A stretch of DNA of 64,000 nucleotides. Source: Alphaproteobacteria bacterium. GTDB taxonomy: Bacteria > Planctomycetota > Phycisphaerae > UBA1845. The notes beneath the pieces are model-generated. The model was not told the origin of the DNA. It was given only the letters and a program-made list of their open reading frames with translations, and made no database searches. How positions within the stretch are numbered: the stretch's first letter is position 1; every line of letters begins with the position of its first letter. The translations under genes and the position numbers were made by a program. Shown here piece after piece: positions 1-64,000 of this stretch. Location: contig JANQQE010000021.1 in assembly GCA_028285105.1 (NCBI GenBank), positions 62,001-126,000 on the forward strand, read 5' to 3'.

Positions 1-2
1 CG

Positions 3-38
3 CAAGGCGAAGACCAAAACGGACGACTGCTGGCCTAA
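3..38 (+). CDS. C-terminal end of an upstream gene (partial)
   Basis: An open frame enters from the left edge and ends at a TAA at 36-38, coding for GEDQNGRLLA at its end. It lies 32 bases before the ATG of an ABC-2 permease on the same strand. In NatA/NatB-type operons the ATP-binding subunit gene sits exactly here, so this may be the tail of the ATPase. Eleven codons are too few to identify a family, so the assignment rests on context only. Confidence 0.35.
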   Translation, partial: QGEDQNGRLLA

Positions 39-70
39 TAAATCAATCAAAAGCAATCAATCGAGGGACC

Positions 71-2194
71 ATGCTGAACCGGCGAATCATCACGATCTAC
101 ACCAAGGAGCTTACCGAACTCCTGCGCGATCGCCGCACCCTCATCGCCATGATTGTCGTCCCCATCGCCCTCTACCCGCTGCTCATCATTGGTTCGGTCC
201 ACCTGCTCAGCATTCAAGACGACGAACGCAAAGCCGAACGCATGACCATCGGTATTCAATACGATCCGCAATATTCCGAAGACAACCAGCCAGCCGTCCG
301 CTACTTAAGTCGCCAGTTGCAAGCCGCAAAAGAAATCATCCGCGAAAATCGAAACAACGAGTCAGCCGACATCGTCTCCAACGGCCTTGTCAGCATCGAT
401 CGCATGGATGTGCTCGCCGTCGATGACGTCTCCCACGCCGTAGAAGCCGGTGCCTGCCATGTCGGCGTCTTGTTTGAAATCGACGAAAGCGCCCGACAAC
501 GCCCGGCACAGCACAATGTCACCATCAAGTACGACAAAGCCGAGCTGCGCAGCGAGTCAGCCGCCGCCCGCCTGCGCGACGTGTTTGACATGCTGTCGCG
601 GAACCTGACCGAAGAAATCCTCCACCGCGAGCGCCTCCCGCTCTGGATCCTGGACCCGATTCACGTCAGCACGGAAAACGTCGCCACCCCGCAAAAGGTG
701 GGCGGCATGGTTTTAGGCAGTATCGTTCCGCTAGTACTGGTGCTGATGACCATCACCGGTGCGATCTACCCAGCCATCGACCTGACGGCTGGCGAACGCG
801 AGCGCGGTACACTCGAAACGTTGATCGTCTGCCCCGTTCCGCCCGTCGAACTCATGACCGGCAAGTACCTCGTTGTGGCAACGGTCGCGATGATGGGTGC
901 CGCACTCAACCTCATCAGCATGGGCGCGACGCTGCACTTCGGCGGATTCACCGACATGATCGGCGCATCGGGCGACACCGAACTACCGCTCGAAGTCCTT
1001 CCCGTCATCCTCATCGTGCTTGTGCCTTTCGCGATGCTGTTCTCGGCGATCATGGTGGCGGTGTGCAGCTACGCGCGAACGTTTAAGGAAGCGCAGAATT
1101 ACATCATGCCGGTCATCCTCGCAGCATTGATTCCCGGTGGGGTGGCGGCCATGCCCGGAACCGAAATATCCGGCATCAATGCCTACGTCCCGGTCATGAA
1201 CATGGTGCTGCTCGCAAGAGAGATGCTGCTCGGTCACTTCGAGTGGCTGACGATTTTGAAGGTCATGCTATCGACATGCGTTTACGCAGGGTCAGCCGTC
1301 ATGGTCGCGTCGCGCGTGTTCTCGACCGAATCTGCAATCTTCGCCGACTCGGCATCGCTGAAGGCGAGTTTCTCCCGCAAGTTCATGCAATCTGCACGAT
1401 ACCCGACTTCGACGCTCGCCCTCATCACGACGGCGATCCTCTTTCCGGTGTGGATGTTCGTTCAGTTCTCGATCCAACCCGGCAAGGGCGAATCGGCGCT
1501 ACAAACGTTTCAGATGACGGCATGGCTGATGCCGATCGCCCTCGTCGTTATCCCAATCCTGCTGCTCGCGTATTTCAAAGTGCGCATCGGTTCGGCGCTC
1601 GGACTAAACAGCGCAAAGCCACGCTACATCGTCGCAGCAATCCTGATCGGAATTGGCGGATGGATTCCCGCCCACGAGATTTTCGTACTACAACACGCCA
1701 TCAGCCCAATACCCAAAGCCATCCTCGAAAGCAACGACACGCTGATGAACGCATTTAAGAATCAAGGCATATGGCTGCCCTTGCTTCTGATCGCAGTCAT
1801 TCCCGCGATCTGCGAAGAATTGTTTTTTCGGGGGTTCCTACTTGGCGGGCTGCGCAAGACCACCAAGAAATGGCCGGCAATCGTCATCGTCGCCAGCGTC
1901 TTTGCAGTCTTTCACATCATTCTGATCAAGTTCGCCATCACCGCCACCCTTGGCGTCGTCCTCGGATACCTCTGCTGGCAGTCGCGATCGATCATCCCAG
2001 CAATCCTAGCCCACATGCTCCACAACGGCATCGCCGTCCTCATCGCATTCATCCCAGCCATCTCAAACAAGCTGGGCGTATCAGACCTCGGCCCGATCGA
2101 CCACCTACCAATCCACATCATCGCCATAGGCTCAGCAACAGTCATCGCCGGGATCGTACTGGTAGCCAGCAGTCGCGCGCAATCCACAAGATAG
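71..2194 (+). CDS. ABC-2 permease (NatB-like) fused to a CPBP intramembrane protease
   Basis: This 707-residue membrane protein has two parts. Residues 1 to about 430 are an ABC-2 type permease of the NatB/sodium-export kind: one N-terminal helix, a large extracytoplasmic loop of about 170 residues, then a block of helices containing the cytoplasmic TAGERERGTLETL segment typical of the family. Residues from about 440 form a second helical bundle with the CPBP (Abi/CAAX-protease-like) glutamate motif EELFFRG near residue 582 and a later histidine in FAVFHII. Export of an unknown substrate driven by a separate ATPase is known for the family; the role of the attached protease is not known. The ATG at 71 is preceded by GAGGGA. 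The upstream partner gene is cut by the window edge. A dispersed repeat follows the stop. Confidence 0.88.
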   Translation: MLNRRIITIYTKELTELLRDRRTLIAMIVVPIALYPLLIIGSVHLLSIQDDERKAERMTIGIQYDPQYSEDNQPAVRYLSRQLQAAKEIIRENRNNESADIVSNGLVSIDRMDVLAVDDVSHAVEAGACHVGVLFEIDESARQRPAQHNVTIKYDKAELRSESAAARLRDVFDMLSRNLTEEILHRERLPLWILDPIHVSTENVATPQKVGGMVLGSIVPLVLVLMTITGAIYPAIDLTAGERERGTLETLIVCPVPPVELMTGKYLVVATVAMMGAALNLISMGATLHFGGFTDMIGASGDTELPLEVLPVILIVLVPFAMLFSAIMVAVCSYARTFKEAQNYIMPVILAALIPGGVAAMPGTEISGINAYVPVMNMVLLAREMLLGHFEWLTILKVMLSTCVYAGSAVMVASRVFSTESAIFADSASLKASFSRKFMQSARYPTSTLALITTAILFPVWMFVQFSIQPGKGESALQTFQMTAWLMPIALVVIPILLLAYFKVRIGSALGLNSAKPRYIVAAILIGIGGWIPAHEIFVLQHAISPIPKAILESNDTLMNAFKNQGIWLPLLLIAVIPAICEELFFRGFLLGGLRKTTKKWPAIVIVASVFAVFHIILIKFAITATLGVVLGYLCWQSRSIIPAILAHMLHNGIAVLIAFIPAISNKLGVSDLGPIDHLPIHIIAIGSATVIAGIVLVASSRAQSTR

Positions 2195-2213
2195 CGCCAG
2201 AGTCAAGCGTCGT

Positions 2214-2299
2214 TCGTCACTCCCGCGCACGCAGGAGTCCAGGACGTGTGTGACAATCTGTTCCGGGAGTCTGGCTTCACGCTTTCGCGGGAATGACGC
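2214..2299. repeat. dRS3-like inverted repeat pair, copy 1
   Basis: The left arm reads CACTCCCGCGCACGCAGGAG followed by TCCAG, and the right arm is the inverted form CGCTTTCGCGGGAATGACGC. The arms lie about 30 bases apart in the gap between two convergent genes. The ATTCCC-N8-GGGAAT core resembles the dRS3 repeat of Neisseria and similar dispersed repeats in other bacteria. Other copies occur near 7111, 13046, 18313, 27211/27402 and 53591. Confidence 0.7.
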
Positions 2300-2328
2300 A
2301 AGCACAGGGGTGCTGTCGATGACTCGTT

Positions 2329-2766
2329 CTAACCCGGCCCGCTGATATTGCCGAGCAGATCGGACAGCCCACCGGCGTCGCTCGGTAGTTGCGGATCGAG
2401 CCCGGCGTTGAGGCGGATGGCATTGTTCAGGAGCGCCAGCGCGGCATTGAGATTTGTGAATATTGTGTCAATCGCATCGATCTTAAACTGCTGCTCCAGC
2501 GTCAACTCCGGTTCGACCTCGGTGATATCCGGGCCGGTGCGAATACGGTCGATGGTCAGGTTTTGACGCGCACTGAAATCGGCGCGAGCACCGGTCACCA
2601 CGTTGCCCGGGGCACGAAGGGCCATCACTCCCGGCGATGCGGTGTTCCACGGTGCCTGGATTGCCGGCGTCACATCGTCGCCAACAATCTGCGCCAGCTG
2701 TGCACGAGCCTCGGTCGCAAACAACCCAAGCCCCAGAACAAACATCATCGCAATCGATTTACGCAT
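2329..2766 (-). CDS. Small secreted protein of unknown function
   Basis: The preferred start at 2766 (MRKSIAMMFV) gives 145 residues and has an AAGGGG ribosome site 8 bases upstream. The N-terminus is a signal peptide: basic residues, a hydrophobic stretch, then an ATEARA-type cleavage site. The mature part is rich in Ala, Asn and Leu and carries a predicted helix (TIFTNLNAALALLNNAIRL). I recognise no family. It lies downstream of gyrA on the same strand with a gap of about 190 bases. That gap contains a short tandem AT-rich repeat, AAATCAAATTCGCC, at about 2805-2835. Confidence 0.7.
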   Translation of the reverse strand: MRKSIAMMFVLGLGLFATEARAQLAQIVGDDVTPAIQAPWNTASPGVMALRAPGNVVTGARADFSARQNLTIDRIRTGPDITEVEPELTLEQQFKIDAIDTIFTNLNAALALLNNAIRLNAGLDPQLPSDAGGLSDLLGNISGPG

Positions 2767-2957
2767 CGCATCGCCCCTTCGCATACTTGCAGAACCAAAC
2801 TCGCCGAAATCAAATTCGCCAAAATCAAATTTGGCAGACTTCTTGTGAATTCAATGTTAGCCGACACTGCTTTATATCGTCGACCAAGCTTCCGGTTCAC
2901 CCCAAAAATCGTAAAAAACCGAGAAACCCACCTCATTTCAGCGTCATTCACGTCGAA

Positions 2958-5591
2958 TCAGGCCTCTGGCTCTGCACTATCCTCGGGCTTGGCCGCTTGC
3001 GAATCGGCATCCCCGGAACCTTCGTCACCGGAACCTTCGTCACCGGGACCCACATCTTCGCCTTTGACTTCTTCAGGCACGATCCGAGCCACCGCGACGA
3101 CCTTGTCGTTCTCGTTCGTTTTGATCAGTCGCACACCCTGCGTCGCCCGGCCAATTTCACGAACCTGCGCCAGATCGGTCCGCAGCATGATTCCGCCCTG
3201 CGTGATGAACATCAACTCATCTTCATCGTTGACGGCTTTCATGGCCACGACCTCACCATTGCGGTCGGAGGCTTTGATATTGATCACGCCCTTACCGCCG
3301 CGTTTCGTCAATCGGTATTCGTCGATGTTGGTTCGCTTTCCAAAACCATTTTCGCAAACCGTTAAAACCGATGCACCCGGACGAATCGCGATCATATCGA
3401 CCACCGAATCACCCTTGCCCAGCGCCATTCCACGAACGCCAGCCGCCGACCGGCCCATCACCCGAACGTCGTCCTCTTTGAAGCGAACGGCCATCCCGTC
3501 GCGACTTGCGAGTACGATTTCATGATCGCCATCGGTCATTTGCACACCGATCAGCGCATCGGTCGGATTCAAGACGATCGCGATAATGCCATTGGAACGC
3601 GGACGACTAAATGCACCGAGCGCAGTCTTTTTAACCTTGCCCTCTGCCGTCGCGAAGAACACGTACTTCTCTTCGAATTCCTTGACGGGCAGAATCGCGC
3701 GATGCTCTTCGCCTTCCTGCATGTTGACCAGGTTTGCAATCGACCGCCCGCGCGCCGTTCGAGCGCCGGCTGGTATATCAAACACCCGCGCCCAATACAC
3801 CCGACCGCGATTCGTAAAGAACAGCATATAATCATGCGTGTTCACTACAAACAGATGCTCGATGAAGTCGCCTTCCTTGGTGTTGCCTCCACGAACGCCG
3901 CGGCCACCACGCCCCTGCTTGCGATAGCTGTCGGTATCCGTTCGCTTGATGTATCCATCATGCGAAATCGTGACCACCACCTGCTCATCGGGAATCAACT
4001 CTTCAACGCTGAAATCGCCAGCCGCCTCCGTGATCGTCGTGCGACGCGGCACGCCGAACTTGTCGCGAATTTCGTAGAGGTCCTCGCGGATGATGTCGAA
4101 CACCAGCGCATCGTCCGAAAGAATCCCTTCGTAGTCGGCGATCTGCTCGACCAGTTTTGTGTACTCGCCAGCCAGTTTTTCGATCTCCAGACCGGTGAGC
4201 TTTTGAAGCTGCATCACCAAAATCGCCTGCGCTTGAACTGCTGTCAGATGATGCGGCTTGCTGCTGTCACCGAATCGCGCAATGAACGCTTCTGGCAGAA
4301 GCTTTCGCAGCGTGTCCGTTTCCGTCAGCGTTAAAGGCCGCTCCATCAACCGCTGCTTTGCGGTGGCTGAGTCTGGCGATTTCTTGATCGTCTCGATGAT
4401 GCCGTCAATATCGCCAATCGCCAGGATCAACGCTTCCTGTATGTGCGCTTTTTGCTTGGCACGTTGCAACAAATACTGCGTGCGCCGACGAATCACGTCG
4501 CGACGATGGCGAATGTAGACGTCGATCATTCGACGCAACGTCAAAGACTGCGGTTTGCGATCGACCAGCGCCACGTTCGAGATATTGAAATTGCTTTGCA
4601 GCGGGGTGTACTGGTAAAGCTGATTCATCACCACATCGGCATTGGCGCCTTTTTTCAATTCGATTTCGATGCGGATGTCGTGCTTGCGGTCAGACGCATC
4701 GTTGATCGTCGCAACATCCTTGATCAGCCCGCCCTTCACCGCAGCCGCCGCCCGCTCGGTGATCGAACTTCGCAGCACCTGATACGGCACTTCACTGATG
4801 ACCAGCGTTTCCTTACCGCCCCGCCCCTCTTCGATTTGCACCTTTCCACGAATCGTGACCTGACCCTTACCATGCATAAACGCATCGAGGATGCCACGCC
4901 GGCCACAAATCTCGCCACCGGTCGGAAAGTCCGGACCGGGAATGATCTCGATCAATTCCGCAATCGTGATATCCGGATTGTCGATCACCGCGATGATGGC
5001 GTTGCAAACCTCGGCGACGTTGTGGGGGGCCATGTTGGTGGCCATACCCACCGCGATGCCGCTGCCGCCATTGACCAGAAGGTTCGGGAACTTACTCGGC
5101 AAAACGGTGGGCTCGGTTCGCGTGTTGTCGAAATTGGATTCGACATCGACCGTTTCAAACTCGAGGTCGGCGAGCATCTCCATCGCCGCGCCGTGAAGCC
5201 GCGCCTCCGTATACCGCATCGCTGCCGGCGGATCGCCATCGATCGAACCCCAGTTGCCCTGTTTGTCGATGAGTACCTGGCTCATGTTCCACGGCTGACC
5301 GAGGCGGACCATGGTCGGATAGATGACCTGATCGCCGTGCGGGTGATAGTTACCGGAGGTATCACCGCTGATCTTGGCACACTTGCGAAATGCCGATCGC
5401 GGACCGAGGTTGAGGTCGTTCATCGCGACAAGAATGCGCCGCTGCGAGGGCTTCAATCCGTCCCGCGCGTCGGGCAGGGCGCGGGCCATGATGACGCTCA
5501 TCGAGTAGGTCAGGTACGACCCTTTCATCTCCTCGATCAGCGACTGATTAACAATATGTTCCTGCGGAAAATCCGAGGTGGTGTCAGCCAT
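2958..5591 (-). CDS. gyrA: DNA gyrase subunit A
   Basis: GyrA breaks and rejoins DNA in the GyrA2B2 complex that introduces negative supercoils. At 877 residues the length fits. The N-terminal domain has the catalytic tyrosine in PPAAMRYTEARL (near residue 125), and the C-terminal beta-pinwheel carries a GyrA box of the form QGRGGRG, which marks gyrase rather than topoisomerase IV. The quinolone pocket reads HPHGDQVIYPT: the serine and aspartate that E. coli has at positions 83 and 87 are Gln and Pro. The acidic C-terminal tail contains tandem GDEGS units encoded by a 15-base direct repeat. The ATG has GGAG 11 bases upstream. No gyrB lies in this window. Confidence 0.97.
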   Translation of the reverse strand: MADTTSDFPQEHIVNQSLIEEMKGSYLTYSMSVIMARALPDARDGLKPSQRRILVAMNDLNLGPRSAFRKCAKISGDTSGNYHPHGDQVIYPTMVRLGQPWNMSQVLIDKQGNWGSIDGDPPAAMRYTEARLHGAAMEMLADLEFETVDVESNFDNTRTEPTVLPSKFPNLLVNGGSGIAVGMATNMAPHNVAEVCNAIIAVIDNPDITIAELIEIIPGPDFPTGGEICGRRGILDAFMHGKGQVTIRGKVQIEEGRGGKETLVISEVPYQVLRSSITERAAAAVKGGLIKDVATINDASDRKHDIRIEIELKKGANADVVMNQLYQYTPLQSNFNISNVALVDRKPQSLTLRRMIDVYIRHRRDVIRRRTQYLLQRAKQKAHIQEALILAIGDIDGIIETIKKSPDSATAKQRLMERPLTLTETDTLRKLLPEAFIARFGDSSKPHHLTAVQAQAILVMQLQKLTGLEIEKLAGEYTKLVEQIADYEGILSDDALVFDIIREDLYEIRDKFGVPRRTTITEAAGDFSVEELIPDEQVVVTISHDGYIKRTDTDSYRKQGRGGRGVRGGNTKEGDFIEHLFVVNTHDYMLFFTNRGRVYWARVFDIPAGARTARGRSIANLVNMQEGEEHRAILPVKEFEEKYVFFATAEGKVKKTALGAFSRPRSNGIIAIVLNPTDALIGVQMTDGDHEIVLASRDGMAVRFKEDDVRVMGRSAAGVRGMALGKGDSVVDMIAIRPGASVLTVCENGFGKRTNIDEYRLTKRGGKGVINIKASDRNGEVVAMKAVNDEDELMFITQGGIMLRTDLAQVREIGRATQGVRLIKTNENDKVVAVARIVPEEVKGEDVGPGDEGSGDEGSGDADSQAAKPEDSAEPEA

Positions 5592-5789
5592 AAGCCTGCC
5601 TGCTCCAATGCAAAAAAGGCATGAAAAAAAGCGACCGCTTCAAGCCCAATATTTTAAGCGATTTCAACCCATCAGCCAACCAAAGAACCCACAAGAAAAC
5701 GTCCCCAAACCGGCAAAAAACTCACCGGCCAAAATCGCAAAAAACCACTTAAATTAAAAGGGAAACAAGAACAAAACCAATGAAGGGTG

Positions 5790-5810
5790 CCCCGCCCTTC
5801 CAGGGTGGGG
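5790..5810. repeat. GC-rich hairpin CCCCGCCCT-TCC-AGGGTGGGG
   Basis: A 9-bp stem with one G-T pair and a TCC loop lies between gyrA and the next gene upstream, just beyond the stop codon of the latter. Read on the minus strand it could end transcription, although the T-rich run is not immediate. The flanking GGGTGCCCC also occurs in the direct repeat at 50804-50858, so it may instead be a dispersed element. Confidence 0.45.
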
Positions 5811-5841
5811 AACTGAAAGGCGAAACCAATGCCTCAATCGA

Positions 5842-7020
5842 CTAATGACTCGACCGAGATGCGAATCGAAAAGCCTTCCTAATCGTTTCGTAATACGGGG
5901 GAAGTACAAGACCGAAAGTCGAAAGAATGACGCCGCCCACTCCAGCATCCGCGTAGCGCTTTGTATCGCTTATGATTCTCTCGGGAGTGTCCTGCACAGT
6001 TCCAAATTGGCGGACAAGATGTGCTGGCTGAACGTCCTCGGTCCCGTCGGGTTCCCTTAACCGAAATTCATCCTCTTCAAAGCTAACGTAGGAGATTGCT
6101 ATTACACCGCCTTCGTGGGCAAGGGCAGCACAGTCGAGTTGCGGATAGAAACCCCACCACGGATCACGTTCAAGCACAATCGAGATTGGACAACCCGCGG
6201 CATTGGCAACTTGAGTGACGACCTTTGTCATCTCGTCTTCTTGCGATTCAACGTAGCCTCCCAATAGAGGAGAGTCTTCAATCAAATGGGACATCATCGC
6301 TCCCATGTCATTGCCTTTTACGAACACGTCATCGAGAGTGACTGAGACCCAACGAGTCAACGCATCGATGTCAATAGAACGAGCGATGGCCGATTGCTTA
6401 GCGGATTCATCAAAGGACAGCGCCATCAAATCATAAAAACCGTTGCCACCGTCAAACTCGAACTCCTCAATATTCAAGGCGCCAGAATTGAATCTGGCTC
6501 CCTCAAGTTCAATGCCCGTCGGATCGCAACGATTCGACAGGTCGTTTGCCGTCGCGCGAAGCAACTCAACAACGTCCGAATTGGATGCCGAGAGGTAATC
6601 GGGCGAAATGTCACCGTAAATAGACTTGCAAGCCCCTTCTGGATAGCGCGATGCCAAGACCGGGAATTCCAGAGTACTGATCCGCAGTCGTAATTCCAAA
6701 TCGCGTTTCTTGCAAAACTCCGTGATCTTCTCCAACGGATCGCGGCTCTTCAACCAACTCGCAACCACCGGCTTGATTCGTGTGTTGGCATACTTCGCCT
6801 TGTCCGGCTGAAAGAAGTATCCGCCATCGCTTCGGAAGATGCGCGGGCCGTCAATTTCACCCGCCCGCAGTTGCGATACGCGCGACGATGTCACCCGCAG
6901 CGAAATGCTCTGTGCCCCGACCGATTGAATCAGGTCGAGGCTTTCCTCGATCCCAAAGTCAACCACATTCCAGATGTCAGCCAGGATACCGGTTGTGAAC
7001 ATGATTGTTTTCAAACCCAT
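5842..7020 (-). CDS. Putative TIM-barrel protein of unknown function
   Basis: The product is 392 residues and has no signal peptide. The pattern of short hydrophobic strands alternating with helices (SISLRVTSSRV, LELRLRIST, GIELEGARF, ISIVLERDPWW, VIAISYVSFEE, VGGVILSTFG) suggests a (beta/alpha)8 barrel resembling the glycoside-hydrolase-like uncharacterised proteins seen in planctomycetes. Candidate catalytic acids are the glutamates in IELEG and VLERD, but this is inference and no family motif is certain. It lies alone upstream of gyrA on the same strand with a 250-base gap. I can see no Shine-Dalgarno sequence before the ATG. Confidence 0.7.
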   Translation of the reverse strand: MGLKTIMFTTGILADIWNVVDFGIEESLDLIQSVGAQSISLRVTSSRVSQLRAGEIDGPRIFRSDGGYFFQPDKAKYANTRIKPVVASWLKSRDPLEKITEFCKKRDLELRLRISTLEFPVLASRYPEGACKSIYGDISPDYLSASNSDVVELLRATANDLSNRCDPTGIELEGARFNSGALNIEEFEFDGGNGFYDLMALSFDESAKQSAIARSIDIDALTRWVSVTLDDVFVKGNDMGAMMSHLIEDSPLLGGYVESQEDEMTKVVTQVANAAGCPISIVLERDPWWGFYPQLDCAALAHEGGVIAISYVSFEEDEFRLREPDGTEDVQPAHLVRQFGTVQDTPERIISDTKRYADAGVGGVILSTFGLVLPPYYETIRKAFRFASRSSH

Positions 7021-7110
7021 GCGGTTTCGTAGCGTATCGCACTCGATGGGTGCGAACTACCGGCTAAGGTGCAACGAATGGAGATTTTGTCAAGCGCGGT
7101 TGGTTAGTGG

Positions 7111-7191
7111 TTCGTCACTCTCGCGCACGCGGGAGTCCAGAACGCGTGATCTGTAACGCGCGGGGCTTGGATTCCCGCTTTTGCTGGAATG
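7111..7191. repeat. dRS3-like inverted repeat pair, copy 2
   Basis: The left arm TCACTCTCGCGCACGCGGGA with GTCCAG and the right arm TTGGATTCCCGCTTTTGCTG with GAATG are imperfect inverted copies separated by about 25 bases. They lie between two co-directional genes. The element belongs to the same family as the copies near 2214, 18313 and 53591. Confidence 0.65.
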
Positions 7192-7232
7192 TATTGTGAA
7201 GCGCAACCCGTAGGATGACGCATGGACCTACA

Positions 7233-8480
7233 CTAGGGAACGGCATTCTTTGAAACTGGAGTCGCTGGCGATTGAGAGGGGTTCTTTTCTGATGGCGATT
7301 GCTCAACCGTGTGCAGCGCCGATTCGGCTGCAATTTTTTGTGCATTGGTGGGTATTCGATCAAGACGCCTGCAAAGTTCCTCGAAAAGCCCCTTGATGCG
7401 CTCCAACGATCGCTCAGAAAGCGGAACCACGATCGGCGTTCGCGCAACCGGCCAGCGCTCAGAGCGTCGAATATCGATCGCCACCTGCCGTTTCTCCCGC
7501 AGAATCGACCAGGCCGTCTCGGCTTGTGCATCGTCTAACGCATACCTTGCAATGAATTCCCGAACGTAACGCTCCCACGCCGACTCGTTGTAGCGCGTCT
7601 CCTGCGATTTCAGTTCGTACGCGCGCCGGGCTTTTTGAAGTTCATCGAATCGCTGCCATTTTTTTTCGTCATAGCGTCCATCGCGAACGCGCTCCGCCAT
7701 CATCTCTTTGTATTCGGGCACCTCTTCCAATGCCCAATCGCGTGGATGCCATCCACCTGCTTTCCAGCGTTCGCGCATGTCTTCAAATCGCTCCATGCGT
7801 TTTCGATAGCTGGCTAAGTCCTGCATGAGAATTCCGCGCTGACTGTCTGTCATATCCTTGGCGATTTGCTCAGTAATGCTCTCAATCTGTTCGTGAGCGA
7901 AATCCACCGCCCCTTCGCCTTCTTCCATCCAGCGGGCTACATCTTCAGGGGTAACAGGTTCGCCAGAAAGAAGTCCCTCCACCATTTCGCTGATATGCTC
8001 GAACATCGTGCCGCCATGTCGAACCGCGATCGAACCAATCATCCGATAACACTGGGTTTGCAATTCTCGAACCTGCGATTGACTCATCCCATAGCGTTCG
8101 CCGAATTCGCCCGTCAGAAACTCCACCCGGCGAGAAATCTCCCAAGGCGGAATCTCCGCGACACCCCGAACCGCCTCCAACGCAAACAGATCGGCTTCCT
8201 CGTTCCAATCGTTCTCCTGCCAAAAACGATCGAGGCTTTTCTCGATGCTCGGAACCTGGTTGTCCCAATCGCCCAACTTCGATAGTTGGCCGGCAGCGCG
8301 GGCAATCTGCCCCAACCCCCATCCAGTCGACTGCCCTGCTTCAGGCATCGCGCCTTCGGGAGTTTCGGCTTCAGATTCTATGGGCTCCGCAAGCGACGGG
8401 TCATCCGGTTCGTTGGCCCGCACCACTGCACCAGTGCTAAGAACCGCGCCAATAAAAAAAACAATGATTGCAGCCTTCAT
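7233..8480 (-). CDS. Secreted, highly charged helical protein of unknown function
   Basis: The product is 415 residues. Residues 1-22 form a signal peptide (MKAAIIVFFIGAVLSTGAVV, then RANEPDD). The mature part is almost entirely charged, helix-forming sequence rich in Glu, Arg and Trp (for example YRKRMERFEDMRERWKAGGW), ending in a Ser/Pro-rich tail (SPSEKNPSQSPATP). I recognise no enzymatic motif. It may be a periplasmic or cell-wall-associated helical protein. It lies downstream of the polyprenyl synthase gene on the same strand with a gap of about 190 bases. Confidence 0.8.
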   Translation of the reverse strand: MKAAIIVFFIGAVLSTGAVVRANEPDDPSLAEPIESEAETPEGAMPEAGQSTGWGLGQIARAAGQLSKLGDWDNQVPSIEKSLDRFWQENDWNEEADLFALEAVRGVAEIPPWEISRRVEFLTGEFGERYGMSQSQVRELQTQCYRMIGSIAVRHGGTMFEHISEMVEGLLSGEPVTPEDVARWMEEGEGAVDFAHEQIESITEQIAKDMTDSQRGILMQDLASYRKRMERFEDMRERWKAGGWHPRDWALEEVPEYKEMMAERVRDGRYDEKKWQRFDELQKARRAYELKSQETRYNESAWERYVREFIARYALDDAQAETAWSILREKRQVAIDIRRSERWPVARTPIVVPLSERSLERIKGLFEELCRRLDRIPTNAQKIAAESALHTVEQSPSEKNPSQSPATPVSKNAVP

Positions 8481-8668
8481 CTTGACATATCTCGATCTTG
8501 AAATGATGCGACATACTCTTCACATCGGCGCACTCCAAGCCCATTCATCACGCCAAAGGTCTTGCTTACAAAGATTCTACGACGAACAGATCCACAGCCC
8601 ACAAGAGCGCGTACGATTTTGTCCAATCGGATATGTAAGAGTTTGATCAGAAATGAATTGCGCGAGAC

Positions 8669-9658
8669 CTAATTTTCGCGGCGGAGGATGAACTCGGCCA
8701 TGCTTTGCAGGCTGGTGCGACTTGGCGAATCGTCCAATCCTTCAAGCATCGACATCGCCCGCGAAACGTACTCTTGAGCCACCGAACTGGCATAAGCCAC
8801 GCTGCCGAATTCCGTCAGCAATTCAGCCACCCGCGTTCGGTCTTCCGCCTCGGGACTTGAAAGCTTCTTGAGCATCGCTTCCTGCAAGTTTGCCGACGCC
8901 TCGCGCAGGTAGTGAATCACCGGAAGCGTCATTTTTCCGAGTTCGAGATCGCGCCCCAGCGTCTTGCCCATCTTTTTCTGTTCGCCGACGACATCAAGAA
9001 TGTCATCGACAATCTGAAACGCAATGCCCGCGCTCTCGCCGAACACCTCCAACCGCCCCGCCAGCGATTCATCCGCACCCGCATGCATCGCGCCCAGTCG
9101 ACAGCACGTTGCCGTCAGCGCCGCAGTCTTGCGTCGGATGATTTCGATGTAGTCGGCTTCTGCCAACCGGAAGTGACCGCGACTGTGAATCTGCATCAAC
9201 TCGCCTTCGCAAACCACGTTCGTCGTATGGCCAACCAACCGCGAAGCACTCTGCGAATTGAGGCTGCTGCAAAGATGAAACGCATGGCTGATCAGATAAT
9301 CGCCCAGCATGACGGCAGCTTCGTTACCGTTGGTCGAACTGATCGTCGCCTGTCGCCGGCGCTCCTCGGCTTGATCGAGCACATCGTCGTGCACCAGCGT
9401 CGCCAGATGAACCAACTCCACCACTGCCGCCAATGTGTGATGCTCGGACGTCACCCTGCCAACACTTTGACCGCTGAGCAGCAACAATGCCGGCCGCAAC
9501 ATCTTCCCGCGATAACCCCGAACCCGCTCGCAAAGCTGCGACACAAATGGAAGCTCGCTCTGCAACTCCTGATCCATGATCGCCACAACGCGCGCAAGGT
9601 CGGCTTCGATGGGTCGGTACAGATCGGGAAGTTGTAAGACTGCCGGGTTCATGGGCAT
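8669..9658 (-). CDS. Long-chain polyprenyl diphosphate synthase
   Basis: This family of trans-isoprenyl diphosphate synthases adds isopentenyl diphosphate units to an allylic primer to make the side chain of quinones. Both aspartate-rich motifs are intact: VHDDVLD near residue 93 and VDDILD near residue 215. The GRDLELGKMTLPVIHYL segment is typical of octaprenyl/heptaprenyl synthases. The length of about 330 residues fits. A TTG at 9664 and ATGs at 9658 and 9652 are alternative starts and none has a strong ribosome site. Chain length cannot be told from sequence by eye. The product is presumably the quinone that feeds the respiratory chain. Confidence 0.92.
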   Translation of the reverse strand: MPMNPAVLQLPDLYRPIEADLARVVAIMDQELQSELPFVSQLCERVRGYRGKMLRPALLLLSGQSVGRVTSEHHTLAAVVELVHLATLVHDDVLDQAEERRRQATISSTNGNEAAVMLGDYLISHAFHLCSSLNSQSASRLVGHTTNVVCEGELMQIHSRGHFRLAEADYIEIIRRKTAALTATCCRLGAMHAGADESLAGRLEVFGESAGIAFQIVDDILDVVGEQKKMGKTLGRDLELGKMTLPVIHYLREASANLQEAMLKKLSSPEAEDRTRVAELLTEFGSVAYASSVAQEYVSRAMSMLEGLDDSPSRTSLQSMAEFILRREN

Positions 9659-9774
9659 TTCCAAGAGTCAGGCAAAACAAGATGCCTGCCGAGTTGTGCT
9701 ATGCTAGAGTGTCGCCGTCTGCGAACCAAAGGCTTTCAAATGTTTTGAAAAGATTGGACCAACTGACAACTGGT

Positions 9775-11355
9775 ATGAGCAAGACCGAAACCAACGCCAA
9801 CCTGACCGCCCCGCCGAGGTTCAATCTGCAAGCCGTAGTGCTTGCCGTCGTGACGCTGCCGATCCTGGCACTCTCGCTATATATCGCCCACATCCGGACC
9901 GACGACATCGATGCGTGGTTCTTCCTCCATTATGGCCGCGAACTCCTATCCGGCGCGACACTCTACACCGACATCTGGGACATCAAACCGCCTGGGATCT
10001 TTTGGATCAACGCAATCGGCTTGGCGTTGGCAGGCGGCTCGCCGGTGGGCGTCACCGTCATTTGCGCGTTAGCAATCATCCTGTCTGCCGTCTTCGTTTA
10101 TCGAATCGCCATGACGATCTACGACCAACCGACGGCGGTCATCGGCACGATCTTCGCCGTCGTCTATTTGAATCTCTGGACCTACCACGTCGGCGGAAAC
10201 CGGCCAGCCACCTTCCTGATCCTGACCGAACTCGGTTCGGCGTACCTCTATCTCAAATACGTCTCCGGTTCAACGACGCAGAGACGGTGCCTCTTTTGGG
10301 CTGGCGTCTGCGGAGGATTGGGATTGTGGTTCAAACAGACTGCGTTCGCTGCTCCCGCGGCCATCTTGATCCATCTGCTGATCGTAAAACCATCCGATTC
10401 TGATTCGCGATGGAACAAAGTGTCACTATTTGGCACTGGCTATCTCTGTTCGATCGCAGCGCTCGTACTCACCCTGGCAATCACATCCGATTTAGGCTGG
10501 GCTTGGGACGCCATCGTCGGTTTCAATCGAAAGTTTTTCGCACCGGGCATAGCCACGTCGCTTGTCCCATCGGTGGTCTGGATAGGGTCGCACTGCAACG
10601 GGATGGCCCTACCGCTCATTTTGGCGCCTGCCACTTTGGCACATCCAGTATTCAAATCGTTCTATCGCAAATCGGACAAAGACGAAGGGGATTCAGCGCC
10701 AACAGTACTCCCGTTCTTATGGATATGGTTACTGTTCGCAATCTACTTAGCCGCGGTCGGCCCGCACAACCGCCCGATGTATCTCGCCGTCGCCCTTCCG
10801 CCGTTGGTGATGCTAGCCACCCATAGCGTGTACCTCTTAATCAACTCCGCACGCAACCAGCAAAACAACATGCCGCCCCATTACGTCGTCGTTGGCATCA
10901 TCTGGTTCGCCTACATGCTTTGGACACCGCTGCACTTGCAGATCGATTTTGCCCTTCGACAATTCCACCGCAGCACCCAGCCAACCAACCCAAACCTGCT
11001 CGCCACCGTCGAAGCAATCCAACGCTATGCCGGACCCGACGATGCAATCTTCATCAACGGTTACGCCCCAGAACTCTATTGGCGAGCAGAACGTCACCAG
11101 GCCATCCGCTATCTGGGAACCGAGAAAATCCACCAACTTCAGCAGTTCGGCCAACCCCTGATGGATGAGACGACTCGCTCGCTTAAAGATTCCAAACCGC
11201 GCGTCATCCTTTTCGACTTCAATCGCTTCGATTCAGCAAGCAGCCCCAATATCGCCAACGTGGACGAACTCGAACGCTGGGTCCGAGACAACTACGATCA
11301 GCCCGAATCAGTCCGCTTCCCGACGCTATGGGTCCGCCGCGAAACCCCACGATGA
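9775..11355 (+). CDS. Polytopic membrane glycosyltransferase, GT39/ArnT-like
   Basis: From the ATG at 9775 the product is about 526 residues with roughly ten transmembrane helices. The first extracytoplasmic loop contains DDIDAWFFLHYGRELLSG and YTDIWDIKPPG, the aspartate-bearing loop found in GT-C fold enzymes that use polyprenyl-phosphate sugars. The soluble C-terminal part (IFINGYAPELYW onward) fits the periplasmic domain of such enzymes. The donor and acceptor are unknown. The frame is open upstream to 9682, but that extension overlaps the promoter region of the divergent polyprenyl synthase gene and looks non-coding. Confidence 0.85.
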   Translation: MSKTETNANLTAPPRFNLQAVVLAVVTLPILALSLYIAHIRTDDIDAWFFLHYGRELLSGATLYTDIWDIKPPGIFWINAIGLALAGGSPVGVTVICALAIILSAVFVYRIAMTIYDQPTAVIGTIFAVVYLNLWTYHVGGNRPATFLILTELGSAYLYLKYVSGSTTQRRCLFWAGVCGGLGLWFKQTAFAAPAAILIHLLIVKPSDSDSRWNKVSLFGTGYLCSIAALVLTLAITSDLGWAWDAIVGFNRKFFAPGIATSLVPSVVWIGSHCNGMALPLILAPATLAHPVFKSFYRKSDKDEGDSAPTVLPFLWIWLLFAIYLAAVGPHNRPMYLAVALPPLVMLATHSVYLLINSARNQQNNMPPHYVVVGIIWFAYMLWTPLHLQIDFALRQFHRSTQPTNPNLLATVEAIQRYAGPDDAIFINGYAPELYWRAERHQAIRYLGTEKIHQLQQFGQPLMDETTRSLKDSKPRVILFDFNRFDSASSPNIANVDELERWVRDNYDQPESVRFPTLWVRRETPR

Positions 11356-11433
11356 ACGCCAATCTCAATCTGCTATAATCTGGCTCGACACAACGCCATG
11401 CGTTTATGAATTAGCCCACAGAGCCCAAGAACA

Positions 11434-12492
11434 ATGTCGCCCGTACAAATTGGCAACGTACAAATCGAACACCCTTTCACGCAAGCCGCCCTCAGCGGTT
11501 ACAGCGATCTGCCCATGCGCCGCATTGCCCGTCGCTACGGTGCGTCGTACACCCTAAACGAAGTTGTCCTCGACAAGATGGTTCTGCAAAAAGGCAAAGG
11601 GCAAAAGCGCATCCTCACCAAGATCGAACCGCAAGACCAACCCGTCGCCGGACAACTCATGGGTTCCGACCCCGACCAGTTTGCGCCAGCCGCCCGCCTC
11701 CTCGCCGATGCAGGTTACAACGTGATCGATATCAACTTCGGCTGCCCGGTGCGGAAGGTACTCGGTCGATGTCGCGGCGGATTCTTACTTTCTCAACCCA
11801 AACAAGCGCTCGACATCGTCCGCCGGGTGATCGATGCTGTTGCGCATGACGTTCCCGTCACCGTCAAGATGCGCCGCGGTCTCGATGATACGTCCGAAAG
11901 CGAAAGCAACTTCTTCGCCATCCTCGACGGCGCGTTTGAAGCCGGCGTCTCGGGCGTAACGGTTCATGGCCGCACCGTCGAACAGCGCTACGTCGGACCA
12001 AGTCGCTGGGAATTCCTAACCAAAGTCAAACGCCACGTAGGCAGCGGCTTGGTCTTCGGAAGCGGCGATTTGTTTACCGCGCAATCGTGCATCGACATGA
12101 TGAATGAAACCGGTGTCGATGGTGTGACCATTGCACGGGGAGCCATCGGTAACCCATGGATCTTCGGCGAATGTGTCGCCCTCGCATCCAACACACCGTT
12201 ACCCGAACCGCCCAGCATCGCCGACCAGCGCGAATGCATCGAAGCCCACTTCGCAGAATCGCGCGCCCACCACGGCGACGGGTTAGCGGGAAGACTCATG
12301 CGAAAGTTCGGCATCAAATACAGCGAACTGCACCCCTGCAAGAAAGAAGTCCGCGACGCATTCATCGCAGTCAAAACGCCCGATGAATTCCTCGAAGTCA
12401 CCGCCCGCTGGTACGACGCCGAAAAAGAATGGCCCACTGTCACCCGCCACAACGGCAAAGGCGACCTGGTAGCCGCCGGCGCTGTTTCATAA
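11434..12492 (+). CDS. dusB: tRNA-dihydrouridine synthase, DusB-like
   Basis: This FMN enzyme reduces uridine to dihydrouridine in tRNA. The product is 352 residues with the TIM-barrel Dus fold: an N-terminal QAALSGYSDLPMRRIARRYG segment, the catalytic cysteine in NFGCPVRKV near residue 108, a VTVKMRRG lysine/arginine motif, TVHGRTVEQRY, and IARGAIGNPW for FMN phosphate binding. The C-terminal helical tRNA-binding domain is present. It is about 78 bases downstream of the glycosyltransferase on the same strand. A GGTCCGC inverted repeat follows the stop and may act as a terminator. The DusB label, rather than DusA or DusC, comes from overall resemblance. Confidence 0.92.
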   Translation: MSPVQIGNVQIEHPFTQAALSGYSDLPMRRIARRYGASYTLNEVVLDKMVLQKGKGQKRILTKIEPQDQPVAGQLMGSDPDQFAPAARLLADAGYNVIDINFGCPVRKVLGRCRGGFLLSQPKQALDIVRRVIDAVAHDVPVTVKMRRGLDDTSESESNFFAILDGAFEAGVSGVTVHGRTVEQRYVGPSRWEFLTKVKRHVGSGLVFGSGDLFTAQSCIDMMNETGVDGVTIARGAIGNPWIFGECVALASNTPLPEPPSIADQRECIEAHFAESRAHHGDGLAGRLMRKFGIKYSELHPCKKEVRDAFIAVKTPDEFLEVTARWYDAEKEWPTVTRHNGKGDLVAAGAVS

Positions 12493-12509
12493 ATGACAGT
12501 TGCGCTTTC

Positions 12510-12574
12510 GTAGGGTCCGCTGTGCGGACCGAATGACAAGATTGGCAAACAACGGTCCGCACAGCGGACCTTAC
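12510..12574. repeat. Inverted repeat of GTAGGGTCCGCTGTGCGGACC
   Basis: The left arm at 12510-12531 and the right arm at 12553-12574 are near-perfect inverted copies (about 21 bp) separated by 21 bases, and each arm is itself palindromic (GGTCCGC...GCGGACC). It sits 17 bases after the dus stop codon. A second, interrupted copy lies at 53562-53669. Confidence 0.8.
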
Positions 12575-13045
12575 AAATCTCTCCAAAATCAACATGCTAA
12601 ATCCGGTGGGTAATAGTTCCCAATTCCGGGTAAAACCGTTTCAATTCCTGAATTCCTTACCCAATCGGAATCCCCCACGAACATTCACTCCTACCACAAA
12701 CCTTTGCCATTAAGCCACTTATAAAGAACAAGCAAATCCATTCTCCAATGGCACGCACCTTGCCATAGTTTCCAATGGTGGTGCGGTATGGTTGGGCGTC
12801 CCGAAAAATTTTCGGCGGCCCAGCCCGGCGATGAAAGGTCGCCACGCCCAGCCGACAATAACCATTTATTTCCGTGATGGCGTTCTGGGGAGCGCGTCCT
12901 TGCGGACTGAAGATGGTTGCGGGTGCGAAAGCATCGGCAATCGCAAATCGACGCGAGTCGGTTTGTAGATGGGGGGTGGCGCTCTTGGGGGAGATGCCGC
13001 CACTCCCCTTCTTTTTTTGCGCGCACGACACCGACACGCCAATCG

Positions 13046-13073
13046 CGTCATTCCCGCGCACGCGGGAATCCAG
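13046..13073. repeat. dRS3-like single arm, copy 3
   Basis: The best match to the consensus in the window: CATTCCCGCGCACGCGGGAA flanked by CGT and TCCAG. Its core ATTCCCGCGCACGCGGGAAT is a perfect 6-bp stem (ATTCCC/GGGAAT) around the loop. No inverted partner is visible within 100 bases, so this is half of the usual pair. Confidence 0.75.
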
Positions 13074-13171
13074 AAGTATACCAATTCGTCTGGACAGACT
13101 CGGGACTCCCAAACGACTACCGCTTAGTAATGAGATCAAAGACGGTTGACGAGAAAATCACCAGAAACAAT

Positions 13172-13642
13172 CTAAGCGCCAGCCGTCTCGCCCAACAACA
13201 AATCGTGCAACTTGCCGAAAGCTGCCGTCCATCCACCCTTGACCATTTCGCTGAAGTTGTCTGGCAGATTCTCCTGCACCAATCGAACTTCAGTCTGACT
13301 ACCGTGACTGATGAAGTTGACCGTCACGCGCATCGGTTCTGCGCCCTCGCCGATCGCCGGATTGGGCGATGCATCTTCATAAGCAAGCAGTTCCGGCGGT
13401 TCGTATGCCGTGATCTTGCACACCATCGGGTACTCGCCCGCACCCTGTATCGTCATCAGGTGATTGTACTTACCGCCAACCTTCGGTTCGATCTCAGACT
13501 TGACAGCCGTCGTCATCGAACAGCCCCACCACTTCTCGACTTTGCTCGTTTCGATCCAGGCCTCAAAGACGGCTTCGCGCGGGGCGTCGAACGTGCGCGT
13601 GACCGTTAGCGTTCCATTTTCGTAGTGGACTTCCGTTGACAT
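13172..13642 (-). CDS. SRPBCC (AHSA1-like) domain protein
   Basis: The product is 156 residues with the whole of one START/AHSA1 domain: RTFDAPREAVFEAWI at the N-terminus, KVEKWWG, a GGKY turn and the C-terminal helix GGWTAAFGKLHDLL. Such proteins bind hydrophobic ligands; the ligand here is unknown. A strong AAGGAG lies 8 bases upstream of the ATG. It follows the arsR gene by 64 bases on the same strand, and this pair is a common arrangement in which the ArsR-type repressor controls the SRPBCC gene. SRPBCC proteins of this class are often called activators of Hsp90 ATPase by homology only. Confidence 0.9.
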   Translation of the reverse strand: MSTEVHYENGTLTVTRTFDAPREAVFEAWIETSKVEKWWGCSMTTAVKSEIEPKVGGKYNHLMTIQGAGEYPMVCKITAYEPPELLAYEDASPNPAIGEGAEPMRVTVNFISHGSQTEVRLVQENLPDNFSEMVKGGWTAAFGKLHDLLLGETAGA

Positions 13643-13706
13643 GAATTGATCTCCTTGGTGACCTTGACCGACCCGGCTAACTGGCTGACTTTTTGTGCAG
13701 ACTGTC

Positions 13707-14057
13707 TTAATTCCGCTGGCAATTTTTCTTTTGGTGCTTGGTCAGATACGCATCGACGGCATCGAACTGCTCTTTCCAGACCTTCGAGTAGTGGGCGATC
13801 CAATCCTGGGCCTGCTCGACCGCCCGCGCATCGACAGAAATGCGATGCTCGCGCCCGACCTTTTCCCGTCGGATCAGCCCTGCCGATTCCAGAACGCGAA
13901 GGTGCTTCGAGATTGCCGGCTGAGACATTTTGAAAGGTGCAGCCAACGTCCGGACATTCGTCTCGCCACGCGAAAGCATCTCCAGAATCCCCCGCCGCGT
14001 TGCGTCCGAAAGCGCCCCAAACACTGAATCCAACTGCAAATCGCTATTATTAACCAT
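13707..14057 (-). CDS. ArsR-family transcriptional repressor (SRPBCC-linked type)
   Basis: The product is 116 residues from the ATG at 14057. It shows a winged helix-turn-helix (FGALSDATRRGILEML, then QPAISKHLRVLESAGLI) and the C-terminal AQDWIAHYSKVWKEQFDAVDAYL helix typical of regulators paired with SRPBCC genes. The metal-binding ELCVC motif of classical ArsR is absent, so arsenic sensing is unlikely. A start 18 bases upstream is possible, but the palindromic operator then falls inside the gene. It most likely represses itself and the downstream SRPBCC gene. Confidence 0.9.
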   Translation of the reverse strand: MVNNSDLQLDSVFGALSDATRRGILEMLSRGETNVRTLAAPFKMSQPAISKHLRVLESAGLIRREKVGREHRISVDARAVEQAQDWIAHYSKVWKEQFDAVDAYLTKHQKKNCQRN

Positions 14058-14064
14058 TTGGTTA
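14051..14064. promoter_or_regulatory. Palindromic operator TAACCATTTGGTTA over the arsR start
   Basis: A 14-base palindrome (TAACCA, two central T, TGGTTA) lies in an AT-rich stretch and includes the arsR start codon (CAT at 14055-14057 on the plus strand). Similar ACCA-TGGT palindromes are known operators for ArsR-type regulators. Binding here would block transcription or initiation of arsR itself. The site is inferred from symmetry and position. Confidence 0.6.
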
Positions 14065-14157
14065 TATATTAACACCTTAAACTTCTTAAGTCAACCCCTA
14101 CAACAAATCACCAGTATCGGCCTAACGCCTCTAAGGTGGCGCCAGTTGACACTTAGC

Positions 14158-14529
14158 ATGAATAGACGCAACGTGATCCATATGAGCGAATCCTTCCCAG
14201 AAACCGGAGACCGATTCAGTGTCAGCGGCGGACAAGTGTGGCTTCCGTCAGGATTCCCAGAATCGCGTCCGGAAGACGAAAACGTCGATGTGCATGTGCA
14301 GCTCGACTCAGGCAAAAAGTACATCACTACCTTTTATACGCCGAGAAACATAACGCATCAGTTGGAGAAGTTTCGCGAAAGTGGCGAGTGCGCAAACGGA
14401 TTGTATACCTTCGATACAAAGTGGATCGTGATACGAAGTTTGGGCAAAGACGCCCTGACGATCGCAATTGAAGACCTTATCGAGAGCGAACAAATCGCTC
14501 ACGCAATGGAACAGTACGAAGATGATTGA
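14158..14529 (+). CDS. Small acidic protein of unknown function
   Basis: From the ATG at 14158 the product is 123 residues, or 115 from the second ATG at 14182 (MSESFPETG). Neither start has a clear ribosome site. The sequence is acidic with a predicted beta-rich middle (VDVHVQLDSGKKYITTFYTP) and ends in a charged helix (SEQIAHAMEQYEDD). I recognise no family. It is divergent from arsR, so the shared intergenic region could carry promoters for both. Confidence 0.65.
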   Translation: MNRRNVIHMSESFPETGDRFSVSGGQVWLPSGFPESRPEDENVDVHVQLDSGKKYITTFYTPRNITHQLEKFRESGECANGLYTFDTKWIVIRSLGKDALTIAIEDLIESEQIAHAMEQYEDD

Positions 14530-14585
14530 TGATTGATTTCTTGCTTGAGAACGGCAAATTGGGTCGGAATTCGCCTTGAGCTTTC

Positions 14586-15254
14586 CTAATAAACAACCAA
14601 CGCCATCGTAAACCCATCGTAACCCTTGCTGCTAACCGTCTGAATCGTTGTAGCGCTGACGCGGGGTTCGGCTTCGATCAACTCGTTTAGCTTGCGGACG
14701 CCTTGTACGCTCTCGTCTTTGTTTTCTGGGTCAATCACCTCACCATCGCGGACGACATTATCGACGATGATGATGCTGCCGGCGCGCGTCAGCTTCAGTG
14801 CCCAATTGAAATAGTCCGGGTTACTCGGTTTGTCGGCATCGATGAAAACCAGATCGAAGCTTGGCGGATTCTGTGCGGCTATCTTATCCAGGCTTTCAAG
14901 TGCAGGCCCTTCGATCAACTCCACGCAGCCGCTCAGTCCGGCATGGGCGATGTTGTCTCGGGCGACCTGAGCGTGATGGGCATCGCGTTCGAGCGTGATG
15001 AGTTTGCCGCCGCTAACCAACCCGCGCGCCATCCAGATGGCGCTGTACCCGCCGAGTGTGCCAACTTCGAGAATACGCTTTGCACCCATCGAGCGAGCGA
15101 GCAATTGCAACATTTTGCCCAAGCCCGGCGGCACTTGGATTTCGGGCAGTCCGGCTTCTGCGCTCTTGGCCAACGAACGCTCCAACGCATCATCCGGCAC
15201 GATCACGCAGTCTTTGACGTATTCCTCGACCGCTGTCCATGTTGCTTGACTCAT
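14586..15254 (-). CDS. Class I SAM-dependent O-methyltransferase
   Basis: The product is 222 residues, matching the caffeoyl-CoA O-methyltransferase-like family (Methyltransf_3). SAM motif I is EVGTLGGYSAIWMA near residue 62, the acidic residue of motif II is in ITLERD, and the metal-binding aspartates are in FIDADKP and IIVDNV. The substrate is unknown; these bacterial enzymes usually methylate catechol-like hydroxyls. A strong GAGGGGG precedes the ATG. It lies 16 bases after the ppc stop codon, so the two are probably co-transcribed. Confidence 0.92.
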   Translation of the reverse strand: MSQATWTAVEEYVKDCVIVPDDALERSLAKSAEAGLPEIQVPPGLGKMLQLLARSMGAKRILEVGTLGGYSAIWMARGLVSGGKLITLERDAHHAQVARDNIAHAGLSGCVELIEGPALESLDKIAAQNPPSFDLVFIDADKPSNPDYFNWALKLTRAGSIIIVDNVVRDGEVIDPENKDESVQGVRKLNELIEAEPRVSATTIQTVSSKGYDGFTMALVVY

Positions 15255-15270
15255 TGCATCCCCCTCTTCG

Positions 15271-18015
15271 CTATCCCGTACTCTGCATCGCAGCCGCTAT
15301 CCCGTTGATACTCAAGAACAGAGCAGCCCGAATCGCATCCTCTTCATCCGAACCAGCCCGAAAGCGCGTCATCAGTTCAATCTGAAGCAGGTTCAACACA
15401 TCGGTATAAGAATTTCGCGCGAAAATCGCCCGCTGAATCACCGGATTATTGTCGAGCAGTTTCGCCTGACCGGTGATCGCCAGAATCGCCTTCTCGCTCA
15501 GGACAAATTCGCTGACGATCGTCTCGTGCAGGCTCTTTTCGGCGAATGCTGCGTAACGCTTTGCAATCACCAGCCGCGCCCGAGCCATCTCCTGCTGGGC
15601 GTTGTCGATTACCGTTCGGAAAAAGTCCCACTCGCAATACCATCGTTGCATCTTCGCAAGAGCATCTGAATTATCCTGCACCACTTTCTCAATCGCGGAA
15701 CCGAGACCGTACCATCCCGGTACGGTGTAGCGCGTCTGCGTCCAGGCAAACACCCACGGAATCGCCCGCAAGTTGTCCAATCCAACCGCTCCACCCGAAC
15801 GCGATACGGGCCGCGACGCGATGGGGAGACGGCTGATATGCTCGATTGGCGAGCAGCCGGTATAGAATCCCCAAAAATCATCGTGCTCAACAAGTTTGCG
15901 ATACGTCTCCATCGAGTGCCGAGCGATGGCACTCATGATCTTCGACGCATCTTTCTCAGGATCGGATTGCACCGTACTGGTACTGATCTCTGGCAGTTTT
16001 TCTTCCGTACCGATAATCATGGCGTGAACGATTTGTTCAACGTGTCGCCGTGCGATCGCGGGCAATGCATATCGAAACGTGATCACTTCGCCCTGCTCGG
16101 TGAAGCGAATCCGTCCGTTTCGACTTTCGGGTGGACTCGCCAGAATCGCCCGATTCGCCCTGCCACCACCACGCCCCACCGTTCCGCCGCGACCGTGAAA
16201 GAACCTGAGATCAATCGACTGCTCAATCATGGCGGCTGCCAACCGACGCTGGGCGACTTGTAGCGCCCAGTTGCTCATCCAGTATCCGCCGTCCTTGTTG
16301 CTGTCGGAGTAGCCCAGCATGATTTCCTGTCGGCGACGGCGGGCATCAAGGTGTTTCGCGTAAATCGGATGGGCCACGAGACGGGTCATGAGTTCCGGTG
16401 CCCGCTCGAGGTCGTCGATGGTTTCGAAAAGCGGCACTACGTCGAGGGTGGCTTCCACCCGTTCGCCGCGCATTCGCCACAGGCCAGCCTCCTTCATCAA
16501 CACCAGCACCGTGAGCATGTCGCTGACGTCATGGGTCATGCTGATGATATAACTGCCAATCGCAGCCGGCGTGGTTCGACTCGTCTCGCGCAACGTCTCA
16601 TACAAATCGAGCAAATCGCGCGTCGCGTCTGAAACTTCCGCCTCGCGCGGCAGGAGCGGTCGCGGGTCTTCAAGCTGTTCACCAAGGACTCGGCAGCGTT
16701 CATCTTCGTCGAGCGACGCATAATCATCATGAACACGGGCGACGCTCAACAGTTCTGCCACAGCCGCAGAATGCACGGCGCTGTGCTGGCGGATATCAAG
16801 TGAAGCAAAATGCAACCCAAACGCTTCAGCCCGCACCCGCAAATCACGCAGTCGCCCCTGCGCGATGATCGACAACCCGCATTCATCAAGGCACGTCTGT
16901 ATCAGGGCGATGTCTGCGATGAATTGTGCGGCGCTGTACGCACTGGCGTCTTCCCGCGCCTCGCGCAGCTTTGCAATCATCTGCAACAGTCGCTTGCGAT
17001 AAGGTTCAAACTGCAAATCTCGTCTGTCAGAATCACCAAGCGGACAGCGCCGTTCATCGACATCGATCGCATCAAGAAGCGCCGGGCAAACATCGACACG
17101 CTTCGTCGAAATCGAGAGCTCGTAGCGCAGTTCAACAAGCTGCGCGATGAATTGGTCGATCACCGCATGGCGCAATTCGACCAGCGTCCCCTGAGTGACA
17201 TCATTTGTCACCAACGGATTACCATCCCGATCGCCGCCAATCCAAGTGCGATAGCGCAAGAAGCTCGTCATCGGCGGAGTCGCGTCGTAATACGTTTCCA
17301 ACGCCCCGCCAAGATCGCGATACAACTGCGGCACTGCGTCCCAGATCGCTCCATTGAGGAAGTACAATCCATTGCGAACTTCCGTAATCACATGGGGCCG
17401 CTCAGCCCGCACCTCATCGGTCGCGAACATCAAGAACACATCGCGAACAATTTGCTGCTCGTTCTGACGGGCTTCAAAATCTGCAAGGTCGTGCTCGTGT
17501 CGTTTGAGCAGCGCCTCAGCCACCCGCTTTTGATTGCGAAGCACGCTCCGTCGTCGAGCTTCGGTCGGGTGTGCGGTCAGTGTCGGCTGAATGTCGAGGC
17601 GACTGAGAATCGAAAGCACACGGTCGAGCGACCACCCGCGATCCTTAAGCTGTGCGATGGCATCAGCAATCGATTCGGCACGGGGATCGTCGGCGCTGGC
17701 ATCGCGCTCGCGCTGACGGTTGATTCGGATAATCTCAACTTGCTCGGCTTTGTTGGCGAGGTGAAATCGAAGCGTGAGCGTCTTCAACAGGTCGCGAATA
17801 TCGGAAACATTGAGCTTCGCGATCATCGAAGCAGCCCGTGAGCGAATGTCGTCCGCCTCAGCGCACGTGGTGTCATTCTCGGTGGCTTGGGCACGCTTGC
17901 AAAGATCGACAAGCTGCGCGTACACGCCGGAAAACTCCTCACCCAAACCGCGGTGAATGACCCGCTCAAGAAGTTTGTCCAGGTGTGCGATGTCATCGTT
18001 TAACAACACTGACAT
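15271..18015 (-). CDS. ppc: Phosphoenolpyruvate carboxylase
   Basis: This enzyme adds bicarbonate to phosphoenolpyruvate to give oxaloacetate and refills the TCA cycle. The product is 914 residues, the usual length. The catalytic histidine lies in PTLTAHPTEARRRSV near residue 150, a second essential histidine in FFHGRGGTVGRGGG, and the IMLGYSDSNKDGGY motif is complete. The C-terminus ends in AAMQSTG, like the conserved NTG end of the family that takes part in catalysis. GGAG lies 8 bases before the ATG. The O-methyltransferase gene follows closely. Confidence 0.97.
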   Translation of the reverse strand: MSVLLNDDIAHLDKLLERVIHRGLGEEFSGVYAQLVDLCKRAQATENDTTCAEADDIRSRAASMIAKLNVSDIRDLLKTLTLRFHLANKAEQVEIIRINRQRERDASADDPRAESIADAIAQLKDRGWSLDRVLSILSRLDIQPTLTAHPTEARRRSVLRNQKRVAEALLKRHEHDLADFEARQNEQQIVRDVFLMFATDEVRAERPHVITEVRNGLYFLNGAIWDAVPQLYRDLGGALETYYDATPPMTSFLRYRTWIGGDRDGNPLVTNDVTQGTLVELRHAVIDQFIAQLVELRYELSISTKRVDVCPALLDAIDVDERRCPLGDSDRRDLQFEPYRKRLLQMIAKLREAREDASAYSAAQFIADIALIQTCLDECGLSIIAQGRLRDLRVRAEAFGLHFASLDIRQHSAVHSAAVAELLSVARVHDDYASLDEDERCRVLGEQLEDPRPLLPREAEVSDATRDLLDLYETLRETSRTTPAAIGSYIISMTHDVSDMLTVLVLMKEAGLWRMRGERVEATLDVVPLFETIDDLERAPELMTRLVAHPIYAKHLDARRRRQEIMLGYSDSNKDGGYWMSNWALQVAQRRLAAAMIEQSIDLRFFHGRGGTVGRGGGRANRAILASPPESRNGRIRFTEQGEVITFRYALPAIARRHVEQIVHAMIIGTEEKLPEISTSTVQSDPEKDASKIMSAIARHSMETYRKLVEHDDFWGFYTGCSPIEHISRLPIASRPVSRSGGAVGLDNLRAIPWVFAWTQTRYTVPGWYGLGSAIEKVVQDNSDALAKMQRWYCEWDFFRTVIDNAQQEMARARLVIAKRYAAFAEKSLHETIVSEFVLSEKAILAITGQAKLLDNNPVIQRAIFARNSYTDVLNLLQIELMTRFRAGSDEEDAIRAALFLSINGIAAAMQSTG

Positions 18016-19110
18016 GACTATTGCTCCAATACTTCGTACTGCGTCATCACAGCTCTCTGCCGAACGACAAACCAGTCATGACAGAGATTGGGTCGTTTGG
18101 CAACCTTTCACCCTCAAACACCCGAGTGCGCCCCCGTACACTTAAGGATAGAGGATTTTGTATCGCATTGAAAAAAGTCGTCACCAACGCCGAGAATGCG
18201 TCCGAGCGTTCAAATAAGCGTGATTCGCATGGCGCACTTTGGATGTGCCTGGGGTGACGTCAGCAATTCGATACCAGGCTGTCTCTAGTTCAATCGTTTC
18301 GACACTCCAATGCCGTCATTTTCCGCGCACGCGGGAATCCATGGCAAAGCGAAGTCGCTTTCGGTGAATGCTCGATTCCATTAATACACAGGGATGACGA
18401 GAAAAACGCTACGCTTGGATCGAAATCGCTTTTGCAGTAAATACGGGTTCAAGCCAATTCGCAGAAATACGTCCGGCGATCAACAGATTATCTGTCCGCG
18501 CCAAACGGGAATATTCGACAAGAACGGAGATCGCGTTCGGGTCGCCAGTCGCAGAGGACGTATGGAACTTCCAGTCAAGATCAACGGGCGCGGCCAGCCC
18601 CTTAGCGGGAACATGTTTGTTCCATTTTCCGATGAGAGTCGCTTGCCACTCCGGATCGGCTGCCCGGGCGGAAATCCGCACACCCCAACCTGAACAAACC
18701 AACTGCCAGCAATGCCACGTCCCAACCGTGCCCACATCGACGTTCGCCTGCAAGTAAATTCAATCCGCGCACGGGAGACTGAGTCACCTGCTGCGATGAC
18801 CCCGAATGTCGAATATGCCAATTCACCAATCAACCACAGCGGTCAGAAATTGAGCGATACAAACCAACTTGGACCTGCGTATATTGGCGCAGTTGTGGGC
18901 GAAATGGCGCAAATTCAGTTGCTAATCCTTGAACATCGCTCAAGCCGATATCTTCGCAAAACATATCGTTTCTTTCCCATGCAATGGCGTCTGGACGCAT
19001 GCATGACTTTCGCATAATAGTGTGGAACATGACTTGCAAAGCGCACTTCGGATTCGCGAGTGCGCAGTCTGTCGGAGTACATCTCTTCAACATTCGATAC
19101 AGTGAGTTTC
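18016..19110. other. 1.1-kb gap with one repeat and possible gene remnant
   Basis: A dRS3-like pair lies at 18313-18399. On the minus strand between 18409 and 19093 several short frames have protein-like segments (for example WHCWQLVCSGWGVRI and NDMFCEDIGLSDVQGL) in different frames, which could be the remains of one frameshifted gene. I cannot support an intact gene. The promoter of the oxidase cluster must lie at the right end. Confidence 0.4.
18313..18399. repeat. dRS3-like inverted repeat pair, copy 4
   Basis: The left arm is CCGTCATTTTCCGCGCACGC plus GGGAATCCA, and the right arm is CTCGATTCC...GGGATGACG. The interior GCGAAGTCG...GGTGAATGCT and the right flank AAACGCTACGCTTG match the copy at 27402-27497, so the mobile unit extends over about 100 bases rather than the palindrome alone. 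Confidence 0.7.
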
Positions 19111-19153
19111 ATGAGTACAGACTCTGGGAGTTTCATGAGTACAGACACGGGCG
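19111..19153 (+). repeat. Tandem duplication of a translation start region
   Basis: The segment GAGTTTCATGAGTACAGAC occurs twice, 24 bases apart, in the same frame, giving two ATG codons at 19111 and 19135, each followed by the codons for Ser-Thr-Asp. Only the second ATG is preceded by GGGAG at good spacing, so it is the likelier start of the first oxidase-cluster gene. Confidence 0.6.
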
Positions 19154-19761
19154 ACAAGATAAACGAAATTGACGAGCTGAAGCAGCGGATCGTGCGCCTC
19201 GAAAGCGAGTTGCAGGGCGAAGGCGTTGAGAAGCGCTGGACACCGCCCCAGTTCTATTTTGCCTATGAACTGATGGGCGGGATGACGCTGGGGTTGATAG
19301 CTGCGGGTTCGAGTTTGTTGTTCAACATCATCGGCGCGTCAATGACCGGACGACATCCGCTTGAGCTCATTCGCACCTACCTGACGTTTCCGATGGGCGA
19401 AAAGGCGCTGACGCTTGAAAGCGATTTTGCCTTGGCGGCTGGTGTTTGTCTCTATCTGCTGACCGGAATGATTGGCGGGATTCCCATTCACCTGATTCTC
19501 AGCCGCTACTTCGGAAAGCATTCGTTTGGCGCGCGGTTCATGGTTGCGACGATCCTGGGAATTGGCGTTTGGTTGGTGAATTTCTACGGGATTATCTCAT
19601 GGTTACAACCGAAACTGATCGGCGGAAATTGGATTCTTGAGAACATTCCGAAGTGGGTCGCCATCGCGACGCATCTGATTTTCGCATGGACGATGGTCAT
19701 CGTTGGCAGGCTCGGTCAATTCGTACCCATTGAAAAAGAAAGTGTTCCTGTCGGGACGTAG
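19135..19761 (+). CDS. Membrane protein at the head of the cbb3 oxidase cluster
   Basis: From the ATG at 19135 the product is 208 residues. A short N-terminal coiled coil (INEIDELKQRIVRLESEL) is followed by four transmembrane helices (near residues 35-60, 90-115, 125-150 and 170-190). I recognise no known oxidase subunit. The position, 86 bases before a cytochrome c gene and co-directional with ccoN, suggests an accessory or anchoring subunit of the oxidase. The start region is duplicated in tandem. The frame is open to 19060, but that part has no ribosome site. Confidence 0.75.
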   Translation: MSTDTGDKINEIDELKQRIVRLESELQGEGVEKRWTPPQFYFAYELMGGMTLGLIAAGSSLLFNIIGASMTGRHPLELIRTYLTFPMGEKALTLESDFALAAGVCLYLLTGMIGGIPIHLILSRYFGKHSFGARFMVATILGIGVWLVNFYGIISWLQPKLIGGNWILENIPKWVAIATHLIFAWTMVIVGRLGQFVPIEKESVPVGT

Positions 19762-19847
19762 CGAGTGGAAGCGCGATTCGGCGGATGCAAGGCTCCGTAC
19801 CCACGTATCGTCGATACACAACGGATCGGCGAACGACTAGAAGGCAC

Positions 19848-20882
19848 ATGCAAAAAATGAATTTAAGGAATCGCTGTAGTATTTGTCTGTTTGCAACTGT
19901 TCTCTTGGGTGGCTGCACACCGGGCACAAACGAAGCGGACGTGGACACCTCTCGACCGACCGAGTTCGGTTATCAAACAACACCGCGTACCGTGCGCCTT
20001 CAGGAAGGGGAAGCCGCCTACAACTTCTACTGCATCGGCTGCCATGGCGAGAACGGGCTGGGCGATGGACCGGGGGCCCGCTTTCTCAATCCGCAACCGC
20101 GGAACTTTCAGAAAGCAAAGTTCAAATTCATCAGCACGCGGTTTGCAGAGTTGCCGACGGATGAGGATTTGTTCCGCAGCATTTCTGAAGGCCTGCGCGG
20201 GAGTTCGATGCCTTCGTGGGGCCATCTGCCCGAACAAACACGGTGGGCGTTGGTGGAATACATCAAGACGTTCAGCGATATCTGGGATCGTCCACCCACG
20301 CCTGCGATACCGTTCGTGACAGACCCCTATGTCGAGATGCAAGACAAGTCCGCAGCGATTGAGCGCGGCGAGATGGCCTATCACGGCTTCTTCAGTTGTT
20401 GGAACTGCCACCCGGCGTATGTGCCGGAACAGAAAATCAGCGAGTATTCAATAGCGCTCGGCGGTCCGCCGCGTTCCGGGTTGCGGGAAGACATCGACCG
20501 TTCCGCAATCAAAAAAGATGAAGACGACAAGACTATTTTTGCACCGGACTTTCATCGCGATTACGTCAAAGCCGGAACCTCAGTAGAAGATTTGTATCGT
20601 TCGATCGCAGCCGGAATTACCGGTACCGCCATGCCGACATGGATCGACGCAGCGGCAGACGGTCCCGAAGACGATGAGGGCAACAAGCTCGTCACTCAGG
20701 CGGATATTTGGGCGATGGCTTATTACGTTCAAGACTTGCTCAAGAAGCGCAATGTCATGATTGACCCTGAGGCACTCGTTGTGCGTTCCGATCGGGAAAT
20801 GCGGTTCGGCGAATCCGGAATGGAATACACGGCTGAGATCGCGGTTGATGAAGACGTCGAAATTTTTGAAGAAGATGAATAG
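19848..20882 (+). CDS. Diheme cytochrome c lipoprotein (CcoP-like role)
   Basis: The product is 344 residues from the ATG at 19848. The N-terminus is a lipoprotein signal with lipobox LLGGC near residue 22. Two cytochrome c domains follow: heme site CIGCH with the axial methionine in GSSMPSW, and CWNCH with the methionine in GTAMPTW. The C-terminus is acidic (EIFEEDE). In canonical cbb3 oxidases the diheme electron entry subunit CcoP is held by its own helix; here a lipid anchor would do that job outside the membrane. It lies 92 bases before ccoN. The function as CcoP substitute is inferred from gene order. Confidence 0.88.
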   Translation: MQKMNLRNRCSICLFATVLLGGCTPGTNEADVDTSRPTEFGYQTTPRTVRLQEGEAAYNFYCIGCHGENGLGDGPGARFLNPQPRNFQKAKFKFISTRFAELPTDEDLFRSISEGLRGSSMPSWGHLPEQTRWALVEYIKTFSDIWDRPPTPAIPFVTDPYVEMQDKSAAIERGEMAYHGFFSCWNCHPAYVPEQKISEYSIALGGPPRSGLREDIDRSAIKKDEDDKTIFAPDFHRDYVKAGTSVEDLYRSIAAGITGTAMPTWIDAAADGPEDDEGNKLVTQADIWAMAYYVQDLLKKRNVMIDPEALVVRSDREMRFGESGMEYTAEIAVDEDVEIFEEDE

Positions 20883-20974
20883 GCGACTTTCGAAGCGATC
20901 ATGAAATTGATTGCTCAGCGCTTGCATCGACGGAGCGCTGATAGAAGTACACGAAGGATTGGAGTGAATGATTC

Positions 20975-22465
20975 ATGGCGGACACAGTCATGACCGACGC
21001 AACGGCACCAAACATTTCCGATAGCAATCTGACCGCCAACGGCGATCGACCCTTGATCGAAATCTGGCTGGTCAAATGGCATTTTGTCATGGGCATCATC
21101 TTCCTGCTCGTGGCGATGCTCGCTGGATTCCTTTTTTCCCTGCAATTCATTCAGAAGTATCCATTTAGCGGTATCGAGTTCTTCTCCCCGGGCAGATGGC
21201 GATTCATTCACACCAATGGCGTCGCCTATGGATTCATCGCCAACGTGTTTCTCGGGATGCTGCACTGGGTGGTGCCAAGACTAACGGGAAAACCAGCCGC
21301 CAGTCGGGCGTTGGGATATTTCATCTTTTATGCATGGCAGGGGATTCTGGTGGCCACCGTCATCGGGTTGCTCATGGGTCAAGCTCAGGCGCTCGAATGG
21401 GGTGAAACGCCGGTCTGGATCGATCCGGTTGCCTTGCTCGGTTTGATTCTGGTGGCGATCAATTTCATGACGCCGATCATGAAAGTGTCGGGACCGTTGT
21501 ACGTCACCATGTGGTATTTCATGGCCGCATTCGTGTGGACCGTGTTGGTCTACGCGATGGGCAACTTCCTGCCTGAGTATCACATGAACGGCGTTGCCGC
21601 CGGCGCGATTGGCGGACTGTTCATTCACGACCTCGTTGGATTGTTCGTGACACCCCTTGGGTGGGGCATGATGTATTACTTCGTGCCGATCATTCTAAAG
21701 AAACCGATTTGGAGTCATGGGCTGTCATTGGTGGGATTCTGGGGTCTGGCATTTTTCTATCCGCTCAACGGCATTCACCATTTCCTGTACACGCCGATTC
21801 CGATGTTTCTGCAATATGGAGCGGTCATCTCGACGATTGCGGTCGAACTGGTGGTGACCACCGTGATTGTAAACTTCTTCATGACGTTGCGCGGTTCGGG
21901 CGACATGTTGCGCCGCTCGATACCGGTACGGTGGTTTTATACCGGCATGATCTTTTACTTTACAACGTGCTTTCAGTGCGCGTTTCAAACCACGCTGACG
22001 TTTCAACAGATCATTCACTTCACGGATTGGGTGGTTGGGCATGCCCATCTGGTGATGTTCGGCGTGTTTGGATTCTGGCTGCTGGGGACGATGGTATACC
22101 TACTGCCGCGCGTGATGGGTCGTACACGTTGGTACAGCGAATCGCTTCACGAGTGGCATTTCTGGATCACGGCGATCAGCATGTTGGTGATGTTTTTCGA
22201 CCTGACGATCGCCGGCTTGGTTCAGGGGTACATGTGGAAGGAACTGGCGTCGTGGGAATCGACACTTCGAGCGTCGACGCCATTTTGGTGGGTGCGGACG
22301 ATTTCCGGTACGGCCATGATTTTCGCACAGTTCATCTTTGCATACAACGTCGTCATGACGTGGATCGGCAAGCCGTCAAAGGAATGGGCGAAGAACCGCA
22401 ACCCTGAGTCAGCTGTTCCGGCTTCGGTCGGCGATACCGGTTCGGAAGGTCTTTCACCCGCGTAG
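20975..22465 (+). CDS. ccoN: cbb3-type cytochrome c oxidase subunit I (CcoN-like)
   Basis: This heme-copper subunit reduces oxygen and pumps protons. The product is 496 residues with about 12 helices. The heme b histidine is in FIHTNGVAYGF. The CuB histidine is in GGLFIHDLVG, the active-site tyrosine and His pair in FFYPLNGIHH, and the heme ligands in TDWVVGHAH. The tyrosine that cross-links to a CuB histidine is kept, arguing for oxygen rather than nitric oxide reduction. The glutamate normally found in the STFEGPMM segment is replaced by Gln (TTCFQCAF), and the GHAHLVMFG segment is unlike typical CcoN. GGAG lies upstream of the ATG. ccoO follows after 72 bases. Confidence 0.9.
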   Translation: MADTVMTDATAPNISDSNLTANGDRPLIEIWLVKWHFVMGIIFLLVAMLAGFLFSLQFIQKYPFSGIEFFSPGRWRFIHTNGVAYGFIANVFLGMLHWVVPRLTGKPAASRALGYFIFYAWQGILVATVIGLLMGQAQALEWGETPVWIDPVALLGLILVAINFMTPIMKVSGPLYVTMWYFMAAFVWTVLVYAMGNFLPEYHMNGVAAGAIGGLFIHDLVGLFVTPLGWGMMYYFVPIILKKPIWSHGLSLVGFWGLAFFYPLNGIHHFLYTPIPMFLQYGAVISTIAVELVVTTVIVNFFMTLRGSGDMLRRSIPVRWFYTGMIFYFTTCFQCAFQTTLTFQQIIHFTDWVVGHAHLVMFGVFGFWLLGTMVYLLPRVMGRTRWYSESLHEWHFWITAISMLVMFFDLTIAGLVQGYMWKELASWESTLRASTPFWWVRTISGTAMIFAQFIFAYNVVMTWIGKPSKEWAKNRNPESAVPASVGDTGSEGLSPA

Positions 22466-22537
22466 TGAGCGATTTTGTTTGGAATACCCGCATTGATGAT
22501 TCAGTGCGACACTGAATAAACGGAGCTTGGCCTTATC

Positions 22538-23209
22538 ATGTTGGAATCCAAGTCGGGTGTATTCTTCGTGGCCGGATTGGTGTTTTTCGGAATCGCGTTC
22601 ATCGTGATGGGAGCGCTGCCATACACCATCTACCGTGGGATTCCCGAAGAATCCGTAAGTGAAATGATCGAAGAACACGGCATCGTGCCTGAGTTCGTCG
22701 AACTGGCTGAAAAGTTTCCAACGCGGTTCGAAGAATACTTCGGTACGTGCGACTCCGACAGCTACGAAGCCGCTCTTCGACGCGGTCATCGCATCTACAT
22801 CGGCGAAGCATGTTGGCACTGTCATAGCCAATTCATTCGACCGGTTTCGATGGAATCGTCACGCTGGGGCCCCGTCTCCCATGCTCGCGAATACAACAAC
22901 GAATTGCAGCGACCGGTGCTTTTTGGCACGCGCCGCGTGGGGCCCGATCTTTCTCGCGAAGCCGGACGACGCTCCAACGATTGGCACATCGCACACTTCT
23001 ACAAGCCAGTCGATATCGTACCGTCATCCGTCATGCCGGAGTATCCCTGGTTCTTCGATGAGGATGGTTACCCCAATCGCGATGGCATGGCTATCATTAC
23101 CTATGTGCAGTGGTTGGGCAGTTGGCTTGAAGAGTATCCGTATTATCTGGGCGAAGGCCCCAATGGCGCGGGTGCGGTCGAATCGATCGATATGAGCGGC
23201 GTCAAATAA
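22538..23209 (+). CDS. ccoO: cbb3-type cytochrome c oxidase subunit II (CcoO-like)
   Basis: The product is 223 residues. One N-terminal helix (residues 7-30) anchors a periplasmic monoheme cytochrome c domain. The heme site is EACWHCHSQFIRPV, matching the GCYNCHSQMIRP signature of CcoO, followed by GTRRVGPDLSREAGRRSNDWH and the axial methionine in SVMPEYPW. It passes electrons to CcoN. It differs from the canonical protein by an acidic insertion between the membrane helix and the heme site. It lies between ccoN and two small membrane-protein genes. Confidence 0.93.
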   Translation: MLESKSGVFFVAGLVFFGIAFIVMGALPYTIYRGIPEESVSEMIEEHGIVPEFVELAEKFPTRFEEYFGTCDSDSYEAALRRGHRIYIGEACWHCHSQFIRPVSMESSRWGPVSHAREYNNELQRPVLFGTRRVGPDLSREAGRRSNDWHIAHFYKPVDIVPSSVMPEYPWFFDEDGYPNRDGMAIITYVQWLGSWLEEYPYYLGEGPNGAGAVESIDMSGVK

Positions 23210-23244
23210 AGATTCAAAGGCTAGGTTTTCTCGAGAGATATGCC

Positions 23245-23571
23245 ATGGTCACAAATCCGAAAGCAACCAAAGCGCAGCGCATCACGCTGATTGCGTTTCT
23301 CGTTGTGTTTCTCTTGCCCGCCGGTGTTGGATTCGCAATCAAATTGTATGAATTCATGACCGTTGCAAACGGCGCGACGAGCGAAGGGACATTCATGCTC
23401 GTCCCGGTACTCAATTATTTCATTGTGTTCATGGGCATGTTGTGCATGTTGGCGTGGGCGACGACGAACGGCATGTTTCGCGATATTGAGAAACCGAAAT
23501 TCGACATGCTGCGCCGCGAACAGAAACTTGACGAACTCGACGGAAGACCCTGGATCGAGCAGGTGCGGTAA
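23245..23571 (+). CDS. Small two-helix membrane protein of the oxidase cluster
   Basis: The product is 108 residues with helices near 13-36 and 48-70 and a charged cytoplasmic tail (KPKFDMLRREQKLDELDGRPW). I recognise no family. The 35-base spacing from ccoO and the position before the copper ATPase suggest a small subunit or assembly factor of the oxidase. Confidence 0.75.
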   Translation: MVTNPKATKAQRITLIAFLVVFLLPAGVGFAIKLYEFMTVANGATSEGTFMLVPVLNYFIVFMGMLCMLAWATTNGMFRDIEKPKFDMLRREQKLDELDGRPWIEQVR

Positions 23572-23626
23572 GCCCGCGTCGCAGTCAGAGCATCACGATT
23601 CAATCGCCAAGCAAAAAGGTTCAAAC

Positions 23627-23794
23627 ATGGACTCCACTCAGCCGAAATTCGAACCCTCTAAAGAACGGCATTACCATAACTACACCACCCATCGTATCCC
23701 ATGGTTCGTTCGCCTGATTTGGATCGGGTTTTGGGTCGGCTTGGTTTGGTATCTGGTCCAGTTCGGAATTCCCTCCGCAAAGAATTACTTCTAG
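23627..23794 (+). CDS. Single-helix small protein (CcoQ-like position)
   Basis: A 55-residue protein starts at ATG 23627 and ends at TAG 23792. It has a polar, histidine-containing N-terminus (HYHNYTTHRIPW) and one hydrophobic helix (LIWIGFWVGLVWYLVQFGI). CcoQ and CcoH in canonical cbb3 clusters are likewise small single-helix proteins, but no motif proves the match. It lies 16 bases before the copper ATPase gene. Confidence 0.7.
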   Translation: MDSTQPKFEPSKERHYHNYTTHRIPWFVRLIWIGFWVGLVWYLVQFGIPSAKNYF

Positions 23795-23810
23795 TGACGA
23801 ACTACTTCTT

Positions 23811-26018
23811 ATGACATCGTCGGACACGCGCAGCATTGCGACCAGCATCAAGACACCACCGCTGGCAGAGTGTGTCTATTGCAACCTTCCTGTTCCCGGC
23901 GTACCCATCGTCGACACCGACAAGCCACCGGTGTATTGCTGCTTCGGTTGCCGATTGGCCCATCGGATCACCCATGCCAAGGGTTCGGAAGGCGAAGCAA
24001 CGTGGCAGTTGACGCTGATCGGCGTCGCGATTTTTCTGTCGATGAACGTGATGGTTTTCAACTGGGTTCTTTACGGTCAGGAAGTTTTTAACCCGGGCGG
24101 AGCAGTCGAGTCAGCGGTTGCATCGACGGGCGTGACGATTTTTCGATACCTGTCCATGATTCTGACCGCAGGCGTCGTCGCGATTCTGGGCTGGCCCATC
24201 GCCCAGAGCGGTGTGTCAGCCCTTCGATTTCGCCAAATCAACACCGATGTGCTATTGGCCATTGGGGTACTTGCCGCGTTTGTTTACTCCTATGTTTCGG
24301 TGATGCGCGAGGGCGGAAGCGTTTACTTCGATACGGTTTGCATGATTCTACTACTCGTCACCATCGGGCGATCGATGGAAGCCCGAGCCCGTTTAACCGC
24401 AGGCGACGCACTTCGTTCACTTGAAAAACTCGTGCCGGACAATGCGTCGGTCCTGAACCAGGGCGAATGGATCGAAACGCCCACCGATGAACTCAGCGTC
24501 GGGGATATTGTCCTCGTGCGTCCCGGGATGCGCTGCCCTGCCGACGGGGAAATCATCGACGGACGCTCCAGCATTGACGAGCAGATGATCACCGGTGAAA
24601 GCGATCCAGCCACCAAGGGGGTTGGTGATGTCGCTTACGCGGGGTCTCTTAATGGAAGCGGTACGATTCAGGTGCGCGTCAGCGTCCTAGCCGACAGATC
24701 TACGATTCAACACATCGTCGATACGCTCACCGAAGCACGTCGCGGTCGAGGACGTCACCAAAGAATCGCCGACAAGATCGCCGCAATCTTTGTGCCGGTT
24801 GTCGTGTTGATTGCGATTGCGACCTTTGTGTGGGCGATGCGCCAATTCGGATGGCAGGCGGGCCTGATGCGTTCGCTTTCCGTGCTTTTAATTGCGTGCC
24901 CGTGTGCGCTGGGCGTAGCCACACCGATGGCCGTCTGGGTCGCGATGGGCCGGGCTGCGAAGGCGGGCATCGTGATTCGCAACGTTGAAGCGTTTGAAAA
25001 TATCGCTCGTGTGCGGGCGATTCGCTTCGACAAGACCGGCACACTGACGACGGGCAAGGCGCGGGTCGAATCGCTCGATGTTGCCATGCAATCAACGGTG
25101 GATCGAAATGAAGTTCTCGCAAATGCGGCTGCCCTCGCGCAGGCGACGACCCACCACCTTGCATCTGCCGTTAGCGACTACGCCACCTTGAATTCCATCT
25201 CCCCTATGCCTGTCGAGAACATTCAAACGATCTCGGGAAAAGGCGTAGAAGCGCAAATTCCAGACGGAGGCCTCGCGGTATTCTTGGGGAGCCATTCCTT
25301 CATGAAGGAAAATGGTCTGACCACACCAGATTCGCTGAATCGGAAAATCGTCGATGCCATGGCATCTGGCGCATCGCTGATTTGCGTCGGTTGGTCAGGT
25401 CAGGTCCGCGGCGTCTTTGCGTTTCGGGAAGACTTGCGTGTCGGTGCAAAGTCGGTCCTTCGACATTTTTCGGACTTGGGATACGACTTGGGGATTTTAA
25501 CCGGCGATCACGTTGGGCATGGCAAAAAAATGCAGGCAACGCTTGGCGTCCCGGTTCATGCGGCGTTGCTTCCTGCCGACAAGACGGATCACGTTCAAAG
25601 CATGGCGCAATCTGGAATCCTTGTGGCGATGGTTGGTGATGGAATCAATGATGCACCGGCATTGGCGGCTGCTACGGTTGGAATTGCAATGGGTTGCGGC
25701 GCGGATGTCAGCCGCGAGTCTGCCGATGCATGCCTGATGTCCGATGACCTCGCTGCGATTCCGCAGCTATTCGATCTCTCAAAACAAACGGTAAGAACGA
25801 TCAAGCAAAATTTGTTCTGGGCGTTTGCGTACAACGTTTGTGGACTTGGCTTGGCTGCGACGGGGAAACTCGGTCCGATCAGCGCGGCGATTGCGATGAT
25901 CGTCAGCAGCTTTTTGGTGGTAGCCAACTCGATGCGGTTGCAAAGAGTGCAATTAAATGATTCATTGAACAGCGCGGAATCAAGGTCAACCGTCAAACAA
26001 CTGGCGATCGCGAGGTAA
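23811..26018 (+). CDS. ccoI: Copper-translocating P1B-ATPase, CcoI/FixI-like
   Basis: CcoI exports copper for assembly of the CuB site in cbb3 oxidases. The product is 735 residues with the full P-type set: TGES in the actuator, CPC in helix 6 (LIACPCALG near residue 360), DKTGT near residue 407 and GDGINDAP near residue 610. The N-terminus has no HMA domain; instead a cysteine cluster (Cys21, Cys24, Cys43, Cys44, Cys47) precedes the first helix at about residue 67. The nucleotide-domain HP dipeptide appears as HH (TTHHLASAV). It is placed in the oxidase cluster, and a UreH-like gene begins 4 bases after its stop. Confidence 0.92.
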   Translation: MTSSDTRSIATSIKTPPLAECVYCNLPVPGVPIVDTDKPPVYCCFGCRLAHRITHAKGSEGEATWQLTLIGVAIFLSMNVMVFNWVLYGQEVFNPGGAVESAVASTGVTIFRYLSMILTAGVVAILGWPIAQSGVSALRFRQINTDVLLAIGVLAAFVYSYVSVMREGGSVYFDTVCMILLLVTIGRSMEARARLTAGDALRSLEKLVPDNASVLNQGEWIETPTDELSVGDIVLVRPGMRCPADGEIIDGRSSIDEQMITGESDPATKGVGDVAYAGSLNGSGTIQVRVSVLADRSTIQHIVDTLTEARRGRGRHQRIADKIAAIFVPVVVLIAIATFVWAMRQFGWQAGLMRSLSVLLIACPCALGVATPMAVWVAMGRAAKAGIVIRNVEAFENIARVRAIRFDKTGTLTTGKARVESLDVAMQSTVDRNEVLANAAALAQATTHHLASAVSDYATLNSISPMPVENIQTISGKGVEAQIPDGGLAVFLGSHSFMKENGLTTPDSLNRKIVDAMASGASLICVGWSGQVRGVFAFREDLRVGAKSVLRHFSDLGYDLGILTGDHVGHGKKMQATLGVPVHAALLPADKTDHVQSMAQSGILVAMVGDGINDAPALAAATVGIAMGCGADVSRESADACLMSDDLAAIPQLFDLSKQTVRTIKQNLFWAFAYNVCGLGLAATGKLGPISAAIAMIVSSFLVVANSMRLQRVQLNDSLNSAESRSTVKQLAIAR

Positions 26019-26022
26019 CGCT

Positions 26023-26742
26023 GTGGACTTGGTGGCCATGATGATAGGCGGCTTGCTCGGTTCCGGTCATTGCATCGGAATGTGTGGCGGGTTTGTGGTG
26101 ACCATCGGCGCGTCGAAGCAGCTTTTTTCGGCGACGCTGATTCGCCAACTCTGTTACGGTGGAGGACGCATCTTCACATATGGCTTTCTAGGCGCGGTGG
26201 CTGGCGCGGTCGGGGCACGGCTGGCCGGGCTGAATCTTCCTTTGGTAGATGCACAGCATTGGTTGGCGATTATCGCCGGGATCATGATGTTGGTTGTTGG
26301 ATTGAACAACTTGGGCGTGTTGCGGTTCAAGACAGCCGGAACCGCGTGTGGCGGGTTTGGCACAAAGATGTTGGGGCACTTTCTAAAAGGCAACGGTTTT
26401 GTCGCATCTTTTTTTGCAGGGCTGTTTACAGGCTTCCTACCATGCGGGCTTGTGTACACATTCTTGGCATTGGCCATGAAATCAGGCGATCCAGCCCGAG
26501 GGTGGCTGGGCATGGTGTTGTTTGGCGTGGGAACCATTCCAGCGCTGACGGTGCTTGGTTGCGGTAGTGCTGTGATGAGTCAGGTCAGTCGAGTGCGTCT
26601 GCACCAGATGGCAAATTGCTTTGTGATCCTGCTCGGCGCGGCAACCATTTGGCGCGGTGTGCCCAAAGATCAGCCTTGCTGCGACCCTGCCGATCACACA
26701 ACGATAAGTCAAGTCGATGACAATCCAAGTCGAAGCGGATGA
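26023..26742 (+). CDS. UreH/TauE-SafE-like membrane protein of the oxidase cluster
   Basis: The product is 239 residues beginning at a GTG 4 bases after the ccoI stop, with six to seven helices. The LLGSGHCIGMCGG motif near residue 14 and the repeated GFLPCGLVY motif near residue 143 are those of the COG2836 (UreH-like) family, often encoded beside ccoI and believed to take part in metal supply. The C-terminal tail has a PCCDP cysteine pair. Translation coupling with ccoI is likely from the spacing. The exact role is not established. Confidence 0.85.
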   Translation: MDLVAMMIGGLLGSGHCIGMCGGFVVTIGASKQLFSATLIRQLCYGGGRIFTYGFLGAVAGAVGARLAGLNLPLVDAQHWLAIIAGIMMLVVGLNNLGVLRFKTAGTACGGFGTKMLGHFLKGNGFVASFFAGLFTGFLPCGLVYTFLALAMKSGDPARGWLGMVLFGVGTIPALTVLGCGSAVMSQVSRVRLHQMANCFVILLGAATIWRGVPKDQPCCDPADHTTISQVDDNPSRSG

Positions 26743-26769
26743 ATTCAAGGTTGATTCAGGAATTGGAAC

Positions 26770-27174
26770 ATGACCCGTCCCGGATTTCATTTTCTCGTTG
26801 ATGTTTTGTTGTTGATCGCATTTGTGGTCCATCTATGGACAGCCGCCCTGGTGCAATTCATATTTCCGAAGAGTACAGATGCCACCGGGTGGAGCGTTTG
26901 GGGAATGGATTACGATCGATGGGCGACGGCTTCGTTCGTTTCGCTGATGGTATTTACACTGCTGACCCTGCTGCATTTGATTCTGCAATGGCGGTGGATT
27001 TGCAATTTCATTGTCAGTCGTTGGGCAAAACGGACTGGCAATAAGATCGAATTGCACGATGGCATCAAGACGATTTATGGGGTTGGAACCCTGATCGTCA
27101 TTCTCAGCGTGTTGGGTTTGACGCTGGCGGTTGCAGAGATTCAAGCAGTTGCGCCCAGGTCGCCAATGCCTTGA
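26770..27174 (+). CDS. Three-helix membrane protein, DUF4405-like
   Basis: The product is 134 residues with three hydrophobic helices (residues 6-30, 54-76, 98-122). Histidines inside the first two helices (VVHLWTAALVQF, LLHLILQWRW) resemble those of small cytochrome b561-like DUF4405 proteins, so heme binding is possible but unproved. It lies 27 bases after the UreH-like gene and closes the oxidase cluster. The next 900 bases hold no gene. Confidence 0.7.
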   Translation: MTRPGFHFLVDVLLLIAFVVHLWTAALVQFIFPKSTDATGWSVWGMDYDRWATASFVSLMVFTLLTLLHLILQWRWICNFIVSRWAKRTGNKIELHDGIKTIYGVGTLIVILSVLGLTLAVAEIQAVAPRSPMP

Positions 27175-28084
27175 TATTCAGAGCGCCTTAAGTTCAAACG
27201 TAGCAATGCGCCAATGCCGTCATTCCCGCGCAGGGACATTATGCACGGATATCACGCAGCTTCAATACGTTAAGAGCTTGCGTTCCAAGTTGCTGCACGG
27301 ACATATTCGACGGACGACTATGTTGACTTGCTGAAAAAATGTCGCTGAGCGTCGGGTATTCTCAAGTATTCACAATCGTCAGCATCCATCTCCATGCATA
27401 ACGTCCGCAAGCGGGAATCCAGGTGAGAGCGAAGTCGATCTGGGTGAATGCTGGATTCCCCTGCGGCGCCGGGATGACGAAGAAACGCTACGCTTGAATT
27501 AGAATTGCCATGGTCTGCGCAAAAGTACTCGAGTGAATCGGGTTACAAGTCGCGCGAGCCAACCCACCTGCTTGGGGATTTGGCGATTGGCCAATCTGAC
27601 TACCGCATCGGTTGGAGATCAATTACGCATAGAAAAGGCCTTCAAGCCGTGTTTGATAGCGTCTTGAAAACGCTATTTACACTGGCAAGGAGGCCTGATC
27701 GTGCCTGGTCGCTACCGCACGTCCCTTGGTTTTCTTGAGCCTTGGTTTTCTTGTGTTATACCGACCAAAAAATGTCAGCCGACTCTCAAGGTGATCGGCG
27801 TACTCTTCACGCTGGTTTCTCCGGCGACATCTTGCACAGCCAGCGCGCATGGTCGCAGTACGAGCATGCGTCATGCGTGCAACGAAATATTGTCTACACT
27901 TAAACCATATTGCGAGTTAACCAACCCTTCATCGAATCGTCCAAACACGTCTCTCAGTAATCCCAAATCAAATACTGATAAGGGAACAAAACGCGCTGAT
28001 GACGCGATCATCGTGTTGAACCAAACGAAATGCTCATTCGAATTATAATTGAGAATCACCACCGGCCATCATGAAACGATCGGG
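27175..28084. other. Gene-poor gap with interrupted repeat
   Basis: I see no supportable gene. The left part holds a split dRS3-like element (27211-27236 and 27402-27497). A 14-base direct repeat, CCTTGGTTTTCTTG, occurs twice at about 27725-27752. The small frames here have no ribosome site and atypical composition. Confidence 0.6.
27211..27497. repeat. dRS3-like element, copy 5, interrupted by about 170 bases
   Basis: The left end CCAATGCCGTCATTCCCGCG at 27211-27230 equals the left flank of copy 4. The rest of the unit (AGCGGGAATCCAGG, GCGAAGTCG, GGTGAATGCTGGATTCC, GGGATGACG, AAACGCTACGCTTG) resumes only at about 27408 and runs to 27497. The intervening segment is unrelated to copy 4 and looks inserted into the palindrome loop. 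Confidence 0.6.
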
Positions 28085-28600
28085 CTAGAATTCTTCGACA
28101 AGATTGCCACGAATTTCTCCGGCTGGGTTGGCGTCGGTGTGGAGGTTCACATAGATGTCTCCCGCACGAATGTTCGCAACATCCTGAGCCGTCAAATTCC
28201 AAACACCCTGCACCGTGACTCCGCCGTTGCCATCGTTATTAACCTCTTCCGAAAAACCGAAAACAACCCCGCCTGATCCTTCAGCTCCGTTGTCGGACAA
28301 GTGGAAGTGGGCACCGTTGACGTCGCCCGATAGACCCGAGGCAGTGATATCGTAAGTCAGCTGCGTTTCGTCGTCGTTGAGCTCAAATTTGCCCGTACCC
28401 GTTGCGTCCGTTTGGACCGGATCGGGGCGCTCTGCAGCACCTGAGAGGTCCGCGGCAAACGACTTGGCCTGGTCATTATCGTTATCGTTACCGTTGTTGT
28501 TGCCGTTGTTATTCCCATTGTTATCTCCGTCAGGAATAATGTCGCACCCAGCCGATCCGACCAACAACCCAATCATCAACATTGTCAAAATTGCACGCAT
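28085..28600 (-). CDS. CHRD-domain lipoprotein
   Basis: The product is 171 residues from the ATG at 28600, which has AAGGAG 9 bases upstream. A signal peptide ends in the lipobox VGSAGC (Cys near residue 19), followed by a low-complexity linker of repeated Asn-Asn-Gly and Asp-Asn units. The rest is one CHRD domain: FAADLSGAAE, TGTGKFELNDDETQLTYDI, GAHFHL, GDIYVNLHTDANPAGEIRG. CHRD domains are found in secreted and surface proteins of unknown role, often with Cu/Zn superoxide-dismutase-like neighbours. No function is assigned. Confidence 0.9.
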   Translation of the reverse strand: MRAILTMLMIGLLVGSAGCDIIPDGDNNGNNNGNNNGNDNDNDQAKSFAADLSGAAERPDPVQTDATGTGKFELNDDETQLTYDITASGLSGDVNGAHFHLSDNGAEGSGGVVFGFSEEVNNDGNGGVTVQGVWNLTAQDVANIRAGDIYVNLHTDANPAGEIRGNLVEEF

Positions 28601-28883
28601 CGTATCTTTCTCCTTAAAGACAAAAGTGAATTCACAACAGATCAATGTCGCACGAACCACCGCATCTTGCAAACGGATTCTCAAAAAAGACCGGCACGTG
28701 ACCTGCCCCCAAGCACAGAACCACGAATCATATTGAATCGTCCCCATCACCTGAATCAAACGCATCTGATGGCTTTGGCGTGGCGCAAATTCAGTCTAGT
28801 AACTTTTGCGGAGTAATCTTAATGCGAGCGACGTTTGCTTACGCGGCGTAGCTGCTGGGAATTCGAATCTATTGATTCTGGCG

Positions 28884-29465
28884 CTACGCTTTGGTTTTGG
28901 GCAACGAACCGACGGCGTCTGCCAGCGAGGACATGGAAGCGGCTAACAGTACGACGTCTTTGAGCAGGAATTGTCCTGGAACCACTGAAATCGCAGGAAA
29001 ACCGCCCGCCGAGGCTTCGCCCACTCCGGGCGTGGTGATCATGAATCCAAGCGTGGTCAGAAACATCCCGACGGCAGCCGCGGCTCCGATGACCGCACCG
29101 CGCGGCCAAATTGATTTGCATCCGATTAGAATTGCGATCACCAATTCACCAGCACCCAGCGCCGCCGCAAACTGTCGCTGTGTCAGAAAATTGTACGCCC
29201 AACTCATCAACGGACTGTTGTCCACGAGTCCGGAGATACCTTCAGCTTCGTAGGCGGTAAACTTCATCGCACCAATCCACCCAATCACCAACACCAACCC
29301 GTATCGCAGCCCCCATCGGCTTACGCGATCCAACTCGCTCGCGAGTTCTGAGGGCACGACCGACGAATTCGATTCATTCGCACCACCAACCTCAAGCACC
29401 ACCCGACCGCATTCTGCATCCGGGTCATCAATAGGCGTTGCAGATTCGACTTCGCCAGCATTCAT
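28884..29465 (-). CDS. DUF417 (RclC/YkgB-like) membrane protein
   Basis: The product is 193 residues with a 40-residue acidic cytoplasmic N-terminus and four helices. The segments RYGLVLVIGWIGAMKFTAYE, LVDNSPLMSW, AVGMFLTTLGFMITTPGV and GQFLLKDVVLLAAS match the DUF417 family, whose E. coli member RclC belongs to a reactive-chlorine resistance system. GGAG lies 9 bases before the ATG. A YHS-domain gene lies upstream and a CHRD gene downstream on the same strand. A stress role is inference from RclC. Confidence 0.88.
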   Translation of the reverse strand: MNAGEVESATPIDDPDAECGRVVLEVGGANESNSSVVPSELASELDRVSRWGLRYGLVLVIGWIGAMKFTAYEAEGISGLVDNSPLMSWAYNFLTQRQFAAALGAGELVIAILIGCKSIWPRGAVIGAAAAVGMFLTTLGFMITTPGVGEASAGGFPAISVVPGQFLLKDVVLLAASMSSLADAVGSLPKTKA

Positions 29466-29613
29466 AACTTCCGCTCCAATTGAAAAACCGTGATCGATTG
29501 AAGATATTTAGCTTCGACCTTCATGAATACCGCTGCGCTTGATCCCGGGGCTGCGGCGGATCGGAACTGCCCGAGTCCGCCGCCCGTAGCACCGGGGTTT
29601 GAAGGAGGAGAGC

Positions 29614-30117
29614 CTACTTGGAAACTTTTTTCCAGTGGGCATCGGCTTTGGCGATCAGTTCAGACTTATTGCCGTCGTTCCAGAGTTGGAGCGCATCGAC
29701 GTTTTGATTCTTGAGAAAGAGCATCAGGCGACCATCGACGATTTTGAAATTGGTCGGATCGACAGGAAACTTGTCATTGACAGCCATCCCGAATGCGCAC
29801 CAACCGCCATATGCCGGCAAGTACTTCTGCGGAGATTCATCAAACATCTTTCGGGCGTCGGCAGAGACGAAGTAGTACGTCACGCCATTGTGCGTCGAAG
29901 CGAACTCGCGCTTTCCTTTAACCGGCTTGTTCACCGCGAAGTACGCCACCGGGCAATAACCTTCGAGGGCGACCCCGGTGCTGGGCAGGTTGAAACTGTG
30001 CAGGTAGGCCCGCGAGGTTTGCTCCATGTCCGTTGCGGGTTTGTCAGCCATCGCCGAGACCGCAAAGACCGCACTCAATACCGTGAGAAATCCGGTGGCT
30101 ACGATACACTGATTCAT
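29614..30117 (-). CDS. Secreted YHS-domain protein
   Basis: The product is 167 residues from the ATG at 30117, preceded by AAGGAG. A signal peptide (MNQCIVATGFLTVLSAVFAV, cleavage after SAMA) is followed by the YHS domain: VALEGYCPVAYF, then HNGVTYYFVSADARKMFDESPQKYLPAYGGWCAFGMA. YHS domains occur in metal-handling proteins and the conserved Cys residues here fit copper or other heavy-metal binding, though no metal is proved. It is transcribed away from the ECF sigma gene. Confidence 0.88.
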   Translation of the reverse strand: MNQCIVATGFLTVLSAVFAVSAMADKPATDMEQTSRAYLHSFNLPSTGVALEGYCPVAYFAVNKPVKGKREFASTHNGVTYYFVSADARKMFDESPQKYLPAYGGWCAFGMAVNDKFPVDPTNFKIVDGRLMLFLKNQNVDALQLWNDGNKSELIAKADAHWKKVSK

Positions 30118-30361
30118 CTGTTTTCTCCTTGAAATAAGGTCATTTCCATCCGATTCGTCTGACTGCATCGCCAACGCGGCGACGTTCGTTCGCTTGATGA
30201 GACGCGGTCACTTTCAAATCTCTTACCCCTGCCGAAAAATAAAATTAGAATTGGCCGATTCGCATCTCGGGCGGTCATAATCGACATATTGCGAGGCCAA
30301 GCGTAAGGTTCTGTTGGCTGGGCGCGTCTAAGGTGGTGTCACGGATCAGGAGTCGTTGACG

Positions 30362-30952
30362 TTGGCTGTTGAAACGGACTGGATTGAACGACTAAACGGT
30401 GAACCGACGGCGCGAGATGCGGCATTGGCCGACCTGCGCGAATTGCTGCGTACGAAATTGCGTCATGCGTTCTCCAGTTCGGGCGATGCTTTTGTTGAAG
30501 ACATTGCCCAGGATGCGCTTTTGAAGATTCACACGAGCCTCGACGCATTTGAAGGCCGCAGCAAGTTTACGACCTGGGCGCTGACCATCGCCGTCCGCGT
30601 CGGATACACCGAACTTCGTCGAATGCGATGGAAAGACGTGTCGCTCGATCAACTGACAGGAAACGCCAACGCCGTCGATGCAAGCCGAACCGATTCGCAA
30701 AACGAACCCGTCGCGTCGGCGGCCCGAAAGCAGCTCGTTGACGACATCCACGCGATCATCGAGGAGAAGCTGACACAAAAGCAACGCGACGTATTGCAAG
30801 CGGAGTTGTCCGGCATGCCACAAGAAGAGATTGGCCGACGGTTGGGATCCAATCGAAATGCGATCTACAAATTAACGCACGACGCCCGCAAGAAGCTCAA
30901 GAAGGAATTGGAGCAACGCGGTTATTCGCAGGAAGATTTAGAACCGGGCTAA
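30362..30952 (+). CDS. ECF-type RNA polymerase sigma factor
   Basis: The product is about 196 residues. Region 2 shows DAFVEDIAQDALLKIHTSLD and FEGRSKFTTWALTIAVRVGYTELRR; region 4 shows KQRDVLQAELSGMPQEEIGRRLGSNRNAIYKLTHDARKKL. Two TTG codons, at 30356 and 30362, are possible starts; AGGAG at 30348-30352 is well spaced only for the second. A gene for a zinc anti-sigma factor begins 8 bases after the stop, so the pair forms a standard ECF/anti-ECF unit. Target promoters are unknown. Confidence 0.9.
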   Translation: MAVETDWIERLNGEPTARDAALADLRELLRTKLRHAFSSSGDAFVEDIAQDALLKIHTSLDAFEGRSKFTTWALTIAVRVGYTELRRMRWKDVSLDQLTGNANAVDASRTDSQNEPVASAARKQLVDDIHAIIEEKLTQKQRDVLQAELSGMPQEEIGRRLGSNRNAIYKLTHDARKKLKKELEQRGYSQEDLEPG

Positions 30953-30960
30953 GAACGATC

Positions 30961-31191
30961 ATGGACCTTTCAAAAGAAAAAGTAGACGCACTGCTCGGCT
31001 TCCTGAAGCAGACCAAGGATCGCGAAGCAACGTGCGAAGACTGCCTAACCGCTATGGCCGAGTTCGCCGAAAAGCACCTCGAAGGCAAGTCCATCCCCGA
31101 AAGCCTCAAAGCCATCGAAGATCACCTCGAATTTTGCGGCGAATGCAAAGAAGAATTCGAAGCGCTGCTGGCGACCTTGCGCGAACTTTGA
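30961..31191 (+). CDS. Soluble zinc-binding anti-sigma factor (ZAS type)
   Basis: A 76-residue protein with CxxC near residue 25 (ATCEDCLTAM) and the ZAS signature H-x3-C-x2-C (DHLEFCGEC) near residue 57. There is no transmembrane segment, so it would act in the cytoplasm like redox-sensing ZAS proteins rather than receive an extracytoplasmic signal. It follows the ECF sigma gene by 8 bases, which supports the partner assignment. Confidence 0.82.
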   Translation: MDLSKEKVDALLGFLKQTKDREATCEDCLTAMAEFAEKHLEGKSIPESLKAIEDHLEFCGECKEEFEALLATLREL

Positions 31192-31284
31192 ATACTGACG
31201 AATCAGCCGAATTGTCCGACGTGGTTGGCAGACTTAACCAATATCAAACAAATAACGCTGCAGAAATTTTCGGTAGTGTCAGAA

Positions 31285-31716
31285 ATGGCTCACTTCCTAA
31301 TTCCGGCCCTGTTTGTATGCCTTCTCTTTTCAGGTCCAATCTGGGGTCTGTTTGTACTCAGCAAGTCCGATCCACAGTTCAGACGCCATGACTATGTGCG
31401 ATTGGCCGGAGCCTACTATTTGCTAACGGCCGCCCTAGCAGTCGCAATCTATTTCGCCATTCAATACGAAGTTGAACTGGTCGCACTACCGCTTGTGATT
31501 GCCATCGTTATCTTAGGCGCGGCAAGCCCCGCCTTGCTCATGTTTGCAATCGAACTAACCCAGCCGAAAAACAACGATCTCCCGACTTGCGAGGTATGTG
31601 GGTATTGCCTCATAGGTAACGAGAGTGGTACATGCCCAGAGTGCGGTGAACAAATAACGTCTACCGATGGCTACTCGCCACGGGCTAATCCGACTGAGTC
31701 ACGCCATAGTCTTTGA
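31285..31716 (+). CDS. Three-helix membrane protein with C-terminal zinc ribbon
   Basis: The product is 143 residues from the ATG at 31285. Three hydrophobic helices are followed by a zinc ribbon CEVCGYCLIGNESGTCPECG near residues 112-131. This ribbon form (CxxCGYxLxG...CPECG) is common in planctomycete membrane proteins of unknown role, and another occurs at 60156-60698. The end overlaps the convergent response-regulator gene by 32 bases. Confidence 0.78.
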   Translation: MAHFLIPALFVCLLFSGPIWGLFVLSKSDPQFRRHDYVRLAGAYYLLTAALAVAIYFAIQYEVELVALPLVIAIVILGAASPALLMFAIELTQPKNNDLPTCEVCGYCLIGNESGTCPECGEQITSTDGYSPRANPTESRHSL

Positions 31717-33070
31717 GCTTTCGATACAGCGTCCTTGCGCCGATTTTTAGAATCTTGGCGGCTTTTTCTCGGTTTCCGCCGGTTAGCTTTAACGTGTTTA
31801 AGATGTGGAGGCGTTCGACGTCGGCCATGCTCATACCCAGTAGACTTGGGTTGTTGACCGGAACGATGTCCGTTGTGGTTCGCAGCGTTTCGGGCAAGTC
31901 GGCTGACTCGAGCATTTCGCCTTCGGATTCGATCACCATCTGTTCGATGACGCTGCGCAGTTCACGAACATTGCCCCGCCACGTATGATTCGTCAACCGG
32001 CGCATCACTTCCGTTGAGATGTCCTTCTCTTCAAAATCGTTTTCGCGGCAGAACTCTTCGACAAAATGCTTCGCGAGAATCGGGATGTCTTCGCGCCGTT
32101 GTCGAAGCGGTGGCAGGCGGATCGCGCCCTGTGCGTGCAATCGATAAAACAAATCCTCGCGAAACGTTTGTTCATCGACCATCTCTCGAAGGTTGCGGTG
32201 GGTGGCCGCCACGAAGCGCACATCGACGAACAGCGTATCGGTGCTGCCCACGCGCTGCACTTCGCCCGACTCCAAGGTACGCAACAGCTTCGCCTGCATA
32301 CCAAGCGGCATGTCGCCAATCTCATCAAGAAAAAGCGTCCCACCGTCAGCGGCTTCCAGGATACCTTTCTTGTCGGAGATCGCTCCGGTAAACGCACCCT
32401 TCACATGCCCGAACAATTCGCTTTCCAAGAGCGACTCGCTCAGCGCCGCGCAGTTGATCACTTTGAAGGTCTTGCCTGCACGTTTCGAATTGGCGTGCAA
32501 GGCCTGCGCAACGAGTTCCTTGCCCGTTCCCGACTCGCCGAAAATCAAAACCGTACTCTTGCTTTTGGCCAGTTTTTGAATTCGGCGAATCTCTTTCGCG
32601 AGCGCTGCACTCGTCCCGATGATGCCTTCGTAGTTGAACGCTTTTTCGATCTGGTCGCGCATCGCCTTCGAATCGCGGGCGGAGATCGCCTCCTCAGCCG
32701 CCTTATTCACCTTCTCGCGGATGGCCTCGATGTCGATGGGTTTGATCAGATAGTCGTATGCTGGCGTGGGGTTCTCGGGACCAAGGGCATCGCGAACGAG
32801 CTGCTCGCTGCCGAACGCGGTCATCAGAATAACCTGCGTATGCGGAGAGATTTCCTTGGTCTGTTTGAGGACGTCCATCCCGTTGAGCGCCCCGCCAAGT
32901 TTGTAATCGGTGATGATGACATCGGGCGGCCGGGTGCTGACGCTGGCAATCGCGTCGGCGCCGCTGGCGACAACTTTGCAGGCGTGTCCTTCGCGCTTCA
33001 ACCCTTCAGCGATGGCCTCGCCGTGGGCAGTGTCGTCTTCAACGATGAGTACAAAAGCAGTGGCGGCCAT
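31685..33070 (-). CDS. NtrC-family sigma-54-dependent response regulator
   Basis: The product is 461 residues from the ATG at 33070. The receiver domain (residues 4-125) has the phospho-acceptor aspartate in DVIITDYKLGG. The AAA+ domain has Walker A GESGTGKELVAQAL, the sigma-54 contact loop GAFTGA, and Walker B GGTLFLDEIGDMP. The C-terminal Fis-type helix-turn-helix is GNREKAAKILKIGARTLYRKL. It activates sigma-54 promoters when phosphorylated. The cognate histidine kinase gene ends 52 bases upstream. The open frame reaches 33229, but the extra N-terminal part is not receiver-like. Confidence 0.95.
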   Translation of the reverse strand: MAATAFVLIVEDDTAHGEAIAEGLKREGHACKVVASGADAIASVSTRPPDVIITDYKLGGALNGMDVLKQTKEISPHTQVILMTAFGSEQLVRDALGPENPTPAYDYLIKPIDIEAIREKVNKAAEEAISARDSKAMRDQIEKAFNYEGIIGTSAALAKEIRRIQKLAKSKSTVLIFGESGTGKELVAQALHANSKRAGKTFKVINCAALSESLLESELFGHVKGAFTGAISDKKGILEAADGGTLFLDEIGDMPLGMQAKLLRTLESGEVQRVGSTDTLFVDVRFVAATHRNLREMVDEQTFREDLFYRLHAQGAIRLPPLRQRREDIPILAKHFVEEFCRENDFEEKDISTEVMRRLTNHTWRGNVRELRSVIEQMVIESEGEMLESADLPETLRTTTDIVPVNNPSLLGMSMADVERLHILNTLKLTGGNREKAAKILKIGARTLYRKLKDYGVTQSD

Positions 33071-33122
33071 GATGGGTGGTATTCTATCGCACTGGGCGCG
33101 ATCGTCACCCCAACTGCCAAGG

Positions 33123-33851
33123 TCATCCCATTGATCTGGGCTTCTCAGCCACCAGCGGAAGTCGGATGATAAATGTGGTACCGGATCCGGACTTTGATGT
33201 GACCTCGATTTTCCCACCGTGAGCTGCAACGATTCGACCCGTGGTGGAAAGTCCGAGACCGCTGCCCATCGGCTTTGTCGAGTAGAATGCCTGCATGGCT
33301 TTCGACAACACTTCCTCGCTCATCCCTTCACCGTCATCGCTCACTTCCACAGTCGCCCAGGTGCCTTCCAGCCCCAGTTCTTCGACAGTCAAATGCATCG
33401 AGATTTCGCCGCCATCAGGTGTCGCTTGGCGGGCGTTGATCAGGAGATTCAAAAGCGCCTGGCGAAAGATTTCCGCATCGACAGAAACGAGCAACGGATG
33501 GGGATGTTCGTACGCGACGAGGCGAATTCCGTCGCGATCGGCTTCCGGCGCGTAGAACTCCACCAATCGAGAAACAATGCCATTGAGGTCAGCCACCGTG
33601 CGCTTCAGCGTGACCGGTTTGACGAGCAGCAGAAACTCATCGAGCATCCGCTGAAGTCGCTCAGCTTCCCCCCGCGTCATGGCAATGCGCTGGCGGGCTC
33701 GGCGCATCGTGTCTGCCGTCGGCGATTCGTCCTCTGCAAAGTCCTCTTCCAGCAGCTTAAGGTTCAACAGCAACGTGGAAAGCGGGTTGCGAATCTCATG
33801 AGCGAGACCGCCGGCGATCATTGAGATTTCGACAACGCGATCGTCAGCCAT
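33123..33851 (-). CDS. Soluble histidine kinase lacking a sensor domain
   Basis: The product is 242 residues with no transmembrane helix. The H-box GGLAHEIRNPLS lies near residue 18, followed by the N-box (ALLNLLINARQAT), the G1 box (VSDDGEGMSEE) and G2 (GSGLGLSTTGRIV). With only about 10 residues before the dimerisation helix it has no recognisable sensor, so its input must come from a partner protein or cytoplasmic state, as for NtrB. It precedes the sigma-54 regulator by 52 bases. GAGGAG lies very close to the ATG. Confidence 0.93.
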   Translation of the reverse strand: MADDRVVEISMIAGGLAHEIRNPLSTLLLNLKLLEEDFAEDESPTADTMRRARQRIAMTRGEAERLQRMLDEFLLLVKPVTLKRTVADLNGIVSRLVEFYAPEADRDGIRLVAYEHPHPLLVSVDAEIFRQALLNLLINARQATPDGGEISMHLTVEELGLEGTWATVEVSDDGEGMSEEVLSKAMQAFYSTKPMGSGLGLSTTGRIVAAHGGKIEVTSKSGSGTTFIIRLPLVAEKPRSMG

Positions 33852-33885
33852 GACTCCTCACACCGCATACACACGGATGGTGGAC

Positions 33886-33934
33886 AAAAAACGGTGGCCC
33901 TACAAATCAAAGTAGGGCCACCGTTTTGATTTTG
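33886..33934 (-). terminator. Rho-independent terminator downstream of pnp
   Basis: A perfect 16-bp stem (AAAACGGTGGCCCTAC at 33888-33903 with its complement at 33912-33927) has an 8-base loop. On the minus strand it is followed by a run of T (CCGTTTTTTG). It lies 24 bases beyond the pnp stop and before the kinase gene, so it separates the two transcription units. The T on the other side would also allow function in the opposite direction. Confidence 0.88.
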
Positions 33935-33957
33935 CAATCTACGTTCCTACCAAAAGC

Positions 33958-36075
33958 CTACGAAGTGCTGTCAGCCGTCTCCTGCTTCTCTTCAAGCATA
34001 ACCGCTTTCGCCGACAGTTTGACGCGACCTTGATTATCCACCGCGATCACCTTGACCTTCAGCGGATCGCCAACCTTGCAGACATCGGCAACGTTGCGCA
34101 CGTAGTCGGTGGACAGTTCGCTCACATGGCACAAGCCATCTTGCCCCGGAGCAATTTCAACAAACGCACCGAAGTCCTTCACGCTTGTGACCGTACCCGA
34201 ATAGACCGTACCGACCTTGATGCTTTCGGTGACAGCTTCGATCATGCTGCGGGCACCTTCCGCACCAGCCAGGTCCATGCACGAAATCGTGATGGTTCCA
34301 TCGTCGTCGATTTCGATCTTCGCGCCAGTGTTGGCTTCGATGGCTTTGATCCCTTTACCACCTGGTCCAATGACCTTTCCGATGCGTTCCGGATTGATCT
34401 TGATCGACAAAATTCGCGGAGCGTACTTGCTCGTTTCTTTGCGCGGTTCCGGAAGCGTCGCCAGCATTTTCTCAAGGATTTCCAGTCGAGCGCTCTTTGC
34501 AATCTCCAACGCTTCCTTCACGATGTCGATGCTCAGCGAGCGATCCTTCAAATCCACCTGAATCGCGGTGATACCGCGCTGCGTGCCTGCGACCTTGAAG
34601 TCCATATCGCCGAAGTGATCTTCTTCGCCAAGAATATCGACGATCAACTTACGACGGGTGTCATCGTGGAATCCGCCGACCGAAATGCCTGCGACTGGCT
34701 GGGTAAGCGGCACACCCGCATCCATCAATGCCAACGTTCCACCGCAGATCGACGCCATCGAACTCGAACCGTTCGATTCGAGAATTTCCGACACGATGCG
34801 AACTGTATAGGGGAAGTCTTCAGGTGAAGGCAGCACCATTTCAATCGCCTTCTCAGCCAGATTTCCGTGACCGATCTCGCGACGCGACACCGCACCGAGG
34901 CGACGCACTTCACCGACGCAGAACGGTGGGAAGTTATAATGCAGCATAAACTTCTTGCTGTATTCCGGCATTAGCCCGTCGATGAACTGCTCGTCGCGAA
35001 CCGTACCAAGCGTAACGACGGCCATCGATTGCGTTTCACCGCGGGTGAAAACTGCCGACCCGTGCGTTCGCGGCAGGACGCCCACTTCGCAGGTCAGCTC
35101 GCGAAGGTCAGTCAGGCCTCTACCATCCGCGCGAATACCGGTGTCGAGTACCATGGCAGCCACCACTTCGCCCTCAATTTCATCGATGACGTTGCGGACG
35201 GTGTTGCGGTCGAACTCAAGATCCTCAGCCCCTTCAGGACATTCCTGATCGAGCGTTTCGGAATAGACAGCCGTAACGGCTTCGTAGCGATCCTGCTTCG
35301 ACGAAATCTCTTTCGCCTTGCGAAGCGGGCCAGCCACTTTCTCGCGCAACCGATCTTTGAGGGCGTCGGTCGATGGCGGCGGGGTCCACTTCTTCTCTTT
35401 ACCGCACTGCTTGACCAGATCGCTGACGCAGTCGCAGATGGTTTTGATTTCTTTATGAGCGACTTCGACGGCTTCCACAACATCGGCCTCGGCAATTTCA
35501 AACCCACCAAGTTCGATCATGTTGACGGCTTCCGAGTGACCGGACACGACCAATTCCAAATCGCTCTGGTCCATTTGCTCAAGCGTCGGCAGCACGACGA
35601 ACTTGCCGTCGACACGTCCGACACGAACGGCCCCGGTCGGACCTTCAAACGGAATCTCCGAAATCGAAAGGGCAGCCGACGCACCGATCATCGCCAGCAT
35701 ATCCGGATCGTGTTCCTGATCGGTCGAAAGCACCATCGCCTGGATCATGACTTCGTTAATGAAACCCTTGGGAAACAACGGGCGGATCGGACGATCCATC
35801 AAACGCATGGTGAGAATTTCTTTGGTCGTCGGACGGGCTTCACGTTTGAAGAATCCGCCAGGGAACTTACCTGCCGCATAGGCTTTTTCGCGATAGTCGC
35901 AGGTCAGCGGGAAGAAATCGATTCCCGGACGCGGATCGGACGTCACGACAGCCACCATGACCACCGTCTCGCCATAGGTCACCATCACGGTGCCTGCCGC
36001 CTGCTTGGCCAACCAGCCCGTTTCCAACGTCAACGTTTTGCCGCCAACCGTACACTCTGAAGTGTATTTCTTCAT
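33958..36075 (-). CDS. pnp: Polynucleotide phosphorylase
   Basis: PNPase degrades RNA from the 3' end using phosphate and is part of RNA turnover complexes. The product is 705 residues from the ATG at 36075. Two RNase PH domains (residues about 10-140 and 310-540) flank a helical linker. The second carries FPPFCVGEVRRLGAVSRREIGHG and AGTQRGITAIQVDLK. KH (IGKVIGPGGKGIKAIEANTG) and S1 (GTVYSGTVTSVKDFGAFVEIAPGQ) domains close it. rpsO lies 370 bases upstream on the same strand, the usual bacterial order rpsO-pnp. Confidence 0.97.
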   Translation of the reverse strand: MKKYTSECTVGGKTLTLETGWLAKQAAGTVMVTYGETVVMVAVVTSDPRPGIDFFPLTCDYREKAYAAGKFPGGFFKREARPTTKEILTMRLMDRPIRPLFPKGFINEVMIQAMVLSTDQEHDPDMLAMIGASAALSISEIPFEGPTGAVRVGRVDGKFVVLPTLEQMDQSDLELVVSGHSEAVNMIELGGFEIAEADVVEAVEVAHKEIKTICDCVSDLVKQCGKEKKWTPPPSTDALKDRLREKVAGPLRKAKEISSKQDRYEAVTAVYSETLDQECPEGAEDLEFDRNTVRNVIDEIEGEVVAAMVLDTGIRADGRGLTDLRELTCEVGVLPRTHGSAVFTRGETQSMAVVTLGTVRDEQFIDGLMPEYSKKFMLHYNFPPFCVGEVRRLGAVSRREIGHGNLAEKAIEMVLPSPEDFPYTVRIVSEILESNGSSSMASICGGTLALMDAGVPLTQPVAGISVGGFHDDTRRKLIVDILGEEDHFGDMDFKVAGTQRGITAIQVDLKDRSLSIDIVKEALEIAKSARLEILEKMLATLPEPRKETSKYAPRILSIKINPERIGKVIGPGGKGIKAIEANTGAKIEIDDDGTITISCMDLAGAEGARSMIEAVTESIKVGTVYSGTVTSVKDFGAFVEIAPGQDGLCHVSELSTDYVRNVADVCKVGDPLKVKVIAVDNQGRVKLSAKAVMLEEKQETADSTS

Positions 36076-36084
36076 TACCGTCAC

Positions 36085-36453
36085 TCTTTTCCGTTACCGT
36101 CACAATATTTTTAGTCTGCAATTTCGCCTGCCAACACGACAGCCGTCACGACAAACCCAATTATTTTTGGCTGCTCAAATTCGCTTATGCAAACCGCTTC
36201 AGCCTATGTACAAAAAAAGGATGGGTCGCGCGAACGCAACTCATCCTCGCTATTTCTATTCGGATTTTCCGAACCAACCATCCAAGCCATCAACCCAACA
36301 CAACCGCCACCCTGCACTCAAAGTGCCATAACGTGACACCTATCGTTTGCGGCGAGTTCCGGGCTGAACTTGCATCGCCAGCCCCGCATCTGTTTCGTCA
36401 ACTTCTACAATTCGTCAATTTCAAAAGGCCTGCCGGCCTCAATTTCAGAAGGC
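36085..36453. other. rpsO-pnp intergenic region
   Basis: About 370 bases without a gene. In other bacteria this region carries an RNase III-cleaved leader by which pnp controls itself. I see AT-rich stretches near pnp but no hairpin I would defend as that site or as a terminator. Confidence 0.35.
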
Positions 36454-36717
36454 TTACTTCCTCAGACCCAGGCGCTGAATCACGCTGACGTAGCGGCCAT
36501 GATCCTTGTGGTTCAGGTAGCGGAGCAATCGCGTGCGCCGACCGACCAGTTTCAACAAACCGCGACGCGACGCAAAGTCCTTCTTGTGCGTCTTCAAATG
36601 CTCGGTCAGCTCCGAAATCCGGCTCGTCAGAATGGCAACCTGAACCTCCGGCGATCCGGTATCCTTGTCGTGCGTGCGATACGCAGCCAATGCTTCCTGC
36701 TTCGATTTCGTATCCAA
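36454..36717 (-). CDS. rpsO: Ribosomal protein S15
   Basis: S15 binds the central domain of 16S rRNA. The best start is TTG at 36717, giving 87 residues, the normal family size, with GGAG 8 bases upstream (CGGAGTCAATCCATTG). A GTG at 36771 would add 18 residues with no ribosome site. The signature [19 protein letters not shown] and the basic [19 protein letters not shown] are intact. pnp follows. Confidence 0.95.
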
Positions 36718-37051
36718 TGGATTGACTCCGTGGCGTGGGCTTTGATTTTCCTTCCTTAACAATCGCGCCACCGCAATGCCTGCACTCGATCAAAGCCGCC
36801 TGCAACGATTCAGTCAACAACCCAAGAATCGTCGCCAAGTGCTGCACCCCGGGCGTTCCAAGGCCCAGACTTTACTGACTTTCGCCCCACTTGCAAACCG
36901 ATCCGGAGGGACCATAACCGCACATTTCACAGGCGATATTCAACTCTATAATTGTCAGCGAGTATCCCACGGCTATGATGCGCCCCATGCAATACCGGAA
37001 TCACGAAGATCCTGAAACTAGGCACCCAAACTTCACGCGGACCCATTTAGC
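36718..37051. other. Divergent promoter region between rpsO and trkA
   Basis: About 330 bases lie between the divergent rpsO and trkA genes, so both promoters should be here. A TATAAT-like TATAATT at about 36947 lies on the trkA side, but no good -35 box is certain. The GGAAGGAAAATC stretch about 35 bases upstream of the rpsO start is purine-rich and may belong to its leader. I see no RNA gene. Confidence 0.35.
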
Positions 37052-38392
37052 ATGAACATCGTCATTTGCGGCGCTGGTGAAGTGGGACTTCATGCAGCGG
37101 AGGTCATGGAAGCCGATGGCAACAACGTGACCATCATCGACAAGAACGCCGCCCGAATTCGCAAGATCGAGGACAGCCTCGACGTCCGCACGCTTCGCGG
37201 CAATTGTGCGTCTGCCGAAATCCTCACTGAAGCTGGTTGCAAATCCGCTGACCTGCTGGTGGCAGCCACCAGCAGTGACGAGATCAATCTTCTCACTGCT
37301 GCCGTCGGGAAAGCCGTCGGAGCCACGCAAACCGTCGTGCGGGTCCACCACAGCACCTATTTCACGCAGCGCGGTTTGGATTACAAAAAGCACCTCGGCA
37401 TCGACCAATTGATCTGCCCCGAGTTTTCCACCGCCCAGGCCATTGCCCAAACCATTCGCAACCCCGGAGCCCATGCCATCGAAAATTTCGCCCGTGGACT
37501 GGTCGAAATGCACGAAATCCCGGTTTCTGAGAAGGCGTCAGCCGCTGGTCTGGCGTTGGCTGATCTGGGTTTGCCGCGCGGATCGCGGTTGGCAGCAATC
37601 GGACGGGAGGGAGAAATGTTCATTCCCGACGGCGCCAGCGTCATTCAGCCGGGTGACCGGGTCGTCCTCGTCGGAAACGCCAGCGTCTTCCACCAAGCCC
37701 GAAAGCTCTTTCACGATGATCGGGTTCGCAAACGCAAGGTAGCGATCATGGGCGGACCGCCAATGGCCGTCTGGCTTTGCCGGGCACTTCAAACGAGCGA
37801 TTTCTCCATTCGCCTTTTCGAACTCAACCATGAACGGGCTGAGGAACTTGCCCAGAAGCTGGATTGGATCACCGTCATCACTGCCGACCCCTCCGACCTC
37901 GGAACCTTTGACGAAGAAAACCTCGCAAATCTTAACGCCTTCGTTTCACTGCTCGACGATGACGAACACAACATCCTGGGCAGCGCCTGGGCCAAGAGCA
38001 AAGGCGTGAAGCAATCGATTGCGGTCGTCCAACGCGCCGACTACCTTCACCTGCTCGCCAGCGTCGGTATCGACCGCGCGTTCAGCCCCCGGCGTGTGGC
38101 GGTCAAAGAATTGGAACGGTTCATCGCCGGCAATTCGATGCAACGAATTGCGTCGTTGGCCCAGGGGATCATCGACGTTTATCGGCTGCGTGTCGGCCCG
38201 AAAGCAAATTGCCTGGGCAAATCGCTTCGACAGATTACGCTAACGCCAAAAGGTGGAATCGCTGCCGTCCAACACGGCGAGAAAGTCGAAGTCCCCAGCG
38301 CCGATTACGTTCTCAAACAAGACGATACGTTGCTCGTGATCGGACCGCCCGGCATGGAAAGTCGTCTCAAAAAAATGTTTGGCACCAAGTAA
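37052..38392 (+). CDS. trkA: Trk potassium uptake regulator TrkA
   Basis: TrkA is the NAD-binding cytoplasmic regulator of the Trk potassium channel. The product is 446 residues with two RCK_N/RCK_C units. The first Rossmann motif GAGEVGLHAAEVM (residues 7-19) with acidic IIDKN is intact. The second (MGGPPMAVWLCRAL near residue 232) has lost the classical GxGxxG, as is usual for the second half of TrkA. The trkH gene begins 6 bases after the stop, so the two are co-translated. Confidence 0.95.
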   Translation: MNIVICGAGEVGLHAAEVMEADGNNVTIIDKNAARIRKIEDSLDVRTLRGNCASAEILTEAGCKSADLLVAATSSDEINLLTAAVGKAVGATQTVVRVHHSTYFTQRGLDYKKHLGIDQLICPEFSTAQAIAQTIRNPGAHAIENFARGLVEMHEIPVSEKASAAGLALADLGLPRGSRLAAIGREGEMFIPDGASVIQPGDRVVLVGNASVFHQARKLFHDDRVRKRKVAIMGGPPMAVWLCRALQTSDFSIRLFELNHERAEELAQKLDWITVITADPSDLGTFDEENLANLNAFVSLLDDDEHNILGSAWAKSKGVKQSIAVVQRADYLHLLASVGIDRAFSPRRVAVKELERFIAGNSMQRIASLAQGIIDVYRLRVGPKANCLGKSLRQITLTPKGGIAAVQHGEKVEVPSADYVLKQDDTLLVIGPPGMESRLKKMFGTK

Positions 38393-38398
38393 TCCATC

Positions 38399-39940
38399 GT
38401 GAACTATCGATTCGTCGTCAAACAACTTGGCCTGCTGTCGATCGTTTTAAGCGCGATCCTTCTGGGCATCGCGGGTTGGTCGTGCATCCAGCTTGTCTTT
38501 GGCGAGGTCACCGAGAAACATCCGTTCAGGGCATTTCTCCTGGCTGGCGGCATCGGGATGGCTGCCGGCATTTCGATGTGGCTGTTTTCCCGCAACACCT
38601 CCACTCGTTTCGGTCGCAAGGAAGCGCTGCTGCTCGTCGCCGCCAGTTGGTTTGGAGGAGCCATCCTAGCCGCCATCCCCTATCTGATTTACGCCCACAT
38701 CGGAGAAGTTCCCGGGACCGAACATCCCTTTCGATCGCCCGTAAACTGCGTTTTTGAGTCAATGAGTGGCCTTACGACGACGGGGGCGACGGTTCTCACC
38801 AACATTGATCGGATGCCGCGAAGCATCCTGTTGTGGCGGGCGCTGACCCATTGGCTTGGCGGACTTGGCATCGTTGTGCTGTTTGTGGCTGTCCTGCCCT
38901 CGATGGGCGTGGAGGGTAAACGACTCTTTCGCGTCGAAGCGCCGGGCCCGGAACCTGAAGGCGTGCACCCGCACATCCGGGAAACAGCACGAACGCTTTG
39001 GATGATCTATCTCGGGATCACGGTTCTTCAAATATTGGCACTTCGCATTGCAGGAATGGATTTGTTCAATTCCGTGTGCCACACCTTCGCGACATTGGCC
39101 ACCGGAGGATTCAGTACGCACAACGCAAGCCTCGGCGGATTCCATGGCAATCTCACCATCGACGTCATCGTGTTGTTCTTCATGGTGTGCGCTGGCGTCA
39201 ACTTCGGACTCTACTATCAACTCATCCGCGGGCGATTCAAAGTTGTATTTCAGGATTCGGAACTTCGCCTTTACTTAACGATCATGCTGGTGGTGACGAC
39301 TGTCGTTGCGATCACCATCGCCGATCAACCCATCAAACTGACAACGGGCGAAACGCTCGACCCCTCATGGATAGAAGCCGCCAGGCAAAGCGCGCTGACC
39401 ACTGTCTCCGTGCAGACAACAACCGGCTTCTGCACATCCGACTTTAACCTCTGGCCGTTTCTCGCGAAGGCCTTGCTGTTGCTCACGATGTTCGTCGGGG
39501 GTTGTGCGGGCTCGACGGGTGGCGGCATCAAGGTCATCCGAATCCTGATCGCGTTTAAGGTGATGGTGGCTGAACTCGAGCGCGTGTTTCGCCCCAACGT
39601 GGTGCGCCCGCTCAAAGTCGGCAAGTCCACCATCGCCCCCGAACTTCGACTGGCAACCCTTGCATATGTATTCGGATTGATTCTGCTGTTCGGTGCCGGA
39701 ACGGGGATGCTCAAGATGTTCGAGCCCTCCGGAACGATCGACATGACGACAGCCGCCAGCGCGAGTGTGGCGACGCTGTGCAACATCGGTCCGGGTTTGG
39801 CAAAAGTAGGCGCCGTCGAGAATTACGCATGGTTTTCGGTACCCAGCAAGTGCGTGATGATCGTCATGATGGCGTTGGGTCGTCTCGAAGTGTTTGCCAT
39901 TTTGGTGCTGTTTTCCCCCCGATTTTGGCGTAGCTCGTAA
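38399..39940 (+). CDS. trkH: Trk potassium channel subunit TrkH
   Basis: The product is 513 residues, starting at a GTG 6 bases after trkA. Four channel-like repeats carry the selectivity-filter glycines: TTTGATVL, TGGFSTHN, TTTGFCTSDF and NIGPGLAKVG. The helical content and the C-terminal LVLFSPRFWRSS are typical. It conducts K+ under control of TrkA. The following 800 bases hold no gene, so this ends the unit. Confidence 0.95.
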   Translation: MNYRFVVKQLGLLSIVLSAILLGIAGWSCIQLVFGEVTEKHPFRAFLLAGGIGMAAGISMWLFSRNTSTRFGRKEALLLVAASWFGGAILAAIPYLIYAHIGEVPGTEHPFRSPVNCVFESMSGLTTTGATVLTNIDRMPRSILLWRALTHWLGGLGIVVLFVAVLPSMGVEGKRLFRVEAPGPEPEGVHPHIRETARTLWMIYLGITVLQILALRIAGMDLFNSVCHTFATLATGGFSTHNASLGGFHGNLTIDVIVLFFMVCAGVNFGLYYQLIRGRFKVVFQDSELRLYLTIMLVVTTVVAITIADQPIKLTTGETLDPSWIEAARQSALTTVSVQTTTGFCTSDFNLWPFLAKALLLLTMFVGGCAGSTGGGIKVIRILIAFKVMVAELERVFRPNVVRPLKVGKSTIAPELRLATLAYVFGLILLFGAGTGMLKMFEPSGTIDMTTAASASVATLCNIGPGLAKVGAVENYAWFSVPSKCVMIVMMALGRLEVFAILVLFSPRFWRSS

Positions 39941-40767
39941 TATTTCATAGATCGCCGAACAGGATACTCACACGCACAATCATGCTGGATTCTCGATATT
40001 TTGTTTCAACGGTGTCACAATTCGGCTCCATCGATTTAACCAGCAACGCTCGAAATCCACCCGAGGCAAAACCGGATACATGTTCGAAAGATCGTACTTA
40101 ACAGCGTAATCAACGCGGGAATTGCTGCCCTATTTTCCACAAATGCCCCAAATAAACAGCGTTCTCTGTGAATGATACTGAAACTCCCATCTGTCAGCGA
40201 AAATTACGCTAAATGCTAATGCTCTGTAGGGTTGCATACCGATACCTTGCTTTCATATGGCAGGCTCAGTCGTCTCTGTGTTGGTTAAGGCGGTGGGTCA
40301 AAAAAATCTCAGCTTCAGCCGATTTTTGGGGTTGCAGCGTAAATCGGGATTGCCATAATGATCGCCCGAGTCGACCGGAGAGTAACGGTCGCGTTCAGTG
40401 GTGGCTGCGGCGCGGTAGCCTTGCTGAAGAAGTCCAAGGGCAATTGGACGAATACTCACGGAACTTATCGCTGACTTCACAGTTCAATTCACGGACTGTA
40501 CAGATCGAGCAATGTTCTCAATAAGCATTTAAGTTTCGTGGATTGGTGACCCGTTGCGGAGTCTTGCTTCGCAGGTTTGTAAACGATCGCCGTGGCGCTG
40601 GGCCAACAAAACCAGAATGCCAATTTGCCCTGACGGACACGATGGAGCGGTGACACCGCAACAGTATTGGCGCAAAGCTGCTGAATCGTAACGCAGCGAA
40701 GCAATCACTGCTCCTGATGAACAGGGCACATCGAAAAGACTTTGGATTTTCGACGAGGCTTTGCAAT
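39941..40767. other. Gene-poor gap
   Basis: No gene is supported here. Frames on both strands up to 176 codons are antisense to or overlap the small lipoprotein gene that follows and have poor composition. I looked for tRNA and small RNA signatures and saw none I would call. Confidence 0.5.
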
Positions 40768-40965
40768 ATGAAAAAACGAACGGTGCGTGCAGCAAAGTTT
40801 ACGGCGATCTTAGGATCCGCAGTTGCATTTAACGGTTGCTTGGGTGCTGATTTTTTCAAGAGAACGCTGGAAGCGACTGTGACGCATAGCACGATTGAGT
40901 TCTTGATTGACAATGACGCCGTTTTCGACCTCTTTGAGGCCGGAGCCACGGGATTGAACCCGTAA
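40768..40965 (+). CDS. Short lipoprotein with C-terminal DND motif, copy A
   Basis: A 65-residue protein. The N-terminus MKKRTVRAAKFTAILGSAVA is a signal sequence followed by FNGC, a plausible lipobox, giving a mature peptide of about 42 residues. The C-terminus EFLIDNDAVFDLFEAGATG plus LNP shares 16 of 22 positions with the end of the next gene. The DNDxxFD stretch resembles a short calcium-binding loop, which is only a guess. GAGG lies about 10 bases upstream of the ATG. No known family. Confidence 0.65.
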   Translation: MKKRTVRAAKFTAILGSAVAFNGCLGADFFKRTLEATVTHSTIEFLIDNDAVFDLFEAGATGLNP

Positions 40966-41243
40966 CTGATTGAACCCACGGCCGACTGAGGCGGTTGCGT
41001 TTCGCGACGCGGGTCGAATCGATCTGAGCGGATGACTTTGAGTCGCAAGACTTCAGAATAAATTCGACTGAGATCGCGCCAAGTGATGCTGTGGCGTATT
41101 GATATAGAAATTTGTTGAAGGGCTGTTTATTGGTTGGTCATCGACCTAAAGAGCTGGCTCAATAACGGTGAGCCGCGGGCGATGACTGGATTCAAAAGAA
41201 TCAAAACGTTTTGATGTTGTTTCTTGAATTGGAGACTAAGGAC

Positions 41244-41465
41244 ATGAAGAAGACAAACAAAGCCATGAAATGTGCGGCAATGGTCGCCGTACTCGGCACC
41301 TGCTTTCACTCAGCTGGCTGCGGCTTCGGCAACCTAGGTGGACTCGGCCGCTGGGTCGGAGGACTCTTTGGCTCGGTCGTACCATACGTCGCTGCCGAAT
41401 TCCTCACCGACAATGACGGCATCTTCGATCTGTTTGAAGATGGCGCCACTGCAGCCAATCCGTAA
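41244..41465 (+). CDS. Short lipoprotein with C-terminal DND motif, copy B
   Basis: A 73-residue protein: signal peptide, lipobox HSAGC (Cys26), a glycine-rich segment (GFGNLGGLGRWVGGLFGSV) and the shared C-terminus EFLTDNDGIFDLFEDGATA plus ANP. It lies 278 bases after copy A on the same strand and has GGAG 9 bases before the ATG. A strong terminator follows 21 bases after the stop, so it is a real transcription unit. Function unknown. Confidence 0.72.
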   Translation: MKKTNKAMKCAAMVAVLGTCFHSAGCGFGNLGGLGRWVGGLFGSVVPYVAAEFLTDNDGIFDLFEDGATAANP

Positions 41466-41486
41466 GCCATACAAAAGCAGTTAACC

Positions 41487-41534
41487 AAAGAGTGGGTAAA
41501 GACGTTCGCGTCCTTGCCCACTCTTTTCGCTTTT
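41487..41534 (+). terminator. Rho-independent terminator after the short lipoprotein pair
   Basis: The stem AAGAGTGGG-(T)-AA-(A)-GACG pairs with CGTC-(C)-TT-(G)-CCCACTCTT around a TTCG-type loop and is followed by TTTTCGCTTTT. It lies 21 bases after the stop codon at 41465. On the other strand it could also serve the convergent thioredoxin-like gene, whose stop is at 41618. Confidence 0.85.
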
Positions 41535-41617
41535 ACTTGCCACTTGAGATTTTTTTGAAATGAAGCACCCCCACCGGTGTACCCATTTTCGAAAATCTCT
41601 GCTACTGGTTGAATCTG

Positions 41618-42007
41618 TTACTGATTGAGCTTTGCAGCTTCGATCATTCCGCGAAATCGCCCTTCGCTGACATACCCCTGCAGAATCCGCAACACCTGAC
41701 CGTTGGGCCCCATCACGACAAACGATGGAACCTTGGTGATTCCATAGCTGTCGGCGAATTTTCGATTTGCCCACGATGCCAGTCGAACCGGGATGGTCTC
41801 AGCCAACGAGTCGCGCACTTCCTGGAGCGAAAAAACGTCGCGATCCATCTCCTGGCACTGCGCATCAAAGTCAGACCAGTACGCCACGACCACCAGGCGG
41901 TTCGTTCGCGCGGCTTGGCGCAACGCACCGCCCAGGTCCGGACGCCAAGGGATTCGGCTACACCCGCTCAACATCAGCAAAACACACACCACCAGCATTC
42001 GAATCAT
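41618..42007 (-). CDS. Thioredoxin-fold lipoprotein without a CxxC pair
   Basis: The product is 129 residues from the ATG at 42007. The signal peptide MIRMLVVCVLLMLSGC ends in a lipobox. The thioredoxin fold is seen in RLVVVAYWSDFDAQCQEMD, YGITKVPSFVVMGPNG with its cis-proline, and the C-terminal helix. The active-site region has one cysteine (DAQC) where WCGPC is expected, so it cannot be a dithiol oxidoreductase of the usual kind. It follows the MBL hydrolase gene on the same strand within 15 bases. Confidence 0.85.
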   Translation of the reverse strand: MIRMLVVCVLLMLSGCSRIPWRPDLGGALRQAARTNRLVVVAYWSDFDAQCQEMDRDVFSLQEVRDSLAETIPVRLASWANRKFADSYGITKVPSFVVMGPNGQVLRILQGYVSEGRFRGMIEAAKLNQ

Positions 42008-42021
42008 GGACCCAGCAACTT

Positions 42022-42891
42022 TCATGAACACAGCACCTCGCCAACTTTGGGCTTCTTACCCGATACATCCAAGCGCACGATGCCACGTCGCACATCATGC
42101 GGGAACGCAACGATCGTATCACGCTCTTTGCAGCGATCGATCAGCGAAACCCTCTCATCCACCGATTTCAGCGGAAAAAGATCGTAGGCCATCACCCAGG
42201 CTGGAAGAATGTGAGCGCCGGTTGGCGCCATGTCACCGACAAAAAACAACTCCGAGCCATCGCCCAGTTCGAATACCGGCAGCAACTGAAACGGCGTATG
42301 CCCGTGTGATAACTCAAATGACACACCGGGAATATCGCAGGCAGGCCTTTCGCCTTCGACAAACCCGACGCGGTCGTCACCATTCATCCATTCGAAATCA
42401 ACCGGCAGGAATGAAGCCCGATCGCGAAGTGTCGGTGAACATGCATGCGCGAAGTGTTCGCGATGCACCCAGTGTCGCGCGTTGGCGAAGCGGACCTTGA
42501 CCGCCCCACCGGCATCGCCTTCCCACTCAACCATGCCACCACAATGATCGAAATGCAGATGCGTCGCAATCACATCGGTCACGGCCGCTGAACTTGCATC
42601 CATTGCTTCGAGGACTTTGTCGATCGCCTGCGGGTTTGACTCGACGCCATATCGTTCCGCGTCCTCGTCGCTCCACTTCGAACCGGTGCCCGTATCAACC
42701 AGAACGATTCGTTCGCTTTCAACGTTGCGCGCAATCAAAGTGCGGGTGGCTAACAGAATTCGATTCTTCACGTCGATGTTTTGCGACTTCGACCAGAGCA
42801 CCTTGGGCACCACGCCGAACATCGCCCCACCGTCGAGCCGAATCGTTCCGTTGATCACCGACTCGAATTGCCATTTGCCTAGCTGTAACAT
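42022..42891 (-). CDS. MBL-fold metallo-hydrolase
   Basis: The product is 289 residues from the ATG at 42891; the open frame extends to 42933. The zinc motif THLHFDHCGG (HxHxDH) lies near residue 110, with further ligands in SHGHTPFQ, FVGDMAPTG and the C-terminal FPHDV. The pattern matches the lactonase-like branch of the family. The substrate is unknown. The thioredoxin-like lipoprotein gene follows within 15 bases, and the LpxL-family gene is divergent. Confidence 0.9.
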   Translation of the reverse strand: MLQLGKWQFESVINGTIRLDGGAMFGVVPKVLWSKSQNIDVKNRILLATRTLIARNVESERIVLVDTGTGSKWSDEDAERYGVESNPQAIDKVLEAMDASSAAVTDVIATHLHFDHCGGMVEWEGDAGGAVKVRFANARHWVHREHFAHACSPTLRDRASFLPVDFEWMNGDDRVGFVEGERPACDIPGVSFELSHGHTPFQLLPVFELGDGSELFFVGDMAPTGAHILPAWVMAYDLFPLKSVDERVSLIDRCKERDTIVAFPHDVRRGIVRLDVSGKKPKVGEVLCS

Positions 42892-42971
42892 ACTTCGTTT
42901 GTACGCGCGATTGACGGTGTCGTAAAGTCGCAATCGGTTGTAACGATTCCCACGTAAAACTGAAACGAGCC

Positions 42972-43952
42972 ATGCCGCATGACGTCACCGACATTCCAAG
43001 TGCCAATGAACCTGCGAAGCCGTGGATACGCATCATTCTCGCGCTGGGCAACTTGCATCGAAGGTGCATCGGTTTTGCGTTCTCGCTTGTCGGGCCAAAG
43101 GTTGCGTATTGGCTGACGGGCATCGGCGCAAGGATGATGTATTGGCTGCTCTTACCGCTCAAAGAAAGAAGCGAAGCGCAGTGTGCTGCCGCCCTTTCCG
43201 GAAAGGTGGAAGGCGACGTGGCTGTGATCGCGAAGCAATCGTTCATCCACCGTACGCGCAACCTGACCGACCTGATGCTTGCGGCGCATCGATTAACCCT
43301 TGACAATTTCAAACGATGCGGCGGTGCACTCCCTGAACCACATCTGAGTCGCATGTTGACCGCCCAGCGCGAACAGCGTCCCGTCATCCTGGTAACGGGT
43401 TATTACGGCTCGTTCGACATGCTACCGATCTTCCTCGGCTACAACGGTATCAAAGCGTCTGCCGTCTACCTGCCCCACCCCAACAAAGGGTTCGACGCTT
43501 ACCGCAAGCGCATCCGAGCGCAAAGCGGCTGCGATCTTGTTCCGATTCAACATGCCATCACAAAGCTTGAGCGCGTGCTCGAAGGCGGCGGAACCGTCGC
43601 GCTCGTTGCCGACCATCACGCATCCAAGCGCGGTATTGACGTCGATTTTTTGGGGATACCGACGAAGGCGCATTCGTCCGTCGGCTTACTGGCTTGTCGC
43701 TACGATGCCGAGGTTGTGGTTGCAGGCTTGCACAGGGTAGGTGCCGACTTTCGCTTCGAGGTTGTGGTTGAAGACACGATCTATCCAAATGAATGGAAGG
43801 ATGAATCGAATGCGATCGAATGGGTGACACGCCGATACATGCAAGGCATCGAGAACATGATCCTTCGAGATCCGACGCAATACTTGTGGGGATACGCCCG
43901 CTGGGGCGAACAGCACGCCCGCAACGTCGTGAAGATCAACCAATCTCAGTAG
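42972..43952 (+). CDS. LpxL-family acyltransferase with altered active site
   Basis: The product is 326 residues with the LpxL/HtrB (lysophospholipid acyltransferase-like) fold: KQSFIHRTRNLTDLMLA, an acyltransferase core, ADHHASKRGIDVDFLGIP and YLWGYARWG near the C-terminus (canonical YLWxHRRW). The catalytic H-x4-E motif is Y144-x4-D149 (TGYYGSFDM), with TAT and GAC codons at these sites. The family transfers acyl chains to lipid A precursors or other lipids. It may be inactive or use another mechanism. It starts 81 bases from the divergent MBL gene. Confidence 0.85.
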   Translation: MPHDVTDIPSANEPAKPWIRIILALGNLHRRCIGFAFSLVGPKVAYWLTGIGARMMYWLLLPLKERSEAQCAAALSGKVEGDVAVIAKQSFIHRTRNLTDLMLAAHRLTLDNFKRCGGALPEPHLSRMLTAQREQRPVILVTGYYGSFDMLPIFLGYNGIKASAVYLPHPNKGFDAYRKRIRAQSGCDLVPIQHAITKLERVLEGGGTVALVADHHASKRGIDVDFLGIPTKAHSSVGLLACRYDAEVVVAGLHRVGADFRFEVVVEDTIYPNEWKDESNAIEWVTRRYMQGIENMILRDPTQYLWGYARWGEQHARNVVKINQSQ

Positions 43953-43962
43953 AAAACAATGG

Positions 43963-44118
43963 CTAACTGCCGCCGGCAGAGTCTGCGATCGCCAGTCCCA
44001 AACCGATCGACGTATCGACCACGTTAAAGAAACCAGCAAACGCCTTTTCGCTCAGCGGAAATCCAAACACGAATGCAACCAAGCCGGCAATCCAAAGGCG
44101 GGTTCGTCTGAAACGCAT
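43963..44118 (-). CDS. Very small secreted protein, 51 residues
   Basis: Translated from ATG at 44118 to TAG at 43963. AGGAG lies about 10 bases upstream. The N-terminus MRFRRTRLWIAGLVAFVFG is a signal peptide with cleavage after KAFA, leaving a peptide of about 22 residues (GFFNVVDTSIGLGLAIADSA, then GGS). No family is known. It is convergent with the LpxL-family gene, 10 bases away. Short length limits certainty. Confidence 0.55.
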   Translation of the reverse strand: MRFRRTRLWIAGLVAFVFGFPLSEKAFAGFFNVVDTSIGLGLAIADSAGGS

Positions 44119-44234
44119 GCTTCACAACTCCTGTGTTGAATTCAGTTCAATCTTTTGCAACGCAGCGATTGTACGCCAAACCAGGTGGACGTCACGCGCT
44201 CAGCCAAATGTTCGCGGTCAATTCCCCAAGCGTG

Positions 44235-46667
44235 CTAGTGATTGCTTTTCGTCAGCGGCATGTCGACGATCGGATGCTCCTGCCAATCGGGCGCATCGAA
44301 GTGCCACCATTCGGTATCGAGCGCCACAAACCCTTCCGACTCCATCGCCTGCCGCAGCAGATTGCGGTTGCGTCGCGATGCCGGCGTTCCGCCCTGGTAA
44401 TCCAGATGCGCGGCTTCGGAAAAATCATCGTAGCCGGTGGGCATTTCCAATTCGTTTCCGGCTGAGTCCACCAGCGTCACATCGACTGCGCATCCTCGAT
44501 TGTGCCGTGAACCATCCTTCGGGTCGGCGACGTATCGCGGATCGGGCACCAGCTCCCACATTTTCTTCTGCACCGAAAGCGGCCGATACCCATCGAAGAT
44601 TTTCAATCCCAACCCGCGACTTGCCAACCTCTCCTGCACCCGCGCAAGCCGCTCTGCCGCACCAGCCCGCAGCAGGCAGATCGCCTCTGGATACAACTGC
44701 TCACCGGTGAAGTTGTTTTCCGTCGCATAGCGAAGGTCGATGACGATACCCGGCACGACCTCGGCAACGTTGACCATCGTTTGACTGTTGGCGCTCGCCA
44801 CCTTTGCGGATTTCTCGCCACAAACAAGCGCGTCGATTCGGGCGGCCATCATGGACAGGTAGTCCGCACCCTTCGGATGATGCACCATCCCCGCGATGAG
44901 ATAAAACCGATCGCCGTGTCGAACACGGGCTGAGTCGAGGTGCCAGTCGCGCCACGTTCCGCTCTTTCGAAGGATCGAGTCGACTCTGCCGCCAAGTCCT
45001 TTCACGAACTTGGATTGGATGTGTTCAAGTCGGTCGGATGCAAAAACCTCCATCATTGCAATCGACGCCTTCCCGCTGACGAGTTTCTTCTGCTCCATCA
45101 GCAGGTAAAACCGAAGCGCCTGGCGCACCGTTGCGCCGTGCGAATGATCGTGAATCGGATCGCCGAATCGCGGCGAACCTTCACCGTAGTGTTTTCCGAA
45201 CCAAAGCCCGCCACCGTACTCTTCATCAAAAAACTGGTAGCGCTTCGATTCCAGGATTTCCTGAACCTTTTCGATACCGATGATCTTGCCGTACTTGGCT
45301 GCCAGTTCGTTGTCCGAACGTTTAATCATCCAACCCAATTCGTCACGCACATTTTTAGGCGGATTTGTTGCAACCTCGGGATGCGTTTCAAAGTAGGCGA
45401 GTAAGATGGCGATTTTTGGAACGCTGGCCGCGTAGAACATCCGATCTGGTTCGAGCATCGCCAGTCGCTGATCGTTGAGCGTCAAAATACCGAACGCGCG
45501 ATCTTCATCCTTTATATCCAGGGTCTCTCGCACGTCACGGTCGATTCGCTCAAGCTGACTTTGAAGCTCGTCATCGAAGTTCGATTCAAAGTCCAACCGA
45601 TACCCTTGCAAACGTTGGGCTTGAATCCAGGAGAGTGGAGGTTGGCGAATCGCAGGTATCAACTTCGCCTGCTCGCGATCACGTGCGGCTTGCAATCCCT
45701 TCGGTGAAACGTCGGTCACATTGTCTTCGTCGATGAGTTTTTGAATCAGCGACTCCGCGTCGTCGCGCAACCGCATGAATCGGATACCAACGCATTTCTT
45801 ATCTCCGTTGAGATACCCAACCAATTCTTGTTCGCGAACCGTAGGACGCGCTGAGTGCATGAAGTTAACCGTGCCATCGTCGCCGATCGCAACCAAACCG
45901 GTGTGCCCAACCCACTGCGACTTCTTGTTACCGCGCACGATGTTGACAAAGTCGCCTGCTTTCAATTCGTCCAGGATTTCAGGAACGCGCTCCTTGGGGA
46001 TGTACGCATCGGTGATCGGTTCGTCGGCAATGTCCTGACCAATGCCAAACTTTTTGAAGAAACGCGCCCGACGGCACACCTGTGTCAACAGCAAATGAAC
46101 TTGACCACCGCCGAGGGTTGTCGTGAGGTCAACGAACAAACCGACATTGTTGCGATTCCAATCGGCGACGGTGTAATGGTTGCGCGTGACCATTCCGATG
46201 CGCCCCTCTTTGTAACGCAGCCGCTGCAACGCTTGCACGAATGTCGGAAAATCATCCGACAGCGCCATCGCGTAGATGTGTTCGCAAAACGTGAGGCAAT
46301 CGCTGCGCGTCAGGCAGTACATGGGGTCGGGGTCATGCGTCTCGAAGGGATACTCGCCAAGCAGGTAAAGATCGTACGGCTGACCGATGTTCTTGCGGGC
46401 GAGATGTATGACGCGATCCGTCACATCCGGGTGGACCGTCTTGATGTCGCGGATGTATTGGGCCAACTCATCTTCTGAAAACGTGTAGAGTTGCCGCCCC
46501 TTGGCCCAGTCGAGGTTGACCGCAGGCCGATTTTTTTCTCGATGGGTCGCAACGGAATCCTTTGGGGTAGATTCCCTATGACAACCCGGCTGAACGAGCA
46601 AACCAAGGGCAAATGTTATTTTGAGGATGATTCCCGGTTGCCCAAACACGTTAAGTTCAAGATTCAC
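44235..46667 (-). CDS. Lipoprotein fusing DUF1460, class A beta-lactamase-like and VanX-type domains
   Basis: The product is 810 residues from a GTG at 46667 preceded by GGGGA. A signal sequence ends in a possible lipobox (QPGC, Cys29). Domain 1 (about 60-300) is DUF1460, an amidase-like NlpC fold with Cys124 (SDCLTFCEH) and His255 (WVGHTG). Domain 2 (about 380-615) is beta-lactamase/D-Ala transpeptidase-like with S415-x-x-K418, S451-D-N and K568-S-G. Domain 3 (about 630-805) is a VanX/DdpX D-Ala-D-Ala dipeptidase with S720-x-H722-x2-G-x-A-x-D729 and E786-x2-H789. Each set of catalytic residues is complete. It should cut or edit peptidoglycan peptides outside the cell. The pathway is inferred. 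Confidence 0.9.
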   Translation of the reverse strand: MNLELNVFGQPGIILKITFALGLLVQPGCHRESTPKDSVATHREKNRPAVNLDWAKGRQLYTFSEDELAQYIRDIKTVHPDVTDRVIHLARKNIGQPYDLYLLGEYPFETHDPDPMYCLTRSDCLTFCEHIYAMALSDDFPTFVQALQRLRYKEGRIGMVTRNHYTVADWNRNNVGLFVDLTTTLGGGQVHLLLTQVCRRARFFKKFGIGQDIADEPITDAYIPKERVPEILDELKAGDFVNIVRGNKKSQWVGHTGLVAIGDDGTVNFMHSARPTVREQELVGYLNGDKKCVGIRFMRLRDDAESLIQKLIDEDNVTDVSPKGLQAARDREQAKLIPAIRQPPLSWIQAQRLQGYRLDFESNFDDELQSQLERIDRDVRETLDIKDEDRAFGILTLNDQRLAMLEPDRMFYAASVPKIAILLAYFETHPEVATNPPKNVRDELGWMIKRSDNELAAKYGKIIGIEKVQEILESKRYQFFDEEYGGGLWFGKHYGEGSPRFGDPIHDHSHGATVRQALRFYLLMEQKKLVSGKASIAMMEVFASDRLEHIQSKFVKGLGGRVDSILRKSGTWRDWHLDSARVRHGDRFYLIAGMVHHPKGADYLSMMAARIDALVCGEKSAKVASANSQTMVNVAEVVPGIVIDLRYATENNFTGEQLYPEAICLLRAGAAERLARVQERLASRGLGLKIFDGYRPLSVQKKMWELVPDPRYVADPKDGSRHNRGCAVDVTLVDSAGNELEMPTGYDDFSEAAHLDYQGGTPASRRNRNLLRQAMESEGFVALDTEWWHFDAPDWQEHPIVDMPLTKSNH

Positions 46668-46945
46668 AGTCGGTTCCCCATCTACCAGGAAAGCAATTTG
46701 TGCTAGAATAACCGTTTCAAATCCCTGAGTAGGGCCGAAACAACAGGATTTTCAGGCTTCGAGGTTGCCCATGAACGGCTCCCCGACAATTCTCCAAGCC
46801 GTCTCCAACCAATCAAGCCAAATCCTCGCTAACGCACATTTAATACTTTGGATGAATTTAATTGTATCTCTATCATTGAATCTCCGCTAGGACATTATTA
46901 GGATAGACTTTGCGGAGATCGGAAATAGATACGGATTCCGATCTT

Positions 46946-48163
46946 ATGAATTTTGCGACGATCAGACCTATGGATTGGCAGGTTCTTCAAGTGGTTCATC
47001 GCCTGGGACCTTTACCGCAGCACAAACTCGCCGATCATCTCGGACGGCGGCGGTCAACAGTCAACGGTGCGACACAGCGGTTGATGGCCTCTGGCTGGCT
47101 TCAAAAAGTTGGCCAATCGGGCCAGGGGCGCGGACGGCCCGCGATCCTTCTGGCGGTCAACCGTTCGATCGGTTGCTTCGCTGGCATCGACATCGCGGCT
47201 GACGAACTTCACCTCGCGCTGGTAGCCGCCGACGGTCATCCGATGGGCCGTGCGACCGTGATGCTTGGCGAAGATCGCACGCTCGACATGATACTCGAAC
47301 AGATCGACTTGGCGCTTCGTGGACTGTTGTCGCAGATCGATCTCGGCCTCAAAAACATCTTTGGTTTGTGGGCGGGCATCAACGGCGCCGTCGATCGAAT
47401 GGGCAACGTCGTGACCTGCGCATCACTGGGATGGCACAACGAACCGCTCGGCAAACTGCTGACCGAAAAGTATGGCACCAATGTCCTGGTACAGGGCGCT
47501 GCCACAGCAATGAACGCAGCCGCAGAGTCTCTCATGGGTGCCGGACGTGACGCCACAAGCTTGGCATACTACCGAGCTGGGCAAGGTATCAGCGCTCGAT
47601 TCGTTCAACAAGGAAGACCGCTTGCAGGCGCAACGCAACGGGCTGGCGAACTTGGCCACGTCGTTGTCGAACCGGGTGGAAGGCAATGCCCATGCGGAAA
47701 CAAAGGCTGTCTGGAAGCGGTGGCATCGGGACCGGGCATCGTTGCGGGATTGAAAGAACTCGACCCCAAGGACTTACCCAAGAGTGTGCAAAATGCCATT
47801 GACGAGAAGCTGCCTTCACAGGAAATCGTGCGTACGTGTTTTGAACACTACAAGGTAGGCGACGCGAACCCCTTTTCGTCCACGTTGCACGGAAAGATGA
47901 GCTACATCGCACTGGGGGCTGCGATGGTTGTTGCAGCGTACGACCCCGAAGTATTGGTGCTGGGTGGATATTTGTTTGAAGACAATCATGCACTGCGCGA
48001 CGGCGTGACCAATCAACTTCGCGAGATGGTTCTGGACTGGGATCTTCGAAACCTGAAAGTGATGGAAGGCGAAGTCATCACGCAAGATCGCGCGGTAGGC
48101 GGTGCCGCCGAAGTCTGCCAACGATTTTGGGCGAACCCCCGCGGCGTGGTCGCTCACGACTGA
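46946..48163 (+). CDS. ROK-family transcriptional repressor (NagC/XylR type)
   Basis: The product is 405 residues from the ATG at 46946; the frame is open to a TTG at 46910. An N-terminal winged helix (WQVLQVVHRLGPLPQHKLAD, RRRSTVNGATQRL) is followed by a ROK domain with the zinc motif CPCGNKGCLEA. The catalytic aspartate that sugar kinases carry after the second phosphate loop is missing (VQGAATAMNAAAE), so it should be a regulator and not a kinase. The NagB/LmbE fusion gene lies 182 bases downstream, suggesting an amino sugar as ligand. The AT-rich stretch at 46840-46905 may hold its operator. Confidence 0.88.
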   Translation: MNFATIRPMDWQVLQVVHRLGPLPQHKLADHLGRRRSTVNGATQRLMASGWLQKVGQSGQGRGRPAILLAVNRSIGCFAGIDIAADELHLALVAADGHPMGRATVMLGEDRTLDMILEQIDLALRGLLSQIDLGLKNIFGLWAGINGAVDRMGNVVTCASLGWHNEPLGKLLTEKYGTNVLVQGAATAMNAAAESLMGAGRDATSLAYYRAGQGISARFVQQGRPLAGATQRAGELGHVVVEPGGRQCPCGNKGCLEAVASGPGIVAGLKELDPKDLPKSVQNAIDEKLPSQEIVRTCFEHYKVGDANPFSSTLHGKMSYIALGAAMVVAAYDPEVLVLGGYLFEDNHALRDGVTNQLREMVLDWDLRNLKVMEGEVITQDRAVGGAAEVCQRFWANPRGVVAHD

Positions 48164-48345
48164 CCCCTCAGTCATCCTTATCGCTTCGACTTGCGATGGA
48201 TCGTTCGACTTCAGGGGCAGACGGTAATGTGAAACGCCGCAAACAGTCGATGAATCTTGAACCAACGAATCGAAGTGTCGTGTATGGACAGGAGCAAAGT
48301 TCTAACGTAATGACGCTCCTCGGCCAACACCGAAAGGAATGACCC

Positions 48346-50757
48346 ATGGCAAGTCAGGCGACGGCAAAATCTGTGGCAAACGACCGTCCGAAATCCGCAG
48401 ACAAGAAGTCACGTAAAGTGCAGACCGCCAGCCCCGTCGAACAAGTCGCGATACAGGAAAGCGGTTACGATCTTCGATACGGACCGAAGGAACGCATCGG
48501 GACGGTCATCGTCGACAACTTCCCGCGTCTTGGCCGACTGACCGCCGTCAGATTCCTCGAATGGGTTCTGCAAAACCCCACCGGTTCGGTCGCACTGCCC
48601 ACCGGCAAGACGCCCGAATACTTCATCAAATACGTCATGCACTACATGCGCGATTGGAAACGCAAAGACGTGCGCGCCGAATTGGAGTCAATGGGTCTTC
48701 CGACCGATCGCAAACCGGTGATGAGCGACCTGCGTTTCGTACAGATCGACGAGTTCTACCCAATCGACACCCGCCAGCACAACAGCTTTCGCTACTACGT
48801 CAACAAATACTACCTCGGCGAGTTTGGACTTGACCCGGCAAAAGCACATCTGATCGATCCGAATCAGATTGGTTTGCCGCGCGGTATGCGTATCACCGAT
48901 GTGTTCCCGAAGATGACTGTCGATCTAAGCCTGCGCGTTCGCAAAGCCAAAACGCTCATGGAAAAACGCCAGCAAGGCGTTCTCGAACACGTCGATCAGT
49001 TCTGTACAGAATACGAACGCAAGATTCGCGAGATGGGCGGCATTGGGTTTTTCCTCGGCGGAATCGGTCCCGACGGACACATTGCATTTAATGTGCGCGG
49101 TTCCGACTTTTACTCGACGACGCGGCTTGTCGAACCGAACTACGAAACACGGGCAGCCGCAGCCAGCGATCTCGGCGGGATGGAAGTCGCCCGGTCCAAG
49201 CACGTCATCACCATCGGCTTGCAAACGATCACCCACAACAAAGATGCCGTCGCAATCATCATCGCAGCCGGTGAGGCCAAGGCGAAGGTCGTGGCCAACA
49301 CCATCGAATCTGACGCGATCAACCGATTCCCGGGATCAGCGCTTTCGGTCCTGCCAAATGCCCGATTCTACCTGACCAAGGGTGCGGCAAAACGCTTGAG
49401 CAACCGAGCGTTCATCGATCTTCAGCGCAGCAACGAAGTCTCCGAGCGCCAAATTCACAAGATCGTCATGGACCTCTCGCTCAACAACGACAAGACCATC
49501 GACGAACTCAACGAAGCCGACTTCAAAGCCAACCGCTTCGGCGCAGAATTGCTCGCCAAAACCAAACGCAGCCCGCGAGATCTCAAGGATCTAACCCGCA
49601 AACAGATCCTCGACAACCTCGACAAGGGCAATCGCCCCATCGAACAAAAAAGTTTCCTGCACACAGCCCCGCATCACGACGACATCATCCTGGCTTACCT
49701 GCCGTATGTGACGAACCTCGTCCGCCGCAGCAGCACGCTCCATCACTTTGCATACATGACGTCGGGGTTCAACGCTGTCACCAACAGCTACATGCACAAC
49801 GCCATCGAGGATGTCCTGAAACGCATGCGGCGTGGCGAGTTCAGCGAGTTGCTTGCGTCCAAATACTTCGATCCGAGCAACCTGCAAGCCCGCAAGATCG
49901 ACGTGTCGTATTACCACGAAGGCGCCGCGCGTAACCACGAAGACAAGAAGATGGAAGCCGTTTCGCGCCGGTTACTGCGCAACCTGTTCGAGGTCTACGA
50001 AGAAGACCGGGCTGACAACATCAAAGAACGCTGCTCGGAACTGCTTAACTACTTCGCGACGCAGTACCCGGGCAAGAAGGACATCGCCATCGTGCAGCAA
50101 CTAAAGGGCCGCGTTCGCGAATACGAATCGGAACTGAAGTGGGCGTATTACGGTTTCCTCGGAGAGGCTGTCCGCCATTTGCGACTCGGTTTCTACAAAG
50201 GCGATCTGTTCACCGAACCGCCGCGCATTGATCGCGACGTGCCGCCCATCTTCGACCTGCTGCGCGAAGTGAATCCCGACATCGTCACAGTCGCTTTCGA
50301 CCCCGAAGGCAGCGGACCCGACACGCATTACAAAGTGCTGCAAGCCGTTTCGCAGGCGCTCAAGGAATACGAAAAGGAGTCGGGCCGTCACGACATTCGG
50401 GTGCTGGGTTACCGAAACGTATGGTTCAAGTTCCACCCGTCCGAATCCAACCTGTTCGTGCCGACATCGCTGACGCACCTGACCGACATGGACAATTGCT
50501 TCGACAGTTGCTTCAACACGCAGAAGACGGCTTCTTTCCCAAGCTACGAGATGGACGGCCCGTTCTCGCGCCTCGCCCGCAAGATCCAGGTCAAACAGTT
50601 CGACCAGATCAAGACCATGCTCGGCGAAGAATTCTTCGTAAACAGCAAGGACCACGGCATGCGAGCGTGCCGAGGCATCGTTTACCTGAGCGACATGGCC
50701 CTACCCGAGTTCTACGCAGCCTCAGAAGAACTTAAAAACGTCGCCGAAGCGATGTAG
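48346..50757 (+). CDS. NagB-like deaminase fused to a PIG-L/LmbE deacetylase-like domain
   Basis: The product is 803 residues. Residues about 50-370 are a glucosamine-6-phosphate deaminase/isomerase domain: LPTGKTPEYF, D135 in QIDEFY, and D243/H245 in GPDGHIAFN. E. coli Glu148 corresponds to Val250 here. Residues about 430-780 are an LmbE/PIG-L deacetylase-like domain with HHDD (443-446) and a later PDTHY. A similar fusion is known in Bacteroidetes and planctomycetes. Together the domains could remove acetyl and amino groups from N-acetylglucosamine phosphate in sequence. An AAAGGAA ribosome site lies before the ATG. The ROK gene is directly upstream. Confidence 0.88.
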   Translation: MASQATAKSVANDRPKSADKKSRKVQTASPVEQVAIQESGYDLRYGPKERIGTVIVDNFPRLGRLTAVRFLEWVLQNPTGSVALPTGKTPEYFIKYVMHYMRDWKRKDVRAELESMGLPTDRKPVMSDLRFVQIDEFYPIDTRQHNSFRYYVNKYYLGEFGLDPAKAHLIDPNQIGLPRGMRITDVFPKMTVDLSLRVRKAKTLMEKRQQGVLEHVDQFCTEYERKIREMGGIGFFLGGIGPDGHIAFNVRGSDFYSTTRLVEPNYETRAAAASDLGGMEVARSKHVITIGLQTITHNKDAVAIIIAAGEAKAKVVANTIESDAINRFPGSALSVLPNARFYLTKGAAKRLSNRAFIDLQRSNEVSERQIHKIVMDLSLNNDKTIDELNEADFKANRFGAELLAKTKRSPRDLKDLTRKQILDNLDKGNRPIEQKSFLHTAPHHDDIILAYLPYVTNLVRRSSTLHHFAYMTSGFNAVTNSYMHNAIEDVLKRMRRGEFSELLASKYFDPSNLQARKIDVSYYHEGAARNHEDKKMEAVSRRLLRNLFEVYEEDRADNIKERCSELLNYFATQYPGKKDIAIVQQLKGRVREYESELKWAYYGFLGEAVRHLRLGFYKGDLFTEPPRIDRDVPPIFDLLREVNPDIVTVAFDPEGSGPDTHYKVLQAVSQALKEYEKESGRHDIRVLGYRNVWFKFHPSESNLFVPTSLTHLTDMDNCFDSCFNTQKTASFPSYEMDGPFSRLARKIQVKQFDQIKTMLGEEFFVNSKDHGMRACRGIVYLSDMALPEFYAASEELKNVAEAM

Positions 50758-50803
50758 ATAGTAGGAATTCGCGCCCCATCCACCGTACGATCTATCGCTT
50801 CGG

Positions 50804-50858
50804 GTGCCCCATCCTTGAGCGCAGCGGTAGGAACGTGCCCCGCCCTTGAGCGAAGCAG
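50804..50858 (+). repeat. Direct repeat GTGCCCC..CCTTGAGCG
   Basis: Two 24-base units (GTGCCCCATCCTTGAGCGCA with GCGG, and GTGCCCCGCCCTTGAGCGAA with GCAG) lie 31 bases apart. GGGTGCCCC also occurs near 5785. They lie after the NagB/LmbE stop; the function is unknown. Confidence 0.55.
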
Positions 50859-50908
50859 AAGGGTGGGAGAGTGACACGCGCGCAGAGAGTCATGAAGAGA
50901 TTCAAGCC

Positions 50909-50935
50909 GTAGTTCGGGTCATCGACCCGAACTAC
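50909..50935. repeat. Perfect hairpin GTAGTTCGGGTC-ATC-GACCCGAACTAC
   Basis: A 12-bp perfect stem with a 3-base loop lies 20 bases before a small gene. A related element with the arm GACCCGACCTAC lies at 51220-51242 on the other side of that gene. The arrangement suggests a dispersed palindrome family or a terminator for the NagB/LmbE fusion, but there is no T run. Confidence 0.7.
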
Positions 50936-50954
50936 ATCAGGATGAGACTATCAG

Positions 50955-51200
50955 TTGACAGCACGTATCCGAGTCATCGCTTGCAAGAACACCACGTCCC
51001 GTTATGGCGCACCCCGTGCCCAACCGACGCACCTTGAAATTAACCAAGACGGCGAATTGTTTTTTCTAATTCGATTGAACGCAGATGAACAATGCATCGC
51101 CGATACATGCCACTTTTCAATGGAGGAAGCGAAGTCGCAGGCAGAGTTTGAATACGAATTGCCAAAAGACGGGTGGCAGGAGTGCGACAGTGACGGGTGA
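50955..51200 (+). CDS. Small protein of unknown function
   Basis: The product is up to 81 residues from a TTG at 50955. The C-terminal 55 residues look like a folded domain (LEINQDGELFFLIRLNADEQ, then CHFSMEEAKSQAEFEYELP, ending DGWQECDSDG), and this is the only part I trust. The true start may be downstream. Hairpins of the GTAGNTCGGGTC family lie on both sides. I know no function for it. Confidence 0.55.
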   Translation: MTARIRVIACKNTTSRYGAPRAQPTHLEINQDGELFFLIRLNADEQCIADTCHFSMEEAKSQAEFEYELPKDGWQECDSDG

Positions 51201-51219
51201 ACCGTAAACATCGCAGGCC

Positions 51220-51242
51220 GTCAGGTCGATGACCCGACCTAC
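51220..51242. repeat. Degenerate GTAGGTCGGGTC hairpin
   Basis: Read on the minus strand, GTAGGTCGGGTC-ATC-GACCTGAC resembles the perfect hairpin at 50909, with one arm shortened. It lies just after the stop codon of the small gene and overlaps the end of the HTH/EIIA gene by a few bases. Confidence 0.5.
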
Positions 51243-51964
51243 GTTTTGTGCTTTGCTGCGACGACTTCTTCTCTTTCGATCAGGGCGGCCAGGGCTTCGT
51301 CTGGTTCTTCGGCTTCTCGCAATTTGCCGATGGTTTCGTCGTCGAGGATACGCATCAACCTTGCAAGTACGTGCAGATGCTGGCGATCGTCGTGGCAGCA
51401 GATCAAAAAGAACAGGCTTGTCAGCCCACCATACGGCGAGCCAAACCCGATCCCTCTTGGCAATCTTGCGAAGCACACGAACGGTTCGGCGCTGGCATAG
51501 GGCATTGGTTGACGCGGGTGAGGGATGGCGATGCCGTTGGGCAGCGCCGTCGAACACATCGTCTCGCGCTGCTGGATCGCAGTGAGCAGACCGGGCTGAT
51601 CGTAGAGCAACCCGGTGCGGTCAGCCAACCCGCAAAGCTCCAACAGCACCGACGATTTCGTCTTCGCCGGCAGCAGCATGTCGATCCCCTTCACGCTCAT
51701 CATTGCCGTCAGCAAATGCTGATCGACATCGCGCGAACCGGCTTCGCTCATGGCCTTCTCGATATCGCGCAGGCGGTTCTCTTCCAACTCGAGCGAGATC
51801 ATGTCCTGTTGCAACCACTCGGTGACCTCAGCCCGATTGAACCGCCACTTGCCAGCCACCTTCTGGGCGGGCAGTTTACCGCGGTCGGCCATCTTGCGCA
51901 CGTCGCGGGCGTCAAGACCGACATGCTTGGCGAAATCCTCGAGGGTCATGTTTTGATAGGGCAT
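51239..51964 (-). CDS. Excisionase-type HTH domain fused to a PTS EIIA (PtsN-like) domain
   Basis: The product is 241 residues from the ATG at 51964. Residues 1-60 are a MerR/excisionase-like DNA-binding domain (MTLEDFAKHVGLDARDVRKM, KWRFNRAEVTEWLQ). Residues about 95-235 are an EIIA domain of the fructose/nitrogen type with the phospho-acceptor histidine in GIAIPHPRQP and the segment TSLFFLICCHDDRQHLHVL. Bacteria with similar proteins use EIIA phosphorylation to regulate rather than to transport. No other PTS gene is in the window. The gene lies alone between repeat hairpins. Confidence 0.88.
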   Translation of the reverse strand: MPYQNMTLEDFAKHVGLDARDVRKMADRGKLPAQKVAGKWRFNRAEVTEWLQQDMISLELEENRLRDIEKAMSEAGSRDVDQHLLTAMMSVKGIDMLLPAKTKSSVLLELCGLADRTGLLYDQPGLLTAIQQRETMCSTALPNGIAIPHPRQPMPYASAEPFVCFARLPRGIGFGSPYGGLTSLFFLICCHDDRQHLHVLARLMRILDDETIGKLREAEEPDEALAALIEREEVVAAKHKT

Positions 51965-53554
<1,590 letters not shown>

Positions 53555-53561
53555 CGGACAC

Positions 53562-53708
53562 GTAGGGTCCGCTGTGCGGACCGTCGCCCCGTTGTCATTC
53601 CCGCGAAAGCGGGAATACAGAAGAAGGCGTCAACGCAAAATCAAAGAGTTCGGTTCGCATAGGCGGACCCAAAATAAACTGGATTCACGCGTGCGCTGGA
53701 ATGACGGG
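53562..53708. repeat. Interleaved GGTCCGC and dRS3-like repeats
   Basis: The order is GTAGGGTCCGCTGTGCGGAC (53562-53582), the dRS3-like left arm TGTCATTCCCGCGAAAGCGG (53591-53620), a diverged right arm of the first element CGGTTCGCATAGGCGGACC (53651-53669), and the dRS3-like right arm CTGGATTCACGCGTGCGCTG (53679-53708). The two inverted pairs overlap rather than nest, which suggests that one element landed in another and was later rearranged. Confidence 0.7.
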
Positions 53709-53750
53709 ATGGCGAAACGAAATCAACGCGCCCGATCAAAGGAATGAATC

Positions 53751-54098
53751 ATGTTTCAAACGTTCGCATCGCTCATAGCACAAAGCCCCGCCCCCACGAA
53801 AACCCCACCGCCGCAGGGCTTCCCCCCGATGATCATTGGGTTGGGCATCTTCTTCGTGATCTTCTATTTCATGATGATGCGAGGCAACCGCAAACAAAAA
53901 CAAGAACGAGCCAACCTGCTCGACAACCTAGCCAAGAACGACCGCGTCATGACTGTCGGAGGCTTGCTCGGCACAGTCGTCACCATCCGCGATCAGGAAG
54001 TCGTCCTAAAAGTAGACGAATCCAACAACACGAAAGTGACGTTTCTAAAATCTTCGATTCAAAAGGTGATTACAGAGGGCGATTTGAGCGCCTCGTGA
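53751..54098 (+). CDS. yajC: Preprotein translocase accessory subunit YajC
   Basis: YajC binds SecDF and assists Sec secretion. The product is 115 residues: a short Pro-rich N-terminus, one transmembrane helix (MIIGLGIFFVIFYFMMM), then a basic cytoplasmic segment and the YajC fold (NDRVMTVGGLLGTVVTIRDQ, VVLKVDESNNTKVTFLKSSI). The length fits. tgt lies upstream as in many genomes; secDF is not in the window, and a possible GTG start of the next gene overlaps the yajC stop. Confidence 0.93.
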   Translation: MFQTFASLIAQSPAPTKTPPPQGFPPMIIGLGIFFVIFYFMMMRGNRKQKQERANLLDNLAKNDRVMTVGGLLGTVVTIRDQEVVLKVDESNNTKVTFLKSSIQKVITEGDLSAS

Positions 54099-54112
54099 CG
54101 GGGATAGATGCT

Positions 54113-54643
54113 ATGCACGCATTGAATTCAGTGAAGACTAACTATTACTTCACGAAGGGAATTGACAAATACTTTCTAGGTTGGATTCTCAGAAATACTT
54201 GGCATACGGGCCATCCCAACGATGAACGAATGTTCTATGAATTCGTAGACTCAGTTCACCGATTTAGCAATCGCGTTGGCGGCAAGGCCGGAATGGGAAA
54301 ATACATCATCGACGATGAGGGGCATTTTGAGACAACAGACAAGGGCGTACTAATTGAAAATGGACACCGTAATCCACGCACTCACGACAAAGAATTGTTT
54401 GAGTCAAATATTATCGCTGCTGTAAGAAAAAATGCACCATTCGACGAAGAACGACTTCAAAAACTTGCAACTCGATACGCTGACAGAGCAATGGATATAC
54501 TTGAATTTCTGTGGTGCAAGGACAACAGCATATGTGATCCAAGGACATTAGGCCGGCCCCAAGGACCCGACACACATCTTCAGTCTAATCACGTCGCCCA
54601 CCCAACAAACCCGAACGAATCAGCAAGTACACGAGCGTCATGA
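54113..54643 (+). CDS. AT-rich hypothetical protein
   Basis: The product is 176 residues from the ATG at 54113 (or a GTG at 54095 overlapping the yajC stop by two bases). Codon use is clearly richer in A and T than in the neighbours (many AAA, ATA, AAT), which suggests horizontal gain. Segments such as KGIDKYFLGWILRNTWHTG and EERLQKLATRYADRAMDILEF look like a folded protein; the last 25 residues (GPDTHLQSNHVAHPTNPNES) look unstructured. The end overlaps the convergent protease gene by 59 bases. No family is recognised. Confidence 0.6.
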   Translation: MHALNSVKTNYYFTKGIDKYFLGWILRNTWHTGHPNDERMFYEFVDSVHRFSNRVGGKAGMGKYIIDDEGHFETTDKGVLIENGHRNPRTHDKELFESNIIAAVRKNAPFDEERLQKLATRYADRAMDILEFLWCKDNSICDPRTLGRPQGPDTHLQSNHVAHPTNPNESASTRAS

Positions 54644-55304
54644 TGGCGCTGATGGTGGCTGCAACGTAGGTCAGAGCGGCCGCGTTTAGGACTTTGTCGA
54701 TCGCCTGGCGCTCTTCGATTGTGGCGATGCCCTCTTCTACGACGATGCGCTTAGCCCTGTTGCTTGCATTGAATTCGACTGGCAGGTTAATCAACTGAAA
54801 CAGCACCACGACCGAAAACAGAACGACCCCTGCGATCATCAGGCTGCGGCCAATACTCGACGGACGGCCCCAACTCATCATCATGCCGATCATGAATATG
54901 ATCATTGACATGTTGCTGCCAACCGACGCAAACGGAACGATCCCGTTCCTCAACCTCAAAGGTGCATAGCCCTTCTTATCCTGAAGCGCATGTCCAACCT
55001 CGTGCGCGGCAATACCGACGGCTGCCAGCGACCGGCCTGAATAAACCTGCGGACTTAATCGCAAGGTCTTCGAGCGCGGATCGTAATGGTCCGACAACAT
55101 TCCCTGAACGGGTTCGATTTTGATTTCGCGCATGCCGTTGACGTCGAGAATGCGCTGCGCCGTTTCGACACCGCTCAGCCCACTCATCGGTCGATACTTC
55201 GCAGCCGCCGTAAACGTAGACTTCACGCGATACTGCGCCCACATCGCCAGCAACATCGGCGGAATCAGCAGCATGTAATAAAGAGGGTCCAATCCGAAAT
55301 ACAT
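54585..55304 (-). CDS. YugP-type membrane zinc metalloprotease
   Basis: The product is 239 residues. The zinc motif is HEVGH (AAHEVGHALQD near residue 100), and the third ligand may be in NLPVEFNASNRA. One N-terminal and three or four further helices surround the catalytic part, as expected for the neutral zinc metallopeptidase Zn_peptidase_2/YugP family. Substrates are unknown. The C-terminus ends LIRSGLLGGRRD. It is convergent with the AT-rich gene and divergent from the next unit. Confidence 0.92.
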   Translation of the reverse strand: MYFGLDPLYYMLLIPPMLLAMWAQYRVKSTFTAAAKYRPMSGLSGVETAQRILDVNGMREIKIEPVQGMLSDHYDPRSKTLRLSPQVYSGRSLAAVGIAAHEVGHALQDKKGYAPLRLRNGIVPFASVGSNMSMIIFMIGMMMSWGRPSSIGRSLMIAGVVLFSVVVLFQLINLPVEFNASNRAKRIVVEEGIATIEERQAIDKVLNAAALTYVAATISAIMTLVYLLIRSGLLGGRRD

Positions 55305-55472
55305 GGGTCCATCTCCACAACAGTCTTGTCAGTCTGGCAGTCCAAACCGCCTCAACAGTAAACTGTAGCAAGCTTCATGCCACAAGGCACACGATGCCAC
55401 CTCACGGCACGCCTACACCGACAACTGTTTACATGTTCAACGATGTCGCACCCAACCCGAAGACGCGTTAAC

Positions 55473-55949
55473 TTAATACAACTGCGCGAGATCGGTTTGA
55501 TCCAGGACTTGAAAACCCTTCTTGCCCAGTGCTTCTGCCGCTTGCTCCAGTTGGTCGGCTTGCACTGCCAGTGCGGGGTTGCCATTCGGATGGGTCATCA
55601 GCGCGTAGGCGTACGCCACATCCACTTCGGCGCTAAGAAACGCGACCCACGTATGCAGCAGGGCTTGCTTGCCCGGCGGGAGCGCCACCACGAGAATCTC
55701 GGTCTGATTGACCGCAAACCCCGATTCCTTCAGCAGATCAAACGCCTCGTCCGGGTCGTCCACGATCAGCCGAATGATCGCGCAATCGACCGAATTGACC
55801 ACCGAAAGGGCCAGAATGTGAATGTCCGTTTTGTCGAATAAACGCGTCACCCGCAACAGCTGCCCGATTCCGTTTTCCAGGAAAATCGAAAGCTGGCGGG
55901 CCGCAGGAAATCCGCTGGCATAGGCCAGACTGAAAGGCTCAGTGTCCAT
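55473..55949 (-). CDS. ACT-domain protein
   Basis: From the ATG at 55949 the product is 158 residues; upstream codons in the same frame are non-coding in character. The sequence LSIFLENGIGQLLRVTRLFD followed by DIHILALSVV and AIIRLIVDDPDEAFDLL is a typical ACT domain, and a second, more diverged ACT repeat fills residues about 85-155. Such tandem ACT proteins bind amino acids and act as regulators. The ligand is unknown. It is divergent from dnaK. Confidence 0.85.
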   Translation of the reverse strand: MDTEPFSLAYASGFPAARQLSIFLENGIGQLLRVTRLFDKTDIHILALSVVNSVDCAIIRLIVDDPDEAFDLLKESGFAVNQTEILVVALPPGKQALLHTWVAFLSAEVDVAYAYALMTHPNGNPALAVQADQLEQAAEALGKKGFQVLDQTDLAQLY

Positions 55950-56326
55950 GGCTGTGAGTTTAATACTCCGGCTTAGCGTTCCAAGAGAATTCCCCGGCGG
56001 CTGACGCCACTTCTCAAATAACGTGCCATATCCGCAGATCATCGACCTGCCATCATGGCAGTCAGGCGCGTCCCGCACATTGAATATTGTCGGCAAATGA
56101 TTGTCATTAAACAACTTAAGAATTACCCATTTCACGAAATTCGTGGTATCCGGCTTGCAATGAGCCCCAGAGGACCGTTGTGCCCGTCGATTTCTCGGCA
56201 TCGACCAATGCCGGGTACGGGAAGTGTCGGGTTCGGAGCGTCCAGCGAAATTGAATCAATCACCGCCCGCATCAATCGACCGCAGGTTTGCGGCGTGAGC
56301 GGCCCCGGAAAATGGAGAACGCAGTT
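55950..56326. other. Divergent promoter region upstream of dnaK
   Basis: About 380 bases between the ACT gene and dnaK. I looked for a CIRCE element (TTAGCACTC...GAGTGCTAA) and found none, and no sigma-32 type promoter is clear. A short palindrome CCGCAGGTTTGCGG lies at 56280-56293 near the start. Control of dnaK is therefore not visible. Confidence 0.4.
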
Positions 56327-58258
56327 ATGTCAAAGATCATCGGAATCGACCTCGGAACCACCAACTCGGTTGTCGCCGTCATGGAAGGCGATCAGCCCAA
56401 AGTCCTCACCAATGCCCAGGGCGCTCGGACCACCCCGTCCGTCGTCGCATTCACAGACAAGGGTGAGCGGTTGGTCGGCCAAGTTGCCCGCCACCAGCAG
56501 GTGACCAACCCCAAGAACACCGTCTTTTCGATCAAGCGGTTCATGGGTCGTCGTCACGCAGAAGTTGGTTCGGAAGAAAAGATCGTCCCCTACGAAGTGA
56601 CCGGTGGTGCCGACGAACTCGTCTCGGTGAAGATCCGCGACAAGTCGTACACCCCGCCCGAAATCAGCGCGATGATCTTGCAAGACCTCAAGAAAACCGC
56701 GGAGGACTACCTTGGCGCGAAAGTCGAAAGCGCCGTCATCACCGTCCCTGCATACTTCAACGATTCGCAGCGTAAAGCCACCAAAGACGCCGGCGAGATT
56801 GCCGGCTTGAAGGTCGAGCGCATCATCAACGAACCGACAGCCGCCGCCCTTGCTTACGGTCTCGACAGTGGCAAGAGCGGCAAGGTCGCCGTCTTCGACC
56901 TAGGTGGCGGTACGTTCGACATCTCCATCCTCGACATCGGCGACAACGTGTTCGAAGTACTCGCCTCCAACGGCGACGGACACCTCGGTGGTGACGACTA
57001 CGACGAAGCCCTCATTGACCACGTCGCCGAAGAGTTCCGCAAGACCGAAGGCATCGACCTTCGCAAAGACGCGATGGCCCTCCAGCGCCTCAAAGAAGCC
57101 TGCGAGAAAGCCAAGTGCGAACTCTCGACCACGATGGAAACCAACATCAACCTGCCGTTCATCACGGCTGACCAGTCCGGTCCGAAGCACTTGCAGATGA
57201 CCGTGACGCGGACGAAATTCGACCAACTGACCCACGCACTCACCGAGCGCTGTCGCGGTCCGGTGATGGAATGCCTTAAGAGTTCCAAACTGTCGGCATC
57301 TGAAGTTGACGAAATCGTCCTCGTCGGTGGTTCGACGCGCATCCCTGCCGTCCAGAAACTCGTCACCGACATCTTCGGCAAAGAACCGAACAAGAGCATC
57401 AACCCCGACGAGGTGGTCGGCATCGGTGCGGCGATCCAGGGTTCGATCCTCTCGGGCGATAAGGACGACATCGTTCTGCTCGACGTCACCCCGCTGACCC
57501 TCGGTGTCGAAACCATGGGCGGTGTGCTGACCCCGATGATCGAATCCAACACGACCATCCCGACCTCGAAGAGTCAGGTCTACAGCACGGCGGCTGACAA
57601 CCAAACGGAAGTGACCATCCACGTGCTGCAAGGCAACCGACCGATGGCCGCAGACAACCGTTCGATGGGTCAGTTCAACCTGTCGGGCATCGCGCCAGCC
57701 CCCCGCGGCATGCCACAGATCGAAGTCACGTTCGACATCGACGCAAACGGTATCATCTCGGTATCGGCCAAGGACAAAGCCACCAACAAAGAGCAGTCGA
57801 TCCGCATCGAAGGTTCGTCCGGTCTGACCGATGCCGAAATCGAAAAGATGAAAAACGAAGCCAAGGAGCACGCAGCCGACGACCTCAAGAAGAAGGAACT
57901 CGTCGAAGCCCGCAACCAAGCCGAGCAACTGGCATTCGAAACCGAAAAGCAGTTAAAGGAACATGGTGACAAGGTGTCGGCAGAAACAAGAGGCAAGGTA
58001 GAAAGCGCCATCAGCACCCTGCGCGAAACGGCCAAGAGTGACGATGCCGACGCCATCAAGAAGTCATCCGAAAACCTGATGCAGGAAGCCCAGGAGATCG
58101 GCAAGATCATCTACGAAGAGATGGCCAAGCAACAAGCCGCCCAACAAGCAGCTGGCGGATCAGCCGAATCCTCAGGAGCAGAAGCGGCTCCCGAATCCGA
58201 CACAGCCAAAAACGAAGACGTCATCGACGCCGAGTTTGAGGTTAAGGAGAGTAAGTAA
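56327..58258 (+). CDS. dnaK: Chaperone DnaK (Hsp70)
   Basis: DnaK holds unfolded polypeptides in an ATP-driven cycle. From the ATG at 56327 the product is 643 residues with GGAG 10 bases upstream. The nucleotide-binding domain has [50 protein letters not shown] and [11 protein letters not shown]; the substrate domain has [15 protein letters not shown] and [13 protein letters not shown]. The C-terminus ends [13 protein letters not shown] after an Ala/Gln-rich linker. No dnaJ or grpE lies nearby. The following gene is an unrelated protease. Confidence 0.98.
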
Positions 58259-58309
58259 GGGCACTATTGGTGACCGGTTCTTAACGGACAGATTTGGTCA
58301 AACATATAT

Positions 58310-59224
58310 ATGAACTTGGGGTTCTTGATGCCATCAGAAAAACCCAGAAGCAGTCCAAGCGAAGAAATGCCCAAGAACTGGCGCTCGGAGAATTTCTGCC
58401 GAGAACTCTCTCACGATCTTGGGAAGTGCATAGTCACGCTTTTCTTGGTTTGCCAGTTTAAAGGCGAAAGGGAACCTCGGCACTATGCCATTACTGGATT
58501 CCTCTACCGCAGAGACTTTTATGCTTACTGGATTACTGCTGGCCATGTCGTCAAGGAAATCAAGAAAATCTTAAGCCACGAAAAGCTTGAGTCCTGCAGG
58601 GCCGAACTCAACGACAGGTGTGGGCCCGATGATGAATGTAGCGTTGTCATTGCTCCAGAAGAACTGCGACTGATGATTTCGCTCGACGAGCAAGGTGTCG
58701 ATTTAGGCTTTTTGTTATTGCGACAACTTTACTACGAAGGTCTAGCCGCAGTGCCAGAAAACATATTCGTAGACTCCAATTCTCTTGGTTCAAAATCTAC
58801 TCTGGATTACCGTGGCGTCTATATGCTGGGTTGTCCGTTTGAATCCCAAGAAGTAACTGATACGGAATTAACCGACTCGACAAAACGAAGTGTAAGAATC
58901 GAAAACCTCTGCTTGCCTGTCGAACCTATCAAAATCCCTGACCAGATTCCGGCAGAGCAAACCTCTTTTTGGGCCAATCCAAACGCATTCTATGGTCGCT
59001 TGCTCCCATTTAGTGATACTGGATCTAATGGAGTCAATTCGATTGAGGCCATGAGCGGTGGCCCGATATTTTCGCTAGAACAGTCTGGTATAAATCGAGT
59101 AAAGCCCCGTCTGATCGGAGTCCAGTCAAGCTGGCTACCACGACAACGGACGATTCGTGCCACGAGTAGTTCGGAGCTCAATGAGTTTCTTAGGTGCTTG
59201 GAAGAAATGGCAGAAGCCGGGTAG
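58310..59224 (+). CDS. Trypsin-like serine protease, probably cytoplasmic
   Basis: The product is 304 residues with no signal peptide. A catalytic triad can be placed: His79 in YAYWITAGHVV, Asp131 in DEQGVDLGFLLL, and Ser249 in IEAMSGGPIFS, which is the GxSGGP-type motif of trypsin-like folds (M replaces the usual G). The polypeptide between is divergent. There is no PDZ domain. It lies 51 bases after dnaK and is somewhat AT-richer, so it may be transferred. A role in a stress or conflict system is possible but not supported by neighbours. Confidence 0.75.
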   Translation: MNLGFLMPSEKPRSSPSEEMPKNWRSENFCRELSHDLGKCIVTLFLVCQFKGEREPRHYAITGFLYRRDFYAYWITAGHVVKEIKKILSHEKLESCRAELNDRCGPDDECSVVIAPEELRLMISLDEQGVDLGFLLLRQLYYEGLAAVPENIFVDSNSLGSKSTLDYRGVYMLGCPFESQEVTDTELTDSTKRSVRIENLCLPVEPIKIPDQIPAEQTSFWANPNAFYGRLLPFSDTGSNGVNSIEAMSGGPIFSLEQSGINRVKPRLIGVQSSWLPRQRTIRATSSSELNEFLRCLEEMAEAG

Positions 59225-59264
59225 GGCACGACAGTGGCCCATATCTCCAGTCTTGGACGGGTGG

Positions 59265-59287
59265 CCCATCTCCTTTGGAGATGGGGG
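59265..59287 (-). repeat. REP hairpin H1 (inverted orientation)
   Basis: CCCATCTCC-TTT-GGAGATGGG, flanked on the right by GGAGGCGATGAT and on the left by GGGTGG. Reverse-complemented it matches H2 and H3 with the same flanks (ATCATCG..., GGGCCACCC). A partial copy, GTGGCCCATATCTCC, precedes it at 59235. Confidence 0.75.
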
Positions 59288-59428
59288 AGGCGATGATCGT
59301 CGTTGCTTAGCTCTCCGAGACTTCTACGCACCGCAGACGTCTTCGTAGCAAATCGTGTAACAACAAATGAATGACAGCGTTTGTCTCCTGGTGCAAGCAT
59401 CTGCACATCGACATTTATCATCGGCTCC

Positions 59429-59449
59429 CCCATGTTCGGAGAACATGGG
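59429..59449 (+). repeat. REP hairpin H2
   Basis: CCCATGTTC-GGA-GAACATGGG flanked by ATCATCGGCTCC and CCACCC. It lies 41 bases from the 3' end of the transposase gene. The stem differs from H1 and H3 by paired changes. Confidence 0.8.
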
Positions 59450-59489
59450 CCACCCTTTCGAAGGAAGCAACATTGAGGATTGAGGCGCA

Positions 59490-59975
59490 TCACCATTCGA
59501 TCGGCCACGCACCGTCCCAATCCATCTTGAGCACGGTTTCATCCCCAAATTCGTAGTACCGATAGCTGCTCCACGCCCAGTCCTCCGCCCGAACTACAAA
59601 GCTTCTCGTGATCGGATTTTTGTGACAGTAGTCCAGCTTCTGCCGCAACGCCTTGTGACGGCGTACGTTGAAATCGTAACCCCGAACATTCCAAATTGAC
59701 TGATCCTTCTTATTCCCATTGGCCCACGCGTTGAGCGGCTCTGACCAGAGTTTGCCATGCGCCCGCCAGATTTCTCGCAGACGCTGTTTACCATGAAACC
59801 CCACGTGTTTCTTGAAGGCGTGCGAGAGTTTGGAAATCGGAACAGGAGCATCGCTGCCCCGCGCGTGCGGATAGAGAATCACGTGAACGTGTTCCGGCAT
59901 GATCACGTACCCCACCAGGCAAACTTTGAATCGTTCTTGAAGGACGCGAAGCCCGTCGGCGACGATGCGCTTCAT
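59490..59975 (-). CDS. REP-associated tyrosine transposase (RAYT), possibly N-terminally deleted
   Basis: RAYTs are single-strand DNA transposases of the Y1/HUH group that mobilise or maintain REP sequences. The product is 161 residues from the ATG at 59975. The HUH motif is in VIMPEHVHVILYPH near residue 27, and the catalytic tyrosine in RQKLDYCHKNPITRSFV; the end EDWAWSSYRYYEFG is typical. Upstream in the same frame RRRLTFF is joined directly to HDDTMKRIV, whereas related proteins carry about a dozen more residues (VTFNCYRRR-type) between, so an N-terminal deletion is likely. REP hairpins lie on both sides. Confidence 0.85.
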   Translation of the reverse strand: MKRIVADGLRVLQERFKVCLVGYVIMPEHVHVILYPHARGSDAPVPISKLSHAFKKHVGFHGKQRLREIWRAHGKLWSEPLNAWANGNKKDQSIWNVRGYDFNVRRHKALRQKLDYCHKNPITRSFVVRAEDWAWSSYRYYEFGDETVLKMDWDGAWPIEW

Positions 59976-60097
59976 TGTGTCGTCGTGAAAAAAAGTCAGG
60001 CGACGCCGACATTAAATGGTTAAGAAGTGCGAATCACCCGGTTCGTCGTATCTGCGAAGATGCTTGGGCATGTACGAAAAGATAGATCATCGACTCC

Positions 60098-60118
60098 CCC
60101 ATGTCCAAAGGACATGGG
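60098..60118 (+). repeat. REP hairpin H3
   Basis: CCCATGTCC-AAA-GGACATGGG with flanks ATCATCGACTCC and CCTCCC, in the same orientation as H2 and on the opposite side of the transposase. The two hairpins bracket the gene within about 690 bases. Confidence 0.8.
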
Positions 60119-60155
60119 CCTCCCGACCGGCTGGGCGTTTGCTCTGAATGCTTCT

Positions 60156-60698
60156 CTAGCTCTCAGCCGACCCTGTATTCTGCGCTGCACCGATCCGCCG
60201 ATTTACTTCGTTCTCCAACATGAGCGCATCCTGATGCTTCCCGATTGATGCGTAGTACACCGACATCCGCTTGCGACCATCGGCATCGCGAAGCACCACG
60301 AACCCGGTCCACTTTTTATAGCCAACCGATGCAACCGACGACCACAGCAGGCGGGTGCGTTTGTACCACTTGTCATAGACGTCAACACCATTCGCCGACA
60401 ACGCGAGCAGCCCCGGCCCATCGTCCGAGCGAAACCACCGCACCACGTCAATCGCAAACAGTGACGGTACCAGCATGATGTAGAGCCACTTTGCAACGCT
60501 CCGATCGACGAAAGCAACCACGAAGAAGGTAAGGATAGCCCCCATGATATAAGGCCAATATCGATCGCGCTTGAGAATCGGCATCGATTTCAGTTTGAAC
60601 CACCGCGTTTCCTCGTCATATTCAAACCCGCACTCCGGGCAGACGTGGGCGGCTGGGAGCGCTTCAAGCATGTAGTTGCATTGCGGGCATCTATCCAT
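60156..60698 (-). CDS. Zinc-ribbon membrane protein
   Basis: The product is 180 residues from the ATG at 60698. The N-terminus is a zinc ribbon (CPQCNYMLEALPAAHVCPECG) like the C-terminal one at 31285-31716. Two transmembrane helices follow (ILTFFVVAFV, YIMLVPSLFAI). The C-terminal domain of about 85 residues (LLALSANGVDVYDKWYK, SVASVGYKKWTGFVVLRDAD) looks like a PH-like beta domain. Function unknown. The ribbon form is typical of planctomycetes. Confidence 0.8.
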   Translation of the reverse strand: MDRCPQCNYMLEALPAAHVCPECGFEYDEETRWFKLKSMPILKRDRYWPYIMGAILTFFVVAFVDRSVAKWLYIMLVPSLFAIDVVRWFRSDDGPGLLALSANGVDVYDKWYKRTRLLWSSVASVGYKKWTGFVVLRDADGRKRMSVYYASIGKHQDALMLENEVNRRIGAAQNTGSAES

Positions 60699-60843
60699 TT
60701 GGAAACGTTCAAGCGAGAAAACAACTGGCCCAAGTTCATCGAGAATGCGATAATCGCCAGGAACGACACGCTGGCTATGATCGTACCGGCGCGTGATTGC
60801 CGATTCAAACTTGCGTTTGCCTTGGAACGCCTTTTGGATGGCT

Positions 60844-61128
60844 ATGGTTGAAGATAACGACATATCCAATGAGCAGTTGGAAGCATTGATTGAAGAGGTT
60901 CGCGAGATGGCATTGCGCGCTCGCGACAAGGCACTTTCGGAATCGTTGCTGGCTGTCGTACCCTACCTTGAACGGGGCGAAATGGATGGCGTTTCCTTTC
61001 AGCATCTGGAAAATCAGCTACCCAAAATCGCAATCGAAAAAGCCAAGGAACGCATGCTTCGTGATTTGCAGATACGCATCGCCAAGCGGATGATGGGTGA
61101 CGACTCATGTTCGAGTCCCCAAGTCTAA
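60844..61128 (+). CDS. Small helical protein of unknown function
   Basis: The product is 94 residues from the ATG at 60844 (MVEDNDISNEQLEALIEEV). It is strongly helical and charged (ALRARDKALSESLL, AIEKAKERMLRDLQIRIAKR). The last nine residues (DDSCSSPQV) and the stop codon are encoded by the REP hairpin H4, with the TAA in its loop, so the present C-terminus may be secondary. It is divergent from the zinc-ribbon gene. Confidence 0.65.
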   Translation: MVEDNDISNEQLEALIEEVREMALRARDKALSESLLAVVPYLERGEMDGVSFQHLENQLPKIAIEKAKERMLRDLQIRIAKRMMGDDSCSSPQV

Positions 61129-61137
61129 ATACTTGGG
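61118..61137 (+). repeat. REP-like hairpin H4
   Basis: CCCAAGT-CTAAAT-ACTTGGG with flanks GAGTCC on the left and CCACCC on the right, a shorter stem of the same family as H1-H3. It overlaps the end of the preceding reading frame. Confidence 0.6.
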
Positions 61138-61204
61138 CCACCCAAAGCGCTATAAGTTTCCCACCCCTGCGACACTTGCACCGACTTCTGCTATCCTTGC
61201 GTGC

Positions 61205-61600
61205 ATGACGCAAAAACTCTCCCGAATCGCAATCGTCGTGCGCGACTATGACGAAGCCATCACGTTTTATACCGAAAAGCTTGGATTCGAATTGATCGAA
61301 GACACGCGACTCAGCGACGTAAAACGGTGGGTGATCGTATCGCCGCCCAGCAGCGAGTGCGCCCTGCTCCTCGCAAAAGCCGCCTCCGATGAACAAGCTG
61401 CCTGCATCGGCAACCAAACCGGCGGACGCGTGTTTCTGTTTCTCTATACCGATGACTTTGAACGCGACTACAACCGGTATCGATCCAACGGCATCGAGTT
61501 CATCCGAGCCCCAAAAAACGAACCGTACGGCCGCGTCGCCGTCTTCGAAGATCTCTACGGCAACAAATGGGATTTAATTCAACCGGCGCACGTCGGTTAG
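61205..61600 (+). CDS. VOC-family (glyoxalase-fold) protein
   Basis: The product is 131 residues from the ATG at 61205. It is one VOC unit with two beta-alpha-beta3 modules: RIAIVVRDYDEAITFYTEKLGFELIEDT, then RVFLFLYTDDFERDYNRYRSNGIEF and a C-terminal YGRVAVFEDLYGNKWDLIQP, which ends in the usual glutamate-bearing strand. Metal ligands and substrate cannot be fixed. A secreted YCII protein gene follows 29 bases later. Confidence 0.88.
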   Translation: MTQKLSRIAIVVRDYDEAITFYTEKLGFELIEDTRLSDVKRWVIVSPPSSECALLLAKAASDEQAACIGNQTGGRVFLFLYTDDFERDYNRYRSNGIEFIRAPKNEPYGRVAVFEDLYGNKWDLIQPAHVG

Positions 61601-61629
61601 CAGCAACAGATCGCCATGGAAGCAAACAA

Positions 61630-62079
61630 ATGAAAAAATTCACGATACCTTTGATAGTGATTGCGGGCATCATGTGGGTAACGGGTTCGGTTGTTGCAAA
61701 CGATCCAGTTGCGCCGGAAGCAACACAGGCATCGGAACTGGACCAAACGTCCAATCACCATGCTGCCGATACCAGACTGCTGTATGCGGCGCTGATTCGC
61801 CCCGGTCCCAATTGGAAACAAGGCGCGAAACCGAGTGAACAGGTTGGCTTTGCAGAACACTTTGCGACGTTGCAGCGGCTACAAGCGGAGGGCGTGCTGG
61901 TTCTTGCCGGTCCGTTTCAGGATGATCGCGGTGGTGGATTAACGGTAATCCGTGCAGACAACCTTGAAGCTGCCAAGACGATCATCGGCCAAGACCCATT
62001 CGTCAAATCGAAAATGGTCATTGCCGACGTTCGCCAATGGTACGCGGCGCTCGGTACGCTGCCTGCCGACAACAAGTAA
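61630..62079 (+). CDS. Secreted YCII-domain protein
   Basis: The product is 149 residues from the ATG at 61630. The signal peptide MKKFTIPLIVIAGIMWVTG is followed by SVVAND. The mature part is a YCII-related domain: RLLYAALIRPGPNWKQG, GFAEHFATLQRLQAEGVLVL, GPFQDDRGGGLTVIRADNLE, and the end VADVRQWYAALG. YCII proteins are ferredoxin-like folds with proposed catalytic His/Asp pairs; the His in AEHF and Asp in QDD are present. Secretion of this family is somewhat unusual. Confidence 0.85.
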   Translation: MKKFTIPLIVIAGIMWVTGSVVANDPVAPEATQASELDQTSNHHAADTRLLYAALIRPGPNWKQGAKPSEQVGFAEHFATLQRLQAEGVLVLAGPFQDDRGGGLTVIRADNLEAAKTIIGQDPFVKSKMVIADVRQWYAALGTLPADNK

Positions 62080-62262
62080 GTGTTCAAGCAATTGTCTAAC
62101 TCGCACGCACTCATGGGACCGGCGACTTGATTCTGCTAAACCTGCTTATAACAACGACCGGATACTTCGACGACGGCCACGTCGGACATGCCGACGACAA
62201 GAGGTACTTCTAGCAATTGTGAAATCAGATCACCGAGGGCCAATCCTTGGTCATTGATAGGT

Positions 62263-63714
62263 CTAATCGGCTGCGGGTACATCGGATTCCAACTGCGCAA
62301 TTACATCTTCGCGAAGTCGATCGCTGATCGGCATTGTCGAACCATCCGGAAGCGTGACGGCAAGTTTGAGCCGAACAACTTCACCGGAATCCATTTCAGC
62401 GCTCAGCGCCGCATCGTCGTCAGGCTCGCCTCCTTTCATCACAATCAGCGATACCGGGTGGACGTCGCGAATCCAGTGCATGCCGTAGCGTCCTTCACCG
62501 ATTTCGATCACCCCAGCATAGGTTTCGGAAAATACGTTCATCCTTTCGGGATGCATCGAACGCTTTTCCTGCCGGCCGTTGGGGAATTCCTCGTATTCCA
62601 TTTCGTACCGTCGGAGTACGAAGTTCGTCGTTTCCTGCCAGAAGTTAAGCACGCGGATTTCCTGGAAGCGTGATTCTGACGAATCGAGGATGGCATTGAG
62701 ATAACAAGGTAAAAAGTAACCCAGAAACGCACCAAGAAGCGGTGGAGCGAAACAAAGCACGACCTTTGAAAACAGTCCGAAATCGCGCAGCGTGTTGTGA
62801 AAGACAACCTTCTTTCGCTTAGCAGATATCACGAGCGCAACCAGCAGCAGCACAACACCAATGCCTGCCCCTACGGAAACACCGATTATCCATGGCCCGT
62901 TCACACCTCCAATCGGAAAGTATCTTCCGATCACGTCGATGGACTTGAACAGCATCGCAATCAATCCAACGACAAACGAGGTGATTAACATCACCTTCCA
63001 CGCGGGTGTCGCTTTGCGCGGTTCACCCCGGTACAAAATGAGCTCGCGCTCCGGATCCAACCCCAGAAACCCATACACCTTCGTCGAATCGTCCACGAAC
63101 GGACTCATCGATACCAGTGTCACATAATCGCCCGGACCGACAGCCGAACTGTAATGCTCTGCCGATCGCGTCGCGCTGAATTCGTCGGTGACAATCTGTG
63201 CCATCTCGAGCGACTCGTTGCGCGGATCGAGATAATCCACCGTCGCCAGAAAACGATGCTCGCGCACTCCCTCCGCCACCACTCGTTCGACCGTTTCAAT
63301 CGCAAGAATCCGCGCGGCGATGGGATGCCCGTCCTTAATATACCCCAACGTTCGATCGCCGAATCGCGCCACGAGAAAGATAACCGCACTGACCGCCATT
63401 AACCCGAATCCAACATAATCGAGATATTCCAAAGGAAGCAGGAAGTGCGCCCAGTCGCGCACCAGCGACGTGCCCTGTGCCGCAACGCATGCCGCCCCAA
63501 CGACCACCGTTGCGTACGCAACCGTGTAACGCCCTCGAATGTGTGAACCCTTTCGACACTTGTCAGGAATCGGCCGCGGTATCTCCGCGTCAAACTCAGG
63601 ACCGAACGAAAACGTCTCCGGCAATTCAAAAGGCAATTCCGAAATCCGTCGCACTTCGTCAATCGCAGCCTCGACCGCGTCTTCATTCTGCGCAGAAACC
63701 GGTTCGTCGTTCAT
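62263..63714 (-). CDS. Polytopic membrane protein of unknown function
   Basis: The product is 483 residues from the ATG at 63714. A 60-residue cytoplasmic N-terminus is followed by two helices (near 64-84 and 100-118), an extramembrane beta domain (residues 120-240, ILAIETVERVVAEGVREHRF to RELILYRGEP), then three helices and a second soluble beta-rich domain. The DUF3592-like pattern of a domain between paired helices is possible, but I do not claim it. The function is unknown. It is alone on its strand. Confidence 0.75.
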   Translation of the reverse strand: MNDEPVSAQNEDAVEAAIDEVRRISELPFELPETFSFGPEFDAEIPRPIPDKCRKGSHIRGRYTVAYATVVVGAACVAAQGTSLVRDWAHFLLPLEYLDYVGFGLMAVSAVIFLVARFGDRTLGYIKDGHPIAARILAIETVERVVAEGVREHRFLATVDYLDPRNESLEMAQIVTDEFSATRSAEHYSSAVGPGDYVTLVSMSPFVDDSTKVYGFLGLDPERELILYRGEPRKATPAWKVMLITSFVVGLIAMLFKSIDVIGRYFPIGGVNGPWIIGVSVGAGIGVVLLLVALVISAKRKKVVFHNTLRDFGLFSKVVLCFAPPLLGAFLGYFLPCYLNAILDSSESRFQEIRVLNFWQETTNFVLRRYEMEYEEFPNGRQEKRSMHPERMNVFSETYAGVIEIGEGRYGMHWIRDVHPVSLIVMKGGEPDDDAALSAEMDSGEVVRLKLAVTLPDGSTMPISDRLREDVIAQLESDVPAAD

Positions 63715-63845
63715 ATGCCAGCCCTCCATATGAATTATCTTCGATTTGGATCGAAATGGTATGCGCGACAGTATAACGCAACTCATTGCAGCTCACTTGC
63801 GACCATTTCGAAAGATAGACTTACAAATGAATCAAGGGATTGCAA

Positions 63846-63998
63846 TCAATACTTGCTGCTGGCGTCGACGTGGTGGATGCGCTCCATCACCGCTGAAATC
63901 GACTTGTTGTCGTTTGGATCATGATGGATATTGATCGCCCGCCACCGCTCCTTGGCGTACTTGTTAAGGTGTGTCTGAAGGTCGGAGAAATTGCAACG
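63846..63998 (-). CDS. C-terminal end of a gene running off the window (partial)
   Basis: An open frame of 50 codons enters from the right edge and ends at TGA at 63846. It codes for CNFSDLQTHLNKYAKERWRA, then INIHHDPNDNKSISAVMERI and HHVDASSKY. The LNKYAKERWRAINI segment resembles the end of DUF4177-type small proteins, but this is weak. It precedes the membrane-protein gene on the same strand by about 130 bases. Confidence 0.55.
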   Translation of the reverse strand, partial: RCNFSDLQTHLNKYAKERWRAINIHHDPNDNKSISAVMERIHHVDASSKY

Positions 63999-64000
63999 CA

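Follow-up and report, generated by a model that had tools for sequence, protein, structure and literature searches.

A predicted lipoprotein family of Phycisphaerae that joins AmiA-like, PBP-A-like and VanX-type domains and may dismantle muropeptides

Introduction

VanX (PDB 1r44) and DdpX of Escherichia coli, AmiA of Bacteroides uniformis (DUF1460; PDB 4h4j, 4q5k and 4q68) and PBP-A of Thermosynechococcus (Tll2115; PDB 2j7v) are the closest described counterparts of the protein analysed here. VanX is cytoplasmic, and a secreted form of it would not reach cytoplasmic D-Ala-D-Ala. AmiA is a single-domain protein, and for the AmiA-like enzymes characterised to date the reported substrates are small anhydro-muropeptides, processed in recycling. 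Catalysis by DUF1460 amidases relies on a Cys-His-His triad (PMC10318531), and PBP-A has both DD-carboxypeptidase and DD-endopeptidase activity (PMC11189452).

Here we describe a protein that unites relatives of all three in a single polypeptide, encoded in a window of 64,000 nucleotides (the whole stretch of DNA analysed; contig JANQQE010000021.1) from a member of the Phycisphaerae, phylum Planctomycetota. Peptidoglycan turnover and recycling in planctomycetes are, to our knowledge, largely unstudied; in the fusion family to which this protein belongs, three or four enzymes of peptidoglycan fragments are linked with amino-sugar genes, which gives a pathway open to direct testing; the middle domain represents a further family, centred on the Phycisphaerae, at the boundary between DD-peptidases and class A β-lactamases.

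Results

Gene and domain organisation

A preliminary description of the locus had read it as one 810-residue lipoprotein with three peptidoglycan-active domains, each with its full catalytic set. The frame is indeed intact, with no internal stop on inspection of the open reading frame (Table 1), and the same three-domain ORF is found in three congeneric genomes (G001, G002 and G004) at 76–78% identity to the window protein. A frame error joining separate genes is ruled out, because the architecture is kept in these congeners and each domain is under purifying selection, with dN/dS values of 0.06–0.09 where computable (dS was saturated for one pair of the middle, BLA, domain).

Table 1. Features of the fusion gene and its neighbours, in window coordinates.
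Feature	Position	Strand	Basis
810-aa three-domain fusion gene	44235..46667	minus (46667..44235)	single open frame, GTG start at 46667
Hydrophobic segment and lipobox-like LVQPG-C29	46581..46667	minus	sequence; equivalent [GAS]C in most homologues
AmiA-like/DUF1460 NlpC/P60-type amidase, residues 91-287	45807..46397	minus	Pfam PF07313 1.2e-24; C124, H255, H271
PBP-A/class A β-lactamase-fold serine domain, residues 336-622	44802..45662	minus	AlphaFold, Foldseek, conservation; no Glu166 equivalent (I505)
Peptidase_M15 VanX/DdpX-type dipeptidase, residues 629-795	44283..44783	minus	PF01427 4.1e-41; Zn ligands H722, D729, H789; E786; R695
ROK-family (NagC-like) regulator, divergent from fusion gene	46910..48163	plus	PF00480 4.9e-34 + MarR HTH
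NagB-like/PIG-L-like two-domain protein (glucosamine-6-phosphate deaminase + de-N-acetylase)	48346..50757	plus	PF01182 4.9e-4, PF02585 1.8e-5, both below cut-off

Most homologues carry an N-terminal hydrophobic stretch followed by [GAS]-C, which is consistent with the designation as a lipoprotein, although the lipobox of the window protein itself, LVQPGC, has an atypical residue at −3. The protein is predicted to be lipid-anchored and extracytoplasmic.

The amidase domain matches PF07313 with 87.4 bits against a cut-off of 27, and its sequence matches in the PDB are of the DUF1460 type (2im9, 2p1g and 4h4j). Cys124 and His255, the two catalytic residues previously named, are both present and 100% conserved in 32 homologues; beyond them we find a third catalytic histidine, H271 (97%), and the three together fit the Cys-His-His triad of DUF1460 amidases (PMC10318531). 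The domain shares with AmiA of B. uniformis its family, this catalytic set and a presumed role in recycling but, unlike AmiA, is fused to two further enzymes and stands behind a predicted lipid anchor.

The C-terminal domain is a full-length M15 match (PF01427, 141.4 bits against a cut-off of 27), with VanX (1r44, 3e-16) as its sequence match in the PDB. The H722/D729 and E786-x2-H789 residues of the preliminary description are present and, like R695, invariant in all 37 M15 homologues, so the zinc ligands and the catalytic Glu and Arg of VanX and DdpX are kept. Among the NCBIfam equivalogs the domain scores above the cut-off for E. coli DdpX (181.7 versus 176) and far under that for the resistance VanX (82.1 bits versus 320). 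Whereas VanX is a cytoplasmic enzyme, the domain here is the C-terminal part of a lipoprotein-type fusion, and no van ligase or reductase of a vanHAX set was seen among the immediate neighbours scanned; a glycopeptide-resistance cluster was rejected, these neighbours giving it no support.

The middle serine domain

While the PF07313 and PF01427 matches are significant, the part of the protein first described as class A β-lactamase/transpeptidase-like reaches only 19.5 bits with Beta-lactamase2 (Pfam), under the cut-off of 22, which several of its homologues exceed. Its AlphaFold model (pLDDT 93.5, pTM 0.92) nevertheless has the class A fold, the nearest folds found with Foldseek being LRA-5 and PBP-A (E ~1e-9, TM 0.6–0.7), and S415/K418 of the SxxK motif, K449-x-S451-x-N453 and K568-x-G570 are invariant in 29 of 29 homologues. 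The earlier assignment thus holds for the fold and for the SxxK, SDN and K[TS]G motifs (KSG in the window protein), and every residue that it named is there, but, with no equivalent of Glu166, the domain falls short of the complete set of class A β-lactamase residues. The corresponding position, I505, is occupied by I, L or V in each of the 29 homologues.

The best profile match of the domain is PBP-A, with which it shares the fold, the SxxK/SxN/KxG motifs and the hydrophobic residue at the Glu166 position; the alignment is weak (E 0.37, not significant, at 15–18% sequence identity), yet it puts I505 opposite Leu158, in agreement with the fold match, and Leu158 of PBP-A is the residue changed to Glu in PDB 2j9o. 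From this we infer that the domain is without a Glu166 deacylation base; a DD-peptidase-like enzyme is a likelier identity for it than a β-lactamase, since the position is always I, L or V, as in the DD-peptidase PBP-A. A canonical class A β-lactamase is rejected on the same ground, and slow deacylation of acyl-enzymes would be expected. The domain may have weak β-lactamase activity, because LRA-5 carries the PDB title 'class A beta-lactamase precursor' even though the name of its mutant, V166E, points to Val166. Unlike PBP-A, the middle domain has additional conserved W/GKHYG and DHSH motifs and forms part of a fusion. Outside the class it was seen in one clear case (G210, L113) in a phylum-wide sample.

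A modular family of fusions in the Phycisphaerae

Part of the fusion protein was matched in 47 of 150 related genomes. The commonest fused form is AmiA-Bla-[β-sandwich of ~170 aa]-C39_2, mostly of ~940–1100 aa; others are AmiA-Bla, AmiA-Bla-X-C39-VanX (L035, L036), AmiA-X-C39-VanX (L049) and NAGPA-Bla-X-C39 (L055:8485-11373, L058:317-3400), where a NAGPA phosphodiester glycosidase domain replaces AmiA ahead of the Bla-C39 unit. The segment inserted in these relatives, for which a dipeptide epimerase proved to be the wrong identity, consists of the β-sandwich and a papain-like C39_2 peptidase; the latter was modelled with a pLDDT of 91.4, has invariant Cys, His and Asp residues, and finds among its matches C39 peptidase domains and the pseudomurein endoisopeptidase PeiR.

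The AmiA and Bla domains of the AmiA-Bla-X-C39_2(-VanX) proteins (e.g., L035, L036 and L037) are homologous to those of the window protein, at 47–64% identity and in a similar nagB context; in contrast to these commonest relatives in the order, the window's genus is without the C39 part, that is, without the 330–360-aa segment of β-sandwich and C39_2. In a tree of the AmiA domain, every AmiA fusion falls into one supported group (96/85), and the AmiA-Bla-VanX form makes up one clade confined to the window's genus (100/100). Loss of the C39 segment in this genus would be the simplest reading of the tree, whose backbone is unresolved.

The position of VanX varies across the family: it may be fused C-terminally (L035, L036), be encoded by the next gene, or lie at a separate locus. 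In L058, 12 bp separate the Bla-C39 gene from a VanX gene behind it, and in L044 the gene next to the fusion begins with a VanX domain. A protein combining a transglutaminase-like with a class C β-lactamase-family domain is encoded directly downstream of AmiA-Bla-C39 in two cases (L040:12077-15679, L044:11301-14567), the second being the gene that begins with VanX. Other planctomycete families have VanX fused to PF00144 serine domains, and in the phylum-wide sample VanX often forms the C-terminal part behind such a domain; one PF00144-VanX fusion lies directly downstream of nagB (L108). That domains are fused in one species and adjacent in another points to a joint function. The preliminary description knew of no characterised protein with this order of domains, which stands as far as checked, yet the protein is no one-off but one form of a larger modular family; its domains belong to known families, and neither the architecture nor the modular series nor the PBP-A-like subfamily seems to have been characterised before.

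Gene neighbourhood

The order of the ROK and NagB/PIG-L genes beside the fusion gene is the same in G001, G002 and G004. The NagB/PIG-L protein (803 aa; >90% identity in congeners, 64–72% in other Phycisphaerae) is the genome's only Glucosamine_iso match and is possibly a fused GlcNAc-6-P deacetylase/deaminase, its congeneric copies having 25–26% identity to a bona fide NagB homologue (L038:7389-8189). As its gene is divergent from the fusion gene and lies beyond the ROK gene, the two are not in one operon. Also encoded in the window, at 51239-51991 (−), is a PTS EIIA_2 domain joined in one protein with a DNA-binding domain of the HTH_17 type.

Across the family, the recurrent neighbours are nagB, ROK and GntR genes. 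Of 21 genomes with the fusion, 10 (from 6 of 16 genera) have a NagB or NagB/PIG-L gene within ~5 kb of it. Given that a genome of roughly 5 Mb contains 0–3 Glucosamine_iso matches, we estimate that chance would yield ~0.1 such genera; in about half of the fusion-bearing genomes this neighbour is absent. In L038, L035 and L050, the NagB-type gene immediately precedes the fusion gene in the same orientation, ~80–160 bp away, and is apparently co-operonic. AnmK, considered as support for anhydro-sugar salvage, was dropped, being absent from the genome and from the window's genus, which implies that anhydroMurNAc is not salvaged there by the standard kinase.

Discussion

We consider it probable, at roughly 0.7, that the protein is a lipid-anchored extracytoplasmic multi-enzyme that dismantles muropeptides, the fragments of peptidoglycan turnover, in recycling or scavenging. 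The first proposal of the preliminary description, an enzyme anchored at the surface that handles stem peptides in a single place, agrees with this and fits the domains, the predicted lipid anchor and the amino-sugar gene context. As to substrates, order of steps and co-regulation, we infer a pathway in which the AmiA-like domain would cut the stem peptide off (anhydro)MurNAc, the PBP-A-like serine domain, via an acyl-serine, would take D-Ala off stem peptides or open D-Ala-mDAP bridges, and the VanX/DdpX-type zinc domain would split the resulting dipeptides (D-Ala-D-Ala, for example) into single amino acids; the amino sugars set free would be taken up, then deacetylated and deaminated by the NagB/PIG-L protein encoded nearby, with the ROK regulator in control. 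Against this reading stand the missing AnmK, the half of the fusion-bearing genomes in which nagB is not a neighbour, the placing of the window's NagB/PIG-L gene in another operon with Pfam matches that fall below cut-off, and the want of an obvious pool of D-Ala-D-Ala to feed the third domain.

The same enzymes could instead digest foreign peptidoglycan, from necromass or prey, as a nutrient, and the surface placement that a lipid anchor could give, the proximity of genes for amino-sugar catabolism and of regulators of the sugar type, and a genome without AnmK, as though sugars served as fuel instead of being re-used, would all suit this; we hold it to be unlikely, as no glycan-cleaving enzyme was seen adjoining the window gene and the known activity of AmiA-like enzymes is said to lie in recycling. 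More doubtful still is a remodelling of the intact sacculus, with cross-links or chains edited at division and the VanX domain acting on another dipeptide: the VanX-type M15 and DUF1460 families work on small fragments and the linkage is not to division or wall-synthesis genes, even though PBP-A itself has DD-endopeptidase activity (PMC11189452) and relatives carry the extra papain-like domain with its invariant Cys, His and Asp.

The second proposal of the preliminary description, a combined β-lactam/glycopeptide tolerance factor whose serine domain would destroy β-lactams while VanX removes D-Ala-D-Ala, finds little support and seems to us about as improbable as sacculus remodelling. It can appeal to the VanX homology and to the class A β-lactamase fold, but it is at odds with the residues at the Glu166 position, with the secretion of a VanX that cannot then act on its cytoplasmic substrate, and with neighbours that are amino-sugar genes and their regulators, no vanH- or vanA-like gene having been seen among those scanned nearby.

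More speculatively, planctomycetes may possess modular extracytoplasmic lines of peptidoglycan breakdown in which amidase, PBP-A-like, C39, transglutaminase-like, class C serine and VanX domains are swapped on single lipoproteins, with fragments degraded outside the cytoplasm, as far as amino acids and sugars, rather than by the cytoplasmic AmpG route. As a separate observation, the window encodes two adjacent small lipoprotein-like ORFs, at 40717-40965 (+) and 41211-41465 (+), with the common C-terminal motif DNDxxFDLFExGATxxNP.
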